NCBI GenBank assembly: GCA_017448455.1
Contig: JAFSLL010000115.1
Span: forward strand, 1-45,195
Direction of reading: 5' to 3'
From: Oscillospiraceae bacterium
GTDB lineage: Bacteria > Bacillota > Clostridia > Oscillospirales > Oscillospiraceae
DNA length: 45,195 nt
Both the position numbers and the translations under genes were made by a program. Position 1 is the stretch's first letter; each line of letters begins with the position of its first letter. The notes beneath the pieces are model-generated. The model did not search any database. It worked only from the letters and a program-made list of their open reading frames with translations, and was not told the origin of the DNA. This document shows positions 1-45,195 of this stretch, piece by piece.

Positions 1-1248
1 AAGTGTCTTCTTCCGGGAATGCGTACAGGTTCTGTTCATGTTCCGTCTTCAAAATCCATTGCGCATCGCTTGCTGATCTGCGCTGCGCTTGGTAAAGATC
101 CGGTTCATATCCGCCTTTCCGGCCTCTCTGATGATATTCTGGCTACAGCAGGCTGCCTCGAGGTACTTGGGGCGGGGATTCAAATGGAAAAGGACGGAAT
201 CACCGTAACTCCGATTCGAAAGGGAACCGATGTGGAAGCAGTTCTGCCCTGCAGAGAAAGCGGATCAACGCTGCGTTTCCTGTTGCCTCTTGCGGGTGCG
301 CTCGGAATCCCGGCGCGTTTTCTGATGGAAGGCCGCCTTTCTTCCCGCCCAATGGCGGAATTTGAGGAAACCCTGCGCGCCGGCGGCATGAAACTGTCAA
401 GAGAAGGCAATGTGCTGCGCTGTGCCGGAAAACTGATGAATGGTAACTTTTCGCTGCGCGGGGATGTTTCTTCGCAGTACTTTTCAGGCTTGCTGTTCTC
501 GTTGCCACTTCTGGAGGGAGAAAGCAGGCTCTCCGTAATGGGAACGATGGAATCAGAGGGGTATGTCCGTCTGACAGAAGCCTGCCTACAGCAGGCAGGG
601 ATTTTCTACGAAAAAGGCGGAGGTTTCTGGCGGATCCCGGGAGGACAAAGACCGCGGCTTCCGGATACCGTCGTAACGGAAGGAGACTGGTCCAATGCCG
701 CGTTTTTCCTCTGCCTTGGCGCGCTCTCGGAAAACGGTATTACGCTGAGCGGTCTGAAACCTGCCTCCCTGCAGGGGGACAGCGCGGTTCTGAAGATCTT
801 ACAGGCGTTCGGCGCGGAAATCAGGATGGATTCTGATTGGATCAGCATTCGAAAAGGAAGCTGCAGAGCGATGACGATTGATGCTTCTCCCATTCCGGAT
901 CTGGTTCCGGTGCTGTCAGTCCTGGCCTGTGCTGCGAAAGGAGAAACCCGGATCGTCAAAGCTGCCAGACTCCGATTCAAGGAATCAGACAGGCTTCGTT
1001 CCACAGCTGCGCTGATCTGCAGTCTGGGAGGGAATGCGGAAGAACTCCCGGACGGATTGCTGATCCACGGCACAGGCATGCTCAATGGCGGAACGGCAGA
1101 CAGCTTTCGGGATCATCGTATTGCGATGAGCGCCGCTGTTGCTTCCGCAATCTGTAAACATGAAGTTATTGTTCTCAATGAAGAATGCGTTAAGAAATCC
1201 TATCCGGCATTTTGGAAGGATTTTAACGGAATGGAGAGAGAAGCATGA
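1..1248 (+). CDS. aroA: 3-phosphoshikimate 1-carboxyvinyltransferase (EPSP synthase), 5' end cut by window
   Basis: This enzyme joins shikimate 3-phosphate and phosphoenolpyruvate to give EPSP, the sixth step of the cytosolic shikimate pathway. The family marks are visible: VPSSKSIAHR near the N-terminus (substrate-binding Lys and Arg), SGSTLRFL, a RPM site, the segment LRFKESDRL, and DHRIAMS near the C-terminus. The frame is open from base 1, with residues KCLLPG before the first ATG at 19. The family normally has about 10-15 residues before the PSKS motif, so the true start is probably just outside the window and ATG 19 is too late. The stop overlaps the aroC start as ATGA, showing tight coupling within an aro operon. 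The fold and function are clear; only the exact start is unknown. Confidence 0.95.
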   Translation, partial: KCLLPGMRTGSVHVPSSKSIAHRLLICAALGKDPVHIRLSGLSDDILATAGCLEVLGAGIQMEKDGITVTPIRKGTDVEAVLPCRESGSTLRFLLPLAGALGIPARFLMEGRLSSRPMAEFEETLRAGGMKLSREGNVLRCAGKLMNGNFSLRGDVSSQYFSGLLFSLPLLEGESRLSVMGTMESEGYVRLTEACLQQAGIFYEKGGGFWRIPGGQRPRLPDTVVTEGDWSNAAFFLCLGALSENGITLSGLKPASLQGDSAVLKILQAFGAEIRMDSDWISIRKGSCRAMTIDASPIPDLVPVLSVLACAAKGETRIVKAARLRFKESDRLRSTAALICSLGGNAEELPDGLLIHGTGMLNGGTADSFRDHRIAMSAAVASAICKHEVIVLNEECVKKSYPAFWKDFNGMEREA

Positions 1249-2309
1249 GCAGTATTTATGGCCGGAATATACGACTCAGCCTGTTTGGACAGAGCCATTC
1301 CGAAGCGATCGGAATGACACTGGATGGGATTCCTTCCGGAATCCGGGTCGACCGTGAAAGACTTCAGCATTTCCTGAACCGCCGCGCTCCGGGAAGAAAC
1401 GCGTGGTCAACATCCAGAAGGGAAGAGGATATACCGGAGTTTCTTTGTGGACTGAAAGGGGATATTACCTGCGGCGCTCCGCTCACGGCTGTCATACGAA
1501 ACCGGAACGCCCGTTCCGCCGACTACTCGGAATTCATTGTGAAGCCAAGACCGGGACATGCGGATTATACGGCAGAGCTGCGATATCACGGTTATCAGGA
1601 TCCCGCCGGAGGGGGACATTTTTCCGGGAGGCTCACAGCGCCGATCTGCGTTGCGGGGGGAATCCTCCTACAGGAACTGGAACGAAATGGGATTCGCGTA
1701 TATGCCCGCATTCTCCGCATCGGAGACATCTCCGATGACAGTCCCTTTCTGAACCCGGTACCTGATCAGGCGTTTCCTGTCGTGGATGAAACGGCGGCGA
1801 TGGAAATGCAGAAGTGCGTTCAGGCAGCCAAAGACCGGGGGGACTCTGTCGGTGGCGTAGTGGAGTGCGTTCTTGAAGGCATGCCTGGCGGTTTGGGTGA
1901 TCCGATTTTTGACGGGGTGGAGAGCCGCTTTGCCCAGATCCTTTTTGCCATTCCCGCTGTCAAAGGGCTCGAGTTCGGAAGCGGTTTTTCTGCTGCCCAA
2001 ATGTTTGGCTCTGCTCACAACGATCCATTCTGCATCCGTGACGACGGACGGATCGGCACCGTGACGAATCATGCTGGGGGAATCCTCGGCGGCATTACAA
2101 ACGGAATGCCAATCATATTTCGTCTTGCGTTCAAACCGACTCCATCCATTTCCGTTCCACAGCAGACAGTGAATCTTCAGACCATGACGGAAGAGACGCT
2201 TTGTGTTCAGGGGAGGCATGACCCCTGTATCGTTCCACGCGCCGTTCCCGTAGTGGAGGCTGCGGCCGCGCTGGCGGCCTATGACCTTTTATTGGAGGTG
2301 CAGAGGTAA
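1245..2309 (+). CDS. aroC: chorismate synthase
   Basis: Chorismate synthase removes phosphate from EPSP to make chorismate, using reduced FMN as cofactor. The 354-residue protein has the family N-terminus with GQSHSEAIG (the catalytic His region), the RPGHADY segment, a GGHFSGR stretch, an internal GGITNG motif and the C-terminal HDPCIVPRAVPVVEA signature. Its length is normal for the short bacterial form. The ATG at 1245 overlaps the aroA stop by four bases (ATGA) and the stop overlaps the next start as TAATG, so aroA, aroC and the downstream gene are almost certainly co-transcribed and translationally coupled. Confidence 0.97.
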   Translation: MSSIYGRNIRLSLFGQSHSEAIGMTLDGIPSGIRVDRERLQHFLNRRAPGRNAWSTSRREEDIPEFLCGLKGDITCGAPLTAVIRNRNARSADYSEFIVKPRPGHADYTAELRYHGYQDPAGGGHFSGRLTAPICVAGGILLQELERNGIRVYARILRIGDISDDSPFLNPVPDQAFPVVDETAAMEMQKCVQAAKDRGDSVGGVVECVLEGMPGGLGDPIFDGVESRFAQILFAIPAVKGLEFGSGFSAAQMFGSAHNDPFCIRDDGRIGTVTNHAGGILGGITNGMPIIFRLAFKPTPSISVPQQTVNLQTMTEETLCVQGRHDPCIVPRAVPVVEAAAALAAYDLLLEVQR

Positions 2310-3451
2310 TGGATTTAAAGGATTACCGCGAACAGCTGGATAAAATCGACGATCAGATTCTTCGTCTTTTCCTCGACAGAATGGAGATCTCAGCTGAGAT
2401 CGGACGCTGGAAACAGAAACAGCAGCTGCCTGTTTTGGATGTGCGGAGAGAGAAAGAGAAGCTGCGCTGCCTGGAAGAGAAGAGCCCGGAGGAGATGGGC
2501 GAATACACGGTAGCCCTGTTTTCTCTGATCATGGAGCTCTCACGCTGCAGTCAGAACAGAATTCTGAATAGCAGCAGCGCGGAAATGCGGGCGATTGAAG
2601 AAGCCCTTAGGAATACGCCGCCGCTCTTTCCGGAAAAAGCGACAGTAGCCTGTCAGGGGGTTGAAGGCGCCTACTCGGAGATCGCCTGCGGGAAGCTGTT
2701 TCAACGGCCGAATGTTTTCTTTTTCCGGAGCTTTGAAGCCGTTTTCAGCGCGATTGAAAAAGGACTGTGCGAATATGGCGTCATCCCGGTTGAAAACAGT
2801 ACTGCCGGCTCCGTTAACGCCGTATACGATCTCATGCGGCAGCATGATTTCCGAATTGTCCGCTCCGCCAGGGTGAAGGTTGATCACAACCTGCTGGTTC
2901 GTCCCGGTGCAAAAATGGAAGAGATTCGGGAAATCTACTCGCATGCGCAGGCAATTTCTCAGTGTTCTTCTTTCCTGCAGACACTCCCGAATGTCAGGGT
3001 GATCCCCTGCGAAAATACTGCAGTCGCTGCCAGGTTTGTCGCGGACTCCGACAGTCCCGGTGTTGCCGCGCTTTCATCCAGAGCCTGCAGCAAGCTCTAC
3101 GGGCTTGAAATCCTGAAAGAAGATGTGCAGAATTCCGGGAATAATTACACGCGGTTTATCTGTATCTCCAAAAAACTGGAAATCTATCCCGGCGCCAACA
3201 GGACCAGCCTGATGATGGTTCTTCCCCATGAGCCAGGCTCTCTGTATAAGGTGTTGTCCCGCTTTTACGCGCTTGGAATCAACATGAATAAATTGGAAAG
3301 CCGCCCTATGCCGGAGCGGAGCTTTGAATTCATGTTTTATTTTGATCTGGATACATCTGTCTATTCTCCCAGATTCATCCAGCTGATGGGGGAATTGAGC
3401 GATTTATCCGAGGAGTTTGAGTATCTTGGCAGCTACAGCGAGGTGATTTGA
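2309..3451 (+). CDS. pheA: bifunctional chorismate mutase / prephenate dehydratase (P-protein)
   Basis: The protein converts chorismate to prephenate and then to phenylpyruvate, the route to phenylalanine. Three parts are seen in 380 residues. An AroQ-type helical chorismate mutase occupies about residues 1-90 (LDKIDDQILRL, a basic GRWKQ stretch). A prephenate dehydratase domain occupies about 107-285 (GVEGAYSE, PVENSTAGSV, and the catalytic TRF in NYTRFICIS). A C-terminal ACT domain occupies about 298-375, with an EPGSL loop and the ESRP motif (KLESRPMPE) that bind phenylalanine in family members. Feedback inhibition by phenylalanine is therefore expected. The gene overlaps aroC upstream and the shikimate dehydrogenase-kinase gene downstream. 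Confidence 0.95.
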   Translation: MDLKDYREQLDKIDDQILRLFLDRMEISAEIGRWKQKQQLPVLDVRREKEKLRCLEEKSPEEMGEYTVALFSLIMELSRCSQNRILNSSSAEMRAIEEALRNTPPLFPEKATVACQGVEGAYSEIACGKLFQRPNVFFFRSFEAVFSAIEKGLCEYGVIPVENSTAGSVNAVYDLMRQHDFRIVRSARVKVDHNLLVRPGAKMEEIREIYSHAQAISQCSSFLQTLPNVRVIPCENTAVAARFVADSDSPGVAALSSRACSKLYGLEILKEDVQNSGNNYTRFICISKKLEIYPGANRTSLMMVLPHEPGSLYKVLSRFYALGINMNKLESRPMPERSFEFMFYFDLDTSVYSPRFIQLMGELSDLSEEFEYLGSYSEVI

Positions 3452-4689
3452 TGAAGTGCGGTCTTCTTGGTGAGAAACTCGGTCACAGCTACTCCCCCCA
3501 GATACACGCGGAGCTCGCTGATTATGACTATCGGCTGTATGAGCGTCGTCCGGAAGAAGTGGAACAATTCGTCCGCTACGGAGACTGGCGGGGAATGAAT
3601 GTCACCATTCCGTATAAAAAAACGGTCATGCAGTACTGTTCCGAGCTTTCCGATACAGCCCGGAAAATAGGAGCGGTCAACACCCTCCTGAAACGGGATG
3701 ACGGAACAATATACGGGGATAATACAGATGCCTTCGGATTTGAAATTCTTCTGCGAAGTCTACGGTTCGATCCAGCCGGACAGAAAGCGCTGATCCTTGG
3801 CAGCGGGGGAGCGTCCGCAATGGCGCAGGCTGTCCTGGGCGGTTTGGGCGCTAAGGTATTCGTCATTTCCCGTGGCGGAGAAAATAATTATGAAAACATA
3901 AAAGAAAAGCATGCAGACGCGGCGTTGATTGTCAATACGACGCCGGTTGGCATGTATCCGAAGAACGGAATCTCTCCGGTCGATGTGCGAATGTTTTCCA
4001 GCCTGAAAGCTGTAGTAGATGTCGTCTACAATCCGGCGAGAACCGCCCTCATGCTGCAGGCAGAGGAGATGAGCATCCCCTTCGCCGGTGGGCTGATCAT
4101 GCTGGTTGCCCAGGCGAAGAGGAGTGCGGAAATTTTTCTCGGAAAAGAGATTCCAGACAGCGAGCTGGACAGAATACATCGTCAGCTTTCGTTTCAGATG
4201 CAGAATCTGATCCTGATTGGAATGCCCGGATCCGGTAAATCGACCATCGCGAAAATGCTGGCGGAAAGACTGTCTCGGCCCTGTTTTGAAGCGGATCAGG
4301 AGATTGTCAGGGCAGCCGGTATGAGCATACCGGACATCTTCAAAGCGGAAGGGGAGAACGGTTTTCGGATGCGCGAAACAGAAGTCCTGCGGGAACTGGG
4401 GAAACGGTCCGGCGCTGTGATCTCAACCGGCGGCGGCTGTATAACAAGACGGGAGAATTACCCGCTGCTTCATCAGAACGGAATTGTGATTCGGCTTCGG
4501 CGAGACATTGATAAACTGCCGAAGGAAGGCAGACCGCTTTCCCTGAAAACGGATCTGAATAAGATGGCGGAAATTCGAAATCCGCTTTATGAGGCCTTTG
4601 CGGATTATACTGTAGATAACAACGGCAGCAGAGAACAGACGGTGGATTGTATCCTGCAGCACCTGAAAATGTCAGAAAAGCATGAATGA
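3451..4689 (+). CDS. fused shikimate dehydrogenase - shikimate kinase
   Basis: One 412-residue chain carries two consecutive shikimate pathway enzymes. Residues 1 to about 245 are AroE-like: the shikimate-binding SYSP motif, catalytic Lys56 in NVTIPYKK, Asp93 in NTDAFGF and a GSGGASAMA nucleotide loop. From about residue 249 the protein is AroK-like: a P-loop GMPGSGKST at 257-265, FRMRETE for shikimate contact, GGG at 327-329 and a GRPL lid segment. I prefer ATG 3451, which overlaps the pheA stop as TGATG and follows a GAGGTGA ribosome site, over TTG 3448. Both domains keep their key residues, so both are probably active. The aroE-aroK order puts the steps in pathway sequence (dehydroshikimate to shikimate to shikimate 3-phosphate). 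It is the last gene of the aro operon before a hairpin. Confidence 0.93.
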   Translation: MKCGLLGEKLGHSYSPQIHAELADYDYRLYERRPEEVEQFVRYGDWRGMNVTIPYKKTVMQYCSELSDTARKIGAVNTLLKRDDGTIYGDNTDAFGFEILLRSLRFDPAGQKALILGSGGASAMAQAVLGGLGAKVFVISRGGENNYENIKEKHADAALIVNTTPVGMYPKNGISPVDVRMFSSLKAVVDVVYNPARTALMLQAEEMSIPFAGGLIMLVAQAKRSAEIFLGKEIPDSELDRIHRQLSFQMQNLILIGMPGSGKSTIAKMLAERLSRPCFEADQEIVRAAGMSIPDIFKAEGENGFRMRETEVLRELGKRSGAVISTGGGCITRRENYPLLHQNGIVIRLRRDIDKLPKEGRPLSLKTDLNKMAEIRNPLYEAFADYTVDNNGSREQTVDCILQHLKMSEKHE

Positions 4690-4725
4690 AAGAAGAGGGG
4701 CGTTTATGCCCCCCTTCTTTCATTC
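4684..4725. terminator. bidirectional terminator hairpin shared by the aro operon and aroQ
   Basis: Two 18-base arms (4684-4701 and 4708-4725) pair with a single A-C mismatch around a six-base loop. The GC-rich core is followed by a CTTCTTT tract on the plus strand, and the mirror-image arm provides a T-rich tract on the minus strand. The stop codons of both converging genes lie inside it (TGA 4687-4689 plus, TAA 4706-4704 minus), so it probably ends both transcripts. Confidence 0.85.
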
Positions 4726-5153
4726 TCCAGATATGTTTTCAAGTATAGAATAGCCTGCCGGTAACCCTCAAAGCCAAGTCCGACAAAACTGCGAAGACAG
4801 GCCATCCCGGGATAGGAGATTCGGCGAAATCTTTCTCGGGCGGAGATATCAGACAGATGAACTTCCACTGCGGGAATCTGTACCGCCTTGAGCGCGTCAA
4901 GGATCGCGACACTGGTATGCGTATAAGCCGCAGGATTGATTACAATCCCGTCTGCTTCCCCATAGGCGTCCTGAATTCGGTCGACAATGGAGCCTTCGTG
5001 ATTGGACTGAAAGAGCAGAGGCTTTATGCCTTCCGAAACACAGCAGTCGTAAATAAAACGCTGAAGGCTGTTATAATCTTCTCTGCCGTAAATGTCCGGC
5101 TCGCGCAGGCCTAACAGATTCAGATTCGGCCCGTTGATAATCAGAAATGTCAT
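4704..5153 (-). CDS. aroQ: type II 3-dehydroquinate dehydratase
   Basis: The enzyme dehydrates 3-dehydroquinate to 3-dehydroshikimate, the step that feeds the shikimate dehydrogenase encoded on the opposite strand. The 149-residue protein has the type II signatures: NGPNLNLLGLREP at the N-terminus, the catalytic Tyr in DIYG, NHEGSIVDRIQ, INPAAYTHTSVAI and EVHLSDISARE with the catalytic His. The start is placed at ATG 5153, which overlaps the upstream deacylase stop as ATGA; a longer reading would add five residues. It is the last gene of a minus-strand operon led by xpaC and telA, not part of the aro operon, although the two operons end against each other at a shared hairpin. Confidence 0.95.
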   Translation of the reverse strand: MTFLIINGPNLNLLGLREPDIYGREDYNSLQRFIYDCCVSEGIKPLLFQSNHEGSIVDRIQDAYGEADGIVINPAAYTHTSVAILDALKAVQIPAVEVHLSDISARERFRRISYPGMACLRSFVGLGFEGYRQAILYLKTYLENERRGA

Positions 5154-5620
5154 TCCGGAAGTATGCATACATCAATCCACTCGAGCGCGTTGGAATACTG
5201 GAACAGTTCGTCCAGATTTAATTCAATGGCACTGCTTCCGCTGCCAACCGCCGGAAATACCGTAGTAAAACGCTGCATGCTGATATCAAGATAAACGGGG
5301 ATTCCGGGCTTGATTCCGAAGGGACAGACACCTCCGACCGGATGGCCGACCAGTTCCAGAACTTCATCGGCGGAAAGCATTTTGGCTTTCATGTGAAACT
5401 TCTCTTTAAACTTGTGATTGTCGATGCGGGCGTCGCCGGCAGCCAGAATCAACATACAGCCTTCGGCTGTCTTAAAGGAAAGGGTTTTGGCGATTCTTGC
5501 GCCTTCCACGCCCAGCGCGGCAGCGGCGAGTTCAACCGTTGCCGAGGAAACCGTGAATTCCTGAACGCGGTCTTCCAGTCCCAACTCACGAAAATATGCT
5601 CTTCCTTCTGCGATTGACAT
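5150..5620 (-). CDS. YbaK/ProX-type aminoacyl-tRNA deacylase
   Basis: The 156-residue protein belongs to the YbaK/aminoacyl-tRNA editing family, single-domain enzymes that hydrolyse mischarged tRNAs (for example Cys-tRNA(Pro) or Ala-tRNA(Pro)). Visible family marks are RIAKTLSFK, which carries the conserved catalytic Lys, the segment MLILAAGDARIDNHK, and GHPVGGVCPFG followed by PVYLDISM. I cannot tell which mischarged tRNA is the substrate. The ribosome site (AGGAG) lies about 11 bases before the ATG, slightly far. It sits 30 bases after the LemA-like gene and overlaps aroQ by four bases, so it is the fourth gene of the xpaC-telA operon. Confidence 0.85.
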   Translation of the reverse strand: MSIAEGRAYFRELGLEDRVQEFTVSSATVELAAAALGVEGARIAKTLSFKTAEGCMLILAAGDARIDNHKFKEKFHMKAKMLSADEVLELVGHPVGGVCPFGIKPGIPVYLDISMQRFTTVFPAVGSGSSAIELNLDELFQYSNALEWIDVCILPE

Positions 5621-5650
5621 CTGATAACAGACTCCTGTGTTGAATAAGAT

Positions 5651-6202
5651 TTAAGTGAATAATACCGGGTAGCTGACTCCCGCAAGACCGGCAAGAAGAT
5701 TGGTGGGGAAGCGGTCATAACGTTTTGTAAACGTCCGTACACGCTCGTTATAGGATGAGGCGTCGATGGCAGCTTTCGCCTCTGCAGCGTCATGCATAGC
5801 CTCTGACAGCATTTCCTCCTGGCTTTCATTGAGGTCCGTCTGAACAAGAACACTCTCCAAAGTGAAACAGTTGGACAGCAGCGAAGAATAATAGTAAGAA
5901 AGCGTTGCGGGAGAAGCACTTTCATATCGAAGAAGTGTGCGAAGCATCTCTACGTTTTCCTTCGTTTCTTCGGCTTCTGAAGGTCTATATTCTTCCCCTA
6001 AAGTTGCCAGCCTCTCGGCCGCGCCTGCCAGAGTCCGAAGACCTTCCGCAATGGGCGTCTCGGAATTGCTAGCGTAAAAGGAATCCGACACGCTGTCACT
6101 GATTCTTCCCAGACGAATATGGGTGTTCAAGAGCGTGGAAAAGATAACAAGCACAATCGTCAGGATCAGTGCGAATCTGGAATTCTGAAACAGTTTTTTC
6201 AT
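5651..6202 (-). CDS. divergent LemA-like membrane protein
   Basis: A 183-residue protein with one N-terminal membrane segment (about residues 9-28) and a mostly helical remainder. Its C-terminus (YNERVRTFTKRYDRFPTNLL, then a PVLF ending) matches the end of LemA-family proteins, which carry a YN..V..F....FP pattern. However, the N-terminal LKRRxDLIPNLV signature of LemA is not present, so this is a distant member or a convergent helical protein. LemA function is poorly known; members sit at the membrane in many bacteria. The gene begins one base after the telA stop, so it is very probably translated together with telA and belongs to the same envelope-associated unit. Confidence 0.6.
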   Translation of the reverse strand: MKKLFQNSRFALILTIVLVIFSTLLNTHIRLGRISDSVSDSFYASNSETPIAEGLRTLAGAAERLATLGEEYRPSEAEETKENVEMLRTLLRYESASPATLSYYYSSLLSNCFTLESVLVQTDLNESQEEMLSEAMHDAAEAKAAIDASSYNERVRTFTKRYDRFPTNLLAGLAGVSYPVLFT

Positions 6203-6203
6203 C

Positions 6204-7346
6204 TTATCCCTGCATGTCCAGGAGACGTTCTTTCAGTTCGTTCTCGATTCTTGCCAGCTCTTCCTCCGCAGCGGCGCGGCGGGCTCGTCCGTCTTCCTGA
6301 ATCTTGCGAACTTCATCAAGCGTCTTGATCAGTTCTTCGTTCGTCTTCTTCAGGGTTTCAAGGTCAACAATACCCCGTTCGGATTCCCGCGCGATATCCA
6401 CGCTTCCCTGATGGAGTGCTTTGGCGTTGGATTCCAGCAGCTGATTTGTCACGTCGGTAACCTCCCGCTGTGCTTTCATTGCCTGGTCAGAGTGATACAG
6501 GCTCAGCGCGAGCACCATCTGGTTTTTCCAGAGAGGAATGGTGTTGGCAATTGAAGAGCGAATCTTCTCTACCATCAGGCTGTCGTTGTTCTGTACCATG
6601 CGGATTTGCGGCGCCATCTGAACGGAAATGGTCCTTGTAAGCTCCAGATCATGGATCTTCTTCTCAAATCTGCCGATCATGTTGGCAAAATCATTGGCTG
6701 CCTGCGCATCCTCGGGAAGTCCGGTCTCACGCGCTTTTGCGACATATTTCGGGAGTTCTTCGTTTCGAAGCTGTTCGATCTTCAGCTTTCCGGCAAGAAT
6801 GTACATGGTCAGTTCTTTCATGTACTCTTCGTTTCTCTCATACATTTTGTCCATCAGAGAGATATCTTTCATCAGGACAACTTCATGCCCCTCAAGAGAT
6901 TCCACGATCTTGTCAACGTTGACTTCCGCTTTGTCATATTGGGCCTTCAGAGAAGCGATGCTGTTCGTAGACTTCTTGAAAAGACCGCGCAGTCCCTTTT
7001 TCTCTTCTTCGCTGAAATTCAGGCCTTTGAGCTCAACAACCAGATCACCAAGCATGCCGCCGACTTCACCGAGGTCTTTGGTGCGGACACTGTTCAGGGC
7101 AGCGTCAGAAAACTCAGAGATGTTTTTCTGCGCGTTGACACCGTAGTTCATAACCTGTTCCGTATTCAGAATATCGATCTGCTGGGAGAATTCCCTGACA
7201 GCAGCCTGTTCAGCAGGGGAGAGAGAAGAGATGTCAACTTTCTCTATTTTCTTTGCTTCTTCCTTCTCCTGCTCCTGCGGCGCTTCCTGAACGGCTGTCG
7301 CCGTCATACCGGGAGTCAATGTCAGCTTGGGGATCTTTTCATCCAT
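6204..7346 (-). CDS. telA: TelA/KlaA family toxic anion resistance protein
   Basis: The 380-residue protein matches the TelA family (named for tellurite resistance; members also affect resistance to cell-wall antibiotics and bacteriocins). It starts with a disordered, charged segment (to about residue 40), followed by a long, nearly all-helical region with the typical beginning IDILNTEQVMNYG. The helices are rich in charged heptads and end in a coiled coil (EEELARIENELKE). There is no membrane segment or enzymatic motif, so it is probably cytosolic and may associate with the partner XpaC. It overlaps xpaC by eight bases, the usual arrangement for this pair. The biochemical role of the family is unknown. 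Confidence 0.9.
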   Translation of the reverse strand: MDEKIPKLTLTPGMTATAVQEAPQEQEKEEAKKIEKVDISSLSPAEQAAVREFSQQIDILNTEQVMNYGVNAQKNISEFSDAALNSVRTKDLGEVGGMLGDLVVELKGLNFSEEEKKGLRGLFKKSTNSIASLKAQYDKAEVNVDKIVESLEGHEVVLMKDISLMDKMYERNEEYMKELTMYILAGKLKIEQLRNEELPKYVAKARETGLPEDAQAANDFANMIGRFEKKIHDLELTRTISVQMAPQIRMVQNNDSLMVEKIRSSIANTIPLWKNQMVLALSLYHSDQAMKAQREVTDVTNQLLESNAKALHQGSVDIARESERGIVDLETLKKTNEELIKTLDEVRKIQEDGRARRAAAEEELARIENELKERLLDMQG

Positions 7347-8091
7347 TTGAAGTCATTCCTTTCTGATCATTCTGTATGTTGAAATCTTTTTTATCACTGA
7401 GTCCTTCGCGATCCAGCATGGAATTCATAACAGAAATATCTGTTTCGATATCCAGAGCCTGGTTGGCGAAAAGGGAATCAAGCTGTTTTTTGTAGGCTGC
7501 GATTGCGGCATCAAGCATCTCGGTGATGCTTTTCATGCTCTTGTCGATGTTTTCTCCTTCAATTCCCTGCGCGCTCATCCGATCATAAGCATTCAGAAGC
7601 TTGATGGTTGTCGGAAGATAATAATTCATAAACTTTTTGATCTTGGGAATATCGGAAGGGTCTGCAATCGCGTCCTGAATAATCTTGTCCGTTACGCGCA
7701 TGATCTCATTGATTTTGATTCGAATTTCGGGTTCTTTGATGGACATGTAAAGTCTGCCCATCTCGCTCAGGGCTTTATTTCCTTCTTCTACAATGGGATC
7801 AACTTCCGGCCCATAACTCTTTTTTTCCGCAGGTTTCGCCTGGGGAACTTCTCCGACCTTTCGAACGCTTGTATCGACGGTTTTCTTCTCGACCGGTGTT
7901 TTGTTCTCCTGTTTATTGGAAGTGCTTCTGCCAAAGACAAGACCGACCAGGAAAGCCACCAGCAGACCGGCACCAAGAGCAAGAAGGAGACCGTAGAGCT
8001 CATACATTGGGAAAAAGGCGGAGAAGATCAGCCATGTAATAAGAAAACTGTAAATCGAACGGGAACCGGGTCTTCTGCCGCGTTGAAACAT
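7339..8091 (-). CDS. xpaC: XpaC-like 5-bromo-4-chloroindolyl phosphate hydrolysis family protein
   Basis: A 250-residue protein with two adjacent N-terminal membrane segments (about residues 13-30 and 32-52), a polar linker, and a helical C-terminal domain from about residue 95 (EVDPIVEEGNKALSEMGRL) that matches the XpaC family. The family name comes from a Bacillus phenotype, and the real activity is not established. It pairs with telA in many Firmicutes, as here, where the genes overlap by eight bases. It is the first gene after a consensus minus-strand promoter at 8154-8182, with an AGGAGGT ribosome site just before the ATG at 8091. Confidence 0.8.
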   Translation of the reverse strand: MFQRGRRPGSRSIYSFLITWLIFSAFFPMYELYGLLLALGAGLLVAFLVGLVFGRSTSNKQENKTPVEKKTVDTSVRKVGEVPQAKPAEKKSYGPEVDPIVEEGNKALSEMGRLYMSIKEPEIRIKINEIMRVTDKIIQDAIADPSDIPKIKKFMNYYLPTTIKLLNAYDRMSAQGIEGENIDKSMKSITEMLDAAIAAYKKQLDSLFANQALDIETDISVMNSMLDREGLSDKKDFNIQNDQKGMTSNG

Positions 8092-8153
8092 AATGACCTC
8101 CTGTTTTGGCTGTTGTCATTTTAGTGATGAAACAACAGCTGATTTATCATGTA

Positions 8154-8182
8154 ATTATACAATATGGTCGGTCGTTCGTCAA
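8154..8182 (-). promoter_or_regulatory. sigma-A type promoter for the xpaC-telA-aroQ operon
   Basis: On the minus strand, TTGACG (8182-8177) is followed after exactly 17 bases by TATAAT (8159-8154). Transcription should start near 8147, about 55 bases before xpaC. The promoter is divergent from the rpe promoter, with 34 bases between the two -35 boxes. Confidence 0.8.
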
Positions 8183-8216
8183 GAATTGTGAAACAAGGAG
8201 ATGTTGATTTTTCATC

Positions 8217-8245
8217 TTGCAAACTGCATACAGGAATAGTATAAT
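8217..8245 (+). promoter_or_regulatory. sigma-A type promoter for rpe-recR-rnj
   Basis: TTGCAA (8217-8222) is followed by a 17-base spacer and a perfect TATAAT (8240-8245). The expected start near 8252 gives a leader of about 35 bases. This excludes much use of the earlier in-frame ATG codons at 8263/8266 and supports the GTG start of rpe at 8287. Confidence 0.8.
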
Positions 8246-8286
8246 GTATTAGTTTAGTCATTATGATGAACAGGGAGGATCCGACC

Positions 8287-8940
8287 GTGATTCTGATTGC
8301 CCCTTCTTTGCTTGCCGCAGATTTTACAAGGATTGCCGAAGAAGTTGATGACGTACGGAAGGCAGGCGCAGACTGGCTCCATTATGATGTAATGGATGGT
8401 GTGTTTGTTCCAAATATTTCCATGGGGCTGCCGGTATTGGAATCCATCCGGAAGGGAACGGATCTGTTTCTGGATGTCCATCTGATGATCACAGAACCGA
8501 TTCGTTATGCCCGTCGATTCTGCGAGGCTGGGGCGGATCTTGTCAATATTCATATTGAAGCGGACTCGGCGGAACATACCCTTTCTGCTCTGCAGGAGAT
8601 CAGAGGGATGGACAGGCGATGCGGCGTTACGCTGAAACCGGCTACGGACGCGGAAGCTGTGATACCGTTTCTTCAGACGGTTGACCTGATTCTTGTGATG
8701 ACCGTTGAGCCTGGGTTCGGAGGGCAGCATTTTATGTCGGATATGCTTCCGAAGGTCAGACGGATTCGCGAGCTGATTCAGACCTCCGGGCGCGACATAC
8801 GCCTGGAAGTCGACGGCGGCGTTGATCCGAAGACAGCGCCTGCCTGCATTGAAGCCGGCGCGGATACGCTGGTAGCCGGGAGCGCGGTTTTCCGCGCGTC
8901 CAACCGCAAAGCGGCCATTGACGCAATACGTGGCAACTGA
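8287..8940 (+). CDS. rpe: ribulose-phosphate 3-epimerase
   Basis: The enzyme interconverts ribulose 5-phosphate and xylulose 5-phosphate in the pentose phosphate pathway. The TIM-barrel family motifs are clear: APSLLAADF at the start, HYDVMDGVFVPN (metal and catalytic Asp), DVHLMI, TVEPGFGGQ with the active-site loop, and EVDGGV followed by AGADTLVAGSAVF for phosphate binding. I choose the GTG at 8287 because GGGAGG (8273-8278) lies eight bases upstream and the protein then starts right at the first strand; this gives 217 residues, normal for the family. Two ATG codons further upstream (8263, 8266) would add eight or seven residues but lack a ribosome site. Confidence 0.93.
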   Translation: MILIAPSLLAADFTRIAEEVDDVRKAGADWLHYDVMDGVFVPNISMGLPVLESIRKGTDLFLDVHLMITEPIRYARRFCEAGADLVNIHIEADSAEHTLSALQEIRGMDRRCGVTLKPATDAEAVIPFLQTVDLILVMTVEPGFGGQHFMSDMLPKVRRIRELIQTSGRDIRLEVDGGVDPKTAPACIEAGADTLVAGSAVFRASNRKAAIDAIRGN

Positions 8941-8959
8941 GAAAGAGAGAGGACAACAG

Positions 8960-9559
8960 ATGGCTTATTTTCCTGCTTCGCTGGAAAACCTGATAGACCG
9001 CTTTGCTTCCCTTCCGGGGATTGGGAGAAAAAGCGCGCAGCGATTGGCTTTCCATATTCTTTCGCTCTCGGATGATGAGGCTGAGAGCTTTGCAGAGAGT
9101 ATACGAAAAGCAAAAAAAGAAGTTAAACGCTGTAAAATCTGCAGGAATTATACAGATCAGGATGTTTGCCAGATCTGTTCCAGCGATCGCAGAGACCGTT
9201 CAAAGATCTGTGTGGTTTCCGACCCCAAAGATGTTCTCAGCCTGGAACGCGCAAGGGAGTATAATGGACTGTATCATGTCCTTCATGGCGTGATATCCCC
9301 AATGAACCACATTGGGCCGGACGATATCGGCGTCAAAGAACTTCTGATCCGGGCGGCAGAAAACGATGTTCAGGAAATTATCATGGCGACGAACCCCGAC
9401 ACGGAGGGGGAAGCGACAGCAATGTATATTTCGCGGCTTCTGAAGCCTTTCGATATCAAGGTGACCAGACTCGCATATGGTATTCCGGTAGGATCGAATC
9501 TGGAATTTGCCGATGACGCGACCCTGACCCGTGCTCTGGAAGGCAGGACAGAGATTTAA
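8960..9559 (+). CDS. recR: recombination mediator RecR
   Basis: RecR works with RecO and RecF to load RecA on gapped DNA. The 199-residue protein has the normal length and order: an N-terminal helix-hairpin-helix (LPGIGRKSAQRLAFHIL), a four-Cys zinc finger (CKIC ... CQIC at about residues 57-72), and a TOPRIM domain (VVSDPKDVLSLERA; ATNPDTEGEATA). The start at ATG 8960 follows a GAGAGGA site and gives the standard MAYFPASLE beginning; an in-frame ATG at 8918 lies inside rpe and would add a foreign 14-residue tail. The gene follows rpe by 19 bases. It is usually next to dnaX, which is not seen here. Confidence 0.95.
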   Translation: MAYFPASLENLIDRFASLPGIGRKSAQRLAFHILSLSDDEAESFAESIRKAKKEVKRCKICRNYTDQDVCQICSSDRRDRSKICVVSDPKDVLSLERAREYNGLYHVLHGVISPMNHIGPDDIGVKELLIRAAENDVQEIIMATNPDTEGEATAMYISRLLKPFDIKVTRLAYGIPVGSNLEFADDATLTRALEGRTEI

Positions 9560-9613
9560 GCAGTTATTGAGATGAATTGTTTCATCATTGAAAAAAACAA
9601 ATAAGGAGAACGA

Positions 9614-11275
9614 ATGACATCAAAATTAAAAATTATCCCTCTTGGAGGACTTGGTGAGATCGGAAAGAACATGACCGTGGTCGAGTTTGGCTCTGATATG
9701 ATCGTAATCGACTGCGGCATGGGCTTTCCTCAGGAAGACATGTACGGAATCGACGTTGTCCTTCCGGATATTTCCTATTTAAAAAACAACGCGAGCCGTA
9801 TCCGCGGTATCATTATCACGCACGGGCACGAAGATCATATTGGGGCTGTTCCCTATGTACTCCGGGAGCTTGACGTTCCGATTTATACAACGACGCTGAC
9901 AGCCGCGCTGATTGAATTGAAGCTGGAAGAGCACGACCTGCTGTATAATACCCAGATCTTTACCAAAAAGACAGGTTCTGTTTTTCGCCTGGGATGCTTT
10001 ACGATCGAGTTTATTCATGTAAACCACAGCATTCCGGATGCGGTAGGTCTGGCAATAAAGACGCCGGTAGGAACGATTGTACACACCGGAGATTTCAAAA
10101 TTGACATTACTCCCATCTCGGGAGGTATGATCGATCTGGTTCGCTTTGGAGAATTGGGAAAAGAAGGCGTGCTCGCCTTATTGAGCGACTCCACCAATGT
10201 GGAAAAGCCCGGTCATTCCGATTCGGAACGGAAGGTAGGGGAGTCGTTCAACAAGCTTTTCAAGGACTGTGACAAGCGGATTATCATCACAACGTTTGCC
10301 TCAAATATTCATCGGCTTCAGCAGATCATCAATGTTGCCGCGAGACATAAGAGAAAAGTTGCCGTTACAGGCCGCAGTATGGAGAACATTATCCGTACAG
10401 CGACGGTGTTGGGATATATGGATATTCCCGACAATGTGATGGTCGATCTGGACCAGATTAATTCTCTTCCCAAAAACCATACCGTCATCCTTTCGACTGG
10501 CAGTCAGGGAGAAGCCATGTCCGCGCTTTATCGGATGGCATTTTCCGAGCATAAGCAGATTCGTATTGACGCCGGAGACCGTGTGATTATATCCGCGTCT
10601 GCCATTCCCGGGAATGAAATTATGATCAGCCGCGTCATTGACGAATTGTTCCATAAGGGCGCAGAGGTGATCTATGATCGGAATACCGAGCTCCATGTCT
10701 CTGGACACGCTTCTCAGGAAGAGCAGAAAATGATGATCGCGCTCACGCGGCCGAAGTACTTTATTCCGGTTCACGGTGAATACCGGATGCTGGTCAAACA
10801 TGCGGAACTTGCCGAAATTGTCGGGATCCCCGCGAAGAATATTGTCATTGCGGAAAACGGAAGCGTAATCGAGTTTACCAAAAAAGGAATTCAGTGCGGA
10901 GACTCCGTCCAGGCAGGGGCGATCCTGGTTGACGGCAGCGGCGGAATCGGCGAAGTCGGCAGTGTTGTCATGAGAGATCGTCACAAGCTTGCGGAAGACG
11001 GCATGATTGTGATTGTCATAACCTGTTCTGCAGATACCCATCATCTGCTGTTGGATCCGGAGATCGTTACCCGCGGCTTTATCTATGTGAAGGAAGCGGA
11101 AGACCTGATGAAGGAGCTCCAGAGAATTGTTCTGGAGAGTATTGAAGCCTGTGAAAAGCAGAATATCAGGGATTATAACAGTATCAAGCTGAAGGTGAAA
11201 TCCAACCTTTCTGGCTATCTTTACAAAACGACCCGCAAGAGCCCGATGATTCTGCCTGTCATTACGGAAATCTGA
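9614..11275 (+). CDS. rnj: ribonuclease J
   Basis: RNase J is the metallo-beta-lactamase/beta-CASP ribonuclease that gives Firmicutes 5'-to-3' exonuclease and endonuclease activity in mRNA decay and rRNA maturation. The 553-residue protein has the metal site HGHEDHIG (about residues 74-81), a second His in HVNHSIPD, HTGDFKID, the beta-CASP segments, and SGHASQEE with PVHGEYRML near the C-terminal part. A small C-terminal domain follows. A clean AAGGAGA site precedes the ATG at 9614. No second RNase J gene is in the window, so J1 versus J2 cannot be decided. It is 54 bases after recR and may share the rpe promoter. Confidence 0.95.
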   Translation: MTSKLKIIPLGGLGEIGKNMTVVEFGSDMIVIDCGMGFPQEDMYGIDVVLPDISYLKNNASRIRGIIITHGHEDHIGAVPYVLRELDVPIYTTTLTAALIELKLEEHDLLYNTQIFTKKTGSVFRLGCFTIEFIHVNHSIPDAVGLAIKTPVGTIVHTGDFKIDITPISGGMIDLVRFGELGKEGVLALLSDSTNVEKPGHSDSERKVGESFNKLFKDCDKRIIITTFASNIHRLQQIINVAARHKRKVAVTGRSMENIIRTATVLGYMDIPDNVMVDLDQINSLPKNHTVILSTGSQGEAMSALYRMAFSEHKQIRIDAGDRVIISASAIPGNEIMISRVIDELFHKGAEVIYDRNTELHVSGHASQEEQKMMIALTRPKYFIPVHGEYRMLVKHAELAEIVGIPAKNIVIAENGSVIEFTKKGIQCGDSVQAGAILVDGSGGIGEVGSVVMRDRHKLAEDGMIVIVITCSADTHHLLLDPEIVTRGFIYVKEAEDLMKELQRIVLESIEACEKQNIRDYNSIKLKVKSNLSGYLYKTTRKSPMILPVITEI

Positions 11276-11317
11276 GCGTTTGTTTCACCTGATTCCGATG
11301 GGAAGGAGAGTTTTTCT

Positions 11318-11650
11318 TTGAATATCCAAATATTCGGCAAAGCAAAATGTTTTGACAGCAAAAAAGCGGAACGTTATTTTAAAGAGCGACGCATCCGTTA
11401 TCAGTATATTGACATCATCAAATTCGGTATGAGCCGTGGGGAACTGAAGAGCGTAACAAAAACGATCGGACTCGATGAGATTGTCAATCGGGAAGACCAG
11501 GACTATCCACTCTACCAGTATCTTGCTTCCGATGAGGCGAAGCTGGAAAAACTGTATGAGATTCCGGAGCTGATTCGTACACCTGTTGTACGAAACGGCA
11601 GACAGGCAACGGTTGGTTATCGCCCGGAAATCTGGAAGGATTGGGAGTAA
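11318..11650 (+). CDS. ArsC/Spx-family thioredoxin-fold protein with one N-terminal Cys
   Basis: The 110-residue protein has the ArsC-like pattern: an opening beta strand NIQIFGKAKCFDSKKAERYF with a single Cys at residue 11, a middle helical lobe, and the conserved turn IRTPVVRNGRQATVGYRPE, with the TP-V motif typical of the fold. The site reads CFDS, not the CxxC of Spx, so it may act as a glutathione/mycothiol-independent reductase-like or purely regulatory protein; the role is not known. Start: TTG 11318, seven bases after the AAGGAGAG site. The gene lies 42 bases after rnj and ends before the rplU promoter. Confidence 0.8.
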   Translation: MNIQIFGKAKCFDSKKAERYFKERRIRYQYIDIIKFGMSRGELKSVTKTIGLDEIVNREDQDYPLYQYLASDEAKLEKLYEIPELIRTPVVRNGRQATVGYRPEIWKDWE

Positions 11651-11691
11651 GCCGCCCGTTTTCTCTCTTCCGAAAAAAACATAAAATTTTA

Positions 11692-11720
11692 TTGACATCA
11701 CTCGTGAAAAGTGATATTCT
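11692..11720 (+). promoter_or_regulatory. sigma-A type promoter for rplU-rpmA
   Basis: A perfect TTGACA (11692-11697), a 17-base spacer and TATTCT (11715-11720). Transcription should begin near 11727 and give a structured leader of about 75 bases before rplU. Confidence 0.8.
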
Positions 11721-11726
11721 ACCTGC

Positions 11727-11801
11727 GCCGCATCGAGGGGGTCGAAGTGAGCATGGCTCCACCTCCGTCGAGCGAGTCCTATTCAGAGGGAGGAAATATA
11801 T
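11727..11801 (+). promoter_or_regulatory. structured 5' leader of rplU (probable ribosomal protein L21 leader)
   Basis: The leader folds into a stem with 11733-11742 pairing with 11761-11771 (one G-U pair and one bulged G), capped by a small GAGC/GCTC hairpin at 11749-11759. It ends in an AGAGGGAGGA ribosome site just before rplU. A leader RNA upstream of rplU is a known Firmicute element (Rfam L21_leader). I recognise it by position and structure only, so membership is likely but not proven. It would let a ribosomal protein, presumably L21, control its own synthesis. Confidence 0.55.
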
Positions 11802-12116
11802 ATGAAACATGCTGTAATTGTTACCGGCGGAAAGCAGTATCGTGTCGCCGAAGGCGATGTGATTTTTGTTGAGAAGCTCAATGTCGAAGCCGGTGAAACT
11901 GTCACCTTCGATCAGGTGCTGTGTGTTGTTGATGACAACACCGCTGTAGTCGGAACCCCGGTTGTTGAGGGCGCTACGGTAACCGCAAAGGTTGAGAAGA
12001 ATGGCAAGGCAGCCAAGGTACGCGTTTACAAGATGAAGCCCAAGAAGGGTTATCGCCGTACTCAGGGCCACAGGCAGCCGTATACGAAGCTTACTGTTGA
12101 AGCGATCAATGCCTGA
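11802..12116 (+). CDS. rplU: 50S ribosomal protein L21
   Basis: L21 binds 23S rRNA in the large subunit near L20. The 104-residue sequence has the family start [13 protein letters not shown], the central [11 protein letters not shown] and the basic C-terminal signature [17 protein letters not shown]. Length is normal. It is transcribed from its own promoter behind a structured leader and is followed after only 22 bases by rpmA; the small prp gene usually found between them in Firmicutes is absent. Confidence 0.97.
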
Positions 12117-12138
12117 TAAACGGATGGAGGTGTAACAG

Positions 12139-12402
12139 ATGGCTCATAAAAAAGGAATGGGTTCCACCAAGAACGGCCGCGACAGTAAGTCAAAGCGTCT
12201 TGGAGCAAAGCGTGCAGACGGTCAGTTTGTTCTGGCTGGTAATATTCTCGTCCGCCAGCGCGGCACGAAGATTCATCCCGGCACCAATGTCGGCAAGGGT
12301 AAAGACGATACGCTGTTCTCTCTTGTTGACGGTACTGTGAAATTCGAGCGTCTCGGTAAGGATCGGAAGAAAGTTTCCGTTTACGAAGAGCTTGCTCAGT
12401 AA
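12139..12402 (+). CDS. rpmA: 50S ribosomal protein L27, without N-terminal extension
   Basis: L27 reaches into the peptidyl transferase centre with its N-terminus. The protein (87 residues) starts [16 protein letters not shown] and continues with [12 protein letters not shown] and [12 protein letters not shown], all typical. Many Firmicutes make L27 with an extra N-terminal peptide ending near FFA that the cysteine protease Prp removes; here the protein begins directly at the mature-like end, as in Escherichia coli, and prp is missing from the rplU-rpmA gap. The ATG follows a TGGAGGTG site. A hairpin terminator lies 12 bases after the stop. Confidence 0.97.
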
Positions 12403-12413
12403 CCTGAAAATCT

Positions 12414-12438
12414 GGCCGGACGCTTTGTCCGGCCTTTT
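12414..12438 (+). terminator. intrinsic terminator after rpmA
   Basis: A perfect eight-base stem GGCCGGAC/GTCCGGCC (12414-12421 and 12427-12434) with a five-base loop is followed by TTTT. It ends most rplU-rpmA transcripts; since obgE begins only 37 bases later without a clear promoter, partial read-through probably supplies obgE. Confidence 0.85.
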
Positions 12439-12474
12439 CATTATTCTTATATAAACGGAAACGGAGGGATTGGA

Positions 12475-13755
12475 TTGGCATCGTTTGTTGATCAGGCGAA
12501 GATCCATCTTCATGCCGGAAAAGGCGGTGACGGCGCAGTAGCGTTTCACCGCGAAAAATATGTCGCGGCGGGAGGACCGGACGGCGGCGACGGCGGACGA
12601 GGCGGGAATGTCGTTTTTGTTGTCGATGATAACATGACTACGCTGATGGACTTTCGCTATAAAAGAAAATATACGGCAGAAAACGGTGCCGACGGTCAGG
12701 GAAAACGCAGTTCCGGCCGCGATGGGGAGGACCTGTTTGTTCGGGTTCCCCGCGGAACACTGATCCGTGATACCGACAGCGGCGCTCTGATGCACGATAT
12801 GTCTGACGGAGAGCCCTATATCGCGGCAAAAGGCGGACGAGGGGGCTGGGGCAATATTCATTTTGCCACGCCGACCCGTCAGGTGCCGCGTTTTGCGAAA
12901 CCGGGGCTGCCGGGTGAAGAACGCGACATCACACTGGAATTAAAACTGCTGGCGGACGTCGGTCTGGTCGGATTTCCAAATGTCGGCAAATCCACGCTTC
13001 TTTCCGTCGTAAGCAAAGCGCATCCCAAAATCGCCAATTACCATTTCACAACACTGTATCCAAACCTCGGCATCGTATACGCCGATGAAGGAAAGAGCTT
13101 TGTGATGGCGGATATTCCCGGCATGATCGAAGGCGCGTCTGACGGAGTCGGGCTCGGACATGATTTTCTTCGACATGTTGAACGCTGCAGACTTCTTGTA
13201 CATGTGGTAGACGCGTCCGGCTCTGAAGGCCGCGATCCTGTGGAGGACTACGAAGTAATCTGTCGGGAGCTTCGTGCCTACGGGTCTGATCTTGCTCAGA
13301 AACCGCAGATTGTAGCCGCGAATAAGTGCGATCTTGTAGACGAAGAGAACGAAGGACTGAAGAAGTTTCTCGAACATGTGGAAGCAGAACAAATCCCGGT
13401 TGTCAGCATCAGCGCCGCTACTCACCGGGGGCTCAAACCGCTGATTGATCTGTGCTTAAAGATGCTTTCGGATTTGCCGCCTGCCGAACCGTTTGAACCG
13501 GATTACATAGAACCCGAAGCGATTCCGGAGACAGCGGAAGATATTCGCATCCTCCACGCTGACGGAGAATGGCAGCTGGAGGGTGAGTGGCTGAAGCGGG
13601 TTGCCGCGTCGGTGAACTTTTCTGATTATGAGAGCAGAATGTATTTTGACCGTACACTTCGGCGGGCAGGTGTGTTTGACCGCCTGGAAAGCATGGGGGT
13701 TCAGGAAAACGATACGATCTGCATCTATGATTTGATTTTTGATTATCATTTCTGA
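12475..13755 (+). CDS. obgE: Obg family GTPase
   Basis: Obg is an essential ribosome-associated GTPase involved in 50S assembly and stress responses. The 426-residue protein has the three parts of the Firmicute form: a glycine-rich Obg fold (residues 1-158, with GGKGGDGAVAFHREK and GGDGGRGG), a G domain (P-loop GFPNVGKSTLL, G3 DIPGMIEGA, G4 NKCD), and a C-terminal OCT domain (about 345-426, EWLKRVAASVNFSDYES). Start: TTG 12475, six bases after GGAGGG. It follows the L21-L27 genes as in most bacteria. The vanZ gene begins one base after its stop. Confidence 0.95.
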   Translation: MASFVDQAKIHLHAGKGGDGAVAFHREKYVAAGGPDGGDGGRGGNVVFVVDDNMTTLMDFRYKRKYTAENGADGQGKRSSGRDGEDLFVRVPRGTLIRDTDSGALMHDMSDGEPYIAAKGGRGGWGNIHFATPTRQVPRFAKPGLPGEERDITLELKLLADVGLVGFPNVGKSTLLSVVSKAHPKIANYHFTTLYPNLGIVYADEGKSFVMADIPGMIEGASDGVGLGHDFLRHVERCRLLVHVVDASGSEGRDPVEDYEVICRELRAYGSDLAQKPQIVAANKCDLVDEENEGLKKFLEHVEAEQIPVVSISAATHRGLKPLIDLCLKMLSDLPPAEPFEPDYIEPEAIPETAEDIRILHADGEWQLEGEWLKRVAASVNFSDYESRMYFDRTLRRAGVFDRLESMGVQENDTICIYDLIFDYHF

Positions 13756-13756
13756 T

Positions 13757-14221
13757 ATGAGCAGACGCCGAAAACGGCTGTGGTTTTACGGAGGATTCAC
13801 AGCTCTTGTTATGCTGATGATTTTCTGTTTTTCTGCCCAGGACGGCACAGACTCGGGGAATCTCAGCAATTGGTTTTCAACAACGCCGGTCGGCCGGCTG
13901 ATCATGGGGCTCCTGCCACCGATGACCGGAGAGGGAAGCGGCGCGGATTTGCGCAAGTTCGCGCATATGACAGAGTTCGCGCTTCTGGCATTTTTCTCTT
14001 TTCATTATTTGCGTGCTTTGATAATGCGGTCAAAAGATCTGTTCATTATTTTATGCACGTTTCTCTTCTGTTTCTTTTACGCATGCACAGACGAGTTTCA
14101 TCAGATCTTTGTTCCGGGACGTGTCGGATGCTTTCGTGATGTTCTGATTGACTGCGCCGGTTCCGGATTCTGTTTGATTCTACTTTGGCTTTTCTTCAGG
14201 TTGAGAAAGGATCGGATATGA
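13757..14221 (+). CDS. VanZ family membrane protein
   Basis: A 154-residue protein with about four membrane segments. It carries the VanZ-family marks: FSAQDGTDSGN after the first segment, RKFAHMTEFALLAF, and CTDEFHQIFVPGRVG followed by RDVLIDCAGS. VanZ-like proteins are widespread in Firmicutes; VanZ itself gives low teicoplanin resistance, but the molecular role is unknown. I choose ATG 13757, one base after the obgE stop; an earlier ATG at 13739 would overlap obgE. There is no strong ribosome site, which suggests coupling to obgE translation. Its stop overlaps the next gene as ATGA. Confidence 0.88.
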   Translation: MSRRRKRLWFYGGFTALVMLMIFCFSAQDGTDSGNLSNWFSTTPVGRLIMGLLPPMTGEGSGADLRKFAHMTEFALLAFFSFHYLRALIMRSKDLFIILCTFLFCFFYACTDEFHQIFVPGRVGCFRDVLIDCAGSGFCLILLWLFFRLRKDRI

Positions 14222-15891
14222 GTAAGCACGGTAAAACAGAAAGTAGGATTCCTCCTATCCTGGCGATTCCGGATAAGCTTGAAGCTTTCTGGAAGAAGCT
14301 GCTCTCTCTGCGCCTTCCGCTGTATCGTTATTTCTCGGTGTTTGATTTTGCGTTCCTGCTGATTGCCTTCATCCTGCTGATTGCCGGTTTCACGCCTTGG
14401 CTCTCTTCCGCACGGACAACACTTTGTGTGATCTCTGCGTCTCTCTCCCTGGTCCCGGTGCTGTATCATGCGATTTGCCTGGTGAAAGAACGGGTAGTGC
14501 CTGTTCAGGAGATGGTAATTCTGGTTCTGACGCTCCTCCTGCTCCTGACCGGAGAATCATCCGCGGCGGTAATCGTTCCTCTCCTGGCGGGCTGTCTGTA
14601 TCTGGTGGAAGCATACGCCATGCTGCACAGAGAGGCGGAAATGGAACGGCTTGAGACACTGGACGAAGAACTCCGTATGCATACTCCGGACGAGGAAAGA
14701 ACCGGAAAGGGACGCGTCCTCTGTTCCATCGCGCTTGCGTTCTTTGCGTTTTTTATCCTGATGGCTTTGATTTTCGCCTTGGTGGCTTTGTTTCATCGGG
14801 ATAACGCAGTCCTTTCCCTTCGCCGATGTGAACTGTTTTTGCTTCTGTCATTTCCGACAGCAGCTCTGTTTTCATTTCGCCTCTGCCATTTGGGGATTTT
14901 CAGCAGTTCATCTTACGAACGTATCGTTTATCGGAATGATGAGATCCCCGAACTCCTGTCCCGCTGCAGCATATTCGCTTTCAGCAAGACAGGGACGATC
15001 ACGGATGGACGGTTTCGGATCGGCGAAATCTGCCCGGTCGGAATCAGCGAAGAAGATCTTCTCCGCATAGCCGCGGTTGGTGAGTGCCGGTCAACGCATC
15101 CCATTGCTCTCGCCATTCGCCGCGCGGCAGGGCTGCGTGATGACGCCAGACTGGAAGGTCTTCAGGAGACAGAAGAAATCCCCGGGAAAGGTGTCAGTAC
15201 ATTCTTCGGCGGCAGGCATATTTATGTTGGCAATGGCGAATTTCTCGATGAGCACGGAATCTGGTATCAAGTTCCGTCACAGACAGGTTCCGCTGTTCAT
15301 GTTGCGGTTGACAGTACCTATCGCGGGTATCTGATGATTTCGGATACCATACGTGAAAACGCGTTTGAAGCTTTGGAAGAGCTGCGTGCGCAGCGGGTAT
15401 CTACCCTGGTGATGCTGACCGGCGATGTCCGCTCTGCTGCGCGTAACCTGGCAGCCTCTATGAATTTTGATATGGTGAAATCCGGACTCCAGCCGGAAGA
15501 AAAAGCTTCCGCAGTTGCGTTCCTGCGCTCTTCACAGGACGGACAGGTGTCCATTGCCTGTGTCGGTGACGGATTTCATGATTCTGACATGTTCCATGCA
15601 GCCGATGTTTCCGTCTGCCTGAATGCCGAAAATGACATGGATGCCGACATCCGCATATTCTCCGGGGAAATTATGAAGATTCCGGCGATTTATCGTTTCT
15701 GCAGAAGATACGTTATGATGAGAAGGATCTGTGTGTTTTCCGTTTTCGGAATAAAACTGCTTCTGTGCCTTCTTGGCCTGTTTACAAACCTTCCTGTGGC
15801 CCTGATTGCTGTTCTGGATGCGGTTGTCGGAATCGGTGCGTTGGTTTACGCGCTGACTTCTCTTCATATGAATTTGGGAAAGAACACATGA
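14218..15891 (+). CDS. degenerate P1B-type ATPase (predicted non-pumping), catalytic Asp replaced by Ser
   Basis: The 557-residue protein descends from heavy-metal P-type ATPases. Membrane segments lie at about 40-62, 66-90, 98-136, 167-193, 199-224 and two near the C-terminus (505-548). The TM3-TM4 stretch LTGESSAAVIVPLLAG matches the IGExxEAAxV element of that family. The catalytic DKTGT is SKTGT here (Ser256). The metal-site CPC of the membrane core is FPT (212-214). Only about 30 residues separate the fourth and fifth segments, so the actuator domain with its TGE loop is missing. Yet the nucleotide-site motifs remain: HP at 294-295, GKGV, TGD at 401-403, Lys429 in PEEK, and GDGFHD at 450-455. 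It probably binds nucleotide but cannot form the phosphoenzyme. The frame is intact and overlaps vanZ and the HAD gene by four bases each. AAAGGA precedes ATG 14218. Confidence 0.85.
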   Translation: MSKHGKTESRIPPILAIPDKLEAFWKKLLSLRLPLYRYFSVFDFAFLLIAFILLIAGFTPWLSSARTTLCVISASLSLVPVLYHAICLVKERVVPVQEMVILVLTLLLLLTGESSAAVIVPLLAGCLYLVEAYAMLHREAEMERLETLDEELRMHTPDEERTGKGRVLCSIALAFFAFFILMALIFALVALFHRDNAVLSLRRCELFLLLSFPTAALFSFRLCHLGIFSSSSYERIVYRNDEIPELLSRCSIFAFSKTGTITDGRFRIGEICPVGISEEDLLRIAAVGECRSTHPIALAIRRAAGLRDDARLEGLQETEEIPGKGVSTFFGGRHIYVGNGEFLDEHGIWYQVPSQTGSAVHVAVDSTYRGYLMISDTIRENAFEALEELRAQRVSTLVMLTGDVRSAARNLAASMNFDMVKSGLQPEEKASAVAFLRSSQDGQVSIACVGDGFHDSDMFHAADVSVCLNAENDMDADIRIFSGEIMKIPAIYRFCRRYVMMRRICVFSVFGIKLLLCLLGLFTNLPVALIAVLDAVVGIGALVYALTSLHMNLGKNT

Positions 15892-16454
15892 ATGTTTATG
15901 ATTTTGATGAGACTATATTTCATCCGGACAGTTCTTTCCGGTTTGTTTTATACTGTCTCCGACACTATACGCGCGCGGTGCTGTCCATAGTGCCGGTTTC
16001 GGTGTTCCGTTATGCGCAGTATCTTTCCGACGGCAGAAAAGACGCGAAGCCTTTGAAGGAGGGCCTGTTTTCTTTTCTGAACCGTATTGATAATGTGGAA
16101 CAGGTTGTCACGGAATTCTGGAACGAGAATATCTCCGGACTTCAGCAATGGTATCTGGAGCAGAAGCGGGATGACGATGTCATCATCTCTGCCTCTCCTG
16201 AATTTCTGCTTGAGCCGGTTGCCGAGATGTTAGGCGTTCACCTGATTGCGACAAAGATGAACCCCTATACCGGGAAGATCATCGGCCGCAACTGTCATGA
16301 CGAAGAAAAGCTGGTCCGATTCCGTAAACAGTATCCGGAAGCCTGTGTCAACGCCTTTTATTCAGATTCCTTCAGTGACGAACCGATGGCGGCAATTGCC
16401 CGGGCCGCGTATCTGGTCAGGGATGGCATTCCTCATCCATGGCCCTGGAAATAA
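15888..16454 (+). CDS. HAD-superfamily IB phosphatase (SerB-like)
   Basis: A 188-residue HAD phosphatase. Motif I is YDFDET at residues 4-9 (nucleophile Asp5, acid/base Asp7), motif II is DVIISASPEFL (Ser), the Lys of motif III lies in EEKLVRF, and motif IV is YSDSFSDEPM (two acidic residues for Mg). A helical cap lies between motifs I and II. The fold suits small phosphorylated metabolites or lipid phosphates; the substrate is unknown. Start: ATG 15888, overlapping the previous stop as ATGA. In-frame codons upstream lie within the ATPase-like gene and do not match the family. The gene ends an operon with obgE, vanZ and the ATPase-like gene and is followed by a terminator. Confidence 0.87.
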   Translation: MNVYDFDETIFHPDSSFRFVLYCLRHYTRAVLSIVPVSVFRYAQYLSDGRKDAKPLKEGLFSFLNRIDNVEQVVTEFWNENISGLQQWYLEQKRDDDVIISASPEFLLEPVAEMLGVHLIATKMNPYTGKIIGRNCHDEEKLVRFRKQYPEACVNAFYSDSFSDEPMAAIARAAYLVRDGIPHPWPWK

Positions 16455-16459
16455 AAGAA

Positions 16460-16494
16460 ATACGGACGGGAGCAGATCATACTCCTGTCCGTAT
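16460..16494 (+). terminator. terminator hairpin after the HAD phosphatase gene
   Basis: Thirteen-base arms (16460-16472 and 16482-16494) pair fully, with one G-T wobble, around a nine-base loop; CTTATTAT follows. It separates the plus-strand operon from the converging minus-strand gene that ends at 16531, and could act for both strands. Confidence 0.75.
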
Positions 16495-16530
16495 CTTATT
16501 ATGAATGCATAACGCTTTGGGTGAAAGGTA

Positions 16531-17004
16531 TTATTTGTCATGAAATTCCGGAATGAAGCTTTCTCCGAAATCCATTTCCCGTAAACGGCGGTTCATCGCC
16601 TTCACATCTTTGTTATACATCGCGGTGCGAAGACTGTCATCCGGGACAAACCGACAGTAGGCAGCGCAGAAACTGTCAAACATCGTCCGGTTCCGATAGG
16701 ATAGTTTCGGGAGCAGCATAATACAGCATAGTATTGCGCCGACGGAGAACGAGATCTTCAGATACAGGGGGCAGAAGCGAATAATAACTGCGAGAATTAT
16801 CAGGCTGGCAATCGCACAGAACACGGTAGAGATTGTGGTATAGCGGTTTGCTCCGATCGCGATCAGATCCGGGTCCAGGTTTCGCATTCGACGCATCAGG
16901 GGATATGCGGTCATGTAATTAAAGAACAACTGACGCATAAACAAATAAAACCAGAGCCAGCCGCCGAAGAAAATAGCGGCAGCGAGCATGATCTTTATTT
17001 CCAT
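16531..17004 (-). CDS. unrecognised small membrane protein
   Basis: I do not recognise this 157-residue protein. It has three hydrophobic segments (about residues 7-23, 55-75 and 80-99), the first followed by an aromatic MRQLFFNYMT stretch, and a soluble C-terminal tail of about 55 residues that is rich in charged and aromatic residues (FDSFCAAYCRFVPDD, ending GESFIPEFHDK). Start: ATG 17004, directly after a GGAGAAGGAT site; an in-frame start further upstream would fall inside the promoter. It has its own promoter (17036-17064) and sits alone between two plus-strand operons, where spore-formers often carry the spoIIIA operon; it has no resemblance to those proteins that I can see. Confidence 0.75.
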   Translation of the reverse strand: MEIKIMLAAAIFFGGWLWFYLFMRQLFFNYMTAYPLMRRMRNLDPDLIAIGANRYTTISTVFCAIASLIILAVIIRFCPLYLKISFSVGAILCCIMLLPKLSYRNRTMFDSFCAAYCRFVPDDSLRTAMYNKDVKAMNRRLREMDFGESFIPEFHDK

Positions 17005-17035
17005 GATATCCTTCTCCTTTGGTGATTTGAACCAA

Positions 17036-17064
17036 AATATAGCACAAATCCAAAAGGCTTGCAA
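17036..17064 (-). promoter_or_regulatory. sigma-A type promoter for the small membrane protein gene
   Basis: On the minus strand TTGCAA (17064-17059), a 17-base spacer and TATATT (17041-17036). Transcription should start near 17029, about 25 bases before the ATG at 17004. Confidence 0.7.
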
Positions 17065-17131
17065 TGGGAAAATCCCGGTATTCCGTTAAATCGTAAAATT
17101 TACCGAAAGTCTTTCCTTTTTATTCAGTTCG

Positions 17132-17140
17132 TGTTAAAAT
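17132..17140 (+). promoter_or_regulatory. possible extended -10 promoter for the asp23-recN cluster
   Basis: TGTTAAAAT (17132-17140) has the extended -10 form TGnTAnnnT; the -35 region (TTTCCT at 17112-17117, 17-base spacer) is poor. It lies 30 bases before asp23, whose TGGAGGA ribosome site is clear. No better candidate is visible in the 166-base gap. Confidence 0.4.
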
Positions 17141-17170
17141 AACAAAGTATATCTTTATGGAGGAATTCAT

Positions 17171-17533
17171 ATGGGCGATAATTATATCAGCTATCGGGAA
17201 GAAAACGGCAGCATCAACATCTCTGAAGATGTGATCTCCGGCATTGTTCGTGCAGCGGTGACGGAGGTTGAGGGCGTATCCGGACTGTCTACCACGGCAG
17301 GCTCCGAGCTGGCTGAGAAAATCGGACTGAAGACCATCCCCAAGGGGGTAACCATTCGTTTTGAAGAGAACAAAGTTGTCACGGATGTGATCATTACCGT
17401 TTCGTACGGATGCAGCGTCGTGAATGTTGCGAAAACTGTCCAGGAATCTGTGCGGAATGTGATTGAATCCGTTACCGGTTTTAATGACACAGTCGTGAAT
17501 GTACATGTGTCCGGCATCTCTTTTGACAGGTAA
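17171..17533 (+). CDS. Asp23/Gls24 family protein (YqhY-like)
   Basis: A 120-residue protein of the Asp23 envelope-stress family. The signature is visible: an N-terminal GSINISEDVISGIVRAAVTEV, VEGVSG, a central KGVTIRF ... VVTDVIITVSYG, and a C-terminal helix QESVRNVIESVTGF followed by a VNVHVSGI strand. In Bacillus the YqhY homologue sits at the same place before nusB and its loss disturbs acetyl-CoA carboxylase control; that role is a possibility here. It has no membrane segment and no enzymatic motif. It heads the cluster that runs on through recN. Confidence 0.92.
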   Translation: MGDNYISYREENGSINISEDVISGIVRAAVTEVEGVSGLSTTAGSELAEKIGLKTIPKGVTIRFEENKVVTDVIITVSYGCSVVNVAKTVQESVRNVIESVTGFNDTVVNVHVSGISFDR

Positions 17534-17542
17534 GGTCCGAAT

Positions 17543-18028
17543 ATGACAAGAATGACAGCGAGACAGCTTGCTTTTCAGCTGCTTTTCTCCATGACGGAAA
17601 ACAGGCTTGATCCCGAAGACGCGATAGCGCTGTTTTTTTCGGAAGATCACTATGACAGCCTGAAAGAGGAAGATCTGATTTTTCAGGAATACCCGGACGA
17701 TCATCAGCTGCAGTATATACGGAATATTCTTGATCTTGTGTGCGGGAATCAGCCTGCCATCGATGAGATCATTCGAAAATACGCGAAAGGATGGAAACTG
17801 GAAAGACTCTCAAACACCAGCGTTTCCATTCTTCGTTTTGCTGTCTGTGAAATCCTGTATGTTGATGATGTCCCCGCCGCTGTCGCTGTAAACGAAGCGG
17901 TTGATCTTGCGAAACGCTATGAATCACCGCAGGCCGCGTCATTCATCAACGGAGTTCTCGGTTCCTGGCTTCGCGCGGAGAATGAAGCGGAACATCAGGA
18001 AGCTGATTTATCAGCCGACTGTACCTGA
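17543..18028 (+). CDS. nusB: transcription antitermination factor NusB
   Basis: NusB with S10 binds boxA RNA and supports antitermination on rRNA operons. The 161-residue all-helical protein has the family opening TARQLAFQLLFSM, the middle YAKGWKLERLSNTSVSILRFAVCEIL and the end VPAAVAVNEAVDLAKRYESPQAASFINGVLG, cited here in parts from residues 85 to 145. It is slightly longer than the Escherichia coli form because of an insertion around residues 30-50. It starts nine bases after asp23 and lies in the order asp23-nusB-xseA found in many Firmicutes; folD, often placed after nusB, is missing. Confidence 0.94.
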   Translation: MTRMTARQLAFQLLFSMTENRLDPEDAIALFFSEDHYDSLKEEDLIFQEYPDDHQLQYIRNILDLVCGNQPAIDEIIRKYAKGWKLERLSNTSVSILRFAVCEILYVDDVPAAVAVNEAVDLAKRYESPQAASFINGVLGSWLRAENEAEHQEADLSADCT

Positions 18029-18042
18029 AATGCCGCGCCGAT

Positions 18043-19257
18043 ATGATTGACAGAAGCATTCTGACCGTTACGGAATTAAACAGCGCCGTCCGCGCTTTGA
18101 TAGAAAGAGATGCTTTTTTCTCGAACCTTCTCGTTCGGGGAGAACTGTCCAATTATAAAATCTATCCTTCCGGGCACCATTATTTTACCCTGAAGGATGC
18201 TGAAAGCAGTCTGCGCTGCGTCATGTTCAAAAGCAGCGCGTCACATCTGCGTTTTCAGCCGGAAAACGGCATGAAGGTTACTGTCTCCGGAAGCCTGCGC
18301 GTTTATCCGAGAGACGGCGCTTATCAGCTTTACTGCACCGATTTGAACCCGGAAGGAATCGGAGATCTGCAGGTGGCTTTTGAGCAACTGAAGAAGAAGC
18401 TCTCCGCGGAAGGTCTGTTTGACGCTTCCCATAAGGTTCCGATTCCGGCCTTTCCTCAAAAAGCCGCGATTATCACCTCGTCTGCCGGCGCGGCGGTTCA
18501 TGATATGATTCGGATTTTTGGCCGGCGCTGGCCGATGACCAGATTGATTCTCCTTCCGGTTCGGGTTCAGGGGGTTGAAGCTCCGGCAGAGATCGCGGGA
18601 GCGATTCGCTACGCAAATGAGTTTAAGATCGCGGATGTCATCATTACCGGCCGCGGCGGCGGCTCCCTGGAAGATCTCTGGGCTTTTAATGACGAACGTG
18701 TCGCAAGAGCAATTTACGCGTCCGAAATACCCGTGATTTCGGCGGTGGGACATGAACCGGATGTTACCATCTCCGATTATGTTGCGGACAGGCGTGCCTC
18801 TACGCCATCCAATGCTGCTGAAATTGCCGTGCCGGATCAAATGGAAGTCATGGACACGCTCCGTGTTCTTGAAAACAGATTGAACCGGGCTTTAACCAAC
18901 GTTCTTTCGGAATATCGAAATAAACTTGACACGCTGCGGAAATCGGCAGTTTTTCGTGCCGAGACTTCTTTTGTTGATCTTCGGCGGATGGAGCTCGATC
19001 GCCTGCAGGAGAGGATGATCTCTGTACAGCGGCAGGAATTGCTGAAAAAGAGAAGCGGGCTGAACGCCCTTGTGGCGTCATTGGATGCCCTGAGTCCGCT
19101 GCGCGTGATGGGAAGAGGATATGTGTTTGCTTCGAACGCGGAACAAAAACCGGTGTCCAGTATTCATCAGATCTCTTCCGGTGAAGCCTTGTTTTTGCTT
19201 TTCGCTGACGGGAAGGCAGATGTCCTTGTGAAGGACATTTCGGCGGAGATCCGGTAA
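18043..19257 (+). CDS. xseA: exodeoxyribonuclease VII large subunit
   Basis: With XseB it forms exonuclease VII, which degrades single-stranded DNA from both ends in repair. The 404-residue protein has an N-terminal OB fold (about 10-105, LVRGELSNYK, GHHYFTLKD), the catalytic core with SSAGAAVHD, GRGGGSLEDLWAFND and SAVGHEPDVTISDYVAD, then ADRRASTPSNAAE, and a long coiled-coil region (about 280-350) that binds XseB. The start ATG 18043 lacks a strong ribosome site; it is 14 bases after nusB, suggesting reinitiation. The gene ends 18 bases before xseB. Confidence 0.96.
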   Translation: MIDRSILTVTELNSAVRALIERDAFFSNLLVRGELSNYKIYPSGHHYFTLKDAESSLRCVMFKSSASHLRFQPENGMKVTVSGSLRVYPRDGAYQLYCTDLNPEGIGDLQVAFEQLKKKLSAEGLFDASHKVPIPAFPQKAAIITSSAGAAVHDMIRIFGRRWPMTRLILLPVRVQGVEAPAEIAGAIRYANEFKIADVIITGRGGGSLEDLWAFNDERVARAIYASEIPVISAVGHEPDVTISDYVADRRASTPSNAAEIAVPDQMEVMDTLRVLENRLNRALTNVLSEYRNKLDTLRKSAVFRAETSFVDLRRMELDRLQERMISVQRQELLKKRSGLNALVASLDALSPLRVMGRGYVFASNAEQKPVSSIHQISSGEALFLLFADGKADVLVKDISAEIR

Positions 19258-19275
19258 CGGAAAAAGGAGTTCAGA

Positions 19276-19506
19276 ATGTCTGATACGAAATTAAGCTTTG
19301 AAGAATCCTTGAAAAGACTGGAAGAGATCGTTGAGCATCTGGAACGCGGAGATATCGCGCTTCAGGATTCTCTTCAGCTTTTTGAAGAGGGCTCCGCCCT
19401 TCTGGCCGGCTGCAATCAGATGCTGGAAGAAGCTGAACAGAAAGTAGTCCAGCTTCGCAAAGGTTCGGACAGAAAGCCGGTGGAGTCCCCGTTCAATGAG
19501 ACTTAA
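19276..19506 (+). CDS. xseB: exodeoxyribonuclease VII small subunit
   Basis: A 76-residue helical protein that coats the coiled coil of XseA. The family motif LSFEESLKRLEEIVEHLERGD and the ALQDSLQLFEEGSAL segment are complete (residues 6-46), followed by a short helix and a charged tail. The AAAAAGGAGT ribosome site before ATG 19276 is strong, which fits the need for several small subunits per large one. Length and place directly after xseA are normal. Confidence 0.95.
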   Translation: MSDTKLSFEESLKRLEEIVEHLERGDIALQDSLQLFEEGSALLAGCNQMLEEAEQKVVQLRKGSDRKPVESPFNET

Positions 19507-19542
19507 TAATGATCTCGACTCTGGTAAAGGAAATTGATCAGG

Positions 19543-20421
19543 ATGATGAATGAGAGAATAGCGCAGTATAAAGCAGCGGTTGAAACCCGCCTGAACAGGT
19601 TTTTTCTGTATTCTGACGACAATCCGCTGAAAGGCTATGGCGAAGCGGTCAGATACAGTTTGCTTGCCGGCGGAAAAAGGATACGGGCGATGCTTGTCCT
19701 TGAGTTTTGCAGAATAAGCGGCGGAGATCCCGATTCTGCGATGGATATTGCTGCATCCGTAGAAATGCTGCATGCTTACAGCCTGATCCATGGTGATCTC
19801 CCGTGCATGGATAATGACAACCTGCGCCGGGGGAAACCGACCAATCACATCGTTTTCGGAGAAGGGATTGCCACGCTTGCGGGCGATGTTCTTCAGGCGG
19901 AGGCTTTCCGGACAATTCTTCATTCCGGGCTTCCTGCTTCTTCGCGGTTGCGCTGCGCGGAACTGCTGGCTGACGCTGTCGGCCTGGAGGGAATGTGCGG
20001 CGGCCAGTATCTTGATTTGCGCGGAGAGGGAACGGTTCTCTCTTCAGAACAGCTGGACGCGATTAATCTCCGGAAAACGGCGGCGCTTCTCTCGGCAAGC
20101 TGCGCGATGGGCGTTGCCGCTGCCGGAGGAAGTGCAGCACAGGAAGAGGCTGCCGGAAGTTTCGGACGTGATCTTGGACTCGCCTTTCAGATTCGCGATG
20201 ATGTGCTGGATGTAATCAGTTCTGAAAGTGAACTTGGCAAACCGATTGGTTCGGATGCTAAAGAAAATAAAAATACATATATGGCGCTGCTTGGCGAAAA
20301 AGGCTGTGAGCGCTTAATTGACACATTGACAGCGCGTGCTCTTTCCGCTATACACGAAGCATTTTCCAATACTGCGTTCCTGGATGAATTTGCCAATCAA
20401 ATGGCGATACGGAGATACTGA
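19543..20421 (+). CDS. ispA: farnesyl (geranyl) diphosphate synthase with altered first Asp-rich motif
   Basis: This trans-prenyltransferase condenses DMAPP and IPP to longer prenyl diphosphates for undecaprenol and quinone or other lipids. The 292-residue sequence has GGKRIRAML, the first Asp-rich region as HGDLPCMDND, LRRGKPTNH, and an intact second motif QIRDDVLDV (residues DDVLD) plus a KENKNTY lysine region. In the family the first motif reads DDLPxMD; here the first Asp is Gly, and the later DNDD is DNDN. Other substrate residues are kept, so activity may be changed or the change may be a sequence error. ATG 19543 and 19546 and TTG 19534 are all possible starts. It precedes dxs by five bases. 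Confidence 0.92.
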   Translation: MMNERIAQYKAAVETRLNRFFLYSDDNPLKGYGEAVRYSLLAGGKRIRAMLVLEFCRISGGDPDSAMDIAASVEMLHAYSLIHGDLPCMDNDNLRRGKPTNHIVFGEGIATLAGDVLQAEAFRTILHSGLPASSRLRCAELLADAVGLEGMCGGQYLDLRGEGTVLSSEQLDAINLRKTAALLSASCAMGVAAAGGSAAQEEAAGSFGRDLGLAFQIRDDVLDVISSESELGKPIGSDAKENKNTYMALLGEKGCERLIDTLTARALSAIHEAFSNTAFLDEFANQMAIRRY

Positions 20422-20426
20422 ACCGA

Positions 20427-22274
20427 ATGAATGTATTATATAAAATCAGATCTTCCGCAGACGTGAAAGCTTTATCAGATGAGGAACTGGATCTGCTGGC
20501 ATCGGATATTCGTGAGTATCTGATCAGCAGTGTTTCACAGACCGGCGGTCATCTGGCTTCCAATTTGGGCATAGTAGAGCTTACGATTGCGCTGCATCGC
20601 GTATATGATACCTCTCGGGATCGCGTTGTGTTTGATGTCGGCCATCAATGCTATGTTCACAAAATGCTGACCGGCCGATGGAAAGAGTTTCCGACGCTGC
20701 GGCAGTACGGTGGATTGTCAGGGTTTCCAAAACCCTATGAGAGCAATGATGACGCGTTTATTGCGGGACATGCTTCCAACTCCGTTTCTGTCGCGGTAGG
20801 CATGGCGAAGGCAAGGTCCGCGCTTCGGGAGGATTACCAGGTAGTAGCTCTGCTTGGTGACGGCGCGCTGACAGGCGGTCTTGCTTATGAGGGACTTTCA
20901 GCCGCCGGTTCCAGCAGAGAGCCGATGGTCATTATCCTCAATGACAACACCATGTCCATTGCTCCCAATGTCGGCGGAATCGCGAGTCTCCTGCAGAATC
21001 TGCGGATACGTCCCGGGTATATCCATTTTAAGAAGGCGTATCGGGAATTCTTGAAAGGTTTGCCTTCGGTCTACTACTATACGCATGAATTGAAAGAAAA
21101 ACTGAAGGATCGGCTTTTGCCGTCGAATACATTCAGCGCCATGGGGCTGAATTATATTGGCCCGGTCGATGGTCATAACCGAAAAGAGCTGGAATTTGTT
21201 CTTCGCCTTGCCCGGGAGATGAATGAACCGGTTCTTGTCCATGTGCTTACAAAAAAAGGAAAGGGCTGCTCCTTTGCGGAAACGAATCCGGAGCTGTTTC
21301 ACGGCCTTGGACCTTTCGACCCGGTGACGGGCAGGATCCCGGAGAGTTCCGACTCCTATTCCGATGTTTTCGGCAGGGAACTTTGTTCTTTGGCGGATCA
21401 GGACGGCAGGATTATGGCAATCTCTGCAGCGATGTCTCTTGGCACGGGACTGTCCGCGTTTTCCGAACGCTTTCCTGACCGCTTCTGTGATGTCGGGATC
21501 GCGGAAGGCCATGCCTGCTCGATGGCTGCCGGGATGGCAAAACAGGGCCTGATTCCAGTTTTTGCCGTGTATTCCAGCTTTTTGCAGCGTGGCTTTGACA
21601 TGATGATTCACGACATCGGTCTACAGGGACTGCATGTCGTGCTGTGCGTTGACAGAGCAGGAATCGTCGGCGGAGACGGAGAAACGCACCATGGTATTTT
21701 TGATGTTTCCTATCTGCGCACGGTTCCGGGAATGAAGATTTTTGCCCCGGCAAGTTTCCGTGAGCTTTCTCAGATGCTGGACAAAGCGGTCATGCACGTT
21801 CAGGAACCGGTGGCTGTTCGTTATCCGCGAGGCGGTGAATGCGGCTGGGCCGGCGTGTGTACGGCAAGGGAGGCGGTCATTCGTGAGGGAGAAGATGTTA
21901 CCGTCGTTGCCTATGGCGCCATGCTCTCTGAAGCGCTTCGTGCCGCGGATGTTCTGATGGAAAAAGGGATCTCCGCTGAAATTATCAAACTCTCCGAACT
22001 TGACGGCAACGATTACCCTCTGGTGATGGAGTCGCTTCAGAAAACGCATCGTCTGTTATCTGCGGAGGAAGTTTGCGCCGCCGGGTGTCTGGGATTTGTT
22101 CTGGCAGAGAGCGCGGCGGAGAAAGGTATTTCGTTCCGGGCGGTATCTTTGAACCTTGGGGAGGGCGTCATCCCGCACGGAGACCGTCATCAGTTGATGC
22201 GTGATTTCGGAATCGATGGGGATGCGATGGTACAGGCCGCCTGTCAGTTGGTAAATCGGAGTATCAATGAGTAA
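20427..22274 (+). CDS. dxs: 1-deoxy-D-xylulose-5-phosphate synthase
   Basis: Dxs joins pyruvate and glyceraldehyde 3-phosphate with thiamine diphosphate to start the MEP isoprenoid pathway. The 615-residue protein has the expected marks: GGHLASNLG, FDVGHQCYVHK, the TPP motif GDGALTGGLAYEG with NDN in ILNDNTMS, YIGPVDGHN, and in the second domain DVGIAEGHACSMAAGMA (catalytic Glu), FLQRGFDMM and the DRAGIVGGDGETHHG segment. The C-terminal transketolase domain ends HGDRHQLM. It directly follows ispA, which uses the products of the pathway. It overlaps tlyA by eight bases. Confidence 0.97.
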   Translation: MNVLYKIRSSADVKALSDEELDLLASDIREYLISSVSQTGGHLASNLGIVELTIALHRVYDTSRDRVVFDVGHQCYVHKMLTGRWKEFPTLRQYGGLSGFPKPYESNDDAFIAGHASNSVSVAVGMAKARSALREDYQVVALLGDGALTGGLAYEGLSAAGSSREPMVIILNDNTMSIAPNVGGIASLLQNLRIRPGYIHFKKAYREFLKGLPSVYYYTHELKEKLKDRLLPSNTFSAMGLNYIGPVDGHNRKELEFVLRLAREMNEPVLVHVLTKKGKGCSFAETNPELFHGLGPFDPVTGRIPESSDSYSDVFGRELCSLADQDGRIMAISAAMSLGTGLSAFSERFPDRFCDVGIAEGHACSMAAGMAKQGLIPVFAVYSSFLQRGFDMMIHDIGLQGLHVVLCVDRAGIVGGDGETHHGIFDVSYLRTVPGMKIFAPASFRELSQMLDKAVMHVQEPVAVRYPRGGECGWAGVCTAREAVIREGEDVTVVAYGAMLSEALRAADVLMEKGISAEIIKLSELDGNDYPLVMESLQKTHRLLSAEEVCAAGCLGFVLAESAAEKGISFRAVSLNLGEGVIPHGDRHQLMRDFGIDGDAMVQAACQLVNRSINE

Positions 22275-23067
22275 GAGCCGTCTTGATCAGTATCTTTTTG
22301 ATCACGGATATGCCGAGTCGCGAGAGAAAGCAAAAGCCATTATTATGAGCGGAGCCGTATTTCTGAACGGCAGACGTGTCGATAAACCGGGTTTGATGAT
22401 TTCGGACAGCGATCAGCCGGAAGTTCATGGCAAACCGCTGAAATATGTATCCAGAGGCGGGCTGAAACTGGAGAAGGCGCTGCAGGTATTTCCCGTCGAT
22501 CCCTCCGGGATGATCTGTATCGACTGCGGCGCTTCAACCGGCGGATTTACGGATGTACTGCTGCAGGCGGGGGCTTCACGGGTTTATGCCGTAGATGTCG
22601 GCTATGGACAGCTTGCGTGGAAGCTTCGTAACGATGACCGCGTTATTAACCTGGAGCGTTTGAATGTGCGCTACCTGGCGGAGGAGCAGATTCCGGAAAA
22701 GCTGGATCTGGCGGTGATGGACGTTTCCTTTATCTCCATCCGCCTGATCTTACCGGTTGTGAAGGAGTTTTTAAAGCCGGGAGCGGATTATATCTGTCTG
22801 ATCAAACCGCAGTTTGAAGCCGGAAGAGAATATGTCGGGAAGAAAGGCGTTGTCAGAGACCCGGCAGTTCACAGGCAGGTGATTGATACCTGTCTGCACA
22901 CCGCAAAACAGCTTGGATACCGGATAATGGGACTTGACTGGTCTCCGATTCGCGGGCCGGAGGGAAATGTTGAGTTTCTCTGCTGGCTGAAAAATGAAAT
23001 TGGCCCTGACACTGTGTTGGACATCGATGAAACTGTCCGGATGGCTCACGCGTTTTTTAAAGAGTAG
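22267..23067 (+). CDS. tlyA: TlyA family rRNA 2'-O-methyltransferase / hemolysin-like protein
   Basis: Members methylate ribose positions in 16S and 23S rRNA (and affect capreomycin sensitivity in mycobacteria). The 266-residue protein has an N-terminal S4 RNA-binding domain (residues 1-60, SRLDQYLFDHGYAESREKAK), the RGGLKLEKAL linker, and an FtsJ-like methyltransferase domain with CGASTGGFTDVLLQ for SAM, AVDVGYGQLAW, MDVSFIS and IKPQFEAGRE. It overlaps dxs and precedes nadK by eight bases, as in related Clostridia. The specific rRNA sites cannot be told from the sequence. Confidence 0.92.
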   Translation: MSKSRLDQYLFDHGYAESREKAKAIIMSGAVFLNGRRVDKPGLMISDSDQPEVHGKPLKYVSRGGLKLEKALQVFPVDPSGMICIDCGASTGGFTDVLLQAGASRVYAVDVGYGQLAWKLRNDDRVINLERLNVRYLAEEQIPEKLDLAVMDVSFISIRLILPVVKEFLKPGADYICLIKPQFEAGREYVGKKGVVRDPAVHRQVIDTCLHTAKQLGYRIMGLDWSPIRGPEGNVEFLCWLKNEIGPDTVLDIDETVRMAHAFFKE

Positions 23068-23075
23068 GGAGTGCC

Positions 23076-23915
23076 ATGATTGCAATTTGTACAAACCCTT
23101 ATCGTGATTCCGGATTTGAGATCACTTCTCAGGCAAAGAAAATGCTGGAACGCGCGGGTCATTCTTGTGTGATCTGCCCCATTTTCTCGGATTCCCCCCT
23201 GCATTCGGCATGTGAATTTGAAACGAAAAAGCTGAAGGACGTTCTGGACGGGATCAGTCATATTCTCGTCTTAGGCGGAGACGGGACAATTCTCGCTGTG
23301 GTTCGTGAGTTAGGCGGCAGAGCGATCCCGATTCTCGGGGTAAACCTTGGAACCAAAGGGTTTATGACAGCGCTGGAGCCGGATGAACTGTCAAAACTGC
23401 CGGAAGCTTTTCAACCAGACGCGCCTGTCAGTGACAGAATGATGCTGAATGTGACGCTGATTCGAAACGGAACAGCTGTTCTGCATGACGCGGCATTAAA
23501 CGACATTGTGATTCATGGATATGGAGAATGCATCCAACCGACAGCCTGGGCGGATGAAATGAAGATGTTTTCATTTTCCGGCGATGGACTTGTTGTTTCA
23601 ACACCGACGGGCTCTACCGGTTATTCCATGTCTGCGGGCGGACCGATTGTGGAGCCGGATGCCAGGGCAATCCTGCTGACTCCGATCTGCGCGCATACGC
23701 TTTCGGCAAAACCTTATGTCCTCTCACCGAAGCGTCTTGTGACCGTTCTTACGGAAAAACTGACCGGGCGCCGCGCCTATCTCGCGGTGGACGGTTATCA
23801 GGCTGCGGATCTGGAAAGCGGTGATCTTTTGGAAATCCGATGCTCCGATCAATTTGTTCGAATGATTTCACTGTCGAAACGGAGCTTTTTTGAACAGCTT
23901 GAAAAACTTGTTTGA
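23076..23915 (+). CDS. nadK: NAD kinase
   Basis: NAD kinase phosphorylates NAD to NADP. The 279-residue protein has the diagnostic GGDGTIL (about residues 68-74) with the catalytic Asp, LGTKGFMT, LNDIVIHGYG near the NE-D region, STPTGSTGYSMSAGGPI, and a C-terminal basic segment. Both domains of the fold are present and the length is normal. It stands between tlyA and argR, as in other Clostridia. The stop overlaps a TTG codon in the argR frame, but argR starts further on. Confidence 0.95.
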   Translation: MIAICTNPYRDSGFEITSQAKKMLERAGHSCVICPIFSDSPLHSACEFETKKLKDVLDGISHILVLGGDGTILAVVRELGGRAIPILGVNLGTKGFMTALEPDELSKLPEAFQPDAPVSDRMMLNVTLIRNGTAVLHDAALNDIVIHGYGECIQPTAWADEMKMFSFSGDGLVVSTPTGSTGYSMSAGGPIVEPDARAILLTPICAHTLSAKPYVLSPKRLVTVLTEKLTGRRAYLAVDGYQAADLESGDLLEIRCSDQFVRMISLSKRSFFEQLEKLV

Positions 23916-23929
23916 AAGGTCTTATGGTC

Positions 23930-24376
23930 ATGAAAAATACCCGTCAAAGCGTGATACTGGAGATTATCGCCTCTGAGGATATCGAGACACAGACACAGTT
24001 GATGCTTGCCTTGGAAAAACGCGGGATTCGAACCACACAGGCAACGCTCTCCCGTGACATTCGTGATCTGCATCTGACAAAAGAAATCAGCAAACAGGGC
24101 GGATACCGATATGTTTCCACAAGGCACTCTGAGGAAGATCACACGATTCGCCTTCAGAAAATTTTCAAGGAATGCGTGATTTCTTATGATATCGCGCAGA
24201 ATCTGTTCGTGATCCGAACGCTGCCTGGCCTCGCATCGGCAGCATGCAGCGCGATGGACGCCATGGAAGTTGACGGACTGGTCGGGACACTGGCGGGAGA
24301 CGATACCGCTTTTTTGGCCATGCGTGACAATGCGGCGGCGCTTGCTCTGTTTGATGAGATTACAAACCTCTTCTGA
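23930..24376 (+). CDS. argR: arginine repressor ArgR
   Basis: ArgR is a hexameric repressor of arginine genes that needs arginine as co-repressor. The 148-residue protein has an N-terminal winged helix (TQTQLMLALEKRGIRTTQ, then TLSRDIRDLHL with the SxxR recognition residues) and a C-terminal oligomerisation and arginine-binding domain ending in GTLAGDDTAFLAM, where the paired Asp residues bind arginine. I choose ATG 23930, about ten bases after the GAAAGG site; ATG 23924 is only three bases from it. It follows nadK and is 11 bases before recN, the usual position in Firmicutes. No arginine genes lie in the window, so it acts elsewhere. Confidence 0.93.
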   Translation: MKNTRQSVILEIIASEDIETQTQLMLALEKRGIRTTQATLSRDIRDLHLTKEISKQGGYRYVSTRHSEEDHTIRLQKIFKECVISYDIAQNLFVIRTLPGLASAACSAMDAMEVDGLVGTLAGDDTAFLAMRDNAAALALFDEITNLF

Positions 24377-24387
24377 AGGAGGTCTTC

Positions 24388-26049
24388 ATGCTTCGGAAAC
24401 TGTATATTGAAAATATAGCCGTCATTGAAAAAGCGGAGATTGATTTTGAGCCCGGGCTGAATGTTTTAACGGGGGAAACCGGAGCAGGTAAGAGTATTAT
24501 CATCGATTCCATTGAAGCCGTGATCGGCAGCCGTGCCAGTAAAGACCTGATCAGAACCGGAGCGCCTTTTGCTTCTGTTACCGCTGAATTCGACCGGGAT
24601 GAAGCTTGGCTGGAAGAAAACGAGATTGATTCCGATGATGACACGATGCTGATCCAGCGGCGGATTTCCGCGGACGGGAAAAACAGCTGCCGTGTCTGTG
24701 GAGTACCCGTCAGCATCTCTCAGCTAAAGAGTCTCGGCGTTCGGACACTGGAGGTTCATGGACAGAATGACGGTTTAAAACTGTTGGACGAGAAGGTTCA
24801 CCTTGCCAGTCTGGATCGCTTTGGCTCACTCGATCTGACCGGATACCGGGATGCCTTTTCCAGGTTGTGTCTGCTTCGCGAGGAGTATGCCCGCCTGAAA
24901 GCGAGTGAGGAAGATAATCTCTCCTTACGGGAAAAGCTTCAGGACAGCATAGCCGAGCTCTCTGAACAGTCCGTACGTTCGGGTGAACGGGATGAACTGA
25001 TCGCCAGGCGGGATCTGCTGCGTAATTCTGAAAAACTGACGGAATCCCTTCAGTTGATACAGGCTGCTCTGGATGGCGAGGAAGGCGCTCTTGCGCGTGT
25101 GCAGGAGGCGGAATGGCACTGCAGACGCGCTTCGTCGATCTCTCCGGAGCTGAAAGAAGCCGAGGAACAGCTGAAACAGGGGTATTATCTGATCAGTGAC
25201 GCGGAAGAACGGATTCTGGATTATCAGAGTGCCCTTAACTTTGAACCGGAAGAGTATGACAGGCTGGAGCAGAGACTGCGCGATATTTCCCGCCTGGAAC
25301 GGAAGTATCATTGTGAAGCGGATGAACTTCCGCAGCTCCTGGAGCAATCTATACAGCGTCTTGATGACATCAGCTTTGCAGGTGAGAGGTTAACAAAACT
25401 GGATGCTGAAATTCAGAAGCAGCTTTCTGTCTGCGATCATCTTGCGGAAGAGCTGCATCGAAACCGGGCTGAAGCTGCCGGGAAGCTATCGAAAGTGATC
25501 GAGTCGGAGCTGAAAGACCTGAATATGCCCGGAGCGAAATTTTTAACGGAGATGACCAGACCGGAAACGCTCAACAGAAACGGCAGAGACAGCGCCCGAT
25601 TCCTGCTTGCCGCGAACCGCGGTGAAGAGCCTGGCCGCATCAGTAAGATTGCCTCCGGTGGCGAGCTGAGCCGAATTATGCTTGCCATGAAAAACGCGCT
25701 GTCGGTCGGAGACCCTGTGCCAACCATGATTTTTGACGAAATTGACACGGGCGTTTCCGGTATCGCCGCCCAGCGTGTCGGGGAAAAACTGGCAGATCTT
25801 TCCAGACGAAAACAGGTTCTCTGCGTCACACATCTTCCGCAGATTGCGGCAATGGCGGATTCTCATTTCTGCATTTCCAAATCGGAGCGTAACGCGCGCA
25901 CGGTGACGGAGGTTGTGAAACTGAATCGCACGGGCAGACAGCAGGAGCTCGCCAGACTGCACGGCGGAGATCACATTACGGCGACAACCCTGCTTTCGGC
26001 GGAAGAACAGCTCAAGTACGCGGAATCTTATAAGAAACAATCAGAATAA
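24388..26049 (+). CDS. recN: DNA repair protein RecN
   Basis: RecN is an SMC-like ATPase that helps hold DNA ends together in double-strand break repair. The 553-residue protein has Walker A GETGAGKS (about residues 30-37) in the N-terminal lobe, a long central coiled coil (about 150-370), and the C-terminal signature SGGELSRIMLAMK with Walker B MIFDEIDTGVSG, then THLPQIAAMAD. The length is normal. The start follows AAGGAGG. In many sporulating Clostridia and Bacilli recN is followed by spoIVB and spo0A; here tyrS follows. Confidence 0.96.
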   Translation: MLRKLYIENIAVIEKAEIDFEPGLNVLTGETGAGKSIIIDSIEAVIGSRASKDLIRTGAPFASVTAEFDRDEAWLEENEIDSDDDTMLIQRRISADGKNSCRVCGVPVSISQLKSLGVRTLEVHGQNDGLKLLDEKVHLASLDRFGSLDLTGYRDAFSRLCLLREEYARLKASEEDNLSLREKLQDSIAELSEQSVRSGERDELIARRDLLRNSEKLTESLQLIQAALDGEEGALARVQEAEWHCRRASSISPELKEAEEQLKQGYYLISDAEERILDYQSALNFEPEEYDRLEQRLRDISRLERKYHCEADELPQLLEQSIQRLDDISFAGERLTKLDAEIQKQLSVCDHLAEELHRNRAEAAGKLSKVIESELKDLNMPGAKFLTEMTRPETLNRNGRDSARFLLAANRGEEPGRISKIASGGELSRIMLAMKNALSVGDPVPTMIFDEIDTGVSGIAAQRVGEKLADLSRRKQVLCVTHLPQIAAMADSHFCISKSERNARTVTEVVKLNRTGRQQELARLHGGDHITATTLLSAEEQLKYAESYKKQSE

Positions 26050-26072
26050 TCATGATAAACGGAGAGTGCAAA

Positions 26073-27296
26073 ATGGGAGTGTATGAGGAACTTATCGCGC
26101 GCGGACTGATCGCGCAGGTAACAGATGAAGAGAAAATTCGTGAATTGGTAAATGCGGGCAAAGCCAGATTTTATATTGGCTTCGACTGTACAGCTGACAG
26201 TTTGACGGCAGGTCATTTTATGGCCCTCTGTTTGATGAAACGGCTGCAGATGGCAGGAAATACGCCAATCGTTCTGATCGGTGGCGGCACAACCATGATC
26301 GGTGATCCTTCCGGCAGAACAGATATGAGAAAGATGCTGACCCGTGAAGATATCAATTACAATGCCGAGTGCTTCCGCCGGCAAATGGAGAGATTTATCG
26401 ATTTCAGCGATAATAAGGCCATTATGGTCAATAATGCCGACTGGCTTCTCGATCTGAATTATGTGGAACTCCTGCGGGAAGTGGGAACACATTTTTCTGT
26501 CAACAACATGCTCCGCGCGGAATGCTATAAGAACCGGATGGAACGTGGACTCAGCTTTTTCGAATTCAACTATATGATTATGCAGTCGTATGACTTTTAT
26601 TATCTCTTCCAGCATTATGACTGCAACATGCAGTTTGGCGGAGACGACCAGTGGAGCAACATGCTTGGCGGAACAGAACTGATCCGCAGAAAGCTGGGGC
26701 AGGATGCCTTCGCGATGACCATCACGCTGCTTACGGATTCCCAGGGAAATAAAATGGGAAAAACGGCAGGCAACGCCGTCTGGCTGGATCCCAACAAGAC
26801 TTCTCCGTTCGATTTTTATCAGTACTGGCGCAACGTCGGAGACGAGGATGTCATGAAGTGCATTCGAAAGCTGACCTTCCTGCCGCTGGAAGAGATTGAA
26901 AAGATGGCCTCTTGGGAGGGAAGCGAGCTGAACAGGGCGAAAGAGATTCTCGCTTGGGAGCTTACAGCGCTGGTTCACGGGGAAGAAGAAGCGAACAAGG
27001 CTCAGGCGTCCGCCCGCGCTCTTTTCAGCCAGGGCAGCAGCGACAGTAACGCGCCGGCTTTGGAGCTGAAAGAGGAAGACCTCCAGAATGGCGGACTGGA
27101 TATCCAGGATTTGCTGATCAAGGCGGAGCTTTGCAGCAGCCGCAGCGATGCCCGCCGCAATATTCAGCAGGGCGGGGTCAGCGTCGACGGAGAGAAGCTG
27201 AACGATCCGGCACGTGTTTTCACTTTGGAAGAATTAAAAAAGGGATTTCTGCTTCGCCGCGGTAAAAAGAATTATAAAAAGATCATTCTCAGGTGA
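26073..27296 (+). CDS. tyrS: tyrosyl-tRNA synthetase
   Basis: The enzyme charges tRNA(Tyr). The 407-residue class I synthetase has FDCTADSL, a changed HIGH motif (AGHFMAL), GGTTMIGDPSGR, the middle QFGGDDQWSN, and a KMSKS loop in the form KMGKT. A C-terminal S4 domain (about 340-400, SSRSDARRNIQQGGVSVD) binds tRNA. I choose ATG 26073, with GGAGAG six bases before it, over ATG 26052. Many Firmicute tyrS genes have a T-box leader, but none fits in the 23 bases after recN, so control must come from elsewhere. Confidence 0.95.
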   Translation: MGVYEELIARGLIAQVTDEEKIRELVNAGKARFYIGFDCTADSLTAGHFMALCLMKRLQMAGNTPIVLIGGGTTMIGDPSGRTDMRKMLTREDINYNAECFRRQMERFIDFSDNKAIMVNNADWLLDLNYVELLREVGTHFSVNNMLRAECYKNRMERGLSFFEFNYMIMQSYDFYYLFQHYDCNMQFGGDDQWSNMLGGTELIRRKLGQDAFAMTITLLTDSQGNKMGKTAGNAVWLDPNKTSPFDFYQYWRNVGDEDVMKCIRKLTFLPLEEIEKMASWEGSELNRAKEILAWELTALVHGEEEANKAQASARALFSQGSSDSNAPALELKEEDLQNGGLDIQDLLIKAELCSSRSDARRNIQQGGVSVDGEKLNDPARVFTLEELKKGFLLRRGKKNYKKIILR

Positions 27297-27314
27297 TCAT
27301 AGAATGGCCGCAAG

Positions 27315-28070
27315 ATGATGATCAGGCATTTGAAGAAGCTCAGCATCCTGCTCCCGTTTGTCTTACTGACGCTGCTTGGTCCCGTGGTTTCCCATGCGGA
27401 TCTCGTCTATTCCGACGGCGTCATGCGTTATTATGACATGTATGGCCGTGAGGCAAAGGAACTCGGAATCGATGTCTCTTTCTACAACAACCAGATCGAC
27501 TGGTATGCGTTGAAGCAGCAGGGGATTGATTTCGCGGTAATCCGCCTTGGCGGTCGTGGATGGGGAGGCGGTGTCCTCTATGATGACCGCCAGACGCAGA
27601 TCTTTCTTCGGGAAGCGAAACAGGCGGGAATTCGGGTTGGCGCCTATTTTTACTCGACGGCAAGAAACCCGACAGAAGCCCTTGAGGAAGCGGTGTATGC
27701 GGTAACCATCTTAAACGGTGAAACACTGGATCTCCCAATTTTTCTGGATATGGAGTTCTCCGGTGATTACCCGGAAGGAAGGTCGGACCTGCTGAATGCG
27801 ACTGCGAGAGCAGACATTATTGAAATGTTCTGCAGAGCGGTAGACGCTGCCGGTTATCGTGCTGGATATTATGTGTCGGAAGCTTTTTACCGCTATAATC
27901 TGGACGCGGATGCGGTCAGCTATCTGCCTCTCTGGCTGGCGAGTTATACGGTGGATAATATGCTCCCGTATTATGTTACCGATTTTGAACTCTGGCAGAT
28001 GACCGATTCCGTCCGTATGGGCGGCATGGACGGTCAAACGGATTTTAATGTAATTTTGCCTCCGTTCTGA
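27315..28070 (+). CDS. secreted GH25 family muramidase (lysozyme)
   Basis: A 251-residue enzyme with an N-terminal signal peptide (residues 1 to about 28: basic start, hydrophobic core, likely cut near SHA-DL). The rest is a GH25 barrel: GIDVSFYNNQIDW with catalytic-site Asp53, IRLGGRGWGG, VGAYFYST, and LDMEFSG with the DxE pair Asp145/Glu147, then WLASYT and LWQMTD near the end with TDFN. Such enzymes cleave the N-acetylmuramic to N-acetylglucosamine bond of peptidoglycan. There are no SH3 or binding repeats, so it is a bare catalytic domain, perhaps for cell-wall turnover. Starts at ATG 27315 or 27318; the ribosome site is weak. It ends the long cluster. Confidence 0.9.
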   Translation: MMIRHLKKLSILLPFVLLTLLGPVVSHADLVYSDGVMRYYDMYGREAKELGIDVSFYNNQIDWYALKQQGIDFAVIRLGGRGWGGGVLYDDRQTQIFLREAKQAGIRVGAYFYSTARNPTEALEEAVYAVTILNGETLDLPIFLDMEFSGDYPEGRSDLLNATARADIIEMFCRAVDAAGYRAGYYVSEAFYRYNLDADAVSYLPLWLASYTVDNMLPYYVTDFELWQMTDSVRMGGMDGQTDFNVILPPF

Positions 28071-28104
28071 GAGGATACCCGCCGGTGTTTTACAGATCGT
28101 TTAC

Positions 28105-28133
28105 TTGACAACAGTGAGTTGCTGTGATATCTT
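28105..28133 (+). promoter_or_regulatory. sigma-A type promoter before the short RNA / flavoprotein gene
   Basis: A perfect TTGACA (28105-28110), a 17-base spacer and TATCTT (28128-28133). The start near 28140 lies only about 17 bases before a terminator hairpin. Confidence 0.65.
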
Positions 28134-28139
28134 TGCACA

Positions 28140-28192
28140 AGGATATATATGCCGCAGGATGCCCGTGGTTTCCCACGAGCATCCGTTTTTTT
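28140..28192 (+). ncRNA. candidate short RNA or attenuated leader
   Basis: The promoter at 28105-28133 and the terminator at 28157-28192 define a transcript of only about 53 bases, most of it the terminator itself. It could be a small RNA, or a leader that ends early unless something lets RNA polymerase continue into the flavoprotein gene at 28209. No known riboswitch structure fits such a short piece. The start is predicted, not shown. Confidence 0.3.
28157..28192 (+). terminator. intrinsic terminator (possible attenuator) before the flavoprotein gene
   Basis: Twelve-base arms (28157-28168 and 28173-28184) pair with one C-A mismatch around a TTTC loop, and a run of seven T follows at 28186-28192. 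It is one of the strongest terminators in the window. The ribosome site of the next gene (AGGGAAGTG) begins right after the T run. Confidence 0.85.
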
Positions 28193-28208
28193 AGGGAAGT
28201 GATACTGC

Positions 28209-29582
28209 ATGAATTATGATGTGATTATAGTCGGCGCCGGTCCCGGTGGGATCTTCAGCGCCTATGAACTGAGAAACAGCGGTCTGAAAGTCGCGGTTTT
28301 TGAGTTGGGCCGTCCGCTGGAACAGAGAAAGTGCCCCATTGACGGGAAAAAGATAAAAACCTGCGTTCGCTGCCCGGTCTGCAGCATTATGAGCGGATTC
28401 GGCGGTGCCGGCGCGTTTTCTGACGGGAAGTATAACATAACAAATCAGTTCGGCGGAACGCTGTACGAGCATATCGGCAAGCAGGAGGCGCTTGATCTGA
28501 TGCGCTATGTGGACGAGATCAATCTCCGATTCGGCGGTGAGGGAACCCGTCTCTATTCCACTGCCGACACAAAAATCAAACGCAGATGTCTGGAAAACGG
28601 TCTGCATCTTCTGGACGCGCAGGTTCGGCATCTTGGTACGGACATCAACTATGTTGTTCTGGGAAATCTGTATCAGGAGCTTCGGAAAACGGTCGATTTT
28701 TACTTTAACACGACCATTACCGCTGTCAGCAGAACCGATGTCGGTTATAAAATCCATGTAGGGGAGACATCCTATACCTGCCGCTACTGTGTCCTTTCGG
28801 TCGGACGCAGCGGCAGCAAATGGCTGGAGGGTGTCTGTGACAGCCTGAACATCGAGACAAAATCCAACCGTGTCGACATTGGGGTACGTGTGGAGCTGCC
28901 CGCGGAAATTTTCGCGTCCCTGACGGACGAGTTGTATGAGAGTAAAATTGTTTACCGGACACAGAAGTTTGAGGACATGGTCCGTACCTTCTGCATGAAT
29001 CCGCATGGCGTTGTGGTAACCGAGAATACAAACGGCATTGTTACGGTGAACGGCCACAGCTATGAAGACCCATCCCGTCATACGGAAAATACAAACTTCG
29101 CGCTGCTTGTTTCCAAGCATTTTTCCATTCCGTTTAAAGACTCCAACGGCTACGGGGAAAGTATCGCCAGGCTATCCAATATGCTGGGCGGTGGTGTGAT
29201 TGTTCAGCGTTTTGGAGACCTTGTTCGCGGGAGAAGGTCAACGGTAGCCAGAATTCAGGAGAGCTTTGTTACGCCGACTCTGACGGCAACACCGGGCGAC
29301 CTGAGCCTGGTGATTCCGAAGAGGATCCTTGACGGGATCATAGAGATGATTTACGCGCTGGATAAAATTGCTCCGGGCACCGCCAATGACGACACGCTGC
29401 TCTACGGCGTGGAGGTCAAGTTCTACAATATGGAAGTCGAGCTGGACAGCAACCTTGAGACAGTCTGCAAGGGGCTTTATGTGATCGGTGACGGGTCCGG
29501 TGTGACGCATTCCCTGTCACACGCGTCCGCCAGCGGCGTCTATGTGGCGAGACAGATTTTGAATCATGAATACATTTGCTGA
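28209..29582 (+). CDS. FAD-dependent oxidoreductase with N-terminal Cys cluster (COG2509-like)
   Basis: A 457-residue flavoprotein. Residues 1-33 form a Rossmann dinucleotide fold (VIIVGAGPGGIFSAYEL), and the C-terminal YVIGDGSGVTHSLSHASASG closes the FAD site. Cys42, then Cys52, Cys55 and Cys58 (CVRCPVC), sit just before GFGGAGAFSDGK; this arrangement is typical of an uncharacterised FAD dehydrogenase group in anaerobes and could hold a metal or iron-sulphur centre. Substrate is unknown. It starts after the terminator at 28157-28192 and overlaps the flippase gene by 17 bases, so the two are coupled. Confidence 0.85.
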   Translation: MNYDVIIVGAGPGGIFSAYELRNSGLKVAVFELGRPLEQRKCPIDGKKIKTCVRCPVCSIMSGFGGAGAFSDGKYNITNQFGGTLYEHIGKQEALDLMRYVDEINLRFGGEGTRLYSTADTKIKRRCLENGLHLLDAQVRHLGTDINYVVLGNLYQELRKTVDFYFNTTITAVSRTDVGYKIHVGETSYTCRYCVLSVGRSGSKWLEGVCDSLNIETKSNRVDIGVRVELPAEIFASLTDELYESKIVYRTQKFEDMVRTFCMNPHGVVVTENTNGIVTVNGHSYEDPSRHTENTNFALLVSKHFSIPFKDSNGYGESIARLSNMLGGGVIVQRFGDLVRGRRSTVARIQESFVTPTLTATPGDLSLVIPKRILDGIIEMIYALDKIAPGTANDDTLLYGVEVKFYNMEVELDSNLETVCKGLYVIGDGSGVTHSLSHASASGVYVARQILNHEYIC

Positions 29583-31176
29583 AACAAAACAGAATTTTAT
29601 GCACGGCGCGGCGATTCTGACAGTCGGCGTTGTGATCATGAAGATTCTGGGCGCGATCTACAAGGTTCCGCTGGGGAACATCCTGGGCGATTACGGTTAT
29701 GGGATTTTTCTCTCAACCTACAACGTCTACAATATCTTCTTTACGCTTTCTACCGCCGGCCTTCCTGTCGCACTCTCCCGTATGATCGCCGAAGCGGATG
29801 CGCACGGGCGGATTCAGCAGAAGGAGAAGACTTTCAGGACCGCTCTTCTGACCTTCGCTGTGATCGGATTGGTCTTTGCTTCTGTTATGTTCTTCGGAAG
29901 CAGATGGCTGGCGGTCTTCTATCTGCAGAAACCGGACGCGGCGCTGAGCGTGAAAGCGATGTCTCCCGCAATCCTGCTGGTCTGCCTGGTATCGGCATAC
30001 CGAGGCTTTTGTCAGGGGAATGGGAATATGATTCCCACCACCGTCGACGAAGTGCTGGAAGTCTTGTTCAAAGTCATCTCAGGCCTCTTGATTGCAGGCT
30101 TACTGGTACGCGGCGGACACGGTCTTCCGGAGGCTTCGGCCGGCGCCATTCTCGGCGTGTCGATCGGCTCGGTTATTTCTCTGGGATACATGGTGATCTA
30201 CCGTTCCAGACACTATCGGTATTCGCACGTAAAAGACGCGGTACCCGTAGACAGCACGGGAACAATCATCGGGAATATCCTGAAAATCGGAATCCCCATT
30301 TCTCTCGGCGCGAGTATCATGGCCATCCTCAGTTCGCTTGATCCCGGGATCTGTCACAGCAGACTGGCTGCGGGCGGTTTTTCTGAGCATGAGGCGGGAG
30401 TCCTCTTTGGCGTATATGGGAAAGTCCAGACTCTCTTCAATCTTCCGGCAGCGTTTATGACGCCGCTCACGATCGCAATTGTACCGGCAGTCGCCGGAGC
30501 CATTGCCAGAAACAACCGGAAAGAGGCAGAAAAGACTTCCGAAGACGCCATGCGAATCGCTTCCGTGATTTCCATGCCGATGGGCGTTGGGCTGGCGGTT
30601 CTTTCTTTCCCGATTGTCAATGTTTTATACCCGCGAAGTGATCCGGCCGGGCCAGGTCTTCTCAGTATTATGGGCATTGCCTCGTTTTTCGTCTGCATTG
30701 TTCTGATGGAGAACGCAATTCTGCAGGCATCCGGCAAGGAACGCCTTCCAATGGTTGCCCTGGTTACCGGCTCCCTGCTGAAAATCATAATAAACTGGAT
30801 TATCATAGCGATACCGGCTGTCAACATTTACGGCGCGCCGATTGGGACGCTTCTGGGATATCTTTGCATGGCGCTGATGGACTATTTCTTTATCCGCACC
30901 GCGCTGCATCAGAGACCGAATCTTGTGAAAGCGCTTGGAAAGCCGCTTCTGTGCAGCGCCTTGATGGGAATTGTCGCGTATGCGGTATACCGTGTCTCCC
31001 ATCTCCTCCCGCTGATGCACGGGATACTGGGAATGACTTTGAGCATGCTGCTGGCAATCCTCGCGGCAGTGATCTTTTATCTTTTCCTTGTCATTCGAAC
31101 CGGCTGTATTACCACCGCGGATCTGGATATGATTCCTGGTGGCAACAAGCTGGCAAAGCTTCTTCATATGCAGTAA
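29566..31176 (+). CDS. MOP-superfamily flippase (SpoVB/MurJ-like polysaccharide biosynthesis protein)
   Basis: A 536-residue integral membrane protein with about 14 membrane segments across its length. The opening (FMHGAAILTVGVVIMKILGAIYKVPLGNILGD) and TAGLPVALSRMIAEADAHG are typical of the SpoVB/YtgP/MurJ branch of lipid-linked sugar flippases; these parts are at residues 11-90. Members move lipid II or polysaccharide precursors across the membrane. I cannot separate a MurJ-type lipid II role from an exopolysaccharide or spore-wall role; the lack of other sporulation genes nearby favours the first. The start overlaps the flavoprotein gene. A bidirectional hairpin follows. Confidence 0.88.
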   Translation: MNTFAETKQNFMHGAAILTVGVVIMKILGAIYKVPLGNILGDYGYGIFLSTYNVYNIFFTLSTAGLPVALSRMIAEADAHGRIQQKEKTFRTALLTFAVIGLVFASVMFFGSRWLAVFYLQKPDAALSVKAMSPAILLVCLVSAYRGFCQGNGNMIPTTVDEVLEVLFKVISGLLIAGLLVRGGHGLPEASAGAILGVSIGSVISLGYMVIYRSRHYRYSHVKDAVPVDSTGTIIGNILKIGIPISLGASIMAILSSLDPGICHSRLAAGGFSEHEAGVLFGVYGKVQTLFNLPAAFMTPLTIAIVPAVAGAIARNNRKEAEKTSEDAMRIASVISMPMGVGLAVLSFPIVNVLYPRSDPAGPGLLSIMGIASFFVCIVLMENAILQASGKERLPMVALVTGSLLKIIINWIIIAIPAVNIYGAPIGTLLGYLCMALMDYFFIRTALHQRPNLVKALGKPLLCSALMGIVAYAVYRVSHLLPLMHGILGMTLSMLLAILAAVIFYLFLVIRTGCITTADLDMIPGGNKLAKLLHMQ

Positions 31177-31215
31177 TAATCAGGGAGCACCGATTTCGGT
31201 GCCCCCTGATTATTA
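31174..31215. terminator. bidirectional terminator hairpin between the flippase and zinc-ribbon genes
   Basis: Twenty-base arms (31174-31193 and 31196-31215) pair with one mismatch around a tight turn. The outer part is AT-rich (TAATAATC and GATTATTA), giving a T-rich end on both strands. The flippase stop codon TAA is the first triplet of the hairpin. Confidence 0.8.
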
Positions 31216-31247
31216 TAGCTCGAACAAAACGGTCATTATTTTGAAGT

Positions 31248-31505
31248 TCAGCGCATGGGATCCTTCAGCCAGGCTGTTATCTTCTTTTCATCAACCTGAA
31301 TGCCGTACTTGGACAGTCCTTTGGAGAGGAAAGCCGCGGTCTCACGGAGATCCAAAGCTTTTAAATGCGCGAAATTCGTTTTCTGCTCCAGGCTGCTCTC
31401 TTCCAGGCTGCGGCCTTCAATATATCCGCAGTCATAGCACATGTTGAGCGGAATTTTGCGATGCGTATCCAGGGTCATTTCAGCGCCGCAGCGTGGACAT
31501 TTCAT
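31248..31505 (-). CDS. small zinc-ribbon protein (TFIIB-type zinc finger family)
   Basis: An 85-residue protein with two CxxC pairs (Cys3/Cys6 in MKCPRCGAEM and Cys23/Cys26 in CYDCGYIEG), the pattern of zf-TFIIB-like bacterial ribbons (MKCPRCG...I.LN.CYDCGYIEGR). A helical tail of about 55 residues follows (ALDLRETAAFLSKGL). The role is unknown; binding of nucleic acid or protein is possible. It is preceded by an AGGAGGAAT ribosome site and lies 59 bases after hpf on the same strand, so both may share the hpf promoter. Confidence 0.75.
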   Translation of the reverse strand: MKCPRCGAEMTLDTHRKIPLNMCYDCGYIEGRSLEESSLEQKTNFAHLKALDLRETAAFLSKGLSKYGIQVDEKKITAWLKDPMR

Positions 31506-31564
31506 GATGTATTCCTCCTGATTGTATGGTTGAATTTACTTAATAAGCTAAACGTCCGGAAGGA

Positions 31565-32116
31565 TCAGTCTTCCTCAAGACCATCGTCGCAGATCAGGCC
31601 GTATCCGCCCTGGCGACGCTTATAAACAACGGCAATCGCGTCGTCAGCGTCCATGTTCCGGAAAACAAAAAATTCATGGTCCAGTAGATTCATCTGAAGA
31701 ATTGCTTCCTCAGCGGACATGGGCTTAATAGAGAAACGTTTGTTGCGGACAATTTTGAATTCATCAGCGGGCTCTTCTTCCGCGGGGGCGAAGCTCGCAA
31801 CCGTTTCTTTCTCAAGCACACCTTCACGCAGCCGTTTTTCAAGACGAGTTTTATTGCGACGAATCTGACGTTCAATGGCGGCAACTCCGGAATCAACAGA
31901 TGCGTACATGTCACTTGTCAGTTCGCTCGCGCGGTAATAGGTACCATTGCTGTTCAGCGTAATCTCGGCGCGAAACCGTCCGCGCTCGAGGCTGAAGGTT
32001 ACAAAAGCCTCAGCTTCATTTTTGAAAAAACGATCCAGCTTGGAGATCTTTCTGATAGCGTAAGCGCGCAAATCTTCCGACGAATCCATCTTTTTTTCTG
32101 TAAAGGTGAATTTCAT
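31565..32116 (-). CDS. hpf: ribosome hibernation promoting factor, long form
   Basis: HPF joins ribosomes into inactive 100S dimers when growth slows. The 183-residue protein has both parts of the long form: an N-terminal domain (residues 1-100, MKFTFTEKKMDSSEDLRAY, KISKLDRFF) and, after an acidic linker, the C-terminal dimerising domain (about 122-180, RFSIKPMSAEEAILQMNLL, DHEFFVFRNMD). I start it at ATG 32116, which follows AAGGAGTT and gives the family's exact beginning; an upstream in-frame extension would add 50 unrelated residues. No consensus promoter is obvious before it; TAGAAT lies about 45 bases upstream with a poor -35. Confidence 0.94.
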   Translation of the reverse strand: MKFTFTEKKMDSSEDLRAYAIRKISKLDRFFKNEAEAFVTFSLERGRFRAEITLNSNGTYYRASELTSDMYASVDSGVAAIERQIRRNKTRLEKRLREGVLEKETVASFAPAEEEPADEFKIVRNKRFSIKPMSAEEAILQMNLLDHEFFVFRNMDADDAIAVVYKRRQGGYGLICDDGLEED

Positions 32117-32259
32117 ATCTGTTAAACTCCTTTCTGACAGGATTGCTGTCAATTCTATGGTAACATATTTTTTGTAAAAAGAGAAGTATCTTTTGCCTGG
32201 ATTTGAGAAAATATTCAGTACATGAGCCCGAAAAACAGAGAAGGGAACAAACAGAAGAC

Positions 32260-32288
32260 TTGTCAAAAGCGTGAAAATGGGATAGAAT
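32260..32288 (+). promoter_or_regulatory. sigma-A type promoter for rsmI
   Basis: TTGTCA (32260-32265), a 17-base spacer and TAGAAT (32283-32288). It lies inside a longer open frame that reaches back to 32222, and so supports the later start of rsmI at 32318. Confidence 0.7.
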
Positions 32289-32317
32289 ACGTTAAAATCT
32301 TGAGTACGGAGATTAAA

Positions 32318-33199
32318 ATGCCGGAGAATAAATTTGGAACTTTATATATTGTCGCGACCCCGATCGGCAATTCCTCTGATCTCTCAGTCCGTGGGAGGAG
32401 AATACTCGAAGAGGCTGATCTGATCGCGGCAGAGGATACCAGGCGCAGTATGGTGTTGTTGAATAAACTGGGAATTCGAAATCAGCTGATATCGAATCAT
32501 AAGTTCAACGAACATGGAAAGTCCCGGTATTTTATTGATCTTCTGAAACAGGGGAAGGACATTGCAGTTATTACGGATGCCGGCACGCCCTGCATCTCAG
32601 ACCCGGGAAATGAATTGATACGGGCGGCTTATGAGAATGAAATCCGCGTTATCGGCATCCCCGGCCCCTGCGCGGCGGTAAATGCGCTTGCGGTTTCCGG
32701 CTTTGATCTCACATCTTTTACGTTTCTTGGTTTTTTCCCGCGTGAAAACGCGGATCGAATGAAGCTGCTTGATCTGATGCGAAGAGATTCTCTCAGCAGA
32801 ACATTCGCGTTCTATGAGTCTCCTCGTCGGATTATGAGCCTGATCGATTTCCTGATCACGGAATCCGCGGTGTGCTCACTGTTGCTTCAGAACGATATGA
32901 CAAAAGTCCATGAGATGTGTTTCCGCGGATCCCCGGAGCAGGTGAAGGATGCGCTCCTCGCGAAGGGAAACTGCGAGAAAGGGGAATACACGCTGGTGAT
33001 CGAGCTGGCGGAAGAATACCGTTACAGCAAAACAGAGCATCTTGTTTCTGCCGAGGCGATGATTGCCGACGCGATGATCAGCGGTATGGACGCAAAAACC
33101 GCGGTTGCGCACGTGCTCTCCGATCAGAATAATTCGTACAGCAAAAATGAATTGAAATCAGCGGTTCTCCGGCTGAAGAAACTGTTTGCCGAAGAATAG
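32318..33199 (+). CDS. rsmI: 16S rRNA (cytidine1402-2'-O)-methyltransferase RsmI
   Basis: RsmI methylates the ribose of C1402 in 16S rRNA near the decoding site. The 293-residue protein has the tetrapyrrole-methylase-like fold with TLYIVATPIGNSSDLS, AAEDTRRS, LISNHKFNEH, VITDAGTPCISDPG (a SAM-site loop) and GIPGPCAAVNALAVSG. A C-terminal helical part of about 60 residues follows. I choose ATG 32318, which follows a CGGAG site and lies downstream of the promoter at 32260-32288. The next gene begins 78 bases after the stop. Confidence 0.95.
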   Translation: MPENKFGTLYIVATPIGNSSDLSVRGRRILEEADLIAAEDTRRSMVLLNKLGIRNQLISNHKFNEHGKSRYFIDLLKQGKDIAVITDAGTPCISDPGNELIRAAYENEIRVIGIPGPCAAVNALAVSGFDLTSFTFLGFFPRENADRMKLLDLMRRDSLSRTFAFYESPRRIMSLIDFLITESAVCSLLLQNDMTKVHEMCFRGSPEQVKDALLAKGNCEKGEYTLVIELAEEYRYSKTEHLVSAEAMIADAMISGMDAKTAVAHVLSDQNNSYSKNELKSAVLRLKKLFAEE

Positions 33200-33277
33200 A
33201 ATCGATTCCTGATTCTTTTGAGTGAGAGACAGGGATATTCCGTCAAGTAAGTGTAAATTCTTGAATTGAGGTGCAAA

Positions 33278-35743
33278 ATGGAGAATAAGAGACCTACCGG
33301 AAGAAAGAAAAATGTAACGGGAACCGCGAAGCCTATTGGCAGAAAAGGCGATGGATTGGGTACGGGGCCCGTTGGTAACAGCAGACCGGATAACTTTTCC
33401 GGCGTATCTCATAAAATTGATGTAACGGGAAGCAGCAATTCCGGCAGAGGCATCAAGCGCAGCGGAGGACCCCTGACGCTGATTGCCATTGTTGCCGCGC
33501 TTCTGATCGGTGGCCCCAGCCTGTTCGGCGGTAATGATTCCGGATACGACACTTATGTCACGCCCACGCCGGCTCCCACTGTTGTGGCGACGCCTGTGGC
33601 AACACCGAAACCGTCTTCTCCGGTTGATTTCGGTATCACTCCGCAGAATTTCAACAGCATTGCTGCTTCATCGGCTGCGACCGAAGTTACAGATACAAAT
33701 ACCGACAGTGTTGATACCGCTGTCGCGGCTGGCGCGAGGGACAAACGGACCGCAATCCGCGGAGACGGAAAAGATCAGATTACGATCATGATCTACATGT
33801 GCGGTACCGATCTGGAATCACGGAGCAGCATGGCAACCAGAGACCTTGTCGAAATGACAAAGTCAAAGTTAAGCCAGAATGTACGGATTATTGTCTATAC
33901 AGGTGGCTGTACGCGCTGGAATAACTCTGTGGTTTCTTCTACAAAGAATCAGATCTATGAAGTCAAAGAAGGCGGCCTTGATCGTCTTGCCGCGGATATG
34001 GGTTCCGGCGCTATGACCAATCCGGAAACGCTGGCCACCTTTATTCAGTGGTGTGCGAAGCGATATCCCGCGAACCGGAATGAGCTGATTCTCTGGGATC
34101 ATGGCGGCGGCTCCGTCAGCGGCTACGGATATGACGAAAAATACGCCCGCAGCGGCAGCATGTCCCTTGCCGGAATTGATCAGGCTCTGAAAGCCGGTGG
34201 AGTGACCTTTGATTTTGTCGGCTTTGACGCCTGCCTGATGGCAACCCTGGAGACAGGGCTGATGCTTGACCGTTACGCGGATTATATGATCGCCTCTGAG
34301 GAAACGGAACCCGGGATCGGCTGGTACTATACCAACTGGCTGAACAAGCTGGCTGCGAATCCCGGTATGTCGACGGTCGAACTCGGTAAGAATATTGTGG
34401 ATGATTTTGTCCAAACCTGCGCCTCGCAGACGAGAGGGCAGAGCGCGACCCTTTCTGTCGTTGATCTCGCCGAGCTTGCCCACACCGTTCCGACTACGTT
34501 GAAAGAGTTCTCGCTTGACCTGACCAACCAGATTAAGAGCAACAATTATCAGCAGATTTCCTCAGCGAGAAACGGCACCCGAGAATTTGCCAGGAGCACA
34601 CAGATTGACCAGATTGACCTGATTCATTTCGCGAAAAAGCTGGGAACAAAAGAGGGCAGGGCCCTCGCGGAAGCACTTCAGGGAGCCATCAAGTACAACC
34701 GCACTTCCAGCGACATGTCGGATGCCTATGGAATCTCCATTTATTTCCCGTATCGGAAAACCTCAAAAGTAACCGCGGCATGCACGACATATGATGCCAT
34801 CGGCATGGATGAGAGTTATTCGGAATGCATCCGCGCGTTTGCCAATGTCGAAAGTTGCGGTCAGGCTGCTTCCAATGTCGGCGGATACAGCATTCCTTCC
34901 ATTCTGACCGGCGGGTATGGCAGTTCGACTTCCGGCGATATGGAGATGATTAATGAGCTCCTGAACGCCTTTCTTGGAGGCGGCGCTTCCTATTATTCCG
35001 GTTATGTTCCCGACAGAAGCTTTGTCGATACGGACGCAATGTCCGACTATATCGCGAACAACAGTTTTGACGCTACGGAATTGGTCTGGACGGAGAATCG
35101 GAATGGCGATCAGGTGATCTCCCTTTCTGAGGAACAGTGGAACCTGATCGAAGGCTTGGAATACAATGTATTCTATGATGACGGAGAAGGATATATCGAT
35201 CTTGGCATGGATGTTGTCTATGACTTTGACGATGAGGGAAATCTGCTGGCACCGGAAGACAACACCTGGCTGGCGGTGAATGGTCAGCCCGTTGCGTTTT
35301 ATCATGAATATACGGTTGGGGATACAATCCGGGGCTACATCCCCGCGCTTCTGAACGGGGAACAGGTGAAAATGCTTGTTCTGTTTGATGAAGCGAATCC
35401 TTATGGCGCGATTGTCGGTGTTCAGCATGTGTATGACGCGAGTGCGACAGAAACGGTCGCCAAGGGCGATCCCGCGCTGACGGACAGTGTTCCGGAACTG
35501 GATGAGGACTGGACTTCCGAGACAGCCTTCTGGCAGCTCGGTGACCAGATTGATTTCATTGCTGATTATTATACCTATGCCGGCGTATATCAGGATACCT
35601 TCATCATTAATCTGGAGCCGATGACAGTATCGGAAGAAATGATTATTTCAGATGTCGATCTGGGAGATGCAAATCTCCGGAAGAGCTTCCGCTTTACCGA
35701 CCTGTATCAGCAGCACTACTGGACTCCCGCGCTGGAGAACTGA
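33278..35743 (+). CDS. membrane-anchored C11 (clostripain-family) cysteine peptidase
   Basis: An 821-residue protein. Residues 1-64 are basic, Gly/Ser-rich and presumably cytosolic, with the stretch GLGTGPVG at 26-33. One membrane segment lies at about 65-84 (no cleavage site seen), then a Pro/Thr-rich spacer (95-115). The peptidase domain spans about 165-560: TIMIYMCGTDLES, the catalytic His275 in WDHGGG and catalytic Cys319 in FDACLMATLE. The remaining 250 residues form a beta-rich, acidic C-terminal part of unknown use. C11 enzymes cut after Arg or Lys and often mature by self-cleavage. Start: ATG 33278, five bases after TTGAGGTG. The substrate is unknown; a cell-surface role is likely. 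Confidence 0.88.
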   Translation: MENKRPTGRKKNVTGTAKPIGRKGDGLGTGPVGNSRPDNFSGVSHKIDVTGSSNSGRGIKRSGGPLTLIAIVAALLIGGPSLFGGNDSGYDTYVTPTPAPTVVATPVATPKPSSPVDFGITPQNFNSIAASSAATEVTDTNTDSVDTAVAAGARDKRTAIRGDGKDQITIMIYMCGTDLESRSSMATRDLVEMTKSKLSQNVRIIVYTGGCTRWNNSVVSSTKNQIYEVKEGGLDRLAADMGSGAMTNPETLATFIQWCAKRYPANRNELILWDHGGGSVSGYGYDEKYARSGSMSLAGIDQALKAGGVTFDFVGFDACLMATLETGLMLDRYADYMIASEETEPGIGWYYTNWLNKLAANPGMSTVELGKNIVDDFVQTCASQTRGQSATLSVVDLAELAHTVPTTLKEFSLDLTNQIKSNNYQQISSARNGTREFARSTQIDQIDLIHFAKKLGTKEGRALAEALQGAIKYNRTSSDMSDAYGISIYFPYRKTSKVTAACTTYDAIGMDESYSECIRAFANVESCGQAASNVGGYSIPSILTGGYGSSTSGDMEMINELLNAFLGGGASYYSGYVPDRSFVDTDAMSDYIANNSFDATELVWTENRNGDQVISLSEEQWNLIEGLEYNVFYDDGEGYIDLGMDVVYDFDDEGNLLAPEDNTWLAVNGQPVAFYHEYTVGDTIRGYIPALLNGEQVKMLVLFDEANPYGAIVGVQHVYDASATETVAKGDPALTDSVPELDEDWTSETAFWQLGDQIDFIADYYTYAGVYQDTFIINLEPMTVSEEMIISDVDLGDANLRKSFRFTDLYQQHYWTPALEN

Positions 35744-35753
35744 AAAGTCTATT

Positions 35754-35799
35754 TATACAGAAACACCATCGAAATTCAGACCGATGGTGTTTCTGTATA
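35754..35799. terminator. bidirectional terminator hairpin between the C11 peptidase and RluD-type genes
   Basis: Perfect 18-base arms (35754-35771 and 35782-35799) around a ten-base loop. The outer TATACAGAAA / TTTCTGTATA parts give a T-rich 3' end on both strands. The stop codon of the minus-strand pseudouridine synthase gene (35778-35776) lies in the loop. Confidence 0.85.
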
Positions 35800-36762
35800 A
35801 TGGGGAAAGTATTTTTCAATGAATGGAATCTCACGCGCGGAGAGGGAAAACTCTTTGCCATTCAGGTAGTTCAGGATTTCCGCGTCTGTAAGAAACTGGA
35901 ATCTGATTTTCCATGAATACAGCGCCTGGCCGGTCTCACCGTATTTTCGGTTGATCTTTTCCCGCCCATACTTTCCGTCTCCCAGCAAGGGCCATCCGGC
36001 GTGAGCCATCTGAGCGCGAATCTGATGCGTACGTCCGGTGATAAGTCTGCACTCCACCAGCGACAGATCTTTGGAAGACTGCAGTACTTGATATTCTGTA
36101 ATGGCCTGTTTCGCTCCCGGCTCATGGGTTTGCTTCACATATACCTGGTTTTTAACGGCGTCTTTAAAAAGCTGGTTCTCCAACCTCCCGTGTTTCGGTG
36201 AAGGTTGTCCGTGAACGACACAGAGATAGGATTTCTCGATCTCCCGATTGCGAATCTTCTCGTTGATAATCCTGAGTGTTTCCGCGTTCTTCGCGGCAAT
36301 AACAATGCCGCCCGTGTTTCGGTCAATCCGATTGCAGAGAGCCGGCGCAAAGGCGTTTTCTTCTTTATAGTTCCACTCGCCCTTCTGGGCGAGATAGGCC
36401 TGAATATTGACAATCAGCGTATTATACTCCCACGAACCGGAACTGTGGCAGAGTACACCTGGTTTCTTATCAATCAGCATGAGGTTGCTGTCCTCATAGA
36501 GAATATGCAGACGGGGAACGGCAATTTTCAGCCATGCATTTTTCTCCGTAGGCTGCTCGAAGAATTCGTCGTTGATATATAAACTGAGGACATCGCCTTC
36601 TGCCAGACGCTGATTCTCTTTCACCGCTTTTCGGTTGCACTTGATTTTCTTCAGACGAATATACTTGTGTAGAAGACTGTCGGGCAGAAGAGGAACCGCC
36701 TTTGACAGGAATCTGTCCACGCGTTGCCCGGAATCATTTTTTCCGACGGTTATTTCTTTCAT
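35776..36762 (-). CDS. RluA/RluD family pseudouridine synthase
   Basis: The enzyme changes uridine to pseudouridine in rRNA or tRNA. The 328-residue protein has an N-terminal S4-like domain (about 1-65, SGQRVDRFLSKAVPLLP) and the catalytic domain with PGVLCHSS, the catalytic Asp in CNRIDRNTGGIV (family HRLDRDTSG), KSYLCVVHG, GRTHQIRAQMAHAGWPLLGD and a KIRF strand near the end. The catalytic Asp and its Arg partner are kept. Start: ATG 36762, ten bases after GGAG; a GTG nine bases upstream is too close to that site. The target uridine cannot be told. It may be carried on transcripts of pcrA and the DUF4342 gene. Confidence 0.9.
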   Translation of the reverse strand: MKEITVGKNDSGQRVDRFLSKAVPLLPDSLLHKYIRLKKIKCNRKAVKENQRLAEGDVLSLYINDEFFEQPTEKNAWLKIAVPRLHILYEDSNLMLIDKKPGVLCHSSGSWEYNTLIVNIQAYLAQKGEWNYKEENAFAPALCNRIDRNTGGIVIAAKNAETLRIINEKIRNREIEKSYLCVVHGQPSPKHGRLENQLFKDAVKNQVYVKQTHEPGAKQAITEYQVLQSSKDLSLVECRLITGRTHQIRAQMAHAGWPLLGDGKYGREKINRKYGETGQALYSWKIRFQFLTDAEILNYLNGKEFSLSAREIPFIEKYFPHYTETPSV

Positions 36763-36787
36763 TTGAAACACACTCCAGAGATGAATA

Positions 36788-36810
36788 CTCCCTCCCGGAA
36801 GGGGAGGGAG
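36788..36810 (-). terminator. GC-rich hairpin after the DUF4342 gene
   Basis: Perfect nine-base arms CTCCCTCCC/GGGAGGGAG (36788-36796 and 36802-36810) with a five-base loop. The tract after it on the minus strand is only weakly T-rich (TATTCAT), so it may be a partial terminator or a pause/RNA-stability element between the DUF4342 and RluD-type genes. Confidence 0.5.
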
Positions 36811-36816
36811 CTTGGT

Positions 36817-37221
36817 TCATTCTTCGGAATCTTTCGGTTGATTCTCTTCTGCGTCCGCGTCAACGATGTCTTCAAAATCCTTTTTGACATCGACGTTGAT
36901 GGAAACAGGAATGCTCTCCTTGACCTTTTCGACAGTCTCCGCGGCGAAGTCGCGAACCTTCTGGTTGCTTTCCTCATCCATGACATTCACGACATTACCG
37001 TCAGCCCGGACAATTTCAACTGTGCACCCAAAACCGATCGTAGCGAGAACCGCGGCGAGCATCGCCCACTTCGCGGCGGCGAGACCGACGGCAGCGCCGA
37101 TGACACCGACATTGACCGGAATATTGAGAATAGAATCTCCGTTCCGTTTTACCACGATTCGGGAGACATTGCCCTTCTGAACCAATTCTTTCAGCTTTTC
37201 AATGGTATTTGATACATCCAT
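36817..37221 (-). CDS. DUF4342 domain protein
   Basis: A 134-residue protein of an uncharacterised family. Residues 1-75 match DUF4342: LKELVQKGNVSRIVVKRNG, then LNIPVNVGVIGAAVGL and a hydrophobic helix (about 40-66) that could cross or touch the membrane, then VEIVRADG. The C-terminal half is an acidic helical tail rich in Glu, Asp and Lys, ending NQPKDSEE. No enzymatic motif is seen. A clear AAGGAGT ribosome site precedes the ATG at 37221, and an extended -10 promoter lies 40 bases upstream (37262-37267). Confidence 0.75.
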   Translation of the reverse strand: MDVSNTIEKLKELVQKGNVSRIVVKRNGDSILNIPVNVGVIGAAVGLAAAKWAMLAAVLATIGFGCTVEIVRADGNVVNVMDEESNQKVRDFAAETVEKVKESIPVSINVDVKKDFEDIVDADAEENQPKDSEE

Positions 37222-37261
37222 GACAATAACTCCTTTCTGAAAAGCATAAACTACGATTCTG

Positions 37262-37270
37262 AGTATAGCA
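37262..37270 (-). promoter_or_regulatory. extended -10 promoter for the DUF4342 gene
   Basis: On the minus strand TGCTATACT (37270-37262) fits the extended -10 form TGnTATAAT in eight of nine places. The -35 region (ATTAAA) is poor. It is the only good candidate between pcrA and this gene. Confidence 0.5.
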
Positions 37271-37322
37271 TCATAAAGAATTACTTTAATGAACAGATTA
37301 AAAACTATGACGGAGGGAAGGA

Positions 37323-39686
37323 TCAGCAGCGTGTGAGATATTTGACTGCCGCGCGATACATCAGCTTCTTCTTTCCAGTTGAATCAAACTCAATCTCAAG
37401 CAGCTGGTCTCCTCCCATTGGAGTCAGCTTTATAATGGTACCGTCTCCAAACGCTTTGTGGCGAACGCGGTCTCCGAGAGAAAGGATGAGTTCCGGTGTG
37501 GGAGCAGGTGCGGAGGGAGGCGCCGGCCGCGCCGGGCGCTCCGGTCTTCGGCTGGAGCTTCGAAAAGAGAAAGATGCTGCAGTGCTGTTTTGAAACGGAT
37601 TTACTCTCTGAACAGATTCCTCCTCAATCAATCCCGCTTCCCGCAGGAAGCGACTCGGCAGATTGGCGGTTGTCCTTCCAAAGAGCATTCGGTGTCTGGC
37701 GTTTGTAACAGTCAGATTTTTCTTTGCACGCGTAAAAGCGACATAGCAGAGTCTCCGCTCTTCCTCCATTTCGTCCTGATCGCCGATGGATCGAAGACCC
37801 GGAAAGATACCCTCTTCCATCCCGACCACAAACACAACGGGGAATTCCAAACCCTTCGCGCTGTGAATGGTCATCATAACAACGCTGTTCTCGTCGCTGT
37901 TCATGCTGTCGATATCCGTGTAGAGCGCGATGCTTTCCAGATAACCTTCCAGACTGTCATCGCCGGACTGCTGCTGAAAAGCAAGGATACTGCTTTTCAG
38001 TTCCTGCACGTTTTCGATTCGGCTTTGATCCCGCTCGTCTTTACTGTTATTCAGCATCGAGAGATAGCCGGTCCTGTCAAGGACAGCGTCTAACAGAGCG
38101 TTACAGTTATTTTTGATCTCCTGAAGCTGGCGGATCATCGCGGCGAATTCTCTCATTCGAACCGCGGAGCGGAGCAGTTCGGGATAATCATCCGCATACT
38201 CAAACACATCAAACAGAGATCTTTGGTCTCTTCTTGAAAGACTGAGCGCGGTCTCAACACTCTTTTCACCAATGCCGCGGGGCGGATTGTTGATAATACG
38301 CAGAAGGCGCAGTTCATCCCGGGTATCGGAAACGACGCATAGATAGGACAGAATGTCTTTGACTTCCGCGCGATCAAAGAATCTCGCGCCGCCAATCACG
38401 CGGTAGGGGATACCGGCACGTTTAAAGGCAAATTCAATACTGCGGGACTGCGCGTTCATGCGATACAGAACCGCATGCTCATTCCAGTTTTTCCCCTGAG
38501 AAAAGCCAGTCAGAATTCGATTGGCTATCTGCGCGGCTTCTTCGTTTTCATCATTTGCGGTTAAGAGGCACACCGGATCTCCGCGTCCCAGAGAAGTCCA
38601 GAGTTCTTTTCCTTTTCTGCCGCTGTTGTGCTGTATCACACGGTTGGCAGCGTCCAGGATCTGTTCGGTGCTGCGATAGTTCTGTTCGAGGCGTATGGTT
38701 CGACATCCGGGGAACTGCTTTTCAAAGGAGAGAATATTATCAATCGTTGCTCCGCGAAAGCGATAGATGCTCTGATCGTCATCCCCGACAACGCAAAGGT
38801 TTCGGTGTGCCGCGGATAAGAGAGACACCAGCTCATACTGCAGATGGTTGGTATCCTGATACTCGTCAACCATGATATAGGAAAATCGGTTCTGCCAGTA
38901 TTCACGGCTAGGCTCATTTTTCTCCAGAAGCAGCACGGTGTTCAAAATCAGGTCATCAAAATCCATTGCGTTGGCCGAAAACAGTCTGCGGGAATACTCG
39001 GCGTATAATTCCGCAATTCTCTGTTTTCGAAAATCTTTCTGAAACTGAGCGGATTTTGCGTACTCCTCCGGCAGAACTTTCCTGTCTTTTGCCTTGCTAA
39101 TTTCCGAGAGAACCGATCGGATCGGAAAGACCTTCTCATCCAGATTGTATTCTTTTAGGATATGCTTCATTAGTGACTGACTGTCAGAAGTGTCATAAAT
39201 ATTAAAATTGTTCCCATATCCGAGCTGTTCGGCGTCACGCCTCAGAATCCTGACGCAGGCGGAATGAAATGTACAGGCCCAGATGTCTTCCGCCGATTCC
39301 CCAAGGAGAATGGAAAGCCGGCTCTTTAATTCCTCGGCGGCTTTATTGGTAAACGTGATCGCCAGGATTTTCCAGGGCGCAACCGGCAGAAGGGGCACAT
39401 ATTCCCGCGCTTCTTCCGAAAGCGATTCGAGAGCGGAAAGGGAAAGCTCGTCGGCGTCGGCAGGCAGGTTTTGGCTGTCAGAAGCAGCGCCGAAACTGAG
39501 CAGATTTTCAATACGGCGGATTAGAACGGTTGTCTTCCCGCTTCCCGCGCCCGCAAGGATCAGGACAGGACCTTCGGTTGCCAGAACCGCTTCCCGCTGC
39601 ATGCTGTTGAGATTTTCAAAATAATGGTTCAGCCAGTTTCTTCTGGCTTTCAGAAATCTGTTTTTAAATAGTTCTGTATTCTTCAT
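37323..39686 (-). CDS. pcrA: ATP-dependent DNA helicase PcrA/UvrD
   Basis: PcrA is the UvrD-like 3'-5' helicase that unwinds DNA in repair and clears proteins and R-loops from replicating DNA. The 787-residue protein has all SF1A motifs: the Q-motif LNSMQREAV, Walker A LAGAGSGKTT (about 43-52), TFTNKAAEEL, VDEYQDTNHLQ, VVGDDDQSIYRFRGA, LEQNYRST, a TIHSAKGLEFPVVFV segment and CYVAFTRAKK. It ends with a Pro/Ala-rich linker and a Tudor-like C-terminal domain (RVRHKAFGDGTIIKL) that binds RNA polymerase in homologues. The only usable start, ATG 39686, lies just nine bases after a -10 box and has no ribosome site, so the mRNA is probably leaderless. No terminator is seen before the DUF4342 promoter. 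Confidence 0.95.
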   Translation of the reverse strand: MKNTELFKNRFLKARRNWLNHYFENLNSMQREAVLATEGPVLILAGAGSGKTTVLIRRIENLLSFGAASDSQNLPADADELSLSALESLSEEAREYVPLLPVAPWKILAITFTNKAAEELKSRLSILLGESAEDIWACTFHSACVRILRRDAEQLGYGNNFNIYDTSDSQSLMKHILKEYNLDEKVFPIRSVLSEISKAKDRKVLPEEYAKSAQFQKDFRKQRIAELYAEYSRRLFSANAMDFDDLILNTVLLLEKNEPSREYWQNRFSYIMVDEYQDTNHLQYELVSLLSAAHRNLCVVGDDDQSIYRFRGATIDNILSFEKQFPGCRTIRLEQNYRSTEQILDAANRVIQHNSGRKGKELWTSLGRGDPVCLLTANDENEEAAQIANRILTGFSQGKNWNEHAVLYRMNAQSRSIEFAFKRAGIPYRVIGGARFFDRAEVKDILSYLCVVSDTRDELRLLRIINNPPRGIGEKSVETALSLSRRDQRSLFDVFEYADDYPELLRSAVRMREFAAMIRQLQEIKNNCNALLDAVLDRTGYLSMLNNSKDERDQSRIENVQELKSSILAFQQQSGDDSLEGYLESIALYTDIDSMNSDENSVVMMTIHSAKGLEFPVVFVVGMEEGIFPGLRSIGDQDEMEEERRLCYVAFTRAKKNLTVTNARHRMLFGRTTANLPSRFLREAGLIEEESVQRVNPFQNSTAASFSFRSSSRRPERPARPAPPSAPAPTPELILSLGDRVRHKAFGDGTIIKLTPMGGDQLLEIEFDSTGKKKLMYRAAVKYLTRC

Positions 39687-39695
39687 AGCGGCGCT

Positions 39696-39724
39696 ATCTT
39701 ATCATATATTCGGTACTTCATCAA
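39696..39724 (-). promoter_or_regulatory. promoter for pcrA
   Basis: On the minus strand TTGATG (39724-39719), a 17-base spacer and TAAGAT (39701-39696), with TGA before it forming an extended -10. Transcription should start at about 39689-39687, only two to four bases before the pcrA ATG. Confidence 0.7.
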
Positions 39725-39755
39725 GGACGCATTTCAAAACTCGGGAACTTAGCAA

Positions 39756-39784
39756 TTGCAATTCTACAGCCACTGTGATAAGAT
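39756..39784 (+). promoter_or_regulatory. promoter for prfC
   Basis: TTGCAA (39756-39761), a 17-base spacer and TAAGAT (39779-39784) preceded by TGA (extended -10). Start near 39791, about 20 bases before prfC. The -10 region is a mirror copy of the divergent pcrA one. Confidence 0.7.
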
Positions 39785-39809
39785 AGCATGAAATTTAAAT
39801 TGGAGTAGT

Positions 39810-41411
39810 ATGCACATGACAGGTTTGGAAAATGAAATCAACCGTCGTAGAACATTTGCGATCATTTCTCACCCGGATGCCGGTAAAACGACCCTGACAG
39901 AGAAACTTCTTTTATACGGAGGCGCAATCCAGCTTGCCGGCTCCGTCAAAGGAAAGGCAACCGCCAGGCACGCGGTTTCCGACTGGATGGAACTGGAAAA
40001 ACAGAGAGGGATCTCCATCACATCTTCTGTGATGCAGTTTGAATACCGCGGATATTGCATCAATATTCTGGACACCCCGGGACACCAGGATTTTTCGGAG
40101 GATACGTACAGAACATTGATGGCGGCGGATTCAGCCGTCATGGTAATCGACGCCGCGAAAGGAATTGAGCCTCAGACAAGAAAACTTTTCAAAATCTGCG
40201 CAATGCGTAAGATTCCCATTTTTACTTTTATCAATAAGCTTGACCGTGAAGCAAGAAGCCCATTTGATCTTCTGGAAGAGCTGGAACACGAATTTGGGAT
40301 CGGAACTTATCCGATGAACTGGCCGATCGGCTGCGGTCAGGATTTCAAAGGGGTTTACGACAGAAAAGAGGAGAAGATCCTGGCCTTTCATGAATTTCAC
40401 CGCGGCCAGGATAAAATTTCGGCAGTCACCTGTAATCTTGATGATAAAGAGACACTCGACGGCCTGATTGGACAGAAATTAAGGGTTTCCCTTCAGGAGG
40501 ATATCGAGCTAGTGGATGGCGCCGGATATGATTATGACCTTGACGCGATTCAGTGCGGAGCGCTCAGCCCTGTTTTCTTTGGGTCCGCGTTAAATAATTT
40601 CGGGGTTGAGCCCTTCCTGAACTGGTTTCTGGAAATGACCGTTTCTCCGCTCCCGAGAGTCTCAAAAGGAAATGTCATCGATCCTTTCAATCCCGCATTT
40701 TCGGCATTCGTCTTCAAGATTCAGGCCAATATGAACAAAGCGCATCGGGACAGAATTGCCTTCATGCGGATCTGCTCCGGAAAGTTTGTTCGGGAGAAAG
40801 AGTATTATCACGTTCAAAGCGGGAAAACACTGAGGCTTCCGCAGCCGCAGCAGCTCATGGCTTCTGACAGATCTGTCATTGATGAGGCCTATGCCGGGGA
40901 TATCATCGGTGTATTTGATCCCGGCCTGTTCAGTATCGGAGATACGATCTGTGAGTCTGGCATGGCCCTCCAGTATGACGGGATCCCCAGTTTCGCTCCG
41001 GAGCACTTCGCTGCCGTTGAACGGATTGATACCATGAAACGTAAGCAGTTTGAAAAGGGAATCCTTCAGATTGCGCAGGAAGGTGCCATCCAGATTTTCC
41101 ACGAGCCTTATTCCGGATTTGAAGAGGTCATCGTCGGTGTGGTCGGTGTACTTCAGTTTGAAGTGCTGGAGTATCGGCTTCGAACAGAATACGGCGTGGA
41201 AATCCGTCGACGCGATCTTCCGTATGAAATGATTCGCTGGATTACTTCTGAAAAAACCGTACCTTCTGACTTAAATGTAACCAGTGACACAAAGTGGGTT
41301 CAGGATTATAAAGGGAATAACCTGCTGCTGTTCACGGCGCAGTGGTGTGTGGACTGGGCACTGCAGAAAAATACGGGATTATCACTTGCTGAGTTTAATT
41401 CTCAGGAATGA
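39810..41411 (+). CDS. prfC: peptide chain release factor 3
   Basis: RF3 is the GTPase that releases RF1 or RF2 from ribosomes after termination. The 533-residue protein has the RF3 opening INRRRTFAIISHPDAGKTTLTEKLL with the P-loop DAGKTT, switch GISITSSVMQF, DTPGHQDFSEDTYR, NKLDREARSPFDLL and the RF3-specific PMNWPIGCG, then domains II and III (QANMNKAHRDRIAFMR, VGVLQFEVLEYRL). Segments are given in parts. Starts at ATG 39810 (four bases after GGAG) or ATG 39816 (ten bases after); both give the same domain. A promoter lies at 39756-39784. Confidence 0.95.
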   Translation: MHMTGLENEINRRRTFAIISHPDAGKTTLTEKLLLYGGAIQLAGSVKGKATARHAVSDWMELEKQRGISITSSVMQFEYRGYCINILDTPGHQDFSEDTYRTLMAADSAVMVIDAAKGIEPQTRKLFKICAMRKIPIFTFINKLDREARSPFDLLEELEHEFGIGTYPMNWPIGCGQDFKGVYDRKEEKILAFHEFHRGQDKISAVTCNLDDKETLDGLIGQKLRVSLQEDIELVDGAGYDYDLDAIQCGALSPVFFGSALNNFGVEPFLNWFLEMTVSPLPRVSKGNVIDPFNPAFSAFVFKIQANMNKAHRDRIAFMRICSGKFVREKEYYHVQSGKTLRLPQPQQLMASDRSVIDEAYAGDIIGVFDPGLFSIGDTICESGMALQYDGIPSFAPEHFAAVERIDTMKRKQFEKGILQIAQEGAIQIFHEPYSGFEEVIVGVVGVLQFEVLEYRLRTEYGVEIRRRDLPYEMIRWITSEKTVPSDLNVTSDTKWVQDYKGNNLLLFTAQWCVDWALQKNTGLSLAEFNSQE

Positions 41412-41426
41412 AAGGAACCATATACA

Positions 41427-42035
41427 ATGAGTGACTCCGCCATCAAAATAGAGATATTCCGAAAAAAAACACTCGAAGAATTTACGAAATCTGTCAGCGA
41501 AACAGAAAGTCCTCTGGAGAGCGGTTCTTCAGCGGCTGCGGTTGGGGCAATTTCCTCTGCCCTTTTGTTAAGAGCGGCAGCACGAGCAGCCGGTGAGAAG
41601 CCTGATGACGAGAATATCGCGTGGTATGTTCGAAACGCTGAAATCCTGCGTACTTATCTCTTGAAATTAGTGGATGAAGATGTAAAATGCCGTAATCCTT
41701 TAAGGCGCGCGCTCAAAGAGGGCGATGACCGCCGCATTGAAGCCGCGCGTCAGGCCTCGGTCAGCATCTGCCTGGAAATCATCAATATGATGGGCAAGTG
41801 CCTCGAGATGGCGGAGGAGCTTCTGTCACTCTCTTCAACGGAAACCGTTTCCTGTCTTGGTGAGTGCGCCGATCTCGCTTTTGCCTCGTCAAAGGCGGCC
41901 TCGGAATATCTGCTGCGGACCGCCGCGCTCAGTCCGGATGATACATACCGGTATGTAATCAGGAGAGAAAACGAACTGACACTGCAGGAGCAGGAGAGCA
42001 GATATCTGCGGATCATGGACCTTTTGGGTGTCTGA
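41427..42035 (+). CDS. cyclodeaminase/cyclohydrolase-like protein (FTCD C-terminal family), degenerate Gly loop
   Basis: A 202-residue helical protein that resembles the formiminotransferase-cyclodeaminase C-terminal family (folate one-carbon enzymes such as FchA). The order of segments fits: an opening helix, the region around residues 28-45 (SPLESGSSAAAVGAIS) where the family has PxPGGGSAAA, a LVDEDVKCRNPLRRALKEG stretch (family L.DEDA.AF..V..A.K), and repeating helices. The Gly-rich folate loop has become ESGSS and the usual sDvg element reads SCLGE, so catalytic activity is doubtful. It follows prfC by 15 bases, with a weak AAAGGAA site. No folate genes are near. Confidence 0.65.
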   Translation: MSDSAIKIEIFRKKTLEEFTKSVSETESPLESGSSAAAVGAISSALLLRAAARAAGEKPDDENIAWYVRNAEILRTYLLKLVDEDVKCRNPLRRALKEGDDRRIEAARQASVSICLEIINMMGKCLEMAEELLSLSSTETVSCLGECADLAFASSKAASEYLLRTAALSPDDTYRYVIRRENELTLQEQESRYLRIMDLLGV

Positions 42036-42061
42036 CAGCGGAACGGCGGACAGAAAATCAC

Positions 42062-42090
42062 TTGAAGTTTTTCTCCCTTTGGAATATAAT
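42062..42090 (+). promoter_or_regulatory. sigma-A type promoter for cdaA-cdaR
   Basis: TTGAAG (42062-42067), a 17-base spacer and a perfect TATAAT (42085-42090). The start near 42097 gives a leader of about 33 bases with an AGGAGA ribosome site. Confidence 0.75.
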
Positions 42091-42129
42091 ATATAAGTTA
42101 TCTTGTTTGTTATGCTTTAGGAGACAACG

Positions 42130-43017
42130 ATGGAATCAATTGTCAATATCATTGATACTGCCGCCAGCTATATCAAAACCATCGGCATTGCCGATGCGAT
42201 TGATATCCTCATTGTTGCCTACTTGATTTTTCAGGCGAGTATCTTTGTTAGAAAGACCAATTCCAGAAATCTTGCCCGCGGGATTATTCTGATCATCATC
42301 GTGCTGATCGTGTCTACTCTGTTCAGACTGACGATGATCAGTTTCCTGATCCGGAAGGCAATGGAACTCGGGCTGATCGCGATTGTGATTCTGTTCCAGC
42401 CGGAGCTGCGTCGTGTCTTGGAGAGAGTCGGCAGCAGTTTTTCAAGCAGCAGGAGCTTATCGACGCCTGTCCTTGAGAGCGCGATTTCGCAGACGGTTTC
42501 CGCCTGTAAGGATATGTCCGCTTCGAAGACCGGTGCGTTGATCATTTTTGAACGGGCTGTTGACCTGGGCACAATCGTCTCAACCGGCACAACCGTCAAC
42601 GCTGACGTCAATTCCGAACTCTTGAAGAATCTGTTTTTTAACAAAGCGCCGCTGCATGACGGCGCCGTGATCATTCACGACGCACGTATTCAGGCGGCAG
42701 GCTGTGTGCTGCCTTTGACGCAGAGCCAGAATCTCAGCAAAGATCTCGGCATGCGTCACAGAGCAGGAATCGGCCTCAGTGAACAATCGGACGCGGTTGT
42801 GATCATTGTCTCAGAGGAAACAGGCGCCATTTCCATGGCGATTGACGGGATGTTAAAAAGACACCTCACTCCGGCTGCCCTGACACAGCTTCTGCACAGT
42901 GAACTGATCGTCGAGCAGGAGCCCAAAACAGCGAAAGAACGCATTATGGAAGCCCTTCAAAGGCTGATAAAGAGGAATGCCAATGACGCGGAAAAAACTG
43001 AGAAGAACGATATTTGA
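42130..43017 (+). CDS. cdaA: diadenylate cyclase CdaA
   Basis: CdaA makes the second messenger c-di-AMP from two ATP; this controls potassium and osmolyte transport and cell-wall balance in Firmicutes. The 295-residue protein has three N-terminal membrane segments (about 22-40, 48-66 and 69-90), a short coiled linker, and a DAC domain with both catalytic motifs: DGA at 177-179 (LHDGAVII) and RHR at 209-211 (RHRAGIG). Length is slightly long through a charged C-terminal tail. It has its own promoter and overlaps cdaR by 35 bases, the normal operon partner. glmM, the usual third gene, is missing. Confidence 0.95.
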   Translation: MESIVNIIDTAASYIKTIGIADAIDILIVAYLIFQASIFVRKTNSRNLARGIILIIIVLIVSTLFRLTMISFLIRKAMELGLIAIVILFQPELRRVLERVGSSFSSSRSLSTPVLESAISQTVSACKDMSASKTGALIIFERAVDLGTIVSTGTTVNADVNSELLKNLFFNKAPLHDGAVIIHDARIQAAGCVLPLTQSQNLSKDLGMRHRAGIGLSEQSDAVVIIVSEETGAISMAIDGMLKRHLTPAALTQLLHSELIVEQEPKTAKERIMEALQRLIKRNANDAEKTEKNDI

Positions 43018-44239
43018 CAGCACCCTGTTCTGGATCGTGCTGTCTCTGATTGCTTCGCTTTCAATCTGGGTTTATGTCGTCAGCACCGAGAACTCTGACG
43101 TTACACAGATTTTCAGAGGGGTACGGGTTGAACTGGTCGGCGAGGAAAGTCTGCAGAATTCCCGTAATCTGATTATTACGGATGTGGATACCAATTCCAT
43201 TCGTGTTGAGATACGGGGACCGCGGCGGATTGTCGATGCGCTTGACTCCGACGATCTGGTAGCGCAGGTAGATGTCAGCAGACTGACAAGGCCGGCGTAT
43301 GCCTCCATGAAGTATAAAATCATTTATCCCGATGGTGTTGATACGCGCAACATTTCGGAAGTTGCTTACAGCCCGGATACCGTAACTTTTGTTGTATCCA
43401 ATCTAAACTCCGTATCCATTCCGGTTCGCGGTGGGTTTGAAGGGACTCTGGCAGAGGGCTATACCGCCGAGTCTCCCGTTTTTGAACCCTCTATGATCAC
43501 GGTATCCGGACCGGATGCCTATTTGAAAGATGTCTCTTACGCGTGGGTCGGCTTTGGCGCCGGCATCAACGCGGAATCCACTTATACAATCGATACCAGT
43601 TTTGTTTTAATGGACGCGAATGGCAATCCTGTGTCCACGGCCTATCTGTCCACCTCTGATGAGACGGTCACGGCGACGCTTCCCATCCTCGAAATGAAAG
43701 AGATACCGCTCGCTGTTGATCTGATTGAAGGCGCAGGAGCCACGACCGCCAATACAATCGTTACCATTACCCCGTCATCCATTAAGCTGGCCGGAGATTC
43801 TGCGATTCTGGACGGGATGAACAGAATCCTGCTCAGCACAATTGACCTTACGGATTTCAGATCCAGTTTTTCGGAAACCTATACCATCCCGTTTGATAAT
43901 TCACTTCGCAATATCACGGGGGTAACTGAGGCAAAAGTCGATGTGGAAATCGTAGGCCTTACAACAGCGAGCTTCAGCGTGAAGAATCTTTCTCTGATCA
44001 ATATTCCGGAAGGAATGAATGCCGAAATTGTTGCGGAAAGCCTCGATGTGATCCTGCGCGGTACGGAAGAACAGCTCGGTCAGATCACGGCGGAGAACAT
44101 TCGCGCGGTAGCGGATCTGTCTGATTATATGGAGTCCACCGGCACGTATCTGGCGCCTGTGAAAATCTATATTGACGGCTCTGTCGGTTCCGGCGCGGTT
44201 GGGGATTATACGATACCGGTCAGTTTTACAAAATCTTAG
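42983..44239 (+). CDS. cdaR: YbbR-domain regulator of CdaA
   Basis: CdaR is the membrane-bound, outward-facing partner that modulates CdaA. The 418-residue protein has one N-terminal membrane segment (about 13-32) and then repeated YbbR domains of about 80-90 residues outside the cell, probably four; visible repeated edges are IPVRGGFEGTLAEGY and IPLAVDLIEGAG. The sequence is rich in beta strands and Ser/Thr. I choose ATG 42983, seven bases after AGAGG, though ATG 42977 is also possible. It overlaps cdaA by 35 bases, so the two are translated together. Confidence 0.92.
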   Translation: MTRKKLRRTIFDSTLFWIVLSLIASLSIWVYVVSTENSDVTQIFRGVRVELVGEESLQNSRNLIITDVDTNSIRVEIRGPRRIVDALDSDDLVAQVDVSRLTRPAYASMKYKIIYPDGVDTRNISEVAYSPDTVTFVVSNLNSVSIPVRGGFEGTLAEGYTAESPVFEPSMITVSGPDAYLKDVSYAWVGFGAGINAESTYTIDTSFVLMDANGNPVSTAYLSTSDETVTATLPILEMKEIPLAVDLIEGAGATTANTIVTITPSSIKLAGDSAILDGMNRILLSTIDLTDFRSSFSETYTIPFDNSLRNITGVTEAKVDVEIVGLTTASFSVKNLSLINIPEGMNAEIVAESLDVILRGTEEQLGQITAENIRAVADLSDYMESTGTYLAPVKIYIDGSVGSGAVGDYTIPVSFTKS

Positions 44240-44255
44240 CGTAAGGTCGTGAGAT

Positions 44256-44657
44256 ATGACACAGGATGCGATTGTAACAAAACTACTGCCGAATTCCATG
44301 GCGGAGGTTGTTGTTACCCGGCAGACAGCCTGCGGCGGCAACTGCGGGAGCTGTGAAGCCTGTATGTTTCAATCCGAATTGAAAGCCGTTGCCAGAAACC
44401 GGATTCAGGCCCGGCCCGGTCAGCGCGTTGTGATCGAGAGCCAGACATCCAAAGTGTTCTCCGCTGTCTTTCTGGTTTATATTGTTCCGATCGTTCTGTT
44501 TCTTCTCGGATACTTCCTAGCGTACATCCTCGGCGCTTCGGAATGGATTTGCATTCTTGTCAGTTTCCTTTCCCTGGTTCTTTCCGCTGTCCTGCTGGTC
44601 CAGTTTCATAGGCGTTTTTCAAAGGACAGAGAGATTGTATATGATATTATTTCCTGA
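44256..44657 (+). CDS. RseC/MucC-family (SoxR-reducing) membrane protein
   Basis: A 133-residue protein with the RseC pattern. An N-terminal cytosolic strand region carries Cys26, Cys30, Cys33 and Cys36 (ACGGNCGSCEAC), followed by ARPGQRVVIES, two membrane segments (about 68-90 and 94-116) and a short basic tail. In proteobacteria RseC helps reduce SoxR or modulates sigma-E; in Clostridia such proteins are often linked to Rnf complexes. Here it follows cdaR by 16 bases, so a link to that operon is likely, but its job is unknown. A metal or Fe-S site at the four Cys is plausible. Confidence 0.8.
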   Translation: MTQDAIVTKLLPNSMAEVVVTRQTACGGNCGSCEACMFQSELKAVARNRIQARPGQRVVIESQTSKVFSAVFLVYIVPIVLFLLGYFLAYILGASEWICILVSFLSLVLSAVLLVQFHRRFSKDREIVYDIIS

Positions 44658-44671
44658 AGGAGATTAGCTGC

Positions 44672-45195
44672 ATGATCAACAGTATGACAGGCTTTGGCAG
44701 CGCGAAGGGCCATGTTTGCGGTCTGGCGGTAAGCATTGAGATCCGCAGTGTAAACAGCCGTTTTTTGGATCTCAACCTGAAGCTTCCGCGCGGTTTCCTG
44801 TTTCTGGAAGCGCCATGGCGCTCGACGATTCAGGAGCACGTCAACCGTGGTAAGATCGATTTGTTTATGAGCATCGATTCCGCGGACAGCGCACAGACGT
44901 TCGTTCATGTGAATGAGGATTTGGCTGTTTCCTACCATAACGCCCTGTTGAAAATCCAGTCTTTGATCCATGCTCCTTCCGCCATATCGGCTTTGGATAT
45001 TGCCCGCATGCCCGAAGTCCTGACACTTGAAAAAGAGGAATTAGACCAGACTCAGTTCTGCCTGGAAGCACAGCCTGTCCTACTTTCCGCGCTTGCGGAT
45101 TACAACCGCATGAGGAACGCGGAAGGGGAGAAACTGAAAGAGGACCTGCTTCTGAAGGCAGATACCATCGCTTCTCTGGTCAATCGAATCGAACA
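44672..45195 (+). CDS. YicC/YloC family protein, 3' end cut by window
   Basis: The frame is open from ATG 44672 to the window end, 174 complete codons. The opening (INSMTGFGSAKG), the segment SIEIRSVNSRFLDLNLKLPR (residues 25-44) and RGKIDLFMSID match the YicC-like family, some of which are now known as endoribonucleases that cut RNA. A strong GAAGGAG site lies 11 bases upstream. It follows the RseC-like gene by 14 bases. In Firmicutes the next gene is often gmk, outside this window. Confidence 0.9.
   Translation, partial: MINSMTGFGSAKGHVCGLAVSIEIRSVNSRFLDLNLKLPRGFLFLEAPWRSTIQEHVNRGKIDLFMSIDSADSAQTFVHVNEDLAVSYHNALLKIQSLIHAPSAISALDIARMPEVLTLEKEELDQTQFCLEAQPVLLSALADYNRMRNAEGEKLKEDLLLKADTIASLVNRIE

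Follow-up and report, generated by a model that had tools for sequence, protein, structure and literature searches.

A putative P-type ATPase pseudoenzyme encoded beside a HAD-IB phosphatase gene in Oscillospiraceae

The window, by which we mean the whole stretch of 45,195 nucleotides that was analysed, carries a gene whose product appears to be a pseudoenzyme of the P-type ATPase superfamily, to judge from its homology to these ATPases, its loss of their catalytic residues and the signs of purifying selection. Because the motor and the metal site have been lost and the ATP-binding head is under selection, the protein has probably turned into a regulator or scaffold. We propose, with a probability of about one half, that this pseudo-pump descends from a zinc/cadmium P1B efflux pump and acts as a membrane-anchored, nucleotide-binding regulator or scaffold whose predicted partner is the HAD-IB phosphatase.

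Results

A P1B-type protein without the parts of a pump

The gene (14218..15891, plus strand) encodes 557 residues and was assigned, from its open reading frame, alignment, tree and AlphaFold model, to a set of pseudo-P1B-ATPases that we call family A. As an earlier note on this DNA had stated, the frame is open and coupled to both neighbours, with ATGA overlaps joining its start to a gene for a VanZ-like membrane protein (13739..14221, plus strand; recognized from its ORF and by Pfam) and its end to a gene for a HAD-IB phosphatase (15888..16454, plus strand). The substitutions that the note had described were also seen in the alignment: residues 256–260 read SKTGT in the place of the DKTGT of pumps, with the phosphorylation site itself, Ser256, encoded by AGC (14983..14985, plus strand) where pumps have Asp and sister lineages Gly, and FPT (residues 212–214; 14851..14859, plus strand) replaces the CPC metal motif of M4. 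The actuator (A) domain is missing, again as the note had it. Pfam did not find the actuator family PF00122 in the window protein, having detected it in L068, the sole in-genus A-domain orthologue scanned, and the domain is also absent from the alignment and from the AlphaFold model (pLDDT 88.8, pTM 0.80), in which a short link of only 16 residues (147–162; 14656..14703, plus strand) joins two long helices (114–146 and 163–192) at the place that the domain occupies in pumps. The remaining parts of the protein retain the overall P1B fold.

Set against the ZntA/CadA P1B heavy-metal ATPases (TIGR01525/TIGR01512), then, the window protein is without the phosphorylated Asp, the actuator domain and CPC; its match to TIGR01525 (187 bits) lies below the curated cut-off of 346.25, and its match to TIGR01512 is likewise far under the cut-off. 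It scores 102.7 bits against TIGR01494, the HAD-IC family of P-type ATPases, which is above the cut-off of 62.3. Pfam found PF00702 in it, and the alignment showed HP, TGD (15418..15426, plus strand), PEEK and GDGFHD (15565..15582, plus strand) all to be present, in agreement with the note's account of these motifs. Kept as well are the four N-domain residues that form the ATP site of P1B pumps, Glu289 and His294 (15082..15099, plus strand) and Gly323 and Gly325 (15184..15192, plus strand), which we take from work on CopA to be the ATP-binding residues. A scan of a collection of genome contigs with the window protein as query returned one locus. The window's own genome, a fragmented assembly with 7% contamination, also encodes an intact P1B pump (C169).

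Catalytic residues and the ATP site across family A

Family A orthologues were present in 37 of the 40 same-genus genomes examined (34 of the first 37, counting the window's own, together with G284, G376 and G523), and the closest matches among 60 relatives came from the same genus. The four least complete of those first 37 include the three genomes that gave no orthologue match (G007, G009 and G028; 68, 65 and 57% complete), although an orthologue is present in G021, which is 67% complete. A further orthologue, L025, comes from an Oscillospiraceae bacterium, a MAG from roe deer abomasum.

Residues were counted in an alignment that held 34 family A rows (the window protein, L025 and 32 same-genus orthologues, with the contig-end-cut G011 dropped) and 37 canonical rows, the latter being 7 controls and the best-scoring 30 order-search matches rather than a random draw, with the G040 gene counted twice. 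The P-site, TGE, CPC and N-domain residues were kept in every canonical row. The 34 family A orthologues, which form one clade (support 100/99 in the careful tree), keep TGE in no row (its Glu alone in two) and the exact CPC in one, and retain M2 Glu in 5, M5 Lys in 22 and M6 Asp in 10. At the phosphorylation site, where the earlier note had suggested searching for other residues, they have Gly (10 rows), Asp (10), Ser (6), Glu (4), Asn (3) or Thr (1). The N-domain Glu is present in 34 of the 34, His in 33 and the two glycines in 31 and 34; 33 rows have the Asp of TGD, every row has the P-domain Lys and the KTGT Thr, and only 25 have the Asp of GDG, which helps bind Mg. The in-genus orthologues that have an A domain (~645–790 residues) share with the window protein its clade, its head and mostly its HAD neighbour, and differ from it in keeping that domain minus TGE and in carrying D, G, S, E, N or T at the P-site.

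Since 10 of the 34 rows retain Asp, not every family A member is non-phosphorylatable, and one could suppose that the DKTGT-keeping lineages are phosphorylatable switches, with the Ser and Gly lineages, the window's among them, as later derivatives. In favour of such switches, none of the Asp-keeping rows has a full TGE, the loss of which should trap the phosphoenzyme, and the P-site needs at least nine changes on a wider quick tree (from which the long branch of G014 was left out, and in which 11 of 18 newly fetched family B loci, described below, were used). We nevertheless judge this account quite improbable, and it is inapplicable to the window protein itself, whose P-site residue, Ser, accepts phosphate poorly in HAD folds.

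A nested clade without the actuator domain

Four of the 34 rows lack the A domain, and these form one nested clade (100/99) near a clade that carries Gly at the P-site. The three orthologues that share the actuator-less architecture do so at 48–49% identity to the window protein, which puts the architecture beyond chance. One of the four actuator-less proteins, that of G015, carries Gly (codon GGA) at the P-site. The earlier note had observed that a change from Asp to AGC takes two base changes; the P-site codons are compatible with two single steps, GAY to GGY and then GGC to AGC, and in the lineage of the window Ser probably arose at the site through Gly (D to G to S), in an order of steps that we infer from the codons.

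A read error, which the note had already discounted, and a single recent mutation were both rejected, the architecture being common to three relatives and Gly being present in the sister clade. The note had held that homologues in close relatives with DKTGT and an A domain would mark the change as recent. Such orthologues do exist, but the 30 in-genus rows with an A domain all lack TGE and the three nearest relatives have the window's own architecture; the homologues were as anticipated, and the recency was not borne out.

Purifying selection and conservation of the head

The dN/dS comparison that had been proposed for this gene gave whole-gene values of 0.07–0.30 in 18 of 18 family A pairs with more than 60% identity (Nei–Gojobori), with dN lower in the head than in the remainder in all 18; these ratios are rough because dS exceeds 1 in 17 of the pairs and 2 in six, and the pairs come from few clades, none of them including the window protein. 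For the window protein we relied on codon-position contrasts, the only ones available: over the six pairs of its clade, the three codon positions differ by 0.20–0.22, 0.15–0.20 and 0.49–0.60 in the head and by 0.45–0.53, 0.29–0.41 and 0.60–0.67 outside it.

The conservation of residues follows the same division. Mean identity over all family A pairs is 0.50 in the head and 0.25–0.30 in the membrane parts, compared with 0.54–0.57 and 0.54–0.72, respectively, in canonical pumps, and the 221-residue cytosolic P/N head (residues 250–470; 14965..15627, plus strand) contains 45 of the 48 family A columns with ≥90% conservation. Thirteen columns are ≥85% conserved in family A for a residue that ≤15% of canonical rows share. 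An N-terminal Met and His, which depend on the chosen starts, account for two; the remaining eleven fall within the head or directly behind it, with several on P-domain helices (382–391, 405–415 and 426–439). As far as the alignments can tell, this pattern looks like a changed role, not decay.

Frames were open in the orthologues that we read, with the exception of G011, which is merely cut by a contig end, and single stops inside the matches of G010, G023 and G019 proved, when checked against ORFs, to be the genes' own ends. The frame loss that the earlier note had named as the mark of a decaying gene was thus not observed in relatives, and a pseudogene was rejected on the open frames and low dN/dS. 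A decaying pseudogene or an assembly artefact is, in our view, barely credible: the catalytic residues are gone and the assembly is fragmented and partly contaminated, but the architecture is repeated with open frames in three other genomes, dN/dS is low in relatives, and the link to the HAD gene is conserved.

Another reading of the same conservation is that the protein is a structural scaffold or assembly factor that does not bind nucleotide, its head being kept for shape and surface alone. The catalytic Asp drifts, the Mg ligand is often lost and the newly conserved residues sit on P-domain helices, all of which would suit a pure scaffold; the four ATP-site residues, however, are nearly invariant in family A, and family B shows that the Glu and His can go when not needed. 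We regard this reading as possible and somewhat doubtful. The earlier note had suggested a new role such as that of a nucleotide-sensing membrane protein: the loss of pump parts, the genus-wide retention of the head and the signs of purifying selection favour the new role, and the sensing of nucleotide is a further step that we infer.

A conserved HAD-IB phosphatase neighbour

In 34 of the 37 same-genus loci, a HAD-IB phosphatase gene lies downstream of the pseudo-pump, immediately next to it in 24 and separated by one gene's length in 10 (493–542 bases in L044, L060 and eight others); the intervening gene is a nitroreductase in both loci scanned with Pfam. No HAD gene was found beside the family A gene in G014, G376 and G523, and these three exceptions, together with the ten intervening genes, mean that a strict pair is not required. 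The phosphatase motifs DxD, [ST]ASP, Lys and SD...D are kept in all 40 distinct loci aligned (45 rows, five being repeats of the same place). Being co-encoded and catalytically complete in its motifs, the HAD-IB phosphatase is the best candidate for a partner.

No such HAD gene occurs at six in-genus canonical P1B control loci. HAD-IB relatives were matched in 17 of 117 genomes of the order, the window's own included; when these 17 loci were viewed with flanks of ~1.5 kb, a P1B gene turned up at one of them, L159, where it follows the HAD gene. Seven listed genomes from other genera of the same family gave no match to the window's HAD-IB phosphatase (15888–16454) at E 1e-10; a gene of its type is present in the sister genus g215.

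The other neighbours vary. Across the 38 family A loci (the 37 same-genus loci and L025, with contig ends limiting some flanks), obgE lies upstream inside the fetched flank in 15 and a vanZ-like gene adjoins the family A gene in nine. One fixed locus for family A was rejected on these counts, the order in the window being one of several. In G376 and G523 the family A gene showed no obgE and no HAD gene nearby, and for that reason the orthology of these two rests on the tree.

HAD-linked orthologues in a sister genus

The order-wide search gave matches in 136 genomes; outside the genus, its best 29 matches and one from another search were read, and all were canonical. Of six other-genus matches in a further search, one was read. 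Five HAD-linked orthologues in g215 surfaced only through a search of the genomes that bear family B, and further genera may therefore contain others. In a quick tree these five join family A (SH-aLRT 99) as its sister clade (100), and four of them (G520, G481, G433 and G369) keep TGE, CPC and DKTGT alike. In the fifth, G557 (L246), TGE is TGD, CPC is lost and DKTGT stays, apparently a separate second decay.

Directly upstream of two of the five g215 loci (L243 and L245) is an ArsR-family gene with a CVCDL motif; none was found at the other three, one of them (L247) truncated by the end of its contig. A related ArsR gene precedes family A in three genomes of the window's genus (G016, G029 and G026), these regulators of dead pumps lying at L044:4926-5240, L055:4923-5240 and L057:7963-8403, and here CVCDL has become CVLD or RVLD, with one or both cysteines lost. 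A D-H-H-E pattern near the ArsR C terminus, which we presume to resemble the second zinc site of SmtB/CzrA, is kept despite the cysteine loss. The motif-complete, HAD-linked orthologues of g215, with the ArsR gene upstream in two cases, point to an ancestral operon of arsR, metal pump and HAD-IB phosphatase, most likely one of the ordinary metal-efflux kind. The ArsR sensor and the pump most likely lost their metal ligands together, if the motifs are a guide.

A second actuator-less family with the reciprocal losses

A second set of P1B-derived proteins without an actuator domain, which we call family B (~530–650 residues, open frames), is encoded behind fba in five genera (L026-L031, L108-L133, L135-L149 and L195-L212). 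An fba-cluster ORF precedes the family B gene in all 21 loci of one set, and fba precedes it in 17 of 18 loci of a second, the remaining one being cut by a contig end; integrase-like and radA-like genes are often nearby. Family B was found in 29 of the 40 same-genus genomes, a looser search of the other 11 yielding no more; outside the genus it turned up in 14 genomes from four further genera that belong to the same taxonomic family. In trees it is a single clade separate from family A, and a member from the window's genus had no Pfam match at 0.001. The family B alignment leaves out L124 and L131, and five B-search matches of 654–701 residues (G357, G501, G522, G437 and G327) went unread.

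Like the window protein, family B derives from P1B pumps and has no A domain; it differs in having kept the membrane metal-path residues and lost the ATP-site Glu and His and the GDG Asp. All 24 aligned proteins from the window's genus have M2 Glu, M4 Pro, M5 Asn, M5 Lys and M6 Asp, and none has the N-domain Glu or His or the GDG Asp; every one has Gln in place of the His, at the position aligned with CopA His462. All 24 also retain both N-domain glycines, and 22 retain the P-site Asp. None of these 24 proteins has the CPC cysteines; CPC is still present in family B of g209 and g150, where the actuator domain is absent. One genome, G304, has two family B copies (L208 and L209), each with CPC intact. 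Identity within family B is 0.41–0.56 in the membrane parts and 0.45 in the head, less lopsided than in family A. At the level of residues, family A appears to retain the nucleotide site and family B the metal path, a pattern of reciprocal decay.

Complementary residues of this kind, and the intact P1B pump in the same genome, would be expected if the family A protein were still part of a transporter, a heteromer that takes its missing parts from a canonical pump or from family B. This we consider unlikely: the metal ligands of family A are mostly lost and its membrane parts are least conserved, and a search of the window's assembly gave no family B gene, though the B locus may be absent from it. 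Aldolase and integrase-like genes do occur in that assembly, but they differ from those of the B locus, so the locus is probably missing from the assembly, and absence from the genome cannot be claimed. Also improbable, to our minds, is a division of labour between the two families, with family B sensing or passing on metal and family A sensing nucleotide; this would be a dismantled transport ATPase reassembled into a metal- and energy-responsive signalling complex, or else a complementing heteromeric pump.

Discussion

Our preferred reading is that of a nucleotide-binding regulator or scaffold that was once a pump. The ancestor would have been a pump whose operon also encoded a HAD-IB phosphatase and, probably, a metal sensor of the ArsR type. 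In the window's genus the pump lost its metal site and the glutamate of its actuator domain, and most lineages lost the phosphorylated Asp as well; the window's clade then deleted the actuator domain in one event. Throughout, the gene stayed open and constrained, with the constraint moving to the cytosolic P/N head and the ATP-binding residues. These steps draw on the sequence comparisons above, and those that follow reach beyond them. The membrane helices would now mainly serve as an anchor, and the head would still bind adenine nucleotide; in the Ser and Gly lineages it would neither be phosphorylated nor drive transport. Its role would be to regulate or scaffold a partner in a nucleotide-dependent manner, and the likeliest partner is the HAD-IB phosphatase, which is co-encoded and apparently intact. 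The intact P1B pump elsewhere in the genome can presumably cover metal export, which would free the pseudo-pump copy.

Pseudokinases and other pseudoenzymes have lost a catalytic residue, keep a nucleotide-binding fold and have regulatory roles; the window protein differs from pseudokinases in being derived from a transport ATPase. A literature search in which some queries were narrow and subscription journals were mostly uncovered found no P-type ATPase pseudoenzyme family. Pseudoenzymes as such are already known, and a conserved family of them among the P-type ATPases is an apparent new addition, the reciprocal decay of families A and B being the most novel part of the findings.

Because TIGR01494 still matches above its cut-off, such genes are likely annotated as pumps, with transport over-predicted as a result. 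The genus and its sister genus show a graded series that runs from an apparently intact pump, through loss of TGE and CPC and then of Asp, to loss of the whole actuator domain, with the same HAD-IB gene alongside in most cases, and this series lets one ask what role a non-pumping P-type head has. The reciprocal decay of family B offers a natural dissection of the functions of the head and of the membrane parts.
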